A stretch of DNA of 46,294 nucleotides from Burkholderiales bacterium. GTDB lineage: Bacteria > Pseudomonadota > Gammaproteobacteria > Burkholderiales > Casimicrobiaceae. The stretch lies in assembly GCA_014378555.1 (NCBI GenBank), contig JACMNN010000069.1:1-46294 (forward strand). Direction: 5' to 3'. Below the pieces are notes generated by a model that saw only the letters and a list, made by a program, of their open reading frames with translations, had not been told where the DNA came from and searched no databases. Position numbers and translations under genes: made by a program. Shown here piece by piece: positions 1 through 46,294 of this stretch; within the stretch, counting starts at the first letter, position 1; each line of letters opens with the position of its first letter.

Positions 1-231
1 CGATTGACTCACCAGCTTTTTGAGGCCGTCGGCCAGCGTTTGCGCTTCCGCAGCTGTCAACGAGCGCGTCTGGCCGGTATCTCGGTCGACCGCTATGACC
101 AGCCCTGCAGCATTCGACGCCCCCAGATTCGGGTTAGCCGAGTTCGCACTCGGTGGGGACCGACGCACGGAGGGTCGAGCAGCATCACGACGATTTCTGC
201 GCAGAGACCGAGTCAGGTTGTGTTCGTCAAA
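1..231 (-). CDS. Partial reading frame at window edge, possible C-terminal part of a small secreted protein
   Basis: Read on the minus strand, positions 231 to 1 are open after an in-frame TAG (234-232) and run off the window. The stretch contains GLVIAVDRDTGQTRSLTAAE. This 'aspartate, few residues, TG, then TAAE' pattern resembles the small secreted proteins in Burkholderiales that carry a post-PEP-CTERM-1-like region; the resemblance is from memory and tentative. No ATG or signal peptide is visible in frame. A GTG at 168-166 is the only plausible internal start, so the gene may be 5'-truncated or frameshifted. The plus-strand frames over the same bases show no family resemblance and look like shadows. 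Confidence 0.35.
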
Positions 232-478
232 CTAGGCCGCACGCACGGCAACGCTGACCGCGTGGTTGCGGCTCGCGGTTGTGACGATTGAACAAGGAGT
301 TGTAAAGAGCGCCGCGGCGGAGACCGGCGCGCCGCTAGATTGGACGGCAAGCGTCACGAATTTTTCTTGGCGCGCACAACACGGCACTGCAGAAAAAAAT
401 TCAACGGAACAGGTTTTTGGATAAAGCGTTGGATTTATTGGCCGAAAATTTCAGCGAAAAGTTGCCATCTAATATTTC
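232..478. other. Intergenic stretch without recognisable gene
   Basis: No convincing coding frame, tRNA or strong terminator hairpin was seen. The part near 370-470 is A/T-richer than its surroundings and lies just beyond the stop codon of the minus-strand hydrolase gene. Confidence 0.5.
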
Positions 479-1174
479 TTAAACCAAGCGCACCGTAATC
501 GACTCCACACCCGCACACGACGCCACCATCACGTCGCCCGCCACTACTGCCGCCACGCCCTCAGGTGTGCCGGTCATGATCAGGTCACCGGGCTGCAATT
601 CCCAAGCGGCGGAGAGATGTTCGATGATCTCGTTAATGCTCCAGATCAACTTGTCAACGTCGCTCGACTGCGTTGTTTTGCCGTTGACCGTGAGGGCGAT
701 GTTGCCGCTGTTGATCTCGCCGGATTGCGTGATTGGAGTGATTGGGCCGGTGGGCGCCGATTGGTCGACAGCTTTGCCGATTTCCCATGGCCGACCGGTT
801 TTCTTCGACTCGCCCTGCAGGTCGCGGCGCGTCATGTCAAGCCCGATGGCGTAGCCGTAAATATGCTTCACAGCATCGGCCGCTGCGATGTTTTTTCCAC
901 CGGTGCCGATGGCCACCACCAGCTCCACTTCATGGTGATAATTTTTGGTGAGGCTAGGGTACGCAATGTCCACCGTATCGCCCGCCGCGCACACTGCCAC
1001 TGCATCCGCAGGCTTTAAGAAAAAGAACGGCGCTTCGCGTCCCGTGAAGCCCATTTCTTTGGCGTGCTCAACATAATTTCGCCCCACACAATAAACGCGG
1101 CGAACCGGAAAGCGCTGGTCACTGCCAACAATGGGGAGCGACACAACGGCGGCGGGAGGGATAACGTAGTTCAT
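479..1174 (-). CDS. Fumarylacetoacetate hydrolase (FAH) family protein, fumarylpyruvate-hydrolase-like
   Basis: The 231-residue product matches the single-domain FAH family, which cleaves C-C bonds in beta-diketo acids such as fumarylpyruvate or acylpyruvates at a divalent metal. Visible family signatures are VYCVGRNYVEHAKEMG near residue 30, the metal-binding HHEVELVVAIG around residue 80, GLDMTRRDLQ near 115, and the C-terminal LQPGDLIMTGTPEGV segment. Length fits the short acylpyruvase/NagK-like branch. The ATG at 1174 is the natural start. It stands alone on its strand, with its own upstream gap before the DUF3570 gene. No aromatic-ring dioxygenase is adjacent, so the true substrate cannot be assigned. 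Family confidence is high, substrate confidence low. Confidence 0.85.
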   Translation of the reverse strand: MNYVIPPAAVVSLPIVGSDQRFPVRRVYCVGRNYVEHAKEMGFTGREAPFFFLKPADAVAVCAAGDTVDIAYPSLTKNYHHEVELVVAIGTGGKNIAAADAVKHIYGYAIGLDMTRRDLQGESKKTGRPWEIGKAVDQSAPTGPITPITQSGEINSGNIALTVNGKTTQSSDVDKLIWSINEIIEHLSAAWELQPGDLIMTGTPEGVAAVVAGDVMVASCAGVESITVRLV

Positions 1175-1364
1175 AACGATTCTTTGTAAGGTTGAGGCGC
1201 GCTCGGCGCAGCGCTATCGAAGATGCGACGCGCGCGCGCGGTGCCGACGTTTCGACTGCTGATGCGCGCTCTGCCGCTAAGGAAGTTAATGCTTTCGACA
1301 TGCTACCCGCCGGCTCTAGCAAAACGCTGTCGTACCGATCGTTTGCGAAATCTACAACGCAGAC

Positions 1365-2552
1365 TTAAAACCGACGACTGATTCCCAGCTGCACAAACTG
1401 CGCGCTTAATTTGGCAATTCCGGGCGAACCGTTACCGCCCAGCCGCCAGTTGCTGCGTTGCTCGTAGCGTTCGTACTTAACGTCCGCGGTCCAGTGCGAG
1501 TCAACGCGCCACTCAACCTTTGCACCGAGCGTGATTGCGCCATAGGCGGACAACCGCGTGTCGGGCGAAAAATACTTGGGTTTGCCGACCGGAAATGGCT
1601 CGCCAATCTCTGGGTCGTATACCGGATCGAAGTAAAAATTCGCCGCGCTTTGGGTGTAATACCGTGCTGACGGAATCACTGAAAAGCGATCGTTAATCGG
1701 CTTCACCCACTCCACTTGCGCCGTGTGTGCGCGCACGCCAAAGGTGTCGCTATAAAAACGATAGCTGCTGCGCACCGTGGTGCCGGCAAGCGTTGTGATG
1801 TCGCCGTCGCCGTCGATGAAATGATTCCAGCGCAGCAGCGCCACCGATTGATCGCGCGAGCGCGGCCGCTTGTCCGCCAGCTTGTACGGATCATTGAAAT
1901 AGCCGCGCGCCCTGACGTAGCTAAGATTGGCCTGCACCAGGTCGTTCTTGGTCCAGGCTTGGGTGACGCCAAGCATCACATCATCGACGGCTTTTTTCTC
2001 GTTTACCACCAGCTTATTAACTGGATTGATGGTGTCGCGGGTGACGCCGATACCGGCCACCCACGTGGTGTTGTTGTCGGCGCTCGACAGTCGCGCCTCT
2101 AGCGCCACCGCGTTTGATCGATAGTCGTTTTCGTTAGAGTTGCTACCGCGCAGACCGATTGAGCCACGATCAAAATAGCGCGTTACTTTCGCGTCCAGCG
2201 CGGTGCGCGCGTCTTTCATGCGCGACGCGCCAGAAATATTGGAGTGCCACCGCGGTGACGCCCCCGAAATCGAGTCATGCACCAGCGTTGATTCAATCGA
2301 CCAATTGCCTGCGAACGGTGCCAGCACATAAATCGATGGCGCGATCACTTTAATGCGGTCAAGGCCCGGTTGCCAGTCGTTATACGCCTGCACTTTAGCC
2401 GCGACGAACGCAGATTCCGGCGCGCTCTCAGCGAGCGCGGGGGCCATCATTACACCCGGCAATGCGAGTGCGGCCAGCGTAAACGAGCCGGCCAGCCAGG
2501 CGCGCGAAACGGTCAGGTCAGGCGCAAAATCTTGGCCATCAGTTACAGCCAC
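1365..2552 (-). CDS. DUF3570 domain outer-membrane beta-barrel-like protein
   Basis: The mature protein is rich in alternating aromatic/polar strands (RSSYRFYSDTFGVRAHTAQV) and ends QLGISRRF; a terminal Phe is typical of outer-membrane barrels. It matches my memory of DUF3570 proteins: signal peptide ending MMAPALAESAPES, then a short QPGLDRIKV segment. I place the start at GTG 2552 rather than the upstream ATG 2609: a GGAGG ribosome site lies at 2558-2562 with 5-nt spacing, and the shorter N-terminus yields a normal signal peptide. This gives 395 residues and a 14-nt overlap with the upstream DUF4266 gene, implying translational coupling. It is the last gene of the TlpA-DUF4266-DUF3570 operon. 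Function is unknown; an envelope redox or metal role is inferred from the neighbours. Confidence 0.8.
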   Translation of the reverse strand: MAVTDGQDFAPDLTVSRAWLAGSFTLAALALPGVMMAPALAESAPESAFVAAKVQAYNDWQPGLDRIKVIAPSIYVLAPFAGNWSIESTLVHDSISGASPRWHSNISGASRMKDARTALDAKVTRYFDRGSIGLRGSNSNENDYRSNAVALEARLSSADNNTTWVAGIGVTRDTINPVNKLVVNEKKAVDDVMLGVTQAWTKNDLVQANLSYVRARGYFNDPYKLADKRPRSRDQSVALLRWNHFIDGDGDITTLAGTTVRSSYRFYSDTFGVRAHTAQVEWVKPINDRFSVIPSARYYTQSAANFYFDPVYDPEIGEPFPVGKPKYFSPDTRLSAYGAITLGAKVEWRVDSHWTADVKYERYEQRSNWRLGGNGSPGIAKLSAQFVQLGISRRF

Positions 2553-2784
2553 AACCGCCTCCGCCAGCGCCGTAGCCGCCCGAGGCGCTCTCTTTACTGA
2601 AGTACACATGCTGGGTGAACGCCTGATCCAGTGGATCGCTTTCCATGGTCATTTCTTTACGCGCCAAATCGCCTTTTTCCCATGCTTGCGGGGGCTGCAT
2701 CGCGCAGCCGCCCAGCGAAAAAAGCGCGCTGAGTGCGCCGACCGCGAGCAGCGCAAGCGGAATGGATCGATAACGAAAATTCAT
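2539..2784 (-). CDS. DUF4266 small lipoprotein with Gly-Cys-rich C-terminus
   Basis: The 81-residue product has a signal peptide ending in the lipobox LGGC, followed by AMQPPQAWEKGDLARKEMTM. It ends in YGAGGGGCGCN. This is the DUF4266 pattern as I know it: a small envelope lipoprotein with a conserved PPQAWEKG motif and an invariant C-terminal glycine-cysteine tail. The ATG at 2784 begins 3 nt before the end of the TlpA gene (2787), and its 3' end overlaps the DUF3570 start, so all three are co-translated. The two terminal cysteines separated by one glycine could bind a metal or be a TlpA substrate; that is inference. Confidence 0.85.
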   Translation of the reverse strand: MNFRYRSIPLALLAVGALSALFSLGGCAMQPPQAWEKGDLARKEMTMESDPLDQAFTQHVYFSKESASGGYGAGGGGCGCN

Positions 2785-2786
2785 GC

Positions 2787-3302
2787 CTATTTCTTTCGTT
2801 GTGTCAGTGCATTTTCAATGACGGTCTCAAGTGCCGCACGATCGGAATCGCGAAATCCGGCGTGAACATAAAGCACTTTTCCGTCACCATCAATTAAATA
2901 CGAGGTTGGCATTGCTTTCACGTCAAACAGCTTCGGTGTCTGACCTTTTGCGTCAAAGGCCACCGTAAATTTTGCCGGCATGGTGCCCAGAAAACGCTGC
3001 GCATCGGGCATTTTTGCGTCGACGTTAATTGCCACGATTTCTAACCCTCGCGGCGCGTGCTTCGTGTGCATGTCGTTCATCCACGGAAACGACTGTTTGC
3101 ACGGTCCGCACCAAGACGCCCAAAAATCGACGTAGACGATTTTGCCTTTGAGTTTTGCGAGATCAACAGTGGTGGCGGCCGTTGCCGTGGGTAGCGCAAC
3201 GTTTGGCGCAACGTCGCCCACACCTAACGCGGCGGCATTGCCAAGCCATGCGGTGCTGGACAAAAAAAAGAGCGCGGAATAGCAGTATTTTGAGCGGATC
3301 AT
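2787..3302 (-). CDS. TlpA-family periplasmic thioredoxin-like protein
   Basis: The 171-residue product has an N-terminal signal segment (ALFFLSSTAWLGNAAAL), then the thioredoxin fold of the TlpA/ResA type: KIVYVDFWASWCGPCKQSFP holds the redox WCGPC motif near residue 66, and MPTSYLI carries the cis-proline loop. Such proteins act in the periplasm as reductants or maturation factors for cysteine-bearing partners. The gene is first in a tightly packed operon with DUF4266 and DUF3570, so the Cys-tailed DUF4266 lipoprotein is a reasonable client. It is divergent from the DUF6454 gene across 231 bp, which should hold both promoters. The precise partner is inferred. Confidence 0.9.
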   Translation of the reverse strand: MIRSKYCYSALFFLSSTAWLGNAAALGVGDVAPNVALPTATAATTVDLAKLKGKIVYVDFWASWCGPCKQSFPWMNDMHTKHAPRGLEIVAINVDAKMPDAQRFLGTMPAKFTVAFDAKGQTPKLFDVKAMPTSYLIDGDGKVLYVHAGFRDSDRAALETVIENALTQRKK

Positions 3303-3533
3303 TGCACTATCTTATGGGATTGATGCGTTGCTGAAAGTTTTAAATGGTAACCATTTGATGCGCATAGCATTTCATCACAGCTAAATGCGTAAAACGTCGT
3401 CTGTCGAGGACAAAGAAGCGCTAAAACCACATCGCGACTATCAAGACGGGGCACCCGCGCCAAAGTTGCCTTGTCTCCAACTTGTCGTGTTTGAAGCGCA
3501 CAATTGCGTTCCGCCATCAACGAGAACCTATCT

Positions 3534-4475
3534 ATGAATATGACTTCACTGCTAACGGCTGCTTTGCTGGCCGCCTTCGCCACCCCCATCATGGCCGCAG
3601 ATCCAGCACTAGCCGAGATCGTGCCCACACTGACGCGTGGCACACCATGGAAACAAACCGCCGCGATACCGGTTCAGTTTCAAACCTTTCATCCGCAAGG
3701 CATGGTCAAAATCGGTGAGGATTTTTTCTTTTCATCGGTAGATATTCGCACGCCAACCAAGCGTTTTGCGCAATTGCAGGATGGCTATGATCGCGACGCC
3801 GGTGAAGGCGTTGGCTATCTATTCAAGATGGACAAGAGCGGCAAAATGATCGCCAAAGTGCAGCTCGGTGAAGGCAGCGTCTACCATCCGGGCGGCATTG
3901 ATTTTGACGGTCGATATATTTGGGTACCGACCGCTGAATATCGCCCCAACAGCGCGTCCATCATCTATCGCGTTGACCCGCAGACGATGCAGCCGGAAGA
4001 AATGTTTCGCTTCAAGGATCACGTCGGGGGCATCGTCCACAATACGGATGACAAGTCGCTTCACGGCGTTAGCTGGGGATCGCGCCGCCTGTATACGTGG
4101 CCCATCGACGGCAACAGCAAACCGACCAATCTGGCGAAGTCACCCGAACAATTGCGTGTAATGAATCGCGCGCTCTACATTGATTATCAGGACTGCCACT
4201 ACATTGGTGGATCAAAGATGCTGTGTAGCGGACTAAACAACTATCGCGCGTCACCAGACGCCGCCGTTTTTCGCCTCGGTGGCATCGAAATCGTCGACTT
4301 GAAAACCAACCAGGCGACCTGGCAAGCACCGGTGGAACTGTGGTCGCCGATATCGGGCTTGCCGATGACACAGAACCCGGTTTGGATCGAGCCAATGAGC
4401 AATGGAATTCGCGCGTACTTCATGCCTGACGACGACAAATCAACATTATTCGTTTATGAGGCGGTCACCAAGTAA
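3534..4475 (+). CDS. DUF6454 family secreted protein
   Basis: The 313-residue product begins MNMTSLLTAALLAAFATPIMAA, a clear signal peptide. I chose ATG 3534 over upstream in-frame TTG 3504 because it puts the hydrophobic segment directly at the N-terminus and has a GAGAA ribosome-site candidate 7 nt upstream. The mature part has repeated beta-rich segments such as VYHPGGIDFDGRYIWVPTAE and HVGGIVHNTDDKSLHGVSWG, resembling a beta-propeller-like fold and matching what I recall of DUF6454. No catalytic assignment is possible. It is monocistronic, divergent from the TlpA operon. Confidence 0.75.
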   Translation: MNMTSLLTAALLAAFATPIMAADPALAEIVPTLTRGTPWKQTAAIPVQFQTFHPQGMVKIGEDFFFSSVDIRTPTKRFAQLQDGYDRDAGEGVGYLFKMDKSGKMIAKVQLGEGSVYHPGGIDFDGRYIWVPTAEYRPNSASIIYRVDPQTMQPEEMFRFKDHVGGIVHNTDDKSLHGVSWGSRRLYTWPIDGNSKPTNLAKSPEQLRVMNRALYIDYQDCHYIGGSKMLCSGLNNYRASPDAAVFRLGGIEIVDLKTNQATWQAPVELWSPISGLPMTQNPVWIEPMSNGIRAYFMPDDDKSTLFVYEAVTK

Positions 4476-4639
4476 CGTGTTGCGCAGTGTGCTGCATGAG
4501 CAATCCACCGAGCAATATTCGCTGCGGGCACACAGCACGACCAAGAAACGGGCGTCAATTGCAGTTTGTCTACGACAAAAATGTGCGAGAATACGTTATC
4601 GAGTCTGATAGGTCGGGCTCCTCTATTTAAGAGTGCTTT

Positions 4640-4966
4640 ATGAATTCATCACGCCGCATATTCGTTATTCGTTCTGTCGCCGCTGCGGCGGTTGGCGCAG
4701 CCCTAGTGTCCGCGCCAACAGCGTTTGCCCAGAAGCCGCCAATGGTAGATGCCAAAGATGCCACCGCAGTAGCCCTCGGCTACGTGGCCGACTCGAGCAA
4801 AGCGGACACTAAAAAATTCCCGAAACACGAAGCTACGCAAAACTGCAACAACTGCGCGATTTTCCAAGGCAAGGCAGCCGATGCAGCAGGCGGATGCCCA
4901 TTATTTGCAGGAAAGCAAGTCGCTGGTAAAGGCTGGTGCAGCGCCTGGGCGAAAAAAGCCGCATAA
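4640..4966 (+). CDS. High-potential iron-sulfur protein (HiPIP)
   Basis: The 108-residue product has a Tat-type leader (SRRIFVIRS, then an alanine-rich h-region ending AFAQ) and a short mature domain with the four-cysteine HiPIP pattern: CNNC, then C in GGCPLF, then C in GKGWCSAW. These ligate a single [4Fe-4S] cluster working at high potential in periplasmic electron transfer. ALGYVADSSKAD is also typical of HiPIPs. Folded-cofactor export by Tat fits the leader. The gene is followed at once by a strong terminator, so it ends its transcription unit. The 164 bp upstream hold its likely promoter. The electron partner is not visible in the window. Confidence 0.93.
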   Translation: MNSSRRIFVIRSVAAAAVGAALVSAPTAFAQKPPMVDAKDATAVALGYVADSSKADTKKFPKHEATQNCNNCAIFQGKAADAAGGCPLFAGKQVAGKGWCSAWAKKAA

Positions 4967-4990
4967 ATGGCGGTCGCTGCGCGAAAAGAG

Positions 4991-5013
4991 AACGGCCTTC
5001 GGGCCGTTTTTTT
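4991..5013 (+). terminator. Rho-independent terminator after HiPIP gene
   Basis: The 7-bp stem AACGGCC/GGCCGTT with a TTCG tetraloop is followed by a run of T. It sits 24 nt after the HiPIP stop codon. Confidence 0.9.
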
Positions 5014-5087
5014 ATAGCGGTCACATTGTGGTGGTCAGATTCGCGGGGAAATTACACTTCGCCTGCTATTAAAAACAGGCCAGCAAA

Positions 5088-6074
5088 ATGTCCATCGCTA
5101 AATCTCACCGTAGTTTGTTTGCCACCTCACTTGCTCTAGTTGCGGCGATTTGCGTTTTGCCGACGGCAGCGCTGCCGACATTCCCCACCAAGCCCATTCA
5201 CTTCATCGTGCCCTACCTGCCGGGCGGCACCACCGATATCGTCGCCCGCACGGTAGCTCAAAAAGTGTCGGAGGCATTGGGCCAACCGGTGATCGTTGAA
5301 AACCGCGCGGGCGCGGGCGGCAACGTCGGCATGGACGCGGTGGCCAAGGCCGCGGCGGATGGCTACACCATTGGCTTTGGCGCGATCTCCACCAATGCGC
5401 TTAACCCGCACGTATACAAATCCATGGCGTTCGATCCGCGCAAGGATTTCGCAGCTATCAGCCTACTTGGTTACTCCACCATCGTGCTTGAAGTGGGCGC
5501 GGACACGCCGATCAAGACGGTGGCCGACCTCATCAGCGCCGCAAAAAAAGCGCCCGGTATGACCTACGGCACCGCCGGCGCTGGCACTTCAATGCATCTC
5601 GCTGGCGTGCTGTTCGCGTTGACCACACAAACGGAGCTCACGCACGTCGCCTACAAGGGCAGCATGCCCGGTATCAACGACATGATGGGCGGCCACATTA
5701 AAGTCATGTTTGACAATCTTCCCGCTTCGCTGCCGCACATCCAGTCCGGCAAATTGCGCGCCCTTGCCGTTGCCGGTGCAGCGCGCTCGCCCTCGCTTCC
5801 TGACGTGCCCACGCTTGCCGAGGCGGGGCTGAAGGGTTATGCAGTTGATCCGTGGTTCGGCGTATTTGCGCCGGTGAATGTGCCTGCTGCAGTGCTTCAA
5901 AAACTGAATCAGGCGTTTGTTGAGGCGCTGGCATTGCCGGAAGTCAAAGAGAAATTGCTGCGAGCCGGGTTTACGCCGAAAAGCTCTTCCTCAGCGGAAC
6001 TCGACGCTTTGGCGCGGACGGAGTTTGAGCGGCTTGGCAAAATTGCTCGCGATGCGCGAATGACTGCGGAGTAG
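5088..6074 (+). CDS. Bug/TctC family periplasmic solute-binding receptor
   Basis: The 328-residue protein has a signal peptide (LFATSLALVAAICVLPTAALP) and the Bug family core: KPIHFIVPYLPGGTTDIVAR, then VIVENRAGAGGNVGMDAVAK, and GTSMHLAGVLFALTTQ. Bug proteins bind carboxylates or other small solutes in the periplasm, and some feed TctAB permeases. No tctA/tctB gene is adjacent, so this is an orphan receptor, common in Burkholderiales. It lies between two terminators and is probably monocistronic. Its ligand cannot be predicted from sequence. Confidence 0.92.
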   Translation: MSIAKSHRSLFATSLALVAAICVLPTAALPTFPTKPIHFIVPYLPGGTTDIVARTVAQKVSEALGQPVIVENRAGAGGNVGMDAVAKAAADGYTIGFGAISTNALNPHVYKSMAFDPRKDFAAISLLGYSTIVLEVGADTPIKTVADLISAAKKAPGMTYGTAGAGTSMHLAGVLFALTTQTELTHVAYKGSMPGINDMMGGHIKVMFDNLPASLPHIQSGKLRALAVAGAARSPSLPDVPTLAEAGLKGYAVDPWFGVFAPVNVPAAVLQKLNQAFVEALALPEVKEKLLRAGFTPKSSSSAELDALARTEFERLGKIARDARMTAE

Positions 6075-6174
6075 CGCGGTCGCCCGCACTCAGCCGTTAG
6101 CGCTATCCAGATTCATCCGTTGCCGACGCCACGGTCGCCATCACTACCCGTAAAGATGCGAAAAAACTAACGAG

Positions 6175-6228
6175 CGGCGGCATTTTGCCGCCCTCGAAAT
6201 AACAAAAAGCCGACTCGCGTCGGCTTTT
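6175..6228. terminator. Hairpin region terminating the Bug gene and tRNA-Leu (converging units)
   Basis: Two hairpins follow the Bug gene. The first is GGCGGCA/TGCCGCC (about 6175-6191) without a T run. The second is AAAAAGCCGAC-TCGC-GTCGGCTTTT (6204-6228), flanked by A on one side and T on the other, so it can work in both directions, for the plus-strand Bug gene and the minus-strand tRNA. Confidence 0.8.
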
Positions 6229-6234
6229 CTGTTA

Positions 6235-6319
<85 letters not shown>

Positions 6320-6336
6320 ATTTCAAGTTAGCAGAG

Positions 6337-6366
6337 ATTATAGATTGACTACGAAGAAGACTGCAA
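6337..6366 (-). promoter_or_regulatory. Sigma-70 promoter of tRNA-Leu, overlapping the rnr start
   Basis: On the minus strand, TTGCAG (6366-6361) and a perfect TATAAT (6342-6337) are separated by 18 bp. The -10 box lies about 17 nt upstream of the tRNA 5' end, leaving a short leader. The element covers the proposed rnr start codon on the other strand. Confidence 0.7.
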
Positions 6367-8855
6367 AATCAACAGCTTCCAGCGCCTTAATGACGCCCGC
6401 TTCCGCGCCGAAAACGCCGGTCGCCAAGCCAAAAGCACCATCCAGCAAGGCTCGCAAGCCTGCACCTGTAAAACCTGCGGCGGTACCGCTAGCAACTGCG
6501 GAAAAACCCGCGCCGCGTAAGTTGCGCACACAAACGCCAGATGTTGCGGTTGTAATTGAGAAAAAGGCAGCGCTGGCGCCGGTTGTAAAGCCCGCGACGC
6601 GTGCCAAATCGCCAAAGATTGTCGCTCCAACCGCGGTAACCGAGAAGGCGAAAACTCAGTCGGTAGCCGTTGCGAAAGCTTCGAAAGCTAAAAAGCCTGC
6701 GGCTACCCTCCCTCCTCCTGAACCAACAGCTTCCCCTATTGCGGCGCTTGCCGCCACTAGTCGGCCCAAGCGAGTTGCAGCAGACGCGGCCAAACCGGTG
6801 CGCAAGTCAGCATCCACGAAAGCCGTTGCGGACGCAATCGTAGCGACGGTAGTGACGGTAGCGAAGGAAGCAAAGGTAGAGCGGGTGACAGCGCCACCCG
6901 CGTTTGAGCCGCCGCCGATAGCAAAAGCCATCCTTGCGGTGCCACCCAATTCGGTCGTCGGCACCGTCATCGGTCACGCCGAGGGTTACGGCTTCGTCAA
7001 GCTGGATCAAGGCGGTGACGATATGTATTTGTCGGAAGACGCCATGCGCGCTGTATTGCACGGCGACCGGGTGGCGGTGCAGGCAACCGGATTTGGTCGC
7101 GACGGCAAAGCCAATGGCGAGGTCGTTTCGGTGTTGCAACGGGCCAATCATCGCGTCGTCGGCAAGCTGCGCAGCAAGGGCGGGCAGTGGTTTGTGGTTG
7201 CGTCCGAACGGCGCATCAATCAGGACATCCTGATTCCGCGCACCAAGCTTGGCAAGGCGGTGCTCGATCAGATTGTGGTGGCTGAAATTACGTCGCAACC
7301 GACGCCGTATGACGAGGCGACTGGCGAAATTGTGGAGGTCGTGGGTAATGAGGATTCGTCCGACATTGAGCTCGAAATCGCCATTCGCAAACATAATTTG
7401 CCGTATGTGTTTAGCGCCGAAACGCTGAAAGAAGCGGCGGCGTATGGCGATGTGGTGACCGCAGCGGATCGCAAAGGTCGCACTGATTTGCGCGAGCTGG
7501 CGTTGGTCACCATTGACGGCGAGACGGCAAAAGATTTTGATGATGCGGTGTATGCCGAGAAGGCCGCAGGTTCACGTGGCGGCTTCCGGCTAGTGGTGGC
7601 CATTGCCGACGTGTCGCATTATGTGAAACTGAAAACCGCACTCGACAGCGACGCCCGCGAACGCACCACAAGCGTTTATTTTCCGCGTCGCGTGATTCCG
7701 ATGTTGCCGGAAAATTTGTCGAACGAGCTGTGCAGCTTGCGGCCCAATGTCGACCGCCTGTGCATGGTGTGTGACATGCAGGTCACGGCCGCGGGCATCG
7801 TGACCGGCTACCAGTTCTACGCGGCGGTGATGAATTCGAAGGCGCGTTTGACCTACACCGAGGTCGCCGCACAGTTGCCTGATTTGGTTAAAGCCAAACC
7901 GAAAGCAGGCACCATTGAAGCGTCGCTGAAAACACTCTACGCGCTGTATCAGGTGTTTCGCGAAGCACGCGTGCTGCGCGGCGCGCTCGATTTTGAAGGT
8001 CAGGAAGCCGTATTTACCTTTAATGACGACGGCAGCGTGGCGACCATCAAGCCTGCCGTGCGCAACGAAGCGCACAAGCTGATTGAAGAGATGATGCTGG
8101 CGGCCAACGTCAGCACCGGCGAATATTTGGCCAAGGCCAAGCAGCCGCTGCTGTTTCGCGTTCACGATATTCCACTGCCAGAAAAATTGGCGGCACTGCG
8201 CGCAATTCTTGCCATGCGCGGTCTGTCGCTTGGCGGCGGTGAGCGCCCGGAGCCCAAGGATTACGCGCAGCTCATTGATGCCACGCGCGGTCGTTTGGAT
8301 GCGCCCGCGCTGCACACGTTGCTGCTGCGCTCGCTGCCGCAGGCCATCTACACGCCGGACAACGGTGGCCACTTTGGCTTGGCCTATGAGCATTACGCGC
8401 ACTTCACCTCCCCGATTCGGCGCTACCCGGATCTGCTGGTGCATCGCGGCATCAAGGCGGTGCTCGCAGGAAAGATTTACGCAACCGAAGACTGGACGCG
8501 CCTGGGCCTCGTGTGCAGCGCGAACGAGCGACGCGCCGACATCGCCTCGCGCGAAGTCACGCAGTTCCTCAAAGCGAAATATCTCGAGGCGCATATCGGC
8601 GAAGAATTCGTCGGCACCATCTCCGGCGTAGTTGCGTTTGGCGTATTCGTCACGCTCGATGAAACCTTTGCCGACGGCCTGATCCACGCCACCAGTTTGC
8701 CGCGCGACTACTACCAGTTGGGCCGCGACACCTCAACACTGGTCGGGCAACGCAGCGGCTTTTCGCTGGCGCTCGGCGAACGGGTGCGGGTAAAGATTGC
8801 GTCGGTAAATCCCGATACGGCGAAGGTAGATTTCCAGTACGTCGATCGGGCTTAG
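6345..8855 (+). CDS. rnr: Ribonuclease R (3'-5' exoribonuclease)
   Basis: The 836-residue product is an RNase II-superfamily exonuclease that degrades structured RNA. In order it has an Ala/Lys/Pro-rich basic N-terminal extension of about 190 residues, cold-shock-type domains (VVGTVIGHAEGYGFVKLDQG near 200), the catalytic RNB domain with TIDGETAKDFDDAVYAE (acidic residues for Mg2+), HFTSPIRRYPDLLVHRGI, and a C-terminal S1 domain (GTISGVVAFGVFVTLDETFADG). I start it at TTG 6345, since frames further upstream run through the tRNA gene; a weak AGAG lies 8 nt before it. ATG 6390 is the alternative. The long low-complexity basic N-terminus is lineage-typical in style. Ends in ...VDFQYVDRA without a long basic tail. 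Confidence 0.93.
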   Translation: MTTKKTAKSTASSALMTPASAPKTPVAKPKAPSSKARKPAPVKPAAVPLATAEKPAPRKLRTQTPDVAVVIEKKAALAPVVKPATRAKSPKIVAPTAVTEKAKTQSVAVAKASKAKKPAATLPPPEPTASPIAALAATSRPKRVAADAAKPVRKSASTKAVADAIVATVVTVAKEAKVERVTAPPAFEPPPIAKAILAVPPNSVVGTVIGHAEGYGFVKLDQGGDDMYLSEDAMRAVLHGDRVAVQATGFGRDGKANGEVVSVLQRANHRVVGKLRSKGGQWFVVASERRINQDILIPRTKLGKAVLDQIVVAEITSQPTPYDEATGEIVEVVGNEDSSDIELEIAIRKHNLPYVFSAETLKEAAAYGDVVTAADRKGRTDLRELALVTIDGETAKDFDDAVYAEKAAGSRGGFRLVVAIADVSHYVKLKTALDSDARERTTSVYFPRRVIPMLPENLSNELCSLRPNVDRLCMVCDMQVTAAGIVTGYQFYAAVMNSKARLTYTEVAAQLPDLVKAKPKAGTIEASLKTLYALYQVFREARVLRGALDFEGQEAVFTFNDDGSVATIKPAVRNEAHKLIEEMMLAANVSTGEYLAKAKQPLLFRVHDIPLPEKLAALRAILAMRGLSLGGGERPEPKDYAQLIDATRGRLDAPALHTLLLRSLPQAIYTPDNGGHFGLAYEHYAHFTSPIRRYPDLLVHRGIKAVLAGKIYATEDWTRLGLVCSANERRADIASREVTQFLKAKYLEAHIGEEFVGTISGVVAFGVFVTLDETFADGLIHATSLPRDYYQLGRDTSTLVGQRSGFSLALGERVRVKIASVNPDTAKVDFQYVDRA

Positions 8856-9036
8856 TCAGACGCTTGCCGTCATTGAATTAGCACAGTTTGCGCGCCAGTT
8901 TTGCAGCTGGCGCGCACCTGCCGCTACCATCAATGGCGCGGAGGTGAATGCTGATCAGCCGGGCTTTGACCGTGCGCCGGTGATCGCCGAGGCGTCAAAG
9001 CAACTGCCGCTCTGGTTTGCGAAAGCGCTGGCGAAA
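8830..9036 (+). pseudogene. Possible gene remnant downstream of rnr (no start codon)
   Basis: One plus-strand frame is open from 8830 to the TAG at 9037-9039 and reads protein-like near its end (GFDRAPVIAEASKQLPLWFA, then KALAK). There is no ATG; an in-frame GTG at 8944 would give only 31 residues. A 10-bp inverted repeat (8889-8898 / 8907-8916, TGCGCGCCAG and complement) interrupts the frame and may instead be an rnr 3' hairpin. I do not recognise the family. It may be a 5'-deleted relic or chance. Confidence 0.25.
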
Positions 9037-9229
9037 TAGGGCGATTTTCGTTACAGCTTTTTGCTTTAGCCCATATTGAACATGGGCTAGGAGCAAGAAT
9101 TGCAAACTGTCGCAATCACCAGAAAATCAGCTCTACGCCGCACGCAGTGGTTTTTGTGGCGGAAAGCTGTCATATGTTTCGGCACCCAGTAAAGTCATTC
9201 CCGCGCAACCGAAAACGACAGCACTGGCG
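9037..9229. other. Intergenic region with a hairpin between convergent rnr and the SMP-30 gene
   Basis: It contains the inverted repeat TAGCCCAT (9067-9074) / ATGGGCTA (9082-9089) with a 7-nt loop, preceded by a short T-containing stretch on the plus strand. It is a plausible but weak terminator for either convergent unit. No gene seen. Confidence 0.4.
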
Positions 9230-10150
9230 TTACGAATGCGAGAACAGCGTGGCCCCAACCGCGGGCATATCGGCCTCCAGCACCGAACCCGTCTCCGAAT
9301 CGGTGATCACCATTGCGCTTGACCCCGGCCGATAGGCCACATTAGTGGTCGTAAATCCCGCCGGTGATTGCACAAAATGACTGATCTCGCCACGAGCATT
9401 GAGCACGAACGCGCCGCCTAGGCTGGCGTGCGCGACCACGAGTCGATTGTCCGCGTCAACGGCCATGCCGTCCGGCCCGCTCGTTCCGAAAAAAGTGCGG
9501 AACGCGCCGACCTTGGTGGTTGAGCCGTCCGGCAACAGCGGCCCGCGCCACACTTGATTTGCGCGTGTCACTGCGACAAACATTGCCTTGCCAGTGGCGT
9601 CCAGCGCAACCCCGTTCGGACTGGGAATACCGGCGATCAACAGGTCCAGTTTGCCGTCAGTTCCGAAGCGATAGACACGTCCACTCGGGTCATGCAGGCC
9701 GGTCTGCCCCTGATCGGTGAAATAGCAATTGCCCTTCGCATCAAAGGTCAAATCGTTGACGCCCTTGAACGACTCGCTGTTGCGGTGCGCGAGTATTGGT
9801 GTGAAGAATCCGTTGCTGGGATCGAGCCGCAACAGGCCTTTGCGATAGTCGGCAATCCACAGCGAACCGTCGGCGTGAATCGCAATCCCGTTCGGCCAAC
9901 CGTCGTATTCGACCACCAGCTGCCACTCAAGCGCGGGCGTGATGCGAAAGATGCGGCCGTATGGAATGTCGGTCACATACAGGTTGCCCGCGCGATCAAA
10001 TGATGGCCCTTCGAGGAAGCTGTCGATGATGTGACCGGGCTTATTGGCGTCGCACCAGTCGGTACGGCGCGGCGTGCGGAAATGCTCGGGCATGCGCGTG
10101 AGCACGCGGGCACGGATGACTTCTGGAGCGGTAAACGATAAATTCCACAT
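9230..10150 (-). CDS. SMP-30/gluconolactonase/LRE family protein
   Basis: The 306-residue product is a six-bladed beta-propeller of the SMP-30/gluconolactonase type, which hydrolyses lactones with a divalent metal. Typical blade motifs are EGPSFDRAGNLYVTDIPYGR, PNGIAIHADGSLWIADYRKG, VNDLTFDAKGNCYFTDQG and PDGMAVDADNRLVVAHASLG. I chose ATG 10150 (MWNLSFTAPE); longer versions would overlap the preceding Bug gene with a low-quality N-terminus. There is no signal peptide, so it is probably cytoplasmic. It lies 17 nt after the Bug gene and is last in the HMG-CoA lyase/CoA-transferase/Bug operon. The lactone substrate is unknown. Confidence 0.85.
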   Translation of the reverse strand: MWNLSFTAPEVIRARVLTRMPEHFRTPRRTDWCDANKPGHIIDSFLEGPSFDRAGNLYVTDIPYGRIFRITPALEWQLVVEYDGWPNGIAIHADGSLWIADYRKGLLRLDPSNGFFTPILAHRNSESFKGVNDLTFDAKGNCYFTDQGQTGLHDPSGRVYRFGTDGKLDLLIAGIPSPNGVALDATGKAMFVAVTRANQVWRGPLLPDGSTTKVGAFRTFFGTSGPDGMAVDADNRLVVAHASLGGAFVLNARGEISHFVQSPAGFTTTNVAYRPGSSAMVITDSETGSVLEADMPAVGATLFSHS

Positions 10151-10167
10151 GACTTGGCGCCCCCCCG

Positions 10168-11142
10168 CTATTCCGGCTTCACGCCGGCTACGCGAATCAC
10201 TTTGCCCCAACGTTCGGTCTCGGCCCGCACAAACAGCTGAAACTCAGCGGGCGCGGCACCGCCGGGCTCCGCGCCCTGATCGGCGAAGCGTTTTGCAAGG
10301 TCAGGGCTGGCCAGTGCCTTCTTCACTTCCGCATACAGTTTGTCGATGACAGGCTGAGGCGTGCCCTTCGGCGCGGCCAGGCCAAACCAGTTGGTTGCGT
10401 TGAAATCTTTCAGTCCTACCTCGGCGGTGGTGGGCACATTGCCGAGGGTGGCAATACGCGCAGGTGAAGTCACGGCGAGCGCGCGAATCTTGCCGCCGTT
10501 GACCTGTGGAATCGCGGTCGGTGCCGCAGTGACAAGAAAGTCTACGCTGCCAGAAACCACGTTCAGCATCGCCTCGCCCGCGCCTTTGAACGGCACATGG
10601 GTAGCATCAATTTTGGCGGCATCCTTAAATAATTCGCCGCCGAGATGGCTAGAGCTACCCACGCCACCCGACCCGTAGTTCAGCTTGCCCGGATTTTTCT
10701 TTCCGAAGGCAACCAGATCCTGCATGGTTTTGTACGGAGACTTTTCGGAGACGACCAAAACCAGCGGCGTCTGCGCGATGCTGGTCACCGCGATCATGTC
10801 TTTGTCGTGGTCCCAGGGCAATTTTTTGAACAGATGCGGCAGCATTGCATACGTCGTGTCGTTGATCTGAAACGTAGTCCCGTCAGGCGGCGATTTGGCT
10901 ACTGCGTCGGTGCCGATGAGGCCACTCGCACCCACCTTGTTTTCAACAAAAAAAGACTTTCCGGTTTGCTCGGTTAGCTTTTGCGCGATCTGCCGTGCAG
11001 CGAAATCTGTGGTGCCGCCGGGTGCGTACGGCACGATCAGTTTGACCGGCTTATCGGGCCAAGCGGTTTGCGCGAAGGCAAATGAGTGAACAAGGGTGAC
11101 CGTAAAAGCCAACGCGGCGCTACGTTTGAAAAGCTGTTTCAT
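10168..11142 (-). CDS. Bug/TctC family periplasmic solute-binding receptor
   Basis: The 324-residue product has a signal peptide (SAALAFTVTLVHSFAFAQ) and the Bug core: KPVKLIVPYAPGGTTDFAAR, FFVENKVGASGLIGTDAVAK and GVGSSSHLGGELFK. It is the fourth gene of the catabolic operon, 46 nt after another Bug gene. No TctAB membrane genes are present. The two Bug copies in this operon are clearly different in sequence, so they may bind different ligands, or one may be a sensor-type receptor; that is inference. Confidence 0.92.
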   Translation of the reverse strand: MKQLFKRSAALAFTVTLVHSFAFAQTAWPDKPVKLIVPYAPGGTTDFAARQIAQKLTEQTGKSFFVENKVGASGLIGTDAVAKSPPDGTTFQINDTTYAMLPHLFKKLPWDHDKDMIAVTSIAQTPLVLVVSEKSPYKTMQDLVAFGKKNPGKLNYGSGGVGSSSHLGGELFKDAAKIDATHVPFKGAGEAMLNVVSGSVDFLVTAAPTAIPQVNGGKIRALAVTSPARIATLGNVPTTAEVGLKDFNATNWFGLAAPKGTPQPVIDKLYAEVKKALASPDLAKRFADQGAEPGGAAPAEFQLFVRAETERWGKVIRVAGVKPE

Positions 11143-11188
11143 ATTGCCTACTTGATAGTGTTTGATGCTGTTTACGCGTGTGAATCAG

Positions 11189-12166
11189 CTATTCGACTTT
11201 GACCCGTGCCACCTGAATCACTTTGCCCCACTTCTCCTGCTCGGCACGCTGAAAGGCAGCCAGCTTTTCGGGGCTGCCGCCCACCGGCACCGCGCCGAGG
11301 TCGGTTAGACGCTTGGCGACGGCGGGCTTCTTGAGCGCTGCATCAACCTCTGTCGCGAGCCGCGCAACAATGTCAGCCGGCGTGCCCGCAGGCGCGTACA
11401 GCGCGTACCAACTCGAGGCTTCAAAATCTTTCATGCCGAGCGCTTCGCCGACCGTCGGCACATCGGGATAGTCGGCAAGGCGCTCTGCTGTGGTCACGGC
11501 GAGCATTTTTAGGCGACCGCTTTTCACGAACGGCGTGCTGGTTAGCAAGGTGTCGAACATCAACTGCACCTGACCAGCCACCACATCAGCAATCGCTGGG
11601 CCTGAGCCTTTGTAAGGCACATGCGTCATCACGGTGCCGGTACGGAATTTAAAAAATTCAGGCACCAGATGCGATGAGCCGCCATTTCCCGCGGAAGCGA
11701 AATTAACTTTGCCCGGATTGGCCTTCAGATAACTCACCAGTTGTGGCAACGTCTGCACTGGCAGCACGCTCGTGTTGGCCACCACGACGATCGGCACGGT
11801 GACCACCAGCGACACCGGTGCGAAGTCCTTGTTAGCGTCATACGGAATTTTTTCGTGCAGACGCGGATTGATGCCCATGGTGCCGATGCTCGCCATCATC
11901 AGCGTGTAGCCGTCGGCCGGCGACTTCGCGGCCTCACTGATGCCAATGAAGCCATGTGCGCCGCTTTTGTTGTCGATAATCACCGAAGTCTTTAACGCTT
12001 CGCCGATGGCCTGACCAACCACGCGGGCGGTGATGTCGGTCGGGCCGCCCGCAGGGAACGGCACGATGATGCGGATCGGTTTATTCGGCCACTGCGCGTA
12101 GGCGGGCTGCAGCGAAGCCGCGAGCAGCAGCGATACCGTCAGTAACTTTAGTAATGTGCGTTTCAT
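11189..12166 (-). CDS. Bug/TctC family periplasmic solute-binding receptor
   Basis: The 325-residue product has a signal peptide (TVSLLLAASLQPAYAQ) and Bug motifs: KPIRIIVPFPAGGPTDITAR, VIIDNKSGAHGFIGISEAAK, GNGGSSHLVPEFFKF and HVPYKGSGPAIADVVAG. Its ATG overlaps the CoA-transferase stop codon as ATGA, a classic translational coupling. That places an extracytoplasmic binding protein directly in the same translational unit as a CoA-activating enzyme, suggesting it captures the substrate of that enzyme. Confidence 0.92.
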   Translation of the reverse strand: MKRTLLKLLTVSLLLAASLQPAYAQWPNKPIRIIVPFPAGGPTDITARVVGQAIGEALKTSVIIDNKSGAHGFIGISEAAKSPADGYTLMMASIGTMGINPRLHEKIPYDANKDFAPVSLVVTVPIVVVANTSVLPVQTLPQLVSYLKANPGKVNFASAGNGGSSHLVPEFFKFRTGTVMTHVPYKGSGPAIADVVAGQVQLMFDTLLTSTPFVKSGRLKMLAVTTAERLADYPDVPTVGEALGMKDFEASSWYALYAPAGTPADIVARLATEVDAALKKPAVAKRLTDLGAVPVGGSPEKLAAFQRAEQEKWGKVIQVARVKVE

Positions 12167-13356
12167 TCATTTTCTCCAGCAACAATTTTTTTCTGTGCAA
12201 GTGATTCGATGTGCGCCGCGTCGTAACCCAACTCGCGCAACAGTTCAGTGGTGTGTTCACCGAGCTTCGGCGGATTGAGGCGAACCCCGGGACGTTCGTC
12301 ATCCAAGGTCAGTGGCAGAAGGGCTGTTTGCACTGCGCGGCCATCGGGCAGCGTCATAGGGGCGAGGCCACCGGTTTGATTGAGATGAATATCGCCAAAC
12401 AGTTGATCGGGCCGTGTTATCGGTGCGAACGGAAGCCCGTTACGCTCAAACATTGCCGATAGCTCAGCCGCCGACTTTTCCGCCATGCGCTGACGCAAAA
12501 TTGGCATCATCCATTCGCGCGCCCGAACCCGATCGTTGTTACTGGCCAGTCGCACATCTGCCTTGAGATCAGCGTAATCAAAAGCCTCGCAAAAGATCGC
12601 CCACTGTGTATCGCTCACCACCGCGAGAAATATCTGCTCGCCGTTTTTCACCGTAAACACGTCATAGACCGCCCATGCCGAAATGCGTGCCGGCATCGGT
12701 GCGGCGGGCTTGCCGGTCACCGCAAACTGCATCATGTGCTGCGCGACGAGGAACACGTTGTTCTCAAACAATGCGCTTTGCACTTGCTGCCCGTTGCCGG
12801 TTTTCTCGCGTGCCGCAAGTGCTGCCATCGCACCGATTGCACCAAACATGCCGCCCATGATGTCGTTGACACTGGTGCCTGCGCGCAGCGGGTCGCCCTC
12901 GCGTCCGGTCATATAGGCGAGCCCGCCCATCATTTGCACTACTTCATCTAATGCGGTGCGATGGTCATATGGGCCCGGCAAAAAACCTTTGTGGCTCACA
13001 TAGATTAGTCGCGGATCAAGCTTTGCTAACGCGTGGTAATCGAGCCCCAGTTTTTTCATGGTGTCGGGCTTGAAGTTCTCGCTTACGATGTCGGCAGTGG
13101 CGACCAGTTTGAGCGCAATCTCCCGACCTTCGGCCGATTGCAGGTCAATGGCGATGCTCTTTTTATTGCGATTAAACATCGGAAAAAAGCCGGCACCAGA
13201 GCCCAATAATTTGCGCGTGTTGTCACCGGCAATCGGTTCCACCTTAATGACCTCCGCGCCCAAATCAGCGAGCACCATGCCGCAAGTGGGGCCCATCACC
13301 ATGTGCGTGAATTCGACCACGCGGATGCCGGCGTAGGGCAATGGCTTAGTTGCCAT
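12163..13356 (-). CDS. CaiB/BaiF family (class III) CoA-transferase
   Basis: The 397-residue product matches class III CoA-transferases, which move CoA between carboxylates through an enzyme-bound aspartyl-CoA intermediate. Family features are the N-terminal PLPYAGIRVVEFTHMVMGP, LADLGAEVIKVEPIAGDNTR, FNRNKKSIAIDLQSAEGREI, and the region YDHRTALDEVVQMMGGLAYM expected to hold the catalytic Asp. Human SUGCT, a succinyl-CoA:hydroxymethylglutarate CoA-transferase, is a member of this family. The gene overlaps the upstream HMG-CoA lyase gene by 11 nt and the downstream Bug gene by 4 nt. Together with the lyase it could activate and then cleave a branched hydroxy-dicarboxylate. Substrate specificity is inferred from context only. 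Confidence 0.88.
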   Translation of the reverse strand: MATKPLPYAGIRVVEFTHMVMGPTCGMVLADLGAEVIKVEPIAGDNTRKLLGSGAGFFPMFNRNKKSIAIDLQSAEGREIALKLVATADIVSENFKPDTMKKLGLDYHALAKLDPRLIYVSHKGFLPGPYDHRTALDEVVQMMGGLAYMTGREGDPLRAGTSVNDIMGGMFGAIGAMAALAAREKTGNGQQVQSALFENNVFLVAQHMMQFAVTGKPAAPMPARISAWAVYDVFTVKNGEQIFLAVVSDTQWAIFCEAFDYADLKADVRLASNNDRVRAREWMMPILRQRMAEKSAAELSAMFERNGLPFAPITRPDQLFGDIHLNQTGGLAPMTLPDGRAVQTALLPLTLDDERPGVRLNPPKLGEHTTELLRELGYDAAHIESLAQKKIVAGENE

Positions 13357-14281
13357 ATTGCGCTCGCTGCTGCCAACCCATCGGCAAGCCCACGGCTGCC
13401 GTCATGCCGTAAATCGGCTCGCCAGGCAACCCTGCTTGCAATGGTTCACGCGCGGCGATCAGGCGGTCGAGATCAACCCCGGTGCGCACGCCCATCGCCT
13501 CGAACATAAACACTAAATCTTCAGTGACGACGTTGCCCGATGCGCCGGGCGCGTAAGGGCAACCGCCAAGACCACCCAGCGAGCTGTCAAAGGTGCGCAC
13601 ACCGGCATCAAACGCAGCGAGGCAATTGGCCAAGCCGAGGCCGCGCGTGTTGTGCATATGCGCCGCACCGGCCTTGTCGCCAATTTCGGCGCGAAGGCGG
13701 GTGAACAAGCGCCGCGTTTGCGCCGGGTTGGCCATGCCTGTGGTGTCGGAAAGCCCCGATTCGTCAACACCAGCCCGAATCACCTCATTGGCCAGCCACA
13801 TCACGTCATCTTCCTTCACCTCGCCTTGAATGGTGCATCCAAATGCCGTCGACATACCCGCCTCAATCTTGACCGTTGGCGCGATCTCATTTCTCAACGC
13901 GACAATGTTGCGCACCTCTTCGACCATCTGAACGCGCGTTTTTCTAACGTTCGACAACGAATGCGCTTCGCTTGCGGAAACCGGTATGGTGATCTTGTGC
14001 ACGCCTGCGGCAAAAGCGGCCCGCGCGCCGCGCACATTGGGCACCAGCGCCATCACGGTGAGCCCCGGCAAAGTCAACGCATGGCGCACCACGTCGACGG
14101 CGTCTGCCATTTGCGGCAGCAGTGCTGCCGGAACAAACGAGCAGACTTCAATTTCACGCAAACCCGCCGCGTAGAGCGCATCGATCCAGCACAACTTGCT
14201 GGCGGTTGTCATCACGGCCTTGACCGATTGCAAGCCGTCGCGCGGGCCGACTTCGCTGATGAGTAGTTCTGGTAGCTTCAT
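13346..14281 (-). CDS. Hydroxymethylglutaryl-CoA lyase family enzyme
   Basis: The 311-residue product has the HMG-CoA lyase-like TIM-barrel motifs: LISEVGPRDGLQS at the N-terminus, SDTTGMANP, AAHMHNTRGLGLAN (metal-binding HxH), and the catalytic-cysteine loop GGLGGCPYAPGASGN. The enzyme splits HMG-CoA into acetyl-CoA and acetoacetate; relatives cleave other 3-hydroxy-3-methyl acyl-CoAs. I use ATG 14281; an in-frame GTG at 14290 adds three residues and has an AGG 4 nt upstream, so it cannot be excluded. First gene of a five-gene operon (then CoA-transferase, two Bug receptors, SMP-30), divergent from the IclR gene. Leucine-degradation partners are absent nearby, so a dedicated substrate pathway is more likely. 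Confidence 0.88.
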   Translation of the reverse strand: MKLPELLISEVGPRDGLQSVKAVMTTASKLCWIDALYAAGLREIEVCSFVPAALLPQMADAVDVVRHALTLPGLTVMALVPNVRGARAAFAAGVHKITIPVSASEAHSLSNVRKTRVQMVEEVRNIVALRNEIAPTVKIEAGMSTAFGCTIQGEVKEDDVMWLANEVIRAGVDESGLSDTTGMANPAQTRRLFTRLRAEIGDKAGAAHMHNTRGLGLANCLAAFDAGVRTFDSSLGGLGGCPYAPGASGNVVTEDLVFMFEAMGVRTGVDLDRLIAAREPLQAGLPGEPIYGMTAAVGLPMGWQQRAQYGN

Positions 14282-14345
14282 TTTTTTCACTGGCCTGATT
14301 GCTAACGCGCAACGTTAAATAAACAATTATTCGTTGTATATTTAA

Positions 14346-14362
14346 ATTCTATCTAATAGAAT
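14346..14362. promoter_or_regulatory. Perfect palindrome, candidate IclR operator
   Basis: ATTCTAT-CTA-ATAGAAT is a perfect 7-bp inverted repeat with a 3-bp spacer. It lies in the A/T-rich gap between the divergent lyase operon and the IclR gene. IclR-family regulators bind short palindromes in such gaps and usually control the adjacent operon and themselves. No promoter could be fixed around it. Confidence 0.5.
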
Positions 14363-14471
14363 CTAGTTCTTACAGATGAAATTATTGTTTGCGCCGATAA
14401 GCTTGTCAAGCGCGACGCAGCTACGTTGCCACGTGCTTATGTGCCGATATCTTGAAATTTCGGAGCCACCC

Positions 14472-15239
14472 ATGCCACGCAAAGCGCAAACCCCTTCCAT
14501 CGCCGATCAAAACGCTGCCGATGGTGGCGTCGCCGCGGTCGACCGCGCGCTGTCGCTGCTCGCCACGTTTTCAGTGGCGCAAAACGCATTGACGTTGGCC
14601 GAACTGGCGGAGCTGACGCAGCTTTACAAAAGCACGGTGCTGCGCCTGCTCGCCTCGCTGCTGCATCGCGGACTGGTGCAGCAACGCAGCGACGGGCGCT
14701 ACGCGTTGGGGCCTGAGGTTGCGCGCCTGCACGCCGCCTACGCCAGCTCGTTCTCGCTTGCCGAGGTAGTGTTGCCGGTGCTGCAATCGCTGGTGGATGT
14801 CACCCGGGAGAGTGCGGCCTTCCACGTGCGACAAGGGCAAGCGCGGCTGTGCCTGTATCGCGTCGACTCGCCGCATCCGGTGCGCGACCATATCAAGGCG
14901 GGCGATCTGTTGCCGATTGATCGCGGTGCTGGAGCGCGAGTGCTCGATGCGTTCGCCGCTAAGCAGGATCGGTTGCCGGGCCAGCGCAACGCGGCACTTG
15001 CGAAAGCGGTGGTAGAGCGCGGCTACTTTGCCGGCATAGGCGACCGTGAGTCGGAGGTCGCCGGAATTTCAGCCCCGGTGTTTGCCGCAGGCGGCCAACT
15101 AGCCGGTGCGCTCACACTCACGGCACCGGCCAATCGCTATCAGGTGTCGCATGTGCCCGCCGTTCTTGCGGCGGCGGCGGCGTTGGGTAAGGCTCTTGGC
15201 CACCACGGGGCGACCTCAGTTGCGGCGCAAATCGTATGA
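14472..15239 (+). CDS. IclR family transcriptional regulator
   Basis: The 255-residue product has an N-terminal winged helix (AAVDRALSLLATFSV, then LTLAELAELTQLYKSTVLRL) and a C-terminal GAF-like effector domain (VTRESAAFHVRQGQARLCLY ... GISAPVFAAGGQLAGALTLT). I chose ATG 14472: a GGAG site lies 6 nt upstream and the longer frame adds an unlikely N-terminus. Divergent arrangement with the HMG-CoA lyase/CoA-transferase/Bug operon makes that operon its probable target, with a pathway carboxylate as likely effector. Whether it represses or activates cannot be told from sequence. Confidence 0.9.
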   Translation: MPRKAQTPSIADQNAADGGVAAVDRALSLLATFSVAQNALTLAELAELTQLYKSTVLRLLASLLHRGLVQQRSDGRYALGPEVARLHAAYASSFSLAEVVLPVLQSLVDVTRESAAFHVRQGQARLCLYRVDSPHPVRDHIKAGDLLPIDRGAGARVLDAFAAKQDRLPGQRNAALAKAVVERGYFAGIGDRESEVAGISAPVFAAGGQLAGALTLTAPANRYQVSHVPAVLAAAAALGKALGHHGATSVAAQIV

Positions 15240-15281
15240 TGCGCGGCAACGTCAACATCAATCACTGAGTCCAACCTCGCC

Positions 15282-15830
15282 ATGAATCACGCCCCATTCG
15301 CCGCCGCTGAAATCGTACAGTTCTGGGCAGACGCCGGCCCCGGTCGCTGGTTCAAAAAAGACGCTACGTTTGACGACCAATTTCGCGAGCGATTTGCGGT
15401 GGCGCATGAGGCCGCCGCAGGTGGTGCGCTCGACCATTGGGCGCTTCGCGCCGAGGGTGCGTTAGCGCTCATGATTTTGCTCGATCAATATCCGCGCAAC
15501 AGTTTTCGCGGAACGGAGCGGATGTTTGCCACCGACGCGAAAGCGTTAAGCCTCGCGAAACAGGCGATTGCGCAGGGCTTCGATCAGGCGGGCGATACGG
15601 CATTGCGCCGATTTTTCTATTTGCCGTTTATGCACTCGGAAGCGTTGGCGGAGCAAGATCGATCGATCGAGCTGTATGCGCCGATCGGCGCTGAGCCGAT
15701 GCGCTTCGCGGTCCTACACCGCGACATCATTGCGCGTTTTGGCCGCTTTCCGCATCGCAATGCGCCGCTTGGGCGAGCGACGACGGTTGACGAACAGGCG
15801 TTTCTCGATGCCGGCGGATTCGCCGGTTAG
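15282..15830 (+). CDS. DUF924 family protein
   Basis: The 182-residue helical protein carries the DUF924 signatures FWADAGPGRWFKKDATFDDQ at the N-terminus, ALMILLDQYPRNSFRGT in the middle and FFYLPFMHSE towards the C-terminus, and is of normal family length. Proteins of this family are soluble with a TPR-like fold; biochemical function is not established. The gene is intact here, whereas a second copy of its 3' end survives as a stub at 18968-19102. The part from about 15676 onward belongs to that duplicated block, which continues into a dead serB copy. Confidence 0.88.
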   Translation: MNHAPFAAAEIVQFWADAGPGRWFKKDATFDDQFRERFAVAHEAAAGGALDHWALRAEGALALMILLDQYPRNSFRGTERMFATDAKALSLAKQAIAQGFDQAGDTALRRFFYLPFMHSEALAEQDRSIELYAPIGAEPMRFAVLHRDIIARFGRFPHRNAPLGRATTVDEQAFLDAGGFAG

Positions 15831-16590
15831 CGCCACAACATCGATAGTTGGACGTCTCCCCGCAGCCACCGCGAACTGCCTACAACTGCGCGCCCTGACT
15901 GCCGCCCCACGCCAACGTTCTTCCCGCGCACCTCGCCATCCCGATTGCTGAAGTAGGCCTGATCGCCATCAGTATCGAATGCATTGACGAAATTGCCGAT
16001 TTTGCGGGCGTCCAGGCCGAAGTGTCTGCGATCATTAAGACGGCAATGCGCGGTGAACGCAATTTTCAGCAAAGTCTGATCGCGCGCGTCGCTTGGCTGA
16101 AAGGTCTGTCGACGGCGGTGCTAACCGAGGTCTACGAATCACGCCTTTGACCCTCGCTAGGGCTTGCCGAATTGATGGACTACGCACACAAAAACAACGT
16201 TGAGACGTTGCTAGTTTCGGGGGGGACTCACCTACTTCACCGAGCGCATGCGGCAGCGTTTTGGCTACACCTACACCCGCGCCAACACCTTGGGCGAACG
16301 CTAAGGACGGCTTACAGGCGGCGTTTGCGGCGCGATTATCGATGTCGAAGAAAAAGTGCGTTTGCTGCGTTTTTTGGCGAGCACGTTGCCCGCCTCGCGC
16401 GGGGCAACCATTGCGATCGGCGATGGGGCCAACGATCTGCCTATGCTCAAAGCCGCCACAATGGGCGTTTCATTTCACGTGAAACCCACGGTGCGTGAGC
16501 AAGTGAAAGTGGCGATCAATGAGCGCGGATTAGACACGCTTCTTGCGTTTCTGCCCTGATTGCCGAGAACCTTCTCCGTTTCACTTGTTT
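15676..16590 (+). repeat. Direct repeat copy 1 (DUF924 3' end plus serB)
   Basis: This block of about 0.9 kb matches 18968-19880 in the same orientation, from the motif TGCGCCGATCGGC inside DUF924 to roughly 30 bp past the serB stop. In this copy DUF924 is intact and serB is dead. Limits are estimated by eye. Confidence 0.85.
15882..16559 (+). pseudogene. Degenerate serB (phosphoserine phosphatase) copy
   Basis: This stretch aligns over its whole length with the intact serB at 19167-19850 but is broken. A 21-nt gap after about 15967 removes exactly the segment encoding MDMDSTA, which contains the nucleophilic aspartates. An in-frame TGA stands at 16148-16150 (CTTTGA where the intact copy has CTTCGC), an extra base lies in the G run near 16219-16226, and a TAA at 16302-16304 replaces a sense codon. 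The 3' part still encodes the recognisable IAIGDGANDLPMLKAATMGV in another frame. The original ATG context is also changed. It cannot yield a working phosphatase. It follows the intact DUF924 gene directly. Confidence 0.93.
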
Positions 16591-16814
16591 AAAATAGCGA
16601 CTGACGCCAGCATCCGGTACGACAAAAAAGCATCAAGATTTCTCCTAGCCCACACAGTCCGCTGGCATGTCGAGAGAGCTTAGTCACTGCGGCATAAACC
16701 AGTCCAAGTTTTACGCAGAACCCCGTATCTTGGCGAAACAAAATGGCAGCACGCGACGATGCGTTTTGCTCATCAAAAGTTGCTCTGGTGATCCAACAAC
16801 TTGAGGAAAATTTT

Positions 16815-18860
16815 TTGATAATCAGAATTAAGCGACTTGTGCTTGGCATTGCCTGCGCAGGTCTTCTATCCATTTATGGCTGCGGTGGTGGTGGTGGTGG
16901 TGACGCTGGTGGTGGCGGGAGTATTGTTGCAGGGCCAAGCGCTGTGATGATTCAAGGTACCGTCGCAACCGGTGCAGCCTTTCTTGACGCGGTTGTCACC
17001 GTCCGAGACCGCACCGGTGCCATTGCCGGCACAAGTTCGCCCGTGGGCACCGATGGCGTCTTTATCGTTACGCTCGCAGACGGCACCAATCCACCGTATG
17101 TGTTGGTGGCCAACCGCACCACCGCTGCAGGGGAAGTTCAGACCATGGTCAGCGTGGCAGAGTCGGCTTCTGCGACTACAGCCAACATTACACCCATCAC
17201 CAACCTGATTGCCTCGCGCCTTTCACCCACCGGCGACCCTCTCAAGCTGGTCAGTGAATTTGTCGCCGGCACCGCCACAATAACGCCGGCAGCGGTCGTG
17301 GCGAGCGTTGCGGAAATTAACAAAATCTTAACTCCGTTGCTGGTAGCGACCGACACTACAGGGGCGGATCCGCTGAAAAGCGCTTTTTCAACCAACGGCA
17401 GTGGCTATGATCGTTTACTGGATTCGCTCAAGATCACTATTACGCCGACCAATGCGTCTTCCACCAATATTGAAATCGCCGTTAAGCAGAAACTGCTGGA
17501 AGGCATGCAGCCCACGGTAATTAAGTTTGTCAGCAGTGCGACCAACTTGCCTTCTCTGCCTCCCATTGACCGCGCAAACTTAGTCACCTCCGGCACCTCT
17601 GTCCTGATTGCCGATTTACTGAAAAGTCTCAGTGCCTGCTACGCGCTGCCACTGGCTAGCCGAGTCGATACCGCAGGCACCGGAGTCGCAGCAGACATCA
17701 GGGCAACTACCTGCAAAAGCCTATTTTTCGGCAACAATCCTGCAAACTTTAGGAGCGACGGCGACGTCGTTGGCTCAGACAAGCTGTTCAGCGGAATGTT
17801 TACCACTAGCGGCTCCGGCACAGTCTTCAGCCAAGGCAGCTATGAGGCTACGCAGGGCAACGGTGATCTGGTTGTAGGATACAAAAGCCAAGACGCTGGC
17901 GGGAACGGGGGTTTTGATACTTTTGTTGTACGCATCGATACCGATGGAAAGCTCAAGTTAATCGGCAACCAATATCAGTACCCCGGTGGTGTTGCCGCGT
18001 ACCACCAGTTTCGTCAATTCATCACGCTGAACCAGTCCGCCTACAACTACTACAGCACGGGCTACAACATGAACTTCCCCGACGTCAAAGGCGGTCGCGG
18101 TGTAGCTTCCTCGATATTTGATCGTGTGGTGGTTACAACACCTAACGGCGCTTCCGTCACCCTTAAGCCAAGCGCGGGTAAGTCGCATTTGAATTTGGTG
18201 AAGTCCTCGGTGGTCACCGGCACCAGCTATCTCAGGCTGCGCAGCGTGTTTGCAGACAGTGCGACCGTCGGAGACATTCCCACAATGGACTCCAACCTGG
18301 TCTTTTCCAACATCCCCTTTACAGATCAGGACGTTGCATACATTGCAGCACAAAGCGTCTGGACTTTTAGCTACTATCTAGCAGCAAACACCGCGCCGAA
18401 TGGGGCAGCTGATGCCACCCAGTATTTCAAAACGCGAGCCCGGGCACTGACGATAGAAGAGCTCAAGCGTCAAGGGCTGCCGCAGCTGTCCCCCACTCTC
18501 ATCAGCGCGATACAAGCCAAAACCAGCGTGTACCCAGGGCATGCACCCTTGCCTACCGACGGCCCATTGAGCGGTTTGGACTTTTCTGTGCCATCAGGCA
18601 CCTTGCCAGTGTCGCGAATTAAACTCTTTGGACGCCTTAATCTCGCCACTGATGGTCAAATTTTTGATGAATCGGTCGAAGTCGGGCTAACTGCAAGAAC
18701 CGGCAGCATCGCCTGCACGGCAGTAGGCAGCGCTCGCTGTGGCTTGGCCGGCGCGTTTGCCGCCTCAACCTATGCCACTGGACTGCATTTGTATTCCCTC
18801 GACGCAGCCGGCCGGGAGTTTATTAATTTTTATGCGATGTATCAGTTGATCAAGCCGTAA
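16815..18860 (+). CDS. Large lipoprotein of unknown function
   Basis: The 681-residue product starts at TTG 16815 (GAGG ribosome site 8 nt upstream). This gives a proper lipoprotein signal peptide, MIIRIKRLVLGIACAGLL then SIYGC with the lipidated Cys near residue 23, followed by a flexible Gly-rich linker GGGGGGDAGGGG. The in-frame upstream extension to 16743 lacks signal-peptide character. The mature part is Thr/Ser/Ala-rich; its first region (VMIQGTVATGAAFLDAVVTV) resembles a carboxypeptidase-regulatory-like Ig fold, seen at the start of many Burkholderiales surface lipoproteins. The remainder is not recognised. Two C-terminal cysteines (ACTAVG and RCGLAG) could pair. The gene is flanked by the two halves of the DUF924-serB duplication. 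Confidence 0.75.
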   Translation: MIIRIKRLVLGIACAGLLSIYGCGGGGGGDAGGGGSIVAGPSAVMIQGTVATGAAFLDAVVTVRDRTGAIAGTSSPVGTDGVFIVTLADGTNPPYVLVANRTTAAGEVQTMVSVAESASATTANITPITNLIASRLSPTGDPLKLVSEFVAGTATITPAAVVASVAEINKILTPLLVATDTTGADPLKSAFSTNGSGYDRLLDSLKITITPTNASSTNIEIAVKQKLLEGMQPTVIKFVSSATNLPSLPPIDRANLVTSGTSVLIADLLKSLSACYALPLASRVDTAGTGVAADIRATTCKSLFFGNNPANFRSDGDVVGSDKLFSGMFTTSGSGTVFSQGSYEATQGNGDLVVGYKSQDAGGNGGFDTFVVRIDTDGKLKLIGNQYQYPGGVAAYHQFRQFITLNQSAYNYYSTGYNMNFPDVKGGRGVASSIFDRVVVTTPNGASVTLKPSAGKSHLNLVKSSVVTGTSYLRLRSVFADSATVGDIPTMDSNLVFSNIPFTDQDVAYIAAQSVWTFSYYLAANTAPNGAADATQYFKTRARALTIEELKRQGLPQLSPTLISAIQAKTSVYPGHAPLPTDGPLSGLDFSVPSGTLPVSRIKLFGRLNLATDGQIFDESVEVGLTARTGSIACTAVGSARCGLAGAFAASTYATGLHLYSLDAAGREFINFYAMYQLIKP

Positions 18861-18967
18861 TCACCGCAATCTTGCTGCAGCGCCTGCGCAACATGCCGGT
18901 CAAAGGTCCTGATTCAGCTCGGGGTTTTTATACTCTCTGGTCCGGCAATCGGCAGGATGTTCGCGTG

Positions 18968-19102
18968 ATGCGCCGATCGGCAATGAGCCGATGCGCTTCG
19001 CGGTCTTGCACTGCGACATCATTGCGCGTCAATGCGCCGCTGCGACGAGCCACAACAGCTAAAGAACAGGCGTGTCTCGATGCCGACGGATTCGCCGGCT
19101 AG
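18968..19102 (+). pseudogene. DUF924 3'-end remnant
   Basis: Only the last part of DUF924 remains: it encodes EPMRFAVLHCDIIAR and, after a 20-nt deletion that shifts the frame, a tail matching LDADGFAG up to the TAG at 19100-19102. The intact parent-like gene is at 15282-15830. Confidence 0.85.
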
Positions 19103-19166
19103 TTTCGCGGCATCAATCGCTGGACGTCCGCCCGCAGCCACCGCGCACTGCCTACAATTGCGCCCC

Positions 19167-19850
19167 ATGACTGCCGCCCACGCCAACCTGCTTCCCGCGC
19201 ACCTCGCCATTCCGATTGCCCAAGTTGGCCTAATCGCCATGGACATGGATTCGACCGCCATCACTATTGAATGTATTGACGAAATTGCCGATTTTGCGGG
19301 CGTCAAGGCCGAAGTGTCGGCGATCACTGAGGCGGCAATGCGCGGTGAACTTGATTTTCAGCATAGTCTAATCGCGCGCGTCGCCTGCCTTGAAGGACTG
19401 TCGACGGCGGTGCTAACCGAGGTCTACGAAGCACGTCTTCGCCCCTCGCCGGGGCTTGCTGAATTGATGATCTACGCGCACCAAAACAACGTTAAGACGT
19501 TGCTAATTTCGGGTGGTTTCACCTATTTCACTGAGCGCATGCGGCAGCGTTTTGGCTTCACCTACACCCGCGCCAATACGCTGGGTGAACGCGACGGACG
19601 GCTCACCGGCGCCGTTTGCGGGGCGATTGTCGATGCCGAAGAAAAACAGCGGTTGCTGCGTTTTGTGGCGAGCACGCTGCCCGCCTCGCGCAGCGCAACG
19701 ATTGCGATTGGCGATGGGGCCAACGATCTGCCGATGCTCAAAGCCGCCACCATGGGCGTTGCTTTTCACGCCAAACCCACGGTGCGCGAGCAAGTGAAAG
19801 TGGCGATCAATGCGGGCGGATTAGACACGCTTCTCGCGCTAATGCCCTAA
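19167..19850 (+). CDS. serB: Phosphoserine phosphatase
   Basis: The 227-residue HAD-superfamily enzyme performs the last step of serine biosynthesis, hydrolysing phosphoserine in the cytoplasm. Motif I is AMDMDSTAITIECIDEIADF (nucleophile Asp26 and Asp28), motif II ISGGFTYFTERM (Ser), then the conserved RANTLGERDGRLTGAV, and motif IV AIGDGANDLPMLKAATMGVA. It lacks the N-terminal ACT-like domain of E. coli SerB (322 residues), like many short homologues. I chose ATG 19167 (MTAAHANLLPAHLA) because the upstream frame is the DUF924 remnant. A broken paralogue lies at 15882-16559, so this is the only functional copy in the window. Confidence 0.92.
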   Translation: MTAAHANLLPAHLAIPIAQVGLIAMDMDSTAITIECIDEIADFAGVKAEVSAITEAAMRGELDFQHSLIARVACLEGLSTAVLTEVYEARLRPSPGLAELMIYAHQNNVKTLLISGGFTYFTERMRQRFGFTYTRANTLGERDGRLTGAVCGAIVDAEEKQRLLRFVASTLPASRSATIAIGDGANDLPMLKAATMGVAFHAKPTVREQVKVAINAGGLDTLLALMP

Positions 19851-19945
19851 TTGCTCACAACTTATTCCATTTGAACTCGGTTTTTTGCACGCCGTTTGCT
19901 AGACTTTTGTCCTGTGAGGGACACCGCTTTTCCTCGGAGAAAATT

Positions 19946-22900
19946 ATGAAACTTAAATCATCTAACGCCGCGCTGGCCATTCTGTTGGGCGGCGCGTCGA
20001 TTGTCACGCCCGCGGCCGCTCAAGACGCGGCAAAGCCCACACCCGGTGCAGCGCTTCAATATGTTGGCGCCGACACCCGCCTGGGCATCGGCTATGACAG
20101 CCAAACCAAGCTACGCGGCGAATTGTTTCAGGTGTTGCGCAGCGACGAACAGTCCGCCACTCTTGCCGAAATCTGGGCCAGCCGCGACTCCGGTGGCGCC
20201 AAGCTTTCGCACCATTGGAGCGGCAACGGCAGCTCGGTCAATAAGGTTTTCGGGGCGCTCGATCAGGGCGCTGGTGACATGCGCAAGGCCTCGCTCGGCG
20301 GCGGTCAGGAATACGAACAATGGTTTTGGAACACCTACCTTAGCAAGGGCCTCAGCGGCGCACGGCTGACCGGTACGGCGGCCATCGCAAGCACCATTAT
20401 TCAGTCGGGCACAGACGCCGGACGGCCCTACGCTGAAGACGTCACCACGACCGTCACCACGCGTTCGTTTCAGCGTCCGTATGACTGGGGCGTGGGCGCA
20501 CGGGCCGGTCATTTCTACGAATCCGCTTTGTTGCGCGTTACCGCGGGTGTTGACTACGAATGGGGTAAGTTCTCATCCAGGCAATGGACGGGTACGCTGA
20601 TGGCCGAAAAATTCTTTGCTGGATCGCCTATTTCGGTCGCCATCACCGGTGAAATTAATCGCCGCTCCGGTGACTTTGAAGGCGCCCGCAACGATCAGCG
20701 CGGCTTGGTCATGTTGCGCTACGAATTCGGCGGGCCGAGGACAAATTTCCGTCCGAACCGGGTGACCCGCAGCGTGACCACCACCGAGCGCGTGCCCGAT
20801 CCGAATTGGCGGCCCGCGGTCGCCGCCGTTGTAGCGCCTGCCGCAGCGCCAGTCGCAGCGGTTGCCGCTGTCAGCAAGCCGGTCGAGGCAACCACGCGCA
20901 TCGAAAAACGCGTCACTCGCGCCAATGCAAACGATGCGCAGGAAACCTATTTCGATCTCGGCTCTGCCAAACTTAAACCGGCAGCGCTTAAAGAACTCGA
21001 CGCGCTGGTCGTTCGCATCACCACCCAGCGGCCCTATGTAGAGCTTAAAGTCGACGTTGTCGGCCACACCTGTCCGACCGGCGCGGATCGCGACAACGTA
21101 CTGCTGTCGGCCAAACGTGCCGACGCGGTCAAGGCGTATCTCGTCGCAAAGGGCATACCAAGCGAATTGGTGACCGCCAGCGGCAAAGCAGGCCGATCGC
21201 CGAAGTATCCTGAAGTTAAAGGCCAGAGCTTCCGCAATCGTCGCGCCGACACTGAAGTTTCGATCGTTAAAGAGAAAATCGAAGAGGTCCGCGTTACAGT
21301 GCCCGGCACAGCGGCAACAGCGGCCGCCACGCCCGTAGCGCCGGTTGCACCTCCCGCAGTTGTAGCCGCCCCGGCGACCGCACCCATGATTGAGCGTCAA
21401 GTCACGCGAGACATCGTTGAAGACGTGCCAAACGGCTGGATCTCACGCGCGCTGCACAATCCGGCGCAACACAAAACCAGCGTCGACAGCTACCGCTGGT
21501 TAGAGGCGAGCACGGCACAAGCCACGGGGCCACGTCGCTTCATCAATCGCGGCCCGGCCGCAGTTAACGACGCGTACACCATCGATTGCGCAGCCCCGGT
21601 CACGTTTAACGTGCTCGCTAACGATAGCGATCCTGATGGCGACGCGCTGACGATCACCTCAGTGTCAACACCGTCCAAAGGTACGGTCGCTATTTCTGGC
21701 GGACGGATCGTCTACACACCAAGCGCTTCCAGCTGCGGTGGTGCGACCGATAGCTTCACCTACAACATCAGTGATGGCAAAGGCGGCACCGCCACTGCAT
21801 CGGTAGCAGTGACCATTAACAACACGACGCCGATCAATACACCGCCGGTGGCAGTCAACGATGCCTACACCGTTAATTGCTCGACACCGAGAGCCTTCAA
21901 CGTGCTGCTGAATGACAGCGACAAAGACGGCGACAAGCTCACCATTACCTCGGTTTCCATGCCGGGCAAAGGCACGGCAGTCATCTCGAATGGCAACATC
22001 GTCTACACCGCTGCGGCAAATACGTGCGGCGGTGCAACCGACAACTTCACCTACAGCATCAGTGATGGCAATGGCGGCACCAGTACAGCAACCGTTGCAG
22101 TGACCATTAACAACACGACGCCACCGCCACCAGCGAATACCGCGCCGGTTGCAGTCAACGATGCCTACGCCATTAATTGCGGGGCCGCGAGCACGTTCGA
22201 CGTGTTGTTGAATGACAGCGATAAGGACGGCGACAAACTCACCATCACCTCGGTTTCAGCACCGGGCAAAGGCAGCGCAGTTATCTCCGGCGGAAAAATT
22301 GTCTACACCCCAGCGGCAAACACCTGCGGCGGCGCGACCGACAGCTTCACCTACAGCATCAGCGACGGCAATGGCGGCACCAGTACAGCAACCGTTGCAG
22401 TGACGATCAACAACACGACGCCACCGCCGCCAGTGAACGTAGCGCCGGTGGCCGTCAACGATGCCTACATCGTAGATTGCTCGGTAGCCAACACGTTTAA
22501 CGTGTTGTTGAATGACAGCGACAAGGACGGCGACAAACTGACCATTACCTCGGTTTCAACGCCGGGCAAAGGCACCGCGGTCATCGCAAACGGCAACATC
22601 GTCTACACCGCAGCGGCCAACACCTGCGGCGGCGCAACCGACAGCTTCACCTACAGCATCAGTGACGGCAAAGGCGGCACAGCGACCGCAACGGTAGCCG
22701 TGACCATCAGAAACACGCTCCCGGTTCTGCCCGCCAATAATGCCCCGGTTGCGGTGAACGATTTGTACATCGTGCCATGTCGTACCGGCGCAGTGCTTGA
22801 CGTGCTCACCAACGATAGTGATCGGGACGGCGACCCACTGACCATCACCTCGGTCAGAGCAATTTCGCAATCGTCAGTCGCCTTGCTGTCGATCAGCGCG

Positions 22901-23023
22901 GATAGAAGAACACTTACGTACACCCCTGGCGCGTCCTGCTTTGTGACTGAGATGTTCAGCTACACCATTAGCGACGGCAGGGGCGGCACAGCAACGGCAA
23001 CGGTCACGCTGATTGATCCGTAA
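19946..23023 (+). CDS. OmpA-domain surface protein with five tandem Ig/cadherin-like repeats
   Basis: The 1025-residue product starts at ATG 19946 behind GGAG; the longer frame upstream only overlaps serB out of frame. It has a signal peptide (AALAILLGGASIVTPAAAQ), an N-terminal beta-rich domain with barrel-like strands (to about residue 265), an Ala/Val/Pro linker, and an OmpA/MotB peptidoglycan-binding domain at about 332-447 (ETYFDLGSAKLKPAALKELD ... RNRRADTEVSIV). After a second linker come five tandem domains of about 97-100 residues with FNVLLNDSDKDGDKLTITSV and SFTYSISDGNGGT, the pattern of Ig/cadherin-like repeats of large surface proteins. Each repeat has two cysteines. The DxDxDGD loops suggest Ca2+ binding. 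Putative outer-membrane anchor or adhesin. Confidence 0.85.
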   Translation: MKLKSSNAALAILLGGASIVTPAAAQDAAKPTPGAALQYVGADTRLGIGYDSQTKLRGELFQVLRSDEQSATLAEIWASRDSGGAKLSHHWSGNGSSVNKVFGALDQGAGDMRKASLGGGQEYEQWFWNTYLSKGLSGARLTGTAAIASTIIQSGTDAGRPYAEDVTTTVTTRSFQRPYDWGVGARAGHFYESALLRVTAGVDYEWGKFSSRQWTGTLMAEKFFAGSPISVAITGEINRRSGDFEGARNDQRGLVMLRYEFGGPRTNFRPNRVTRSVTTTERVPDPNWRPAVAAVVAPAAAPVAAVAAVSKPVEATTRIEKRVTRANANDAQETYFDLGSAKLKPAALKELDALVVRITTQRPYVELKVDVVGHTCPTGADRDNVLLSAKRADAVKAYLVAKGIPSELVTASGKAGRSPKYPEVKGQSFRNRRADTEVSIVKEKIEEVRVTVPGTAATAAATPVAPVAPPAVVAAPATAPMIERQVTRDIVEDVPNGWISRALHNPAQHKTSVDSYRWLEASTAQATGPRRFINRGPAAVNDAYTIDCAAPVTFNVLANDSDPDGDALTITSVSTPSKGTVAISGGRIVYTPSASSCGGATDSFTYNISDGKGGTATASVAVTINNTTPINTPPVAVNDAYTVNCSTPRAFNVLLNDSDKDGDKLTITSVSMPGKGTAVISNGNIVYTAAANTCGGATDNFTYSISDGNGGTSTATVAVTINNTTPPPPANTAPVAVNDAYAINCGAASTFDVLLNDSDKDGDKLTITSVSAPGKGSAVISGGKIVYTPAANTCGGATDSFTYSISDGNGGTSTATVAVTINNTTPPPPVNVAPVAVNDAYIVDCSVANTFNVLLNDSDKDGDKLTITSVSTPGKGTAVIANGNIVYTAAANTCGGATDSFTYSISDGKGGTATATVAVTIRNTLPVLPANNAPVAVNDLYIVPCRTGAVLDVLTNDSDRDGDPLTITSVRAISQSSVALLSISADRRTLTYTPGASCFVTEMFSYTISDGRGGTATATVTLIDP
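21559..23020 (+). repeat. Five in-gene tandem repeats, 300-bp period
   Basis: Repeat starts are marked by VAVNDAY-like codons near 21559, 21850, 22150, 22450 and 22750. The last four steps are exactly 300 bp and the first 291 bp. Units 2-4 are the most alike at DNA level; unit 5 is more diverged. Such arrays change copy number by recombination. Confidence 0.9.
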
Positions 23024-23064
23024 ATCCTGACCAGTACGATTGCGCTCGCTCCGTGTGCGATGCA

Positions 23065-23094
23065 AAATGGGCCGCTTCAGCGGCCCATTTTTTT
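23065..23094 (+). terminator. Rho-independent terminator after the OmpA-repeat gene
   Basis: AAATGGGCCGC-TTCA-GCGGCCCATTT forms an 11-bp stem with a tetraloop, followed by T residues. It ends only 6 nt before the ATG of the next gene. Confidence 0.9.
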
Positions 23095-23100
23095 CACTTC

Positions 23101-23619
23101 ATGCGGCATATTCTTTTGATCCATCATTCCGCTAGCGGCGGCACACGTGCGCTGGTGGCTGCGTTTTGCGACGGCGCCTCGGCGACCGATGGCGTGAGCG
23201 TAATAACCCGCTCGGCACAAGTTGCGACGGCAGCTGATGTCCGAAAAGCCGACGCGTTAATCATCGCCACCCCCGAAAATTTCGGCTACATGGCGGGCTC
23301 AATCAAGGAATTTTTTGACCGCGTCTTTTATGCCTGCATGGCCGACACAACAGCACTCGGCGGCGGCACCGAGAGTGTTGTTGCAGGACGGCCATACTCG
23401 GTGCTAATTTGCGCTGGCAACGACGGCTCGGGCGCGATGCTCAGCGTTGATCGAATCATCACCGGGTGGCGGATGCGCAAAGTGCATCCCGGCGTGATTG
23501 CGCGGCGTGTCGGCGGCGAGGCGGGGTCGTCTAGGGGCACATTGCGCGAAGACGACTTGGTGGCTTGCCGCGAGATGGGTCAGTTGTTTGCTGAGGGCTT
23601 ATTGATGGGGGCGCTGTAG
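23101..23619 (+). CDS. Flavodoxin-fold / NAD(P)H-dependent reductase family protein
   Basis: The 172-residue product has a flavodoxin-like alpha/beta fold: MRHILLIHHSASGGTRALV (phosphate-binding loop at strand 1), DALIIATPENFGYMAGSIKE followed by FFDRVF, and RPYSVLICAGNDGSG. This is the FMN-binding pattern of small NADPH-dependent FMN reductases and WrbA-like proteins. I chose ATG 23101; the in-frame GTG at 23053 would place the terminator hairpin inside the coding sequence. No ribosome-binding site is evident. The substrate is unknown. Confidence 0.8.
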   Translation: MRHILLIHHSASGGTRALVAAFCDGASATDGVSVITRSAQVATAADVRKADALIIATPENFGYMAGSIKEFFDRVFYACMADTTALGGGTESVVAGRPYSVLICAGNDGSGAMLSVDRIITGWRMRKVHPGVIARRVGGEAGSSRGTLREDDLVACREMGQLFAEGLLMGAL

Positions 23620-23679
23620 GGCGTGCAGCCGCACACCTGGTCGGTCGTGCCCGCTGCAGCGTCGCCTACACCGGTGAAT

Positions 23680-24645
23680 TTACTTCCAGGTCGTCTTATT
23701 AACGGCCTGCATCACGCCCGCGCCAAAGCTCATGCCGATACGTCGCGCAAACTTCTCAAAATTGTTTTCTTCAATCGTGTAGTCGACTAAATCTTCGGCT
23801 TTCACGATGTCGCGCGCGACGCTGTCCACGGTGCCAAGACCATCGACCAGACCGTTGTCAATCGCCTTGCTGCCGCTCCAGATCAGCCCGCTAAACAAGC
23901 CCGGCGTGTTCTCTTTCAGACGCGGACCGCGCCCCTCTTTAACCGCCTTGATGAACTGCTGATGCACATCGGCGAGCATCGCCTCAAGGTGCGCTTTCTG
24001 CTCTGGTTTCATCGGCGCAAAGGGATCCATAAACGCTTTGTTATCGCCCGCTGTCACGGTTCGATTTTCTAGCCCAAGTTTTTCCATTGCCTTGTCTGCC
24101 CCAAAGCCCTGATAGATCACGCCGATGGAACCGACAAGACTTGAGCCATCAACAAAAATTTTGTCTGCCGCCGCGGCCACGTAGTAACCGCCCGACGCGC
24201 AAAGCTCATCCACCACCACGTAAATCGGCTTGTCCTGATGGTCCTTGCGCAGTCGCTTGATCTCGTTGTAGATGCGCGACGACTGCACCGGGGAGCCGCC
24301 CGGGGAGTTGATGTTCAACACCACCGCGACGCTATCGGGATCTTTGAAGGCCGCCGCCAACGCAGCGTTGATGTTTTCGGCGCTGGCCTTGCCGCCTTCG
24401 GCAATTTCCCCTTCGAGCTTGACCAACGCCGTGTGCCGCCCGAACGTATCGGCGCTGCTCGAAGCTTTGCCAATCCAGCCCATGAACGCGGCAAAAATCG
24501 CAACCGCCAAGGCCAACCAAAGCAACTTGAAAAAGATCGACCAGCGCCGTTTGGCGCGCGCTTCATTCAGATTCGTTTGCGCCAGTTTGGTGACGAGTTC
24601 ACGCTCCCAACCGGTCTGAGTGGGTAGTTGATCCATAGGGTTCAT
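23680..24645 (-). CDS. sppA: S49 family signal peptide peptidase (SppA-like)
   Basis: The 321-residue product is a short SppA-type serine protease anchored by one N-terminal membrane segment (FFKLLWLALAVAIFAAFMGW, about residues 38-57), with the catalytic domain in the periplasm. It degrades cleaved signal peptides and other membrane-associated peptides. Motifs: VVLNINSPGGSPVQSSRI, the nucleophile-containing ELCASGGYYVAAAAD, and SLVGSIGVIYQGFGADK, which lies near the general-base region in S49 enzymes. The half-length form assembles as an oligomer in known homologues. It lies 12 nt after the HAD phosphatase gene and is last in the rluC-HAD-sppA unit. Confidence 0.9.
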   Translation of the reverse strand: MNPMDQLPTQTGWERELVTKLAQTNLNEARAKRRWSIFFKLLWLALAVAIFAAFMGWIGKASSSADTFGRHTALVKLEGEIAEGGKASAENINAALAAAFKDPDSVAVVLNINSPGGSPVQSSRIYNEIKRLRKDHQDKPIYVVVDELCASGGYYVAAAADKIFVDGSSLVGSIGVIYQGFGADKAMEKLGLENRTVTAGDNKAFMDPFAPMKPEQKAHLEAMLADVHQQFIKAVKEGRGPRLKENTPGLFSGLIWSGSKAIDNGLVDGLGTVDSVARDIVKAEDLVDYTIEENNFEKFARRIGMSFGAGVMQAVNKTTWK

Positions 24646-24657
24646 GCTTTTCGTAAT

Positions 24658-25317
24658 TTACGCGTTGGTTTCAAGAAAGTGCCTGAGCGCAGACACCGAA
24701 TCTACCAGTGTTAGCGGTTGATGGGCCTCAAGCAATGCCCGCTCATGCGCGCCGTAGGTGACGCCGATGGCCGCGGTGCCGGCGTTTTCAGCAAGTTGCA
24801 AGTCGTGCGTGGTGTCGCCAATCATTACGGTGTCCGCTGCGCTCAACCCAGTCATGTCGAATAGCGCGTGCAACATGCCTGGATGCGGTTTTGAAAAACC
24901 CTCGTCAGCGCAACGTGAGGCGATAAAAAATTCGCGCAGCCCGAGCGTGTCGAACGCTCGATCCAAGCCCTTGCGCGATTTGCCGGTAGCCACCGCGAGG
25001 CTGTGACCACGCGCCTTAAGCGCAGCGAGCATTTCGGGCACCCCATCAAACAACACAATCTCGTTTTCGCCGGCAATAAAGTGCTGACGAAAGCGCTCCG
25101 TTAGTTGCAGCAAGTCTTCTTCACGCAGCGTAGGAATGGCGTGCTGCAGCGCGGGACGCAGGCCCATGCCGATAATGAACGACGCCTGCGCATCGCTGGG
25201 AATCGGGTAATTCAAGTCTTCTGCCGCGCGCTGCAGCGCGCGTTTGATAACGGCGGTGGAATCGGCCAGCGTGCCGTCCCAATCAAAAATGACGAAGCGG
25301 TAACGAATGTCAATCAC
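24658..25317 (-). CDS. HAD-superfamily phosphatase, phosphoglycolate-phosphatase-like
   Basis: The 219-residue product has HAD motif I in FVIFDWDGTLADSTAVI (nucleophile Asp), a helical cap (FRQHFIAGENEIVLFDGVPE), motif II VATGKSR, the conserved Lys region CADEGFSKPHPGM, and motif IV MIGDTTHDLQLAENAGTAAI. I set the start at GTG 25317, whose GTGA overlaps the rluC stop codon, rather than TTG 25335. Genes of this type directly after rluC are common in betaproteobacteria and are annotated as Gph-like, but the physiological substrate is not shown. Confidence 0.88.
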   Translation of the reverse strand: MIDIRYRFVIFDWDGTLADSTAVIKRALQRAAEDLNYPIPSDAQASFIIGMGLRPALQHAIPTLREEDLLQLTERFRQHFIAGENEIVLFDGVPEMLAALKARGHSLAVATGKSRKGLDRAFDTLGLREFFIASRCADEGFSKPHPGMLHALFDMTGLSAADTVMIGDTTHDLQLAENAGTAAIGVTYGAHERALLEAHQPLTLVDSVSALRHFLETNA

Positions 25318-26321
25318 TGTGTGGCCCCGTACCAAAAATCAGCTAGTTCCGACGGCAAAGCCGCCTCAACCGTGGTCTCGACATTCGTCACCGGATGCTG
25401 AAACGTGAACGATTTGGCGTGCAAAAACATGCGCTTGAATCCACTCGCTTTAAGCACCTTGTTCCACGCCGCATCACCATATTTATCATCGCCCGCAATC
25501 GGAAAACCAGAATGCTGGCAATGCACGCGAATCTGGTGGGTGCGGCCGGTTTTAAGTTCGGCTTCTAGCAGGCTCATATCGGCTCCGCGCTCAAGTAAGT
25601 TGAAAATTGTGTGCGCAAACTGCCCCTCGTCGGCATTGACCTCGACGCGGCGTTCGCCGTCAGGCCGGGTGTATTTGGCGAGTGGTAATTTCACATGCTG
25701 TCGGTCATTGACCCATTCGCCTTTGACCGCCACCAGGTAGCGTTTGTCGCCCGATTTATCGCGCAAGGTTTCGTGCATACCGACCAGCGCCACCCGGGTT
25801 TTAGCGATCAGCAACACCCCCGACGTATCGCGGTCAAGGCGATGTACCAACTCCAAAAACGGCGCATCGGGCCGCGCCATACGCAGCTGTTCGATCACCC
25901 CAAAGCTGATACCCGAGCCGCCATGTACCGCCACGCCTGCCAGTTTATTGAGGCCGATAAGGTGGTCATCTTCCCACACGATTTCATGAGGAAATTCGCC
26001 AGTGAGCTGCTTGTGCACGGGGGCAACCGCGACCCGAACCGGAGGTATGCGCACGTCATCGCCCGCGACCAGTTTAGTTTCGGCTTTGACGCGCCCGCCA
26101 TTCACGCGCACCTCTCCCGACCGAACGATGCGATAAACGTGGGTTTTCGGCACCCCTTTGAGTATCCGAATCAAGAAATTGTCGATCCGCTGACCGGCGT
26201 ATTCACTGGAAACAGTGAGATGGCGAACCTGAGCCGCATCGGGCGGAGCGGCACCCAAAGTGAGGGTCGTCGCAGCCGCCGGCTGAGAGTTTCGGGGAGG
26301 AACGTGAGCTAAGTCCTTCAT
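25314..26321 (-). CDS. rluC: 23S rRNA pseudouridine synthase RluC
   Basis: The 335-residue product has an N-terminal S4 RNA-binding domain (GQRIDNFLIRILKGVPKTHV ... GEVRVNGGRVK) and a pseudouridine synthase catalytic domain with HRLDRDTSGVLLIAKT, holding the invariant Asp. GRTHQIRVHCQHSGFPIAGD is also typical. The RluA-family architecture with S4 and the genomic position by rne match RluC, which modifies helix 35 and helix 90-92 region uridines of 23S rRNA. It is divergent from rne and is the first gene of rluC-HAD-sppA. Confidence 0.9.
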   Translation of the reverse strand: MKDLAHVPPRNSQPAAATTLTLGAAPPDAAQVRHLTVSSEYAGQRIDNFLIRILKGVPKTHVYRIVRSGEVRVNGGRVKAETKLVAGDDVRIPPVRVAVAPVHKQLTGEFPHEIVWEDDHLIGLNKLAGVAVHGGSGISFGVIEQLRMARPDAPFLELVHRLDRDTSGVLLIAKTRVALVGMHETLRDKSGDKRYLVAVKGEWVNDRQHVKLPLAKYTRPDGERRVEVNADEGQFAHTIFNLLERGADMSLLEAELKTGRTHQIRVHCQHSGFPIAGDDKYGDAAWNKVLKASGFKRMFLHAKSFTFQHPVTNVETTVEAALPSELADFWYGATQ

Positions 26322-26926
26322 TTACCTTATAATTCGCGAGTTGCAGTGTTTCGAAGGAGACGGTGCAGTTTGAGTCAAGTGATCGGAGCAAGGCTTCCGG
26401 CAATCACGTTTGAACCCCTCAGAAGCGCTTATTTACGGCATACCGTTGTGAGCGCCGGCAGTGATGGTTCCAGCGAATTATGCCTATCAGCGCCTCTGCA
26501 TTTGGATTCAACGGTCAAGCCGCCACCGGGAAAAGCGGCGAAAAAGTAAAAAGTTCAGCCGCCGCGCACTGTTTTAATTTGCACGTTGGCCTGTGAAAAG
26601 TTTGATCGGGTTCGTCACTATTTCTTTAGTCGGCGGGCTCTGCACGAAAAATAATTGTCATGAATCCGCGCGCCAGCGCTCCTACCTTGCTGCCAACGCC
26701 TAACCGGCGCGGGCGCATAGTTCAAAACACTCTCCACCCAGCTTTACACGCTGGCACTGCAGAGCTGTCGCTGGACCCGCCGCCGATTCGCACTTCGACA
26801 TTTTTCGCCTCAAGCGGAAGCAAACGACACCGCTAACGTATCCACGTTACCGAGGCTTCGTTATGCGTCACAGGTTCACTAAAGCAAGTTAAGGTCAAGC
26901 CGTCACGCTGAACGTGAAAGGTACGC
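26322..26926. other. Long rluC-rne intergenic region, probable rne 5' leader
   Basis: About 605 bp lack a convincing gene. A perfect TATAAT (26328-26333, plus strand) lies at the far left and could start a leader of nearly 590 nt for rne. RNase E is autoregulated through its long 5' UTR in E. coli, so a regulatory leader is plausible here. Two small frames are visible: one from a TTG near 26370, about 10 nt behind AAGGAG, ending at 26549 (about 59 codons); and an ATG at 26660 with 58 codons and no ribosome site. Neither resembles a known family. Confidence 0.45.
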
Positions 26927-29740
26927 ATGAAACGCATGCTGTTTAACGCAACCCAATCGGAAGAACTCCGGGTTGCCATCGTCGACGGTCAAAAATTAGT
27001 TGACCTCGACATCGAATCTGCTTCCAAAGAGCAGCGCAAAAGTAACATTTACAAAGCCACGGTCACCCGTGTTGAGCCGTCGTTAGAGGCCTGTTTCGTC
27101 GACTACGGAACCGAGCGCAACGGCTTCTTGCCGTTTAAAGAAATCTCACGCTCGGTCATCAACGTTGACGGGGAAATGAACCGCAACAAGATCGCAGACA
27201 ACCTGCGCGTCGGTCAAGAGATCATCGTTCAAGTCGAAAAAGACGAACGCGGCAACAAGGGCGCAGCGCTCACCAGCTTCATCTCGCTGGCCGGCCGGTA
27301 CTTGGTGCTGATGCCGAACAACCCACGCGGTGGCGGCGTATCGCGTCGTATTGAAGGCGAAGAACGCAACGAACTGCGCGACACCATGGCGCAGCTCGAA
27401 GTGCCCAACGGCATGAGCACCATCGCCCGTACCGCTGGCATTGGCCGCACCGCGGAAGAGCTGCAATGGGACTTAAATTACCTGCTGCAGCTGTGGACCG
27501 CCATTGACGGCGCGGCCAAGGGCAACAAAGCGCCGCTGTTGATTTATCAGGAATCGAGCCTTGTCATTCGCGCAATTCGCGATTACTTCACACAGGACAT
27601 CGCCGAAATCCTGATCGATACCGAAGAAATTTACGAGCAGGCCAAAGGTTTCATGGAGCACGTGATGCCCAACACGGTGGGCCGTGTGAAGCTCTATCAC
27701 GACGACGTGCCGCTGTTCTCGCGCTTCCAGATCGAACATCAGATCGAGAGCGCGTTTGGCCGTACGGTTAACCTGCCCTCGGGCGGCGCCATCGTCATCG
27801 ACCACACCGAAGCATTAGTTTCGGTCGACGTCAACTCAGCCCGCGCCACCAAGGGCGGCGACATTGAGACCACTGCGTTCAACACCAATATCGAAGCCGC
27901 CGAAGAAGTCGCTCGCCAGTTGCGCCTGCGCGATCTGGGCGGTCTGATTGTCATCGACTTCATCGACATGGAGTCGCAGAAGCATCAGCGCGATGTGGAA
28001 GACAAACTCCGCGACGCCATGAAGCTCGATCGTGCTCGCGTTCAACTGGGCAAAATTTCGCGCTTTGGCCTGATGGAATTGTCACGTCAGCGCCTTAAAC
28101 CAAGTCTTGGCGAGAGCGCCCACCTGCCCTGCCCGCGCTGCCACGGCACCGGCCACATCCGCTCTACTGAATCGACCGCGCTGCACATCCTGCGCATCAT
28201 TCAGGAAGAAGCGATGAAGGACAACAGCGCACAAGTGGTAGCTCAAGTCCCGGTCGATGTTGCGACCTATCTGCTCAACGAAAAGCGCTTCGATATCCAG
28301 TCACTGGAATCGCGCCTTAAAGTAAGCGTGGTGCTGATTCCGAACCTGTATCTTGAGACGCCAAACTACACCGTTCAGCGCCTGAAGCACGACGAGTTAA
28401 ACCATAACGAGCCGCTGCCAACAAGCTACAAAATGGTCGACCGTCCTGAGCAGATTGATGCTGCAGCGGAGATCAAAAAAGAAGCCAACGAAGTGCGCGT
28501 TGAAGCAGCCGTGAAAGGCATCACGCCTTCGCAGCCGGCGCCAAACGTAGCGCCTAGAGCTGAAGCTGCCGCACCGCCGACCGTTGCAACAGCAACCCAA
28601 TCGGCGCTGGGTCAACCTAAATCTGGCCTGTGGTCAAGCATCAAATCGATGTTTGGCATTGATGCAGCACCAGCCGCAGTGGTTGCACCGGTGGTCAAAA
28701 CCGAAGAGAAAAAACGTGAGGCTGGCCGTGAAGGCGGCCGTGATCGCGGCGACCGTAACGGCCGCTCAGGCCGCGGAGATCGCAGCGACCGGGGTAATCG
28801 CAATGAGCGCGGCGACCGCACTGATCGTGGCGATCGTGGTGATCGCAAAGATCGCAATGGTCAAAGTGACCCCGTCAAACGTGACGGTCGCGACGGCCGT
28901 GGCGAAGGCGCGAAAGCGGGTCAGGGTGATCGCCAGCAGCGCGACGCTACTGCCCCGCAAGGTGCAGCGGTAGTCACGAACGCAGCCGTAAACTCTGCGG
29001 CAAATGCGGCAACCGCCGCGCGACCACCGCGCGAGTCGAGAGAGGCGCGTGAGCCACGCGAGCCGCGTGCTGATCGTGGCGAGCGCAGCGAACGCGGCCC
29101 CCGCCGTGAGCGCGGCGACCGCGCACCGCGTGACGCCAATGCGGTGCATCCCGCGCCAGCAGCTGAGTTGCCAGTGCACGAAGGCGTGGCAGAAGCCGCA
29201 TCGGTCGAGGCAACCGACGCCAATGCAGCGATGGCGCAACCGCAAGACCGCACCGATCGTCCGCCCCGCAATGAGCGTGGTTCACGCCGTCGCGACCGCG
29301 ACAATCGTGGCGACAATCGTGGCGAAAGCAACGAAGGTCGTCGCGAACCAACATCCGGCGAAGGCCAGGGCTCAGCGGTGGAAGCCGCACCACCCGCAGC
29401 CCAACCCGCGATGCGTTATGACGAGCCGGTAAGCGCGCCAGCGCCCGCACCATCGTACGCACCAGCGCCTGCTGTAGCCGCGGCACCGTCGCCGGCTCCA
29501 GCGCCTGCGCCAAGGCCGGCACCTGAGGTCAAGCGCGAAGCGCCGAAGCCATTCACCTACGCATTGCCAGGTGACGCTGGGTTGCAGATGATGGAGACAA
29601 AATCCAGCGGTGCGCCAACGGCCTACGTGACTGACGAACCGGTGAAACGTGGTCGCTCGCGTCCTCCACGTTCGCAGGTTGCCGCTGAGCCAATGCAGAT
29701 GGTTGAAACCGGCAAAGACGCAACGCCTCCGTCACAATAA
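26927..29740 (+). CDS. rne: Ribonuclease E
   Basis: The 937-residue product is the endoribonuclease that organises the RNA degradosome and matures rRNA and tRNA. In order: [20 protein letters not shown], an S1 domain with an RNase E-type insertion, the DNase-I-like catalytic region with [18 protein letters not shown] and [16 protein letters not shown] (the two Mg2+-binding aspartates), and the Zn-link CPRCHGTGH. The C-terminal half from about residue 560 is non-catalytic: long Arg/Asp/Gly runs ([19 protein letters not shown]), Pro/Ala segments, and a conserved-looking end. The tail is expected to be disordered and to hold RNA- and protein-binding motifs. Confidence 0.95.
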
Positions 29741-29769
29741 CCAGCAACGCGGCCTAAACATCGCGTAAT

Positions 29770-29798
29770 AAAAAAGCCCCGCTTGCGGGGCTTTTTTT
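29770..29798 (+). terminator. Rho-independent terminator after rne
   Basis: AAAAAGCCCCG-CTTG-CGGGGCTTTTTTT forms a strong GC stem flanked by A and T runs, 30 nt after the rne stop. It may also stop minus-strand transcription from the isc operon. Confidence 0.9.
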
Positions 29799-29952
29799 AT
29801 GGCTCGGTTAGAAACGTCTTCCTCTAAATTACTCATCAGCTTTATGCTGAATCAACCCAGCCACATGGGCTAGACCTAAATTTAGGCAGTAGTCGAGAAC
29901 CGACCATTTACCGCTTTACCTCAACGCAAGCAGACGTTACGGCAAAAAGCTA

Positions 29953-30156
29953 TTACTCGATCTCGTCGATCCAAGCTTGCTGAATCGCCTCAAGAATCCG
30001 CTCGCCGCAGCGCTCTGGCACGTCGTCAAATTCCGGTAGCGCCATCACCATCGCCATCAGTGCGGTAAAGCGCACTTGCGTTGGGTCAACGTCGGGATTC
30101 GCGTCGGTTAACTCAATCGCGATCTCTAGCGTGTCGGTCCATTTCAGTGCGGCCAT
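29953..30156 (-). CDS. iscX: Fe-S assembly protein IscX
   Basis: The 67-residue acidic product is IscX: MAALKWTDTLEIAIELTDAN, then DVDPTQVRFTALMAMVMALP and ILEAIQQAWIDEIE. IscX binds IscS and iron and tunes the rate of cluster assembly. The fdx stop and iscX start share one base (TAATG). It is the last gene of the isc operon. Confidence 0.95.
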   Translation of the reverse strand: MAALKWTDTLEIAIELTDANPDVDPTQVRFTALMAMVMALPEFDDVPERCGERILEAIQQAWIDEIE

Positions 30157-30494
30157 TAGTGGTTTTCTCGCGCATGGTTAATGGTGTATTTGGGAATTTC
30201 CACGGTTAAGTCGGCATCGCCAATTTTCACCTGACACGACAACCGCGACACGCCAGTCAGCCCCCAAGCACGGTCAAGCAAATCCTCTTCGTCTTCACTC
30301 ATTTCACCGGTGGTGTTGAAGCCTTCGCGAACGATGACGTGGCAGGTGGTGCACGCCAGCGACTGGTCGCAGGCGTGCTCGATGCCGATGTTGGCGTCGA
30401 GCATCGCCGTGCATAACGTGATGCCGGGTTTCGGTTCAAACGTCAGGCCGTTCGGACACAGTTCGGGGTTTGGGAGTATCTTGATTACGGCCAT
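30156..30494 (-). CDS. fdx: ISC-type [2Fe-2S] ferredoxin
   Basis: The 112-residue product is the adrenodoxin-like ferredoxin of the ISC system. Cluster cysteines are in GIEHACDQSLACTTCHVIV (C-x5-C-x2-C) and the fourth in SRLSCQVKIGDADLTVEIP. It supplies electrons to IscS/IscU during sulfide formation and cluster coupling. Between hscA (5-nt gap) and iscX (1-nt overlap). Confidence 0.96.
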   Translation of the reverse strand: MAVIKILPNPELCPNGLTFEPKPGITLCTAMLDANIGIEHACDQSLACTTCHVIVREGFNTTGEMSEDEEDLLDRAWGLTGVSRLSCQVKIGDADLTVEIPKYTINHARENH

Positions 30495-30499
30495 GCCAG

Positions 30500-32392
30500 C
30501 TACACCATCTTTTCAATATTTTTACCGGTCAGCGCCTCGCGCACTGCGCGGTCCATGCGCCGACCTGCGAACTCAGTACTCGCGATATTCAGTGCTTCCG
30601 AAGCGCGCACAATCGCGCGGTGGTCGCCCGCCGTTGCCAGCTGTTTAAGATGCGCGACTTGCAGCGCCAGCGCCACATGCTCGGCGTCCGACAGCAACAT
30701 CCGATCAACATTCAGCGCCTTGGTCAACGCCTCAACTAACGCTTGCGCATCGACCCGAGCCTCGGCCAACGCGCGGGCCTGCATGTCGGTGTTTGCGCTG
30801 GCAAAAGCGCTTTGCAACATGGTCGCAATTTCGCCGTCGGCTAAGCCGTAGCTCGGCTTGACGGCAACCTCAGCGCGAACGTGGGTGCTGGTTTCCTCTG
30901 CGCTCACTGCCAGCAAACCATCCGCGTCCACCTGAAAAGTCACGCGGATTCGCGCCGCACCGGCCACCATCGATGGAATGCCGCGCAACTCAAATCGGGC
31001 GAGTGAACGACAGTCACTCACCAGCTCACGTTCGCCCTGCACAACGTGCAACACCATTGCGGTTTGGCCATCTTTGAAGGTAGTGAATTCTTGCGCTTTG
31101 GCAACCGGGATGGTCGAGTTTCGCGGGATAATTTTTTCAACCAGGCCGCCCATTGTTTCAAGGCCAAGCGATAGCGGAATCACATCGAGCAACAAATGGT
31201 CGTCGCCCGCTTTGGCATTACCGGCGAGTTGATCAGCCTGAATCGCAGCGCCTAGGGCGACGACTTCATCCGGGTTCATGGTGTCAAGCGGCGGCTTTCC
31301 GAAATGCGCCGTAAGCGCTGCGCGAACCTGAAGCATGCGCGTCGCCCCGCCGACCAGCACCACGCCGTCAATGGCATCGGCCTTGAGCTTGGCGTCACGC
31401 AAGGTGCGCTTGACAGCACTCATGGTGCGGTCAAGTAGCGGCTGCGTTAACTCAATAAATTTTTCGCGCGTAACGTCCGCCGTGCTCGCAAAACCGCAAC
31501 CCCAATCGACCTTGATCTGTGCCACGTCCGCCGTCGTTAACGCCTCTTTTGCAACGCGCGATGCGGCGTTTAAATTGGCTTGACCCGCTGGCGACAATGC
31601 ACGCGTCAATGCCCAAGTATCGAACGCATATTTTGCGAGCAGGGCGTCAAAATCGTCGCCACCCAGATGGGTGTCACCCGCCGTTGCCAACACCTCAAAC
31701 ACACCGCGCGTGAGGCGCAGAATCGACACATCAAAGGTGCCGCCACCGAGGTCGTAAATAAGGTAGGTGCCTTCGGTCTTTTGCTCAAGACCATAGGCCA
31801 CCGCCGCTGCGGTTGGCTCATTGAGCAAACGCAATACGTTCAAACCCGCAAGCTTTGCGGCGTCTTTGGTGGCCTGACGTTGCGCATCGTCGAAGTACGC
31901 GGGCACCGTAATGACCACGCCGTACAGCGGGCCGCCAAGGCTTTGCTCGGCACGCTCTTTCAGCGAACGAAGAATGTCTGCTGACACCTCCATCGGCGAC
32001 ATCGCGCCGTGCCGCGTGTTGATCTTCAGCGTACCTTTATTGGTAAATGCGCCATCGCCCGAGGCCGTGGTGAAGCTGTAGCGCGCACTGGCCTCATCAC
32101 GCAGATCGGCCACGCTTCGGCCCATGAATCGCTTGACCGAGGTGATGGTGTTCAATGCGTCTTCACTGCGATGGGTGATGGCCTCTGCGCCAACGGTCAC
32201 GACGCCCCGTTCGCCGTAATGCACCACCGACGGCAGCATGGTGACGCCGGCGGCATCCGGCAAACATTCCGGGACCGCGTTGCGAATACTCGCGACCAGC
32301 GAGTTGGTGGTACCCAGATCGATGCCCACTGCCAGGCGTCGCGTGTGGGGTTCGGGGCTCTCGTTGGGTTCAGAGATTTGTAAAAAAGCCAT
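30500..32392 (-). CDS. hscA: Fe-S assembly chaperone HscA
   Basis: The 630-residue Hsp70-type chaperone has the nucleotide-binding signatures [40 protein letters not shown] and [17 protein letters not shown], then the substrate-binding domain. HscA takes IscU from HscB and drives ATP-dependent cluster transfer, recognising the LPPVK motif that is present in the IscU encoded here. It lies 57 nt after hscB. Confidence 0.96.
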
Positions 32393-32449
32393 TTTTATTT
32401 CGTCACTCCCGCAAAGGCGAGAATTTACTAGGTTATCGAATGCGAAGCG

Positions 32450-32962
32450 TTATGCGTCGAGCTCCGCCAATGCCGAATCAACCTCTTCGCTGAGTTTTTG
32501 CATGAAGCGCATTTTCCGCGCCAGCGTGGTGGCCGAAGCATAGTGCGCGCCGCGATAGGCTGCATCAAAGGTGTGGCCAAGGGATGCGACCGTGCTGGCG
32601 ATCTCAGTCGCCATCTCCGCAAGCCGATCTTCATCTTCCTTCAAACGCGCATCAGCCAGCGCTTCGCGCCAGTCGATTTGCTGCATCAGAAAGTCTGCCG
32701 GCATTGAGGTGTTTTTCTCATCAAGGCCGTTAACACCCACTAGCAACAGCAGATGCATTGCCCGACGCACCGGATCTTTAAGCGCGGTGTATGCCTCGTT
32801 GATGTCCACCGTGCGCGACATCGCAATGCGTTTGTCGGCATCGGTTGCATTAACAAAACGATCAGGATGAACGGCGGCTTGCAGCTCGCGGTAGCGGGCG
32901 GAGAGTGCGGTCACGTCCAGCGCGAACGTTGACGGCAGCTCAAATGTGGCGAAGTGATTCAT
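32450..32962 (-). CDS. hscB: Fe-S co-chaperone HscB
   Basis: The 170-residue J-protein has the HPDRF version of the J-domain tripeptide motif (ELQAAVHPDRFVNATDADKR) and a C-terminal three-helix domain that binds IscU. It delivers IscU to HscA and stimulates its ATPase. Start ATG 32962 gives MNHFATFELPSTFALDVTAL. Confidence 0.96.
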   Translation of the reverse strand: MNHFATFELPSTFALDVTALSARYRELQAAVHPDRFVNATDADKRIAMSRTVDINEAYTALKDPVRRAMHLLLLVGVNGLDEKNTSMPADFLMQQIDWREALADARLKEDEDRLAEMATEIASTVASLGHTFDAAYRGAHYASATTLARKMRFMQKLSEEVDSALAELDA

Positions 32963-33031
32963 ACAACGGGCTCCGCCCGCACGTCGCTCGTCACCGAGAC
33001 AAGCAGGTTAGCTGCGAGCGCAAGTTACGAC

Positions 33032-33355
33032 TTAGACGGTAAAAGATTCACCGCATCCGCAACGTGCCTTCTCGTGCGGGTTGTTGAACTTGAAACCTTC
33101 GTTCAAACCTTCGCGCTGAAAATCGAGTTCCGTGCCGTCGAGCACAGCGTGACTTTTCGGGTCGATCAGCACTTTGGTGCCGTGGCTTTCGAACACCATA
33201 TCTTCAGGCTGGGATTCGTCGGCGTATTCGAGCTTGTACGCGAGGCCGGAGCAGCCCGTAGTCTTCACGCCGAGACGAATGCCAATACCTTTGCCGCGTT
33301 TGGCAATGTACTTATCGATATGGTTAGCGGCGGCTTGGGTGAGAGTGACTGGCAT
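33032..33355 (-). CDS. iscA: A-type Fe-S carrier IscA
   Basis: The 107-residue product has the three invariant cysteines: KTTGCSGLAYKLEY and the C-terminal ARCGCGESFTV. A-type carriers accept clusters from IscU or bind iron and pass them to apoproteins. MPVTLTQAAANHIDKYIAKR is the usual N-terminus. Confidence 0.96.
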   Translation of the reverse strand: MPVTLTQAAANHIDKYIAKRGKGIGIRLGVKTTGCSGLAYKLEYADESQPEDMVFESHGTKVLIDPKSHAVLDGTELDFQREGLNEGFKFNNPHEKARCGCGESFTV

Positions 33356-33371
33356 TTTTTACTCCGTAAGA

Positions 33372-33389
33372 TGGGCAGCTAACTGCCCA
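33372..33389. repeat. Small hairpin between iscU and iscA
   Basis: TGGGCAG-CTAA-CTGCCCA forms a perfect 7-bp stem with a 4-nt loop in the 44-bp iscU-iscA gap. No T run follows, so it is more likely an mRNA stability or processing element than a terminator. Confidence 0.55.
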
Positions 33390-33399
33390 CGCTAAATGT

Positions 33400-33801
33400 T
33401 TACGCGGCGATCGTTGCAGAAGCGGGGTGCTTCGCTTTGTAATCAAGCACGGCCGCCTTGATCGCGTCTTCGGCGAGGATCGAGCAGTGAATCTTCACTG
33501 GCGGCAGCGCAAGCTCTTCCGCGATTTGCGTGTTTTTCAAGTTCATCGCCTCATCAAGCGTTTTGCCCTTGACCCATTCGGTCACCAGTGAGCTTGATGC
33601 GATTGCCGAGCCGCAGCCATACGTTTTGAATTTGGCGTCTTCGATGATGCCATTGGCGCCAACTTTGATCTGCAATTTCATCACGTCGCCGCACGCGGGC
33701 GCGCCGACCATGCCGGTGCCGATGTCCGCTTCGTCTTTGCCAAACGCGCCGACGTTGCGGGGATTTTCGTAGTGGTCCACTACTTTTTCACTGTATGCCA
33801 T
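33400..33801 (-). CDS. iscU: Fe-S cluster scaffold IscU
   Basis: The 133-residue scaffold has all cluster ligands: GAPACGDVMKLQIKV, KTYGCGSAIASSSLVTEW and KIHCSILAEDAIKAAV, and the HscA recognition motif LPPVK just before the last Cys. It receives persulfide sulfur from IscS, iron and electrons. MAYSEKVVDHYENPRNVGAF is the canonical N-terminus. It is separated from iscS by 179 bp, the longest gap inside the operon, which holds a large inverted repeat. Confidence 0.97.
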   Translation of the reverse strand: MAYSEKVVDHYENPRNVGAFGKDEADIGTGMVGAPACGDVMKLQIKVGANGIIEDAKFKTYGCGSAIASSSLVTEWVKGKTLDEAMNLKNTQIAEELALPPVKIHCSILAEDAIKAAVLDYKAKHPASATIAA

Positions 33802-33865
33802 TTTGTAACCTCTTACTTAACTATCTACGGCGTGAACACGGAGTGCCCACCCTACAAAAATCTCC

Positions 33866-33982
33866 GAAAACCGCGATCACGGAATGCGCTGCAAGGCGCT
33901 TGTCGCCGACGCGTACATAAGTACGCTGGGTGACAAGCAACGCAGCAGCGCGCCCGCGACATACGTAAATTCGGCGGTTTTC
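33866..33982. repeat. Large nested imperfect inverted repeat between iscS and iscU
   Basis: Arms pair in order from outside to centre: GAAAACCGC (33866-33874) with GCGGTTTTC (33974-33982), GCGCTGC (33886-33892) with GCAGCGC (33945-33951), GCTTGTC (33898-33904) with GACAAGC (33932-33938), and GCGTAC (33911-33916) with GTACGC (33921-33926) around an ATAA loop. The inner 31-nt arms have equal length with several mismatches. The structure starts at the iscS stop codon and would fold in the isc mRNA. Confidence 0.75.
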
Positions 33983-35189
33983 AGTGCGCTGCCCACTGAA
34001 CCTGGGAAATGTCGATCCCATCCAAATGCATGTCCCACAACGGGCTCATCGCGCGCAATTTTTCGACGGTGCGTTTCATCGTTGCAATGGTGCTATCCAC
34101 ATCTTGCTCGGTGGTGAAACGTCCGACCGTCATGCGAATCGAGCTGTGCGCCAACTCATCACTACGCCCTAACGCACGCAACACGTACGACGGCTCGAGC
34201 GACGCACTGGTACAGGCCGAGCCCGAACTCACCGCAACTTCTTTTACGCCCATGATCAGGCTTTCGCCTTCGACGTAGTTGAAGCTGATGTTCAAGTTAT
34301 GCGGCACGCGTTGTTCCATGTCGCCGTTAATGAACACTTCTGGAATGTCTTTCAAACCGTTATACAAGCGGTCGCGCAACATGCGAATGCGCTCGTTTTC
34401 GGTCGCCATTTCGAGCTTGGCAAGACGAAACGCTTCACCCATGCCGACAATTTGATGCGTGGCTAAGGTGCCCGAACGGAAGCCCCGTTCGTGGCCGCCA
34501 CCGTGAATCTGTGCCTCTAGACGAATGCGTGGCTTCTTACGCACATACAGCGCGCCCATACCTTTTGGGCCGTAAGATTTATGCGCTGAAAAACTCATTA
34601 AATCGACCTTTAAATCGGCCAGATCAATCACCACTTTGCCAGTGGCCTGCGCTGCATCGACGTGCAGAATAATGCCTTTAGCGCGCGTAATTTCGCCGAT
34701 TTCTTTGATCGGTTGAATCACGCCGATTTCGTTGTTCACCATCATGATCGATACCAGAATGGTGTCTGGGCGCAATGCAGCTTTGAACACATTCATGTCG
34801 ATCAGGCCGTTTTCCATCACGTCCAGATAGGTCACTTCGAAACCGTGACGCTCTAGCTCGCGCATCGTATCGAGCGTGGCTTTATGCTCGGTTTTCACCG
34901 TGATCAGGTGGCGGCCTTTGTCTTTGTAGAACTGTGCCGCGCCCTTGACCGCCAGATTGATCGACTCGGTTGCACCACTCGTCCACACGATCTCTTTGGC
35001 ATCGCAATTGACCAGGTCGGCAACCTGCTCCCGCGCCTCTTCAACTGCTGCTTCGCTTTCCCAGCCGTACGCATGCGAGCGCGACGCCGGGTTGCCGAAA
35101 TGCTCGGTGAGGAAGGGAATCATTTTCGCTGCAACACGCGGGTCAACCGGCGTTGTTGAACTGTAATCCATGTAGATTGGAAGGCTCAT
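33981..35189 (-). CDS. iscS: Cysteine desulfurase IscS
   Basis: The 402-residue PLP enzyme turns cysteine into alanine and an enzyme-bound persulfide for Fe-S clusters and tRNA thiolation. It begins [20 protein letters not shown], has the PLP lysine in [20 protein letters not shown], and the catalytic Cys in the mobile loop [21 protein letters not shown]-terminus SQVQWAAH fits IscS. The gene lies about 45 nt after iscR. Confidence 0.97.
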
Positions 35190-35234
35190 TTACTACTGCA
35201 CTCTTTGAAAAATCTATTCTGAAATTAACGGCGG

Positions 35235-35711
35235 TCAGGCTGCGACTGGCAGCGGGGCCGAAGGTTTGCGGTGATCTTTCACCACATGAATGGACGGCGA
35301 GCGACGCACTTTGGCATCCTCAACCAGCGACTGCAAACTCACGCCCTGAAGGTAGGTGAAGATGTGCGCGTTGAGGCTCGCCCAGAGGTGATGCGTCAAG
35401 CAAATACTATCGTCGTAACAATTTTTTTCGCCACCGCAACTGGTGGTGTCGATGGGCTCATCGACCGCCAAAATAATGTCTGACACGCTGATGGTGCCGG
35501 GTGCTTTGGCCAAGTTGTAGCCGCCGCCCGGACCGCGCACGCTGTCCACCAAACCGTGCCGACGCAACTTTCCGAAAAGCTGCTCAAGGTAGGAGAGGGA
35601 AATTTTTTGCCGCCCCGAAATCTCCGCCAGCGTGACCGGCTCGCCATGATTAAACAGCGCCACATCAATCATGGCGGTAACAGCAAAGCGACCTTTAGTA
35701 GTGAGTTTCAT
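35235..35711 (-). CDS. iscR: Fe-S cluster-sensing regulator IscR
   Basis: The 158-residue Rrf2-family regulator begins MKLTTKGRFAVTAMIDVALF with a winged helix and has the [2Fe-2S] ligands C-x5-C-x5-C with a following His: CGGEKNC, then YDDSIC and LTHH. Holo-IscR represses the isc operon, and loss of its cluster relieves repression. I start at ATG 35711; the longer frame to 35777 lacks similarity. It is the first gene of the operon and its own promoter carries a matching site. Confidence 0.96.
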   Translation of the reverse strand: MKLTTKGRFAVTAMIDVALFNHGEPVTLAEISGRQKISLSYLEQLFGKLRRHGLVDSVRGPGGGYNLAKAPGTISVSDIILAVDEPIDTTSCGGEKNCYDDSICLTHHLWASLNAHIFTYLQGVSLQSLVEDAKVRRSPSIHVVKDHRKPSAPLPVAA

Positions 35712-35875
35712 GTTTTTTCGCACTCTGTTTACCGTGTGCGCGTCACCAACGTGAAACGCGCTTTCGGTTACGACCAACCCTTCAACCGACTATCTGGAAA
35801 GGTTGGGGCTTTGTCTTTCAAAACAACCTCAAAACCGCTTGAAATGTCTGGTTGCAGACTGTTTCGATACAGCGA

Positions 35876-35904
35876 ATATTAAGATACCCGAGTAAATTAG
35901 TCAA
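35876..35904 (-). promoter_or_regulatory. Sigma-70 promoter of the isc operon
   Basis: On the minus strand, TTGACT (35904-35899) and TAATAT (35881-35876) are separated by exactly 17 bp. Predicted transcription start is near 35869, giving a leader of about 160 nt before iscR. Confidence 0.85.
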
Positions 35905-35908
35905 GCTA
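35884..35908 (+). promoter_or_regulatory. IscR type 1 binding site
   Basis: This 25-bp element fits the E. coli type 1 consensus closely (ATASYYGACTRWWWYAGTC and onward): it reads ATACCCGAGT, AAATT, AGTCAAG and so on, with only isolated mismatches. It covers the -35 box and spacer of the isc promoter, the expected position for repression by [2Fe-2S]-IscR. Confidence 0.8.
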
Positions 35909-36082
35909 AAGCCCGAGTCATTCACTAGGATATTGAAATTAGGTCGGTGCGCGCAGAAACTACCCCTTAACTTGCGCCCACGTGGCCTCGCCGCGCAGCG
36001 CAAACAGCGTTTGTTGCCAACGCAACGGTCAATTCGTCGCCCCGGTCAAGGCGCATTTTCGTAGCTAGCTACCTGACCCTAG
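35909..36082. other. Gap between the isc promoter and the EamA gene end
   Basis: No gene or clear terminator for the minus-strand EamA gene was recognised here. The sequence 35940-36060 is GC-rich and holds only short shadow frames. Confidence 0.4.
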
Positions 36083-37132
36083 TTAATGGCGGTGCCCATG
36101 ATGAGCATCCGGCACATGCGGGTGAGCGTGCCGGGTCGGGGCGTGCGTATGTGGATGGCTATGTTCAGCGTCAGCCAATTCAGCATGAACATGCTCGTGA
36201 TGACCATCGTCGTGCCGGTGCGCATGCTCGTGGTGCACAGCTTCATGCAAATGCTCATGATGGTGCGATTCCGCAAGGTGAAACATCACGCCCACCAGCA
36301 TAAGCCCGCCGCCTGCGAGCATCGCTGCCGACACGGAACGGTCGCCCAAGATAAAGGCAACCAGCGCACCAATAAACGGTGCTAGCGCGAACACGGAGCC
36401 CGTTCGTGCGGCACCAAACGCCCGCTGCGCCAGCAGATAAAAACGCAGACTCAAACCGTAACCGGTCGCACCCACCAGAAACAGCGCCAGTGCTGCTGAC
36501 CATGACGGCGTGGGCTCGCCAAGAAGTTGGCCGATTACGCCGGTAGCGCTTGCGCCAAGCGCGGCTTTGATCATCACAACCTGACCCGGATCGCGTTCGG
36601 CGAGTGCGCGCGACAACGTATTGTCCATCCCCCATGCGGCGGTGGCCAGCAATACGGCAAGCGTGCCCCACAACTGCGCGTCTCCCATCGAGCCACGATC
36701 CAACACCAGCACAACGCCGCCCGCAAGCAACAAAAACATGGCCGCCCCTACCCTGCGATCCATTGTTTCGCCGTAAATCCGCCAAGCCAACACCGCAGTA
36801 AACAATGCCTCAAGCGTGAGCAACAGCGATGCACTGGTGCCACTGGTGCGCTGCAGCCCCCATGCCAAAGCTACAGGTCCAATGACCGCGCCGAACAGCG
36901 CCACGGCGGCAAGTCTTGCGTAATCGCCACGCACCACGCGAGCCTCATGTGCGGCACCGCGGCGTGACAACACACCAACCACCGCGGCACCCGCGTACAG
37001 CAACGCCGCAGTGCTGAACGCGCCCACTGCAACGCCAAATCGCTGCACCAGCGGCGTGCTGATGCCGAACAGTCCGGCCGCCACCAGCGCCAGCAATGCG
37101 CCGCGCAGCGCGGGCAGGGAGGGCGCACTCAC
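36083..37132 (-). CDS. EamA/DMT-family permease with histidine-rich C-terminal tail
   Basis: The 349-residue product has ten predicted hydrophobic helices in two EamA halves (LPALRGALLALVAAGLFGIS ... LWGTLAVLLATAAWGMDNTL ... LAPFIGALVAFILGDRSVS). It ends in about 60 residues that are nearly one third histidine (for example HHEHLHEAVHHEHAHRHDDG). Start is GTG 37132, about 20 nt after nikR. DMT permeases move many metabolites; RhtA- or YddG-like members export. The His tail and direct linkage to nikR suggest transport of nickel or another transition metal. That function is inferred, not family knowledge. Confidence 0.8.
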   Translation of the reverse strand: MSAPSLPALRGALLALVAAGLFGISTPLVQRFGVAVGAFSTAALLYAGAAVVGVLSRRGAAHEARVVRGDYARLAAVALFGAVIGPVALAWGLQRTSGTSASLLLTLEALFTAVLAWRIYGETMDRRVGAAMFLLLAGGVVLVLDRGSMGDAQLWGTLAVLLATAAWGMDNTLSRALAERDPGQVVMIKAALGASATGVIGQLLGEPTPSWSAALALFLVGATGYGLSLRFYLLAQRAFGAARTGSVFALAPFIGALVAFILGDRSVSAAMLAGGGLMLVGVMFHLAESHHHEHLHEAVHHEHAHRHDDGHHEHVHAELADAEHSHPHTHAPTRHAHPHVPDAHHGHRH

Positions 37133-37152
37133 CGCGCTAGCGCCATGGTTGG

Positions 37153-37707
37153 CTACGTCTTAGGGTGCACATGAGAATGACTTGCAAGACCGCCGTCGGC
37201 ATCGGCTGTGCCCTCGTGGGTGTGCGCATGCAAATGTGTAAGCGGCTGTGGGTGCGGTGCTGCCGACGCTTCATCGAAATGATGCGCATGAGCGTGGGGA
37301 TGACCGACCTGCACCGGCACCAGATTCACCTGACCGTGGCGCACGCCGCGCTCGGCAATTAAAAGCTGTGAAAAGCGCTTTACCGCTGCCGTCGGTCCGC
37401 GCAGAATCGCTGCCTCTAAGCAGTGATCATGATCGAGATGCACATGCATCGTCGACACGCTTAAGTCGTGATGCGCGTGATGTGCAGCGGTCATCCGCGC
37501 GGCCAGATCGCGTTGGTGATGGTTATAAACATAGCTGACGCAGGCGACACAGTGCGTGGCACTGTCGGAGGCGAGACGATCTGCCTCTAACGCGCCGCGC
37601 ACTAGATCGCGAAACGCTTCAGAACGATTTTGATAGCCGCGCTGATCAAGCAACCGATCGAATTCGTCGGCCAGATCATCGTTGACAGAAATTGTGATTC
37701 GCCGCAT
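37153..37707 (-). CDS. nikR: Nickel-responsive regulator NikR with His-rich extension
   Basis: The 184-residue product has the ribbon-helix-helix DNA-binding domain (MRRITISVNDDLADEFDRLL) and the ACT-like nickel domain. The metal site is intact: YVYNHHQRDLAARM, HHAHHDLSVSTMHVHLDHDH then C, matching the His, His-x-His and Cys ligands of E. coli NikR. Typical NikR is about 133-140 residues; this one has a C-terminal extension of about 45 residues rich in His (HPHAHAHHFDEAS, THLHAHTHEGT, HSHVHPKT). ATG 37707 is preferred over TTG 37716; AAGGGG lies 9 nt upstream. Placed between the copper ATPase and the EamA permease. Confidence 0.92.
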   Translation of the reverse strand: MRRITISVNDDLADEFDRLLDQRGYQNRSEAFRDLVRGALEADRLASDSATHCVACVSYVYNHHQRDLAARMTAAHHAHHDLSVSTMHVHLDHDHCLEAAILRGPTAAVKRFSQLLIAERGVRHGQVNLVPVQVGHPHAHAHHFDEASAAPHPQPLTHLHAHTHEGTADADGGLASHSHVHPKT

Positions 37708-37710
37708 GAT

Positions 37711-37729
37711 TTGCAACCCCTTATTGCAA
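37711..37729. promoter_or_regulatory. Palindromic element before nikR, possible operator
   Basis: Two TTGCAA palindromes (37711-37716 and 37724-37729) are separated by 7 bp in the 51-bp gap between the ATPase gene and nikR, spanning the nikR ribosome-binding region. It does not match the E. coli NikR site, so assignment is weak. Confidence 0.25.
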
Positions 37730-37758
37730 TGCTAGCTGCAACCGTCGCGGCCCGGTTT

Positions 37759-40167
37759 CTACTTTGCGCCGCGCAAACGAAGCGCGTTGGCGATCACCGA
37801 GACCGAGCTTAAACTCATCGCCAGTGCGGCGATCATGGGTGACAACAGCCATCCGGTAAGCGGAAACAATAAACCGGCGGCGAGCGGCACACCCAGCGCG
37901 TTGTAGACAAAAGCGAATCCAAGATTTTGCTTCATGTTTGTGATCGTATCCTGGGAAATTTGTCGAGCCAGCGAGATACCGCGCAAGTCTCCTTTGACCA
38001 GCGTCACCTGCGCGCTGTTCATGGCCACATCGGTTCCGGTGCCCATCGCGATGCCGATGTCGGCCTTCGCCAGCGCGGGCGCATCGTTGATGCCATCACC
38101 TGCCATGGCGACCACCCGACCCGCTTTCTGAAAGCGCTCAACCAAGGCCAGTTTGTCAGCCGGTTTGACCTCACCGTAGACTTCATCGATGCCGAGCTTT
38201 TTCGCTACCGAATTGGCTGTAGTCAAACCGTCACCGGTGGCCATCACCACACGAATGCCACTGGCACGCAGTGTGGCCAGCGCTTCCATGGTGCTGGGCT
38301 TGACCGGATCAGACACCGCGATTATTCCGGCGAGCTTTTTCTCGACCGCCAAATACATCACGCTAGCGCCTTGTTGCCTCAAGGCTTCGGCCTGTTCCGA
38401 GACACTGTCGACAAGCACGCCAAGATCTTGCATCAATGCCGTGTTACCCAAGGCCATCTGTTGTTGATCGATCACGCCGCGCACGCCGATTCCGGTGCTT
38501 GACTCGAACTTATCGACTCGACTCAACGTGAGAGCTTGCGCATGCGCTGCGCGCACGATGGCGTCGGCAAGCGGGTGCTCGCTGCCTTGATCCAAGCTCG
38601 CCGCGAGCCGCAGTATCTCGGACTCGGTGTAACCGGCAACGGCGACGGCTCGATCAAACGTCGGCTTGCCCTCGGTCAGGGTTCCCGTTTTGTCGACGAT
38701 CAGCGTGTCCACTTTGCGAAAATTCTCAATCGCTGCTGCATCACGAAACAGCACGCCTTGAGTGGCTGCGCGACCCGTCGCAACCATGATCGACATCGGT
38801 GTGGCGAGCCCCAGCGCACAGGGACAGGCGATGATCAGCACCGACACCGCAGCGATCAAGCCATACACCCAGCTAGGCTCTGGGCCCAACCAGCCCCAGA
38901 CGAAAAAAGTGCTGATGGCGATGCCAACAACGGTCATAACAAAGTACGACGCAACCGCGTCCGCCATGCGTTGCATCGGTGCACGCGAACGCTGCGCCAT
39001 GGCCACCATCTGCACAATCTGCGCAAGCACGGTTTGCGCGCCGACTCTTTCTGATTTGATGATCAGCGCACCCGATCCGTTCATGGTGGCGCCGATCACG
39101 CTATCACCCACGCGCTTGGTCACCGGGATCGGTTCACCGGTCAGCATCGATTCGTCTACCGGGCTTTCGCCGTCAGTCACCACACCATCCACCGGCAACT
39201 TTTCGCCGGGGCGGACGCGCAACTGGTCGCCGACATGAACGTGCGTAAGCGGAATGTCTTCTTCGGTTCCATCGCTATTGATGCGCCGCGCTGTTTTCGG
39301 TGCAAGCCCGAGTAGCGATTTGATTGCGGCGGAGGTTTGTGATCGCGCCTTGAGCTCAAGAATTTGACCGAGCAAGGTGAGCGAAATGATCACAGCAGCC
39401 GCCTCGAAATACACCGCGACCCGTCCCATCGACTGAAACGCTACGGGGAATGCTGTTGGCGCAATGGTTGCAACCACGCTGTAGAGAAACGCCGCACCGG
39501 TGCCGATGGCGATCAGCGTCCACATGTTGGGACTGCGATTGAAGATCGACTGCGCGCCGCGCGCGAAAAAAGGCCAACCGGCCCACAACACAATCGGCAG
39601 CGTCAGCAGCAACTCGATCCAGCTTTGCGTTGCCATAGCAAACCAGCCCAGCTGGTGGCCGAACATCGCCAACACGGTCACCACCACCGTGAGCGGTAGC
39701 GTCCACCAGAATCGCCGCTGAAAGTTCAGCAACTCCGGGTTGTCGTCCTCTTCAAGGCTTGGCATTTCGGGCTCGAGCGCCATGCCACACTTCGGACAGG
39801 TGCCCGGATGATCCTGACGTATCTCTGGATGCATAGGGCAGGTGTACATCGATGCAATCGAACCTGCAGGCGAAGCGACGGGAAGGGTGCGCGGTGCGAC
39901 TTCGTTCGCAGCCAAATACTTGTCAGGGTCCGCCACGAACTTGCTTTGGCAACCTGCGCTGCAAAAGTAAAATATGTTGCCGCCATGCTGATGTTTATGC
40001 GCCGACTGTTCGGTCACCGCCATGCCGCATACGGGGTCTTTGAGCGCTGCGCTGGGCGTGGCCGTGGACAGCGTGTCGGGAGCGGATTTGCTGGCGCAGC
40101 AGCCGCCTTGTGGCGCAGCCGCCGGTGTCGGCGCTGGCAAAACTGAATTCGTGGCGACGTGATTCAT
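37759..40167 (-). CDS. Copper-type P1B-ATPase with YHS and CPMHP N-terminal metal modules
   Basis: The 802-residue P-type ATPase exports heavy metal, most likely Cu+. Its N-terminus has a Cys/His segment ([10 protein letters not shown]), a YHS domain (KDPVCGMAV ... [20 protein letters not shown]) and a heavy-metal-binding module ([20 protein letters not shown] then GM), rather than the usual GMTCxxC HMA domain. Core motifs: TGEPIPV in the actuator domain, [15 protein letters not shown] in the transport helix, [11 protein letters not shown] (phosphorylated Asp) and [15 protein letters not shown]. The C-terminus has [11 protein letters not shown] and MSLSSVSVI, typical of Cu+ ATPases. ATG 40167 has AAGG 6 nt upstream. 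It follows the DUF305 gene and precedes nikR. Confidence 0.92.
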
Positions 40168-40306
40168 GACGGCCTTTCGGGCGCAACGTAGGACGCATCG
40201 GCGGCTGGAGCGGCGCGGTCGTCGCGCCCGCCATTAAAAGCGTTTAAGAACAGCGCTGCCGCGCCGACGCATTTGTTAACACTCACTAACGCACGGCGCG
40301 CCATTG

Positions 40307-40705
40307 TTACTTCTGCGTCGCCAACCACTTGTCGAATTGACGAATTTCCCTGTTTTGCGCGGCGATGATTTGTTTCGCCATTTTTTTCATGACCGGCGAT
40401 TTGCCGTGATCGATCTGCATTTGCGCCATGTCAACACCTTGCTGATGGTGCATCTTCATCATCATTGCAAAGTCTTTGTCGGTGTCGCCGGTCGTGGCCA
40501 TTTTCTGCATGCCATCCATTCCAGCCATCATGGATTTCTTCATGCCGTCGGACCCCATCATCGCCTGGTGCGCGTCCGGTTGTGCCGTGGTGGCTATTGG
40601 CATGGCCATCATGGCCGGCTGCGCCTGCGCCGTATTCATGACAGCGAAGGCGGTGACTGCAGCAAAGCCAACAGCTCGCGTTAACGGGAGAAATACGTAT
40701 TTCAT
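40307..40705 (-). CDS. DUF305 family Met/His-rich periplasmic protein
   Basis: The 132-residue product has a signal peptide (GFAAVTAFAVMNTAQAQ), a Met-rich stretch (MMGSDGMKKSMMAGMDGMQK) and the DUF305 core DKDFAMMMKMHHQQGVDMAQ followed by KMAKQIIAAQNREI. DUF305 proteins such as cyanobacterial CopM bind copper through Met and His in the periplasm. Placement between the CusF-like gene and the copper ATPase supports copper handling. Confidence 0.85.
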   Translation of the reverse strand: MKYVFLPLTRAVGFAAVTAFAVMNTAQAQPAMMAMPIATTAQPDAHQAMMGSDGMKKSMMAGMDGMQKMATTGDTDKDFAMMMKMHHQQGVDMAQMQIDHGKSPVMKKMAKQIIAAQNREIRQFDKWLATQK

Positions 40706-40830
40706 GGCGTGCTTTCGTTAGGTTTTGATCCGCTGAGTGTTGGCCCAGCCCATCATGATCCCTGTAGGAGATCAGCCCGAAGCCGCGTGAGGCGCGAGCG
40801 TGCCTGCGCACGCACGGCATCGACACGCTT

Positions 40831-41196
40831 TTATTTAGCTGTAACCATTTCAGTTACGACGTAGGAACCGCCTTCCTGAATGATCTTTACTTTCACTTTG
40901 TCGCCAACCTGAGCGTTATCGAGCAGCGTGCCGTCTTTTACTTTGAACACCATGGTCATGCCCGGCATGTCGAGACTTTTAATCGCCTCGTGCTTAAGTG
41001 TGATTTTTTTCGAATCTTTGTCGATCTTGCGTATTTCGGCATGGGTCAGGTCGGCGTCGGCACTAGACATCAACTTGGTCGGATCGGTTTTCCCGTGGTG
41101 GTCGTGACTTTTCACCGCTTCGGATTGAGCAACGCTTGATAGCGTGGCGACCGCAACGATTGCGAAGGCAGTGGTGAGTGTTTTGATCAGGTTCAT
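40831..41196 (-). CDS. CusF-like periplasmic copper-binding protein
   Basis: The 121-residue product has a signal peptide (LTTAFAIVAVATLSSVAQSE) and the CusF OB-fold pattern: IRKIDKDSKKITLKHEAIKS, then LDMPGMTMVFKVKD, which carries the Met ligands and Trp-region equivalent, and LLDNAQVGDKVKVKI. CusF binds Cu+ or Ag+ and normally donates it to CusB. No cusA or cusB is in the window, so here its partner may be the TolC-type protein, the multicopper oxidase or an ATPase. Confidence 0.9.
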   Translation of the reverse strand: MNLIKTLTTAFAIVAVATLSSVAQSEAVKSHDHHGKTDPTKLMSSADADLTHAEIRKIDKDSKKITLKHEAIKSLDMPGMTMVFKVKDGTLLDNAQVGDKVKVKIIQEGGSYVVTEMVTAK

Positions 41197-41242
41197 AAAT
41201 TACTTTCGGATGGAGTTAAATTGATATTAGGAGTGCCGTCGG

Positions 41243-41758
41243 TTAATGCTTTTGCGCATGCCCGTCACTTTTGGTGACCTTGATCTTGCCGACCATGCCG
41301 GCCTGATAATGGCCCGCGATCAGGCACGCAAAATCGAAGTCGCCCGCCTTGTTAAAGTGCCATACGATTTCGCCTGACTTGCCGGCGGGAACATGCGCCA
41401 TGTACGGTTCGTCGTGCTCCATATTCGGAAACTTAAGCATTAGCGCGGCATGCTCCTCGAGTTCTTTTTTCGTGCCTATGACCAGCTCGTGGAGCTGTTT
41501 GCCGTCGTTTTTCATCACCAGCTTTACGGTGTCACCCTGCTTGACTTCAATCAACGCCGGATTGAAACGCATGTTGTCGGTCATCGACAACGCGATGGTG
41601 CGTTTCACTGACTTGGGGTCGCCCGCGATACCCCATTCTTTTTGCTCTTTTTTGACGGTGACCGTCTTTTTGGCATGCTCATCGCCGTGCGCTCGCACAA
41701 GCGTTGATGTCGCCAGTGAAAACAGTACGGCGCCAATAATTATGGTGTGTTTTTTCAT
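41243..41758 (-). CDS. Cupredoxin-domain copper protein
   Basis: The 171-residue product begins MKKHTIIIGAVLFSLATSTL (signal peptide). I chose ATG 41758 because AGGA lies 7 nt upstream, while longer versions overlap the oxidase gene. The mature part is a cupredoxin: DNMRFNPALIEVKQGDTVKL, QLHELVIG (His ligand), and the C-terminal DFDFACLIAGHYQAGMVGKI holding Cys, His and Met ligands of a type 1 site. It probably shuttles copper or electrons with the oxidase encoded just upstream. Confidence 0.9.
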   Translation of the reverse strand: MKKHTIIIGAVLFSLATSTLVRAHGDEHAKKTVTVKKEQKEWGIAGDPKSVKRTIALSMTDNMRFNPALIEVKQGDTVKLVMKNDGKQLHELVIGTKKELEEHAALMLKFPNMEHDEPYMAHVPAGKSGEIVWHFNKAGDFDFACLIAGHYQAGMVGKIKVTKSDGHAQKH

Positions 41759-41801
41759 GACAGTTCCTTTCGTTAAGCGCTTCATAAACGCGAACATCAC
41801 A

Positions 41802-43223
41802 CTAATGGTTTCCATGCCCAGTAGGTTTACGAACCTGCACCTCAACTTGTTTGATCGGCATGCGCTCCACTGGCATTGCGCCCTTACCTTCCGCTTTAAA
41901 ACGCGCTGGATCAGGCAGCGATCCCGTCCACTCAAAGGCCACCTCACCGGGCGGATGCTTATACCAACCGGGATCAGAGTAGTCGCCCGGTTTTTGTTCT
42001 TTGCGCACTTTCAGCATGCTGAACATGCCGCCCATACCGACTGACCCGAACGGTCCGGTGCCGGTCATCATTTGCGCGGTGTTATCCGGCAGCGGCATTT
42101 CCATTTCGGTCATGTCGTGCATTCCGCGCTCGGCCATCACCATGTATTCTGGGATCAGGTTGGTAATTTTTTTCGCCACACCGCGATGATCCACTCCAAT
42201 CATCGTGGGTACGTTGTGCCCCATCGCGTTCATGGTGTGATGACTCTTGTGACAATGAAACGCCCAGTCGCCCGGCTCATCGGCCAGAAAATCAATTTGC
42301 CGCATTTGCCCGACTGCAACGTCGGTCGTAATCTCCGGCCAGCGGGCCGACTTGGGCGTCGGCCCACCATCGGTGCCGGTGATCAAAAACTCGTGCCCGT
42401 GCAAATGAATCGGGTGGTTGGTCATGGTCAGATTGCCGATACGAATGCGCACCTTGTCATTGAGCCGAACGTTGAGTGAATCGATACCCGGAAACACCCG
42501 GCTGTTCCACGTCCACAAATTGAAGTCGACCATGGTCATGATCTTTGGCGTGTAGGCACCGGGATCAATGTCATACGAGTTGAGCAGGAACACGAAGTCG
42601 CGATCCACCTCGTCAATCAACGGATGTTTTTCCTTTGGATGGGTGACCCAGAAGCCCATCATTCCCATTGCCATTTGCACCATTTCGTCGGCGTGGGGGT
42701 GGTACATAAACGTGCCCGGACGCCGCGCGACAAACTCGTAAACGAAAGTTTTTCCGGGCTCGATACCCGGCTGATTGAGCCCGGTGACGCCGTCCATACC
42801 GTTCGGTAAACGCTGTCCGTGCCAATGCACGCTGGTCACCTCGCCCAGCTTATTGGTGACAAAAATACGCACCCGATCACCCTCTACCACCTCAATAGTT
42901 GGGCCTGGACTTTGTCCGTTATAGCCCCACAAATGCGCCTTAAAGCCTTCGCACATTTCGCGCACGACGGGCTCGGCGACCAGATGGAATTCTTTGACGC
43001 CGTTGTTCATGCGCCACGGCAACGTCCAGCCATTCAACGTCACCACCGGGTTATACGGACGGCCTGTATTTGGCACTAGCGGCGGCATGGTGTTCGGCTT
43101 TGTTTGCACCACCGGTTCCGGCAATGCGGCCATGGCCACCCGACTGACCGAGGCGGCTGCCACTGCGCCACCGGCAATGCTTGCGATGCCGGCTGAGCGT
43201 AGAAAATCTCGACGCGAACTCAT
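41802..43223 (-). CDS. Multicopper oxidase (Tat-exported, copper-resistance type)
   Basis: The 473-residue product has a Tat leader (SSRRDFLRSAGIASIAGGAV) and all four copper-binding segments: SVHWHGQRLPNGMDG, GTFMYHPHADEMVQ, NHPIHLHGHEFLITG, and DWAFHCHKSHHTMNAMGHNV with the type 1 Cys, flanking trinuclear-site histidines and axial Met. A Met-rich stretch (MVMAERGMHDMTEMEMPLPD) precedes the C-terminus. Such oxidases convert Cu+ to less toxic Cu2+ in the periplasm. It lies between the TolC-family and cupredoxin genes. Confidence 0.92.
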   Translation of the reverse strand: MSSRRDFLRSAGIASIAGGAVAAASVSRVAMAALPEPVVQTKPNTMPPLVPNTGRPYNPVVTLNGWTLPWRMNNGVKEFHLVAEPVVREMCEGFKAHLWGYNGQSPGPTIEVVEGDRVRIFVTNKLGEVTSVHWHGQRLPNGMDGVTGLNQPGIEPGKTFVYEFVARRPGTFMYHPHADEMVQMAMGMMGFWVTHPKEKHPLIDEVDRDFVFLLNSYDIDPGAYTPKIMTMVDFNLWTWNSRVFPGIDSLNVRLNDKVRIRIGNLTMTNHPIHLHGHEFLITGTDGGPTPKSARWPEITTDVAVGQMRQIDFLADEPGDWAFHCHKSHHTMNAMGHNVPTMIGVDHRGVAKKITNLIPEYMVMAERGMHDMTEMEMPLPDNTAQMMTGTGPFGSVGMGGMFSMLKVRKEQKPGDYSDPGWYKHPPGEVAFEWTGSLPDPARFKAEGKGAMPVERMPIKQVEVQVRKPTGHGNH

Positions 43224-43274
43224 AAAAAAATCCTTGAGGTTTGAGGTACCGACAGAAAGTAGCGCGGGGTTCGG

Positions 43275-44744
43275 TTAGTGCGCTGCATCGCCGCCGCTTC
43301 CCGCCGCTGGCGCAACGCCCACGCTCTGCGTCAGCATCGGCTTACCCATAATCGATGACTGCAATGCCGCATCTGCCATCCAGAATTGCTGCTGCGCGTT
43401 GATCGCTGCAATCACGCTCGCAATCTGGTCTCGCGAATCGGCGAGCAACTCGAAAACACCGATGATCATGCCGTTGTAGCGAAGCACGTTTTCGTCTGCA
43501 ATCAGCTTGCGTAGCGGGACGATTTCGTCGCGGTAATGCCTAGCGATGTCATAGCTGGTTCGATACGCCGAATAGCTCTCGCGCAAATTGGAACCCGCAG
43601 CACGCGTGCTGGCCTCTAAGCGATTGCCTGAAGCGAGCATTTGCGCGCTCATGGCATCACGTTGCAACCCGCCCCAGTCAAATATCGGCAGCTTCACCGC
43701 CACCTCAAATCCACGCGCGTTAGTCCGATGGCCGTCAGCGCGCTCGATAGCCGTGTTGCGAATCACGCTCAACTCAATGTCGGTGAAGCTGGTGATCGCA
43801 TTGAGGCCTTGCGCCACGGCGGTCGCATTGAGCGCTGCCCGCGCCATCTTTATGTCGAGCCGTCCGCGACTGGCGGCATAACTGACGTCCTCGCCAGTCC
43901 GGGCATTGACAGGAATATCCGGCAGCCGCTCGGGCAATTGCAACCGTGGCACCTGCGCCTCGGTCAGGCCCAGCAAACGAACCAGCGCTTCGCGACTTGC
44001 CGTTGCAGCATGTGACGCGTTGGCCAACTGCGCGGCCGCATCAGCGTAGAACGCCTGTTGCCGTGCTCGTTGCAACTTGTTGAAGTTACCCACCGCCAGC
44101 ATGCGTCGCGCCAGCTCGGCACTGGCTTCGGCGGAATCACTGACCTGCTGCGCATAGGTTAACGACTGCTTGGCTGCAAGTGCTGCCACCCACGCTTTGC
44201 GCACTTGGGTCACGCTTTCAACGACGTCGGTTGTCAACTGCAACTGCACCTGCTCGGCCTTCGCGTTGGCCATTCGAAAGCGCTGTGGCAACGTCAAAAC
44301 GTCAAGCAATCCGAACGCAAGCATGCGACCGATGTCTATTTCGCTCGGCGTTCGCAATCGCTCCAAAGTGAGTATCGGATTTGGTAGACGCCCGAACTGT
44401 GCTGCGCCTGCCGCGTCGGCCCAACTTTGCGCCAATAGCGCCTGCATAGCGGGACTGTTGATCAGCGCCAGATGCACGGCGGCGTCCTGAGTCAGCGGCT
44501 TCGCCAGCACCGCGTTTGCGCTGTCTTGCAGCTTAGCGCGATCGGCATCAGACTGGGCGAAGCTGAGCTTGCCCCCGGTGAGATCACCCGCCTCCTGGTT
44601 GGTGCGAGCGACCGACTGATTAATGTCCACGGTAGCGCAACCCGCCAACAGCAACATGCCCACAGCGGTCAGCGCAATTATCAATTGCTTAGGCTTAAAG
44701 CCGCCACGTGAAAGTCCATGCGCAGACGCCGGATGGCTGGTCAT
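43275..44744 (-). CDS. TolC-family outer-membrane efflux lipoprotein
   Basis: The 489-residue product has a lipoprotein signal (ALTAVGMLLLAGC) and TolC/OEP repeats: LTQDAAVHLALINSPAMQAL and later HYRDEIVPLRKLIADENVLR, with long amphipathic helices. It is CusC/NodT-like in lipidation. CusC partners CusA and CusB, which are missing here. Its ATG overlaps the stop of the upstream small gene (ATGA). It may use a pump encoded elsewhere. Confidence 0.88.
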   Translation of the reverse strand: MTSHPASAHGLSRGGFKPKQLIIALTAVGMLLLAGCATVDINQSVARTNQEAGDLTGGKLSFAQSDADRAKLQDSANAVLAKPLTQDAAVHLALINSPAMQALLAQSWADAAGAAQFGRLPNPILTLERLRTPSEIDIGRMLAFGLLDVLTLPQRFRMANAKAEQVQLQLTTDVVESVTQVRKAWVAALAAKQSLTYAQQVSDSAEASAELARRMLAVGNFNKLQRARQQAFYADAAAQLANASHAATASREALVRLLGLTEAQVPRLQLPERLPDIPVNARTGEDVSYAASRGRLDIKMARAALNATAVAQGLNAITSFTDIELSVIRNTAIERADGHRTNARGFEVAVKLPIFDWGGLQRDAMSAQMLASGNRLEASTRAAGSNLRESYSAYRTSYDIARHYRDEIVPLRKLIADENVLRYNGMIIGVFELLADSRDQIASVIAAINAQQQFWMADAALQSSIMGKPMLTQSVGVAPAAGSGGDAAH

Positions 44745-45142
44745 GGTTTGGCTCCGTGACCCGCGTGTGGATTCGGTGCTGCGGGTATTGCAGGCGTTAG
44801 GGGGGGCGTTTGTGCGGGCGTCGTTGTGGCATCAGGCGCTTGCGATTCTTTTAAGTAGCTGCGCCAACCGCCGACCTTCATGACCGTGTCGTTGGCCTCA
44901 CGCCACGACCCGAGCTTTTGATCGGTCATGGACTTGTAGCGCGAAAGCGTTGATTCAAACGCGAGTGGTGCATCAGTCGGGGTCGCCATGCTGCCGGCGA
45001 CGGCGTTAGCAGCAAGTGGCGACGCAGGTGAATGACCGTGCACGACTTGTGCGTGGCTCGCGTAAGCCGTAAACAGCAAAGTTACGGCCAGAAGCGCGCC
45101 GGTGCGCCGGCCACCTGCTGGGTGGGAAAAAATTTGCAGCAT
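44741..45142 (-). CDS. Small secreted protein of copper/efflux operons, function unknown
   Basis: The 133-residue product begins MLQIFSHPAGGRRTGALLAV with a signal peptide ending YASHAQ. I chose ATG 45142, where the hydrophobic segment is near the N-terminus; the frame extends upstream to 45202 without support. The one conserved-looking part is STLSRYKSMTDQKLGSWREA then NDTVMKVGGWRSYLKE. I recall this 'SWREANDxVxxxGGWRxY' pattern in small proteins next to TolC genes of metal-resistance operons. It ends Pro-rich with HAGHGAKP. Translationally coupled to the TolC gene. Confidence 0.7.
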   Translation of the reverse strand: MLQIFSHPAGGRRTGALLAVTLLFTAYASHAQVVHGHSPASPLAANAVAGSMATPTDAPLAFESTLSRYKSMTDQKLGSWREANDTVMKVGGWRSYLKESQAPDATTTPAQTPPLTPAIPAAPNPHAGHGAKP

Positions 45143-45269
45143 AAATACTCTTAAACAACACCATCCCGTGAGCGATGAGGGTGGTGTACAGTGGTAAGGC
45201 ACGCTGCAAGCGCAGCGTGAACGAGCCGGTAAGCCCGGCGTGACGTGGTCACGACGGGATACGTTGTGG

Positions 45270-45743
45270 TCAGGCTCGTGGCGGTCGGTCTAGACCACTC
45301 GCGACGTTGCGTACGCGAGGAACAGTGAACTCAAGAAAGGACGTCGATTCAGACTTGGGAATGTCAGCAATCACAATTTCTGTGGGCAAAACAGCACTGC
45401 CCAAGTGGCATCCGGCACAGGCCGCGCACTTGACGCGACTGCTATCGCCTTTCGAACTATCGCTCGATTCAGAGTCATGAAGGGCAGCGTCATGTTGCGC
45501 GTTGCTGTCATGTTTGTGAATTGTCCCGCCGGTCGTCGATGAACCAGAATGATGTTCGGCGTGGGCGCCCCCCTTAGCCTTGGCCATGGCCATGGCAGAA
45601 GCCGCGACCACGACCTGCGTGGCCGACAACAATGCCTTAACCTGATGGCACGCTCCAAAGGACACCACAGCCATGGCTTGCGTACTGAGCGTAAGGCTCA
45701 GAAGCAACAACGCGAAGCGGCGAAATCGAAGGAAGTAGGTCAT
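45270..45743 (-). CDS. Small Cys/His-rich secreted protein heading the copper operon
   Basis: The 157-residue product starts at ATG 45743 with a signal peptide (FALLLLSLTLSTQAMAVVSF). It has a low-complexity His/Ser/Asp region (HAEHHSGSSTTGGTIHKHDS) and a CxxCxxCH-like stretch (VKCAACAGCHLGSAVLP). Resembles small proteins that begin czc/cus-type operons; I cannot name a family. The motif CAACAGCH is not a clean haem c site, and metal binding is more likely. Probably the first gene of the copper operon. Confidence 0.65.
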   Translation of the reverse strand: MTYFLRFRRFALLLLSLTLSTQAMAVVSFGACHQVKALLSATQVVVAASAMAMAKAKGGAHAEHHSGSSTTGGTIHKHDSNAQHDAALHDSESSDSSKGDSSRVKCAACAGCHLGSAVLPTEIVIADIPKSESTSFLEFTVPRVRNVASGLDRPPRA

Positions 45744-45757
45744 AGTTTCTAAGCAAA

Positions 45758-45772
45758 AGTCTACTTCAGACT
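45758..45772. promoter_or_regulatory. Short palindrome upstream of the copper operon
   Basis: AGTCT-ACTTC-AGACT is a 5-5-5 inverted repeat, 15 nt before the ATG at 45743. It could be an operator, but it matches no copper-regulator consensus I can state with certainty. Confidence 0.25.
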
Positions 45773-45914
45773 GACTAATCCCAACGAAGTTCACAACACA
45801 GCGCGAGTAAGCCGCATAGAAACACCCTGCGCTCGCGCCGCACCGTCCTCCGCCGCCATTGCGCGAACCGCAGTTCGGAAGGGCTGCTCGTGCAACGCGG
45901 TGGATTGCATGCAA

Positions 45915-46011
45915 CCGTTCGCCCTGAGCCTGTCGAAGGGTTTGACGAAATGACCTATCAGACCACTACAAGCCTTGCTTTCAGACCCTTCGCTGCGCTC
46001 AGGGCGAGCGG
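45915..46011. repeat. REP-like inverted repeat pair
   Basis: A 26-nt unit at 45915-45940 (CCGTTCGCCCTGAGCCTG, continuing TCGAAGGG) and its inverted relative at 45986-46011 (CCCTTCG, CTGCG, CTCAGGGCGAGCGG) match at 21 of 26 positions. This 'GACAGGCTCAGGGCGA' family of intergenic repeats is widespread in proteobacterial genomes. Confidence 0.75.
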
Positions 46012-46021
46012 ACATTTCAGC

Positions 46022-46115
46022 GTGACGGTAGGGAGGGCACTCCGTGCCCACCGTCACTTCGCACAAAAAGTGGCATCGTTTGCCGACGTCTAGTGGGCAC
46101 GGGGTGCCCGCCCTG
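46022..46115. repeat. Two GTGCCC-type palindromic repeats
   Basis: GTGACGGT...ACCGTCAC (46022-46057) encloses GGGCAC/GTGCCC, and GTGGGCACGG-GGTGCCCGCC follows near 46093-46112. A related fragment, ACGGAGTGCCCACCCTAC, lies at about 33838 beside iscU. They look like dispersed intergenic palindromes. Confidence 0.65.
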
Positions 46116-46144
46116 CACAACGCGTCACGCCCAGCAAATCGGGA

Positions 46145-46172
46145 ATAAAAAAAGCCCGCCGAAGCGGGCTTT
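46145..46172 (-). terminator. Rho-independent terminator for the right-edge gene
   Basis: On the minus strand, AGCCCGC-TTCG-GCGGGCT is followed by a run of T. It lies 17 nt downstream of the stop codon at 46190. Confidence 0.88.
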
Positions 46173-46189
46173 CTACAACGCGAGTCGCG

Positions 46190-46294
46190 CTATGCGAACG
46201 ATGCCATCAAAGGCAACTTACGTACTCGCTTACCGGTCAACGTCGCCACCGCATTGGCAATCGCTGGCATGACGAGTGGCACGCCGACTTCACC
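46190..46294 (-). CDS. C-terminal part of a molybdopterin-binding xanthine-dehydrogenase-family subunit
   Basis: Only 34 codons and a TAG lie in the window. They read GEVGVPLVMPAIANAVATLT then GKRVRKLPLMASFA. This is the usual end of the large molybdopterin-binding subunit of xanthine dehydrogenase/isoquinoline 1-oxidoreductase (IorB-like) enzymes, where GExGxP contains the conserved glutamate of the active site and 'IANAVxxLTGKRxRxLP' follows. The rest is outside the window. Confidence 0.85.
   Translation of the reverse strand, partial: GEVGVPLVMPAIANAVATLTGKRVRKLPLMASFA

Follow-up and report, generated by a model that had tools for sequence, protein, structure and literature searches.

The question raised by this locus is whether a gene has moved. 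In the window, by which we mean the whole stretch of 46,294 nucleotides that was analysed (contig JACMNN010000069.1 of a Burkholderiales draft genome, 274 contigs, 87% complete), the end of a DUF924 gene and the serB gene occur twice. The first-pass annotation had read this arrangement as a duplicated pair that was split by reciprocal decay, with relocation of a gene as the outcome. Local alignment placed the two copies of the direct repeat at 15676-16581 (copy 1) and 18968-19872 (copy 2), both on the + strand; of the 884 ungapped columns, 766 are identical (86.7%), and there are 43 gap columns. The 2386 bp between them agree with the two same-orientation blocks of about 0.9 kb, 2.4 kb apart, that had been described. 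Copy 1 was also recovered with copy 2 as the query in a search of the genus (16 congeners) at an E value of 2.6e-282, far beyond chance. The repeat starts inside DUF924, such that only the last ~155 bp of this gene are within it. Copy 1 consists of the 3' end of DUF924 followed by a serB pseudogene, while copy 2 consists of a DUF924 stub followed by an intact serB gene.

The intact DUF924 gene (15282-15830, + strand, 182 aa) gave a full-length match to PF06041 (residues 11-179, profile positions 1-180 of 180, E 1.3e-56); no paper was found on DUF924 by that name. The intact serB gene (19167-19850, + strand, 227 aa) encodes a predicted phosphoserine phosphatase. Its match at 19167-19847 scored above the TIGR00338 family cut-off (216 versus 144.15 bits) and below the own cut-off of NF008350, the other equivalog (244.5 versus 413). 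These profile matches, together with the lesions described below, bear out the earlier description of DUF924 as intact and serB as dead in copy 1, and of serB as intact and DUF924 as a stub in copy 2. The lipoprotein gene that had been placed between the copies was likewise found there, as an open reading frame at 16743-18860.

The serB pseudogene of copy 1 (15895-16559, + strand) carries several inactivating changes relative to copy 2. Its start codon is CTG instead of ATG, two 1-bp insertions lie inside the gene, and a TGA near 16148 and a TAA near 16302 are present in the frame of copy 2. A 21-bp deletion near 15960 takes out the residues DMDST, which we take to be HAD motif I (DxDxT), the catalytic motif; these residues are retained in the surviving serB of copy 2. 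Changes in the two serB copies were polarised using seven congeners. At codon positions 1, 2 and 3, respectively, 19, 10 and 21 changes were assigned to copy 1 and 7, 2 and 19 to copy 2, with one undecided. The spread over codon positions did not differ significantly from uniform in copy 1 (p = 0.13) but did in copy 2 (p = 0.0003), and the two patterns differed from each other (p = 0.035). These results show that the serB gene of copy 1 lost constraint and decayed.

The DUF924 stub of copy 2 (18968-19102, + strand) has a different character. Alignment to copy 1 showed that it starts at codon 132 and contains a 20-bp internal deletion. Its first 62 bp are 92% identical to copy 1. Over the 135 aligned columns of the DUF924 tail, 0, 1 and 4 changes at codon positions 1, 2 and 3 fell in the intact gene of copy 1 and 5, 3 and 4 in the stub, although these numbers are small. 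Upstream of the repeat DUF924 extends over 394 bp, but the stub (18968) follows the stop codon of the lipoprotein gene (18860) after only 107 bp; ~290 bp or more of this 5' sequence must therefore be absent. The 107-bp leader itself did not resemble DUF924 beyond shuffled sequences, 443 of 1000 of which were as good (score of 9.5 versus a shuffle mean of 9.4). Its top-scoring local alignment was collinear with DUF924 (roughly 15612-15651 versus 18925-18966), and DUF924 residues 109-153 matched 18904-19032 with an E value of 5.5e-5 and one stop, a match that reaches ~60 bp to the left of 18968. When the collinear stretch was considered alone, 190 of 2000 DNA shuffles and 287 of 2000 protein shuffles were as good, and a protein comparison with the whole of DUF924 residues 1-131 gave 1237 of 2000. 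None of these results is significant; the first two give a weak hint that a short eroded piece of DUF924, some tens of bp long, may lie immediately before 18968. A search of the same genome for a second copy of this leader found none that was convincing (best other E value 0.017). As most of its 5' part is absent, we conclude that the DUF924 gene of copy 2 was cut rather than eroded in place. Loss was therefore asymmetrical and not a reciprocal decay as had been claimed: serB of copy 1 decayed, whereas most of the 5' part of DUF924 in copy 2 was either never copied or deleted, perhaps early and from a copy that was once whole. The related proposal of a split by complementary loss holds in that each gene survives once, from different copies, and fails in that the loss of DUF924 was not a matching decay.

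A serB tree was built from the two copies and 13 congeners. The three others were G007, which had no serB match, G002, whose serB gene is divided between contigs, and G016, which at a protein identity of 67% is the most diverged of the congeners. The two copies were sisters with an ultrafast bootstrap of 100. At codon positions 1 and 2 the branch of copy 1 was ninefold longer than that of copy 2 (0.098 versus 0.0105), whereas the third-position branches were similar (0.159 and 0.109, respectively). The divergence between the copies, from which it had been proposed to date the event, was thus obtained both as the overall identity given above and as these third-position branches; the latter place the duplication at about one fifth of the age of the split from G015 and G001, a rough ratio drawn from branch lengths that are near saturation.

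Gene order in the 16 congeners was compared to determine where each gene belongs. A serB gene was present in 15, and an OmpA-like gene followed it in all 15; in G002, it was the contig piece with the 3' end of serB that was followed by the OmpA-like gene. DUF924 and serB were on one contig in 6 of the 16, one of which had only a DUF924 remnant. In G005 and G015 the two genes were direct neighbours, without a recognisable gene in between, the adjacency that the first-pass annotation had proposed to look for in relatives. In G011 they were on different contigs. DUF924 matches of 40-47% identity were found on a contig other than that of serB in G002, G006, G009, G010 and G014, G007 had a DUF924 match (44%) and no serB match, and no DUF924 match was found in G003, G008 or G016. 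Because the serB copies are sisters and the DUF924-serB pair occurs in G005 and G015, the two blocks represent one local duplication.

On the left side, the RNase R gene was upstream of DUF924, adjoining it in G005, G013 and G011 and further off in G015, G012 and G004 (partial match). In the window, the RNase R gene (6234-8855, + strand, TIGR02063 at 736.6 bits with a cut-off of 597.85) forms the left anchor of the block. It is separated from DUF924 by a catabolic block, partly common to G012, that includes the immediate left neighbour of DUF924, a gene for an IclR-type regulator (14376-15239, + strand, PF09339/PF01614). An IclR gene also adjoins DUF924 in G012, and only in G012 among the loci compared. 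On the right side, the intact serB gene is followed by a gene for an OmpA-like protein with tandem-95/Big_9 repeats (19946-23023, + strand, PF00691, PF17963 and NF012211), and the 95 bp between the two genes align with G005 and G015, while the similarity of copy 1 stops at 16581. Judged from gene order, the DUF924-serB pair is ancestral, at least to the depth of the closest relatives in which it occurs, and the same comparison places the intact serB gene at its ancestral position beside the OmpA-like gene and the intact DUF924 gene on the RNase R side. As serB keeps the OmpA-like neighbour that it has in 15 of 15 congeners and DUF924 keeps the RNase R side, neither surviving gene has moved, which contradicts the claim of gene relocation. 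Instead, a spacer of ~3.3 kb was added between two old neighbours.

The spacer contains two further elements. The first, which the first-pass annotation did not record, sits between the dead serB and the lipoprotein gene and is the right-end remnant of an IS3-family element (16603-16724, + strand), comprising the 3' end of a transposase gene and the right terminal inverted repeat. This segment is 80% identical to a second copy in the same genome (G000:C254:6650-6775). When this second copy was used as a query against 40 genomes, including its own, the only matches were the window piece, G035 (74%) and G027 (73%). The G035 match corresponds to the right end of L205, an IS3-family element that looks intact, with inverted repeats of 25 nt at 80% identity and an IS3-family transposase of 508 aa (NF033516, 385.1 bits versus a cut-off of 160). 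Aligned to L205, the window piece stops within the right inverted repeat, at 16724. In G027, no transposase gene was found among the open reading frames of at least 80 aa surrounding the match. The element in the window is incomplete: similarity begins at 16603 and only the last ~122 bp are left. As its left end and target duplication are missing, any role assigned to it is guesswork. No promoter-like site was found in 16550-19180 (0 versus 1.5 expected) that would suggest transcription from the IS end. With the whole spacer as a DNA query against the same number of genomes (40, own included), nine genomes had short matches besides the spacer itself and the C254 IS end; eight of these matched a GGT-repeat stretch near 16880-16920 and G034 matched over 28 bp. 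Beside the second IS-end copy, IS3-type transposase fragments are close together in L203:3353-6790 (G000:C254), one with an rve_2 match at the cut-off and one an open reading frame recognised by eye without a Pfam match.

The second element is the putative lipoprotein gene (16743-18860, + strand), encoding 705 aa from the ATG at 16743 or 680 aa from a TTG at 16818. The TTG, which follows GAGGA, is the more likely start; after it comes a hydrophobic stretch ending in LSIYGC, a candidate lipobox as judged by eye. No family was found for the protein in Pfam or NCBIfam. Among solved structures there was one weak match, to residues 85-233 (9i0e_A, 'Lipoprotein cytochrome c', E 3.4e-7), and the CxxCH motif is absent from the protein. 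Its location in relatives, the remaining point that had been proposed for comparison, gave a uniform answer within the genus, as none of the 16 congeners had a match. The other 23 genomes of the same search gave weak matches in G018, G026 and G032 to parts of residues 29-194. In a sample of the order, 21 of 399 genomes (own included) had any match, and near-full-length relatives were found in 3 of the 398 other genomes (G563, 47%; G756, 42%; G729, 35%). A sample of the class gave only partial matches, in 12 of 369 genomes (own included), and plasmids gave only partial matches of 26-27%, in 3 of 72,556 records. The third-position GC content of the gene (0.586) is the lowest of 13 genes in the window, the others ranging from 0.633 to 0.704. 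The likeliest origin of the lipoprotein gene is horizontal acquisition from outside the genus, the alternative being that it was lost in all of the congeners.

The ends of the repeat were examined for sequences that could have mediated the duplication. No flanking repeat of at least 20 bp that would explain it was found at the repeat ends, the longest shared words there were 3-4 bp, the same as in shuffled sequences, and there was no identical base directly outside either end. Nor did any direct or inverted repeat at the borders of the lipoprotein region score better than shuffled sequences (666 and 397 of 1000 as good). The lack of a 20-bp repeat and of microhomology beyond chance points to illegitimate recombination. 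According to PMC11111574, many natural bacterial duplications are not mediated by sequence identity.

The anatomy of the locus is very probably explained by duplication of the end of DUF924 and serB, with the outer ends remaining in place and the redundant DNA between them filled later. The ancestral DUF924-serB pair stood between the RNase R gene on the left and the OmpA-like gene on the right. A tandem duplication in this lineage, shown by the repeat and the serB tree, included the complete serB gene and the final 155 bp or more of DUF924; the outer ends, DUF924 on the left and serB with the OmpA-like gene on the right, did not move, as the gene order in relatives shows. All of the DNA between the intact DUF924 gene and the right-hand serB would then have been redundant, so that decay, IS insertion and a new gene would have cost nothing there. 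The IS3-family element and the acquired lipoprotein gene, both of which are present, would have arrived in this redundant spacer. The 5' part of the second DUF924 gene either was never duplicated or was deleted when the IS element or the lipoprotein gene arrived. With regard to the order of events, we infer that the more plausible course was a stepwise one, namely duplication followed by insertion, and we hold this part of the account with less confidence than the anatomy itself.

The principal competitor of the stepwise course is a one-step additive integration, in which a single crossover or an unequal exchange between sister chromosomes brought in DNA that carried an IS3 end, the lipoprotein gene and a segment homologous to serB. 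The insert starts no more than ~20 bp beyond copy 1 and finishes at copy 2, and limits that coincide with the repeat ends are no less compatible with a single step than with later insertion at random. Foreign DNA enclosed by a long repeat, with native flanks outside, is also the topology expected of additive integration, and transformation-driven tandem duplication by unequal exchange, with incomplete IS copies as the repeats, is described in pneumococcus (PMC3784515). An incoming serB from a different species should, however, have given copies that are not sisters and a copy 1 branch that looks constrained, but the copies are sisters with an ultrafast bootstrap of 100 and the branch of copy 1 looks relaxed. 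The sister relationship would still be compatible with a donor of the same lineage. We regard one-step integration as possible but unlikely.

Duplication of the complete DUF924-serB pair followed by complementary decay, that is, the gene relocation originally proposed, is improbable. This model does account for the survival of each gene once, from different copies, and for the relaxed change in both dead pieces, and the weak collinear hint of DUF924 just to the left of the stub also speaks for it. On the other hand, there is no room for at least ~290 bp of the DUF924 5' part, which must have been deleted or never copied, while the adjoining 62 bp of the stub are still 92% identical, and the outer neighbours of the two intact genes are still the ancestral ones. 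Still less credible is an assembly artefact in which the repeat joins two strain variants: the window does come from a fragmented draft of 274 contigs, but the longest exact word common to both copies is 33 bp, their divergence is 13%, and the third-position and pseudogene patterns are biologically coherent. Two independent unrelated insertions, the case that the first-pass annotation had named as contrary to its reading, can be dismissed, as no support was found for them and they are contradicted by the ancestral DUF924-serB adjacency in G005 and G015 and by the sister serB copies.

The preferred reading, duplication with a spacer filled later, resembles tandem duplication by illegitimate recombination followed by pseudogenisation in the lack of border repeats and microhomology, the native outer flanks and the decay of one serB copy; it differs in the IS3 end and lipoprotein gene at the junction. 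Transformation-induced merodiploidy in Streptococcus pneumoniae, as described in PMC3784515, likewise involves one intact and one inactive copy as well as incomplete IS copies. The duplications reported there are repeat-bordered and extend over ~100 to ~900 kb, whereas the unit here is 0.9 kb, a single IS remnant was found at the locus, and such a mechanism would be putative here. Duplication-and-loss changes of gene order also start from an ancestral pair and keep each gene from a different copy, but here the order relative to the outer neighbours is unchanged and only a spacer was added. The locus is best regarded as a clean, small example in which redundancy after duplication provided a harmless landing site for an IS element and an acquired gene. 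It also illustrates that two split repeat halves need not mean a moved gene, for which the neighbours in relatives should be checked. This is ordinary bacterial genome evolution, and no new mechanism is implied.

Genes other than DUF924 and serB occupy the gap between the two in several congeners as well as in the window: a DctP-type gene in G001 and a hexapeptide-repeat gene in G004, G012 and G013, in addition to the lipoprotein gene described here. Family assignments come from a scan for the G013 hexapeptide gene and the G001 DctP gene, and from reading of the translations for the hexapeptide genes in G004 and G012 (the three hexapeptide genes lie at L072:8007-8735, L070 about 8300-8840 and L071:10161-10685). 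A gene similar to the hexapeptide-repeat gene is found upstream of DUF924 in G015 or of its remnant in G001.

In G001, where a DUF924 remnant and the DctP-type gene are near serB, the remnant next to serB (L068:8479-8630) starts at the position corresponding to 18968 when G015 is used as the reference. By this reference the break falls at the second base of the same Tyr codon as in the stub of copy 2, and with copy 1 as the reference it falls 6 bp later. A common origin of the two stubs was considered and rejected: the sequences upstream of them are unrelated (837 of 1000 shuffles as good), and the G001 serB groups with that of G015 (support 98). The sequence before the G001 stub compared with the DUF924 5' part gave 109 of 1000 shuffles as good, and the match was not collinear. 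If breakpoints were spread evenly over the 546-bp gene, the chance of such a coincidence would be ~3 in 546 (within one base) or ~13 in 546 (within six bases), figures that apply to two cases noticed after the fact. It is doubtful that codon ~132 of DUF924 is a recurrent recombination breakpoint; if it were, a fragile or integration site within DUF924 would explain both truncations and the recurrence of other genes in the gap.

Two minor observations concern the surrounding genes. The OmpA-like gene at 19946-23023 has five Big_9/tandem-95 repeats, seemingly about three more than the genes of the congeners, which mostly align over residues 1-719 with the other repeats mapping back onto the same stretch. 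In addition, the window encodes three paralogous proteins (5088-6074, 10168-11142 and 11189-12166) that all match one G012 gene at 39-81% identity, and two of these are adjacent to each other, beside CoA-transferase and HMGL-like genes.
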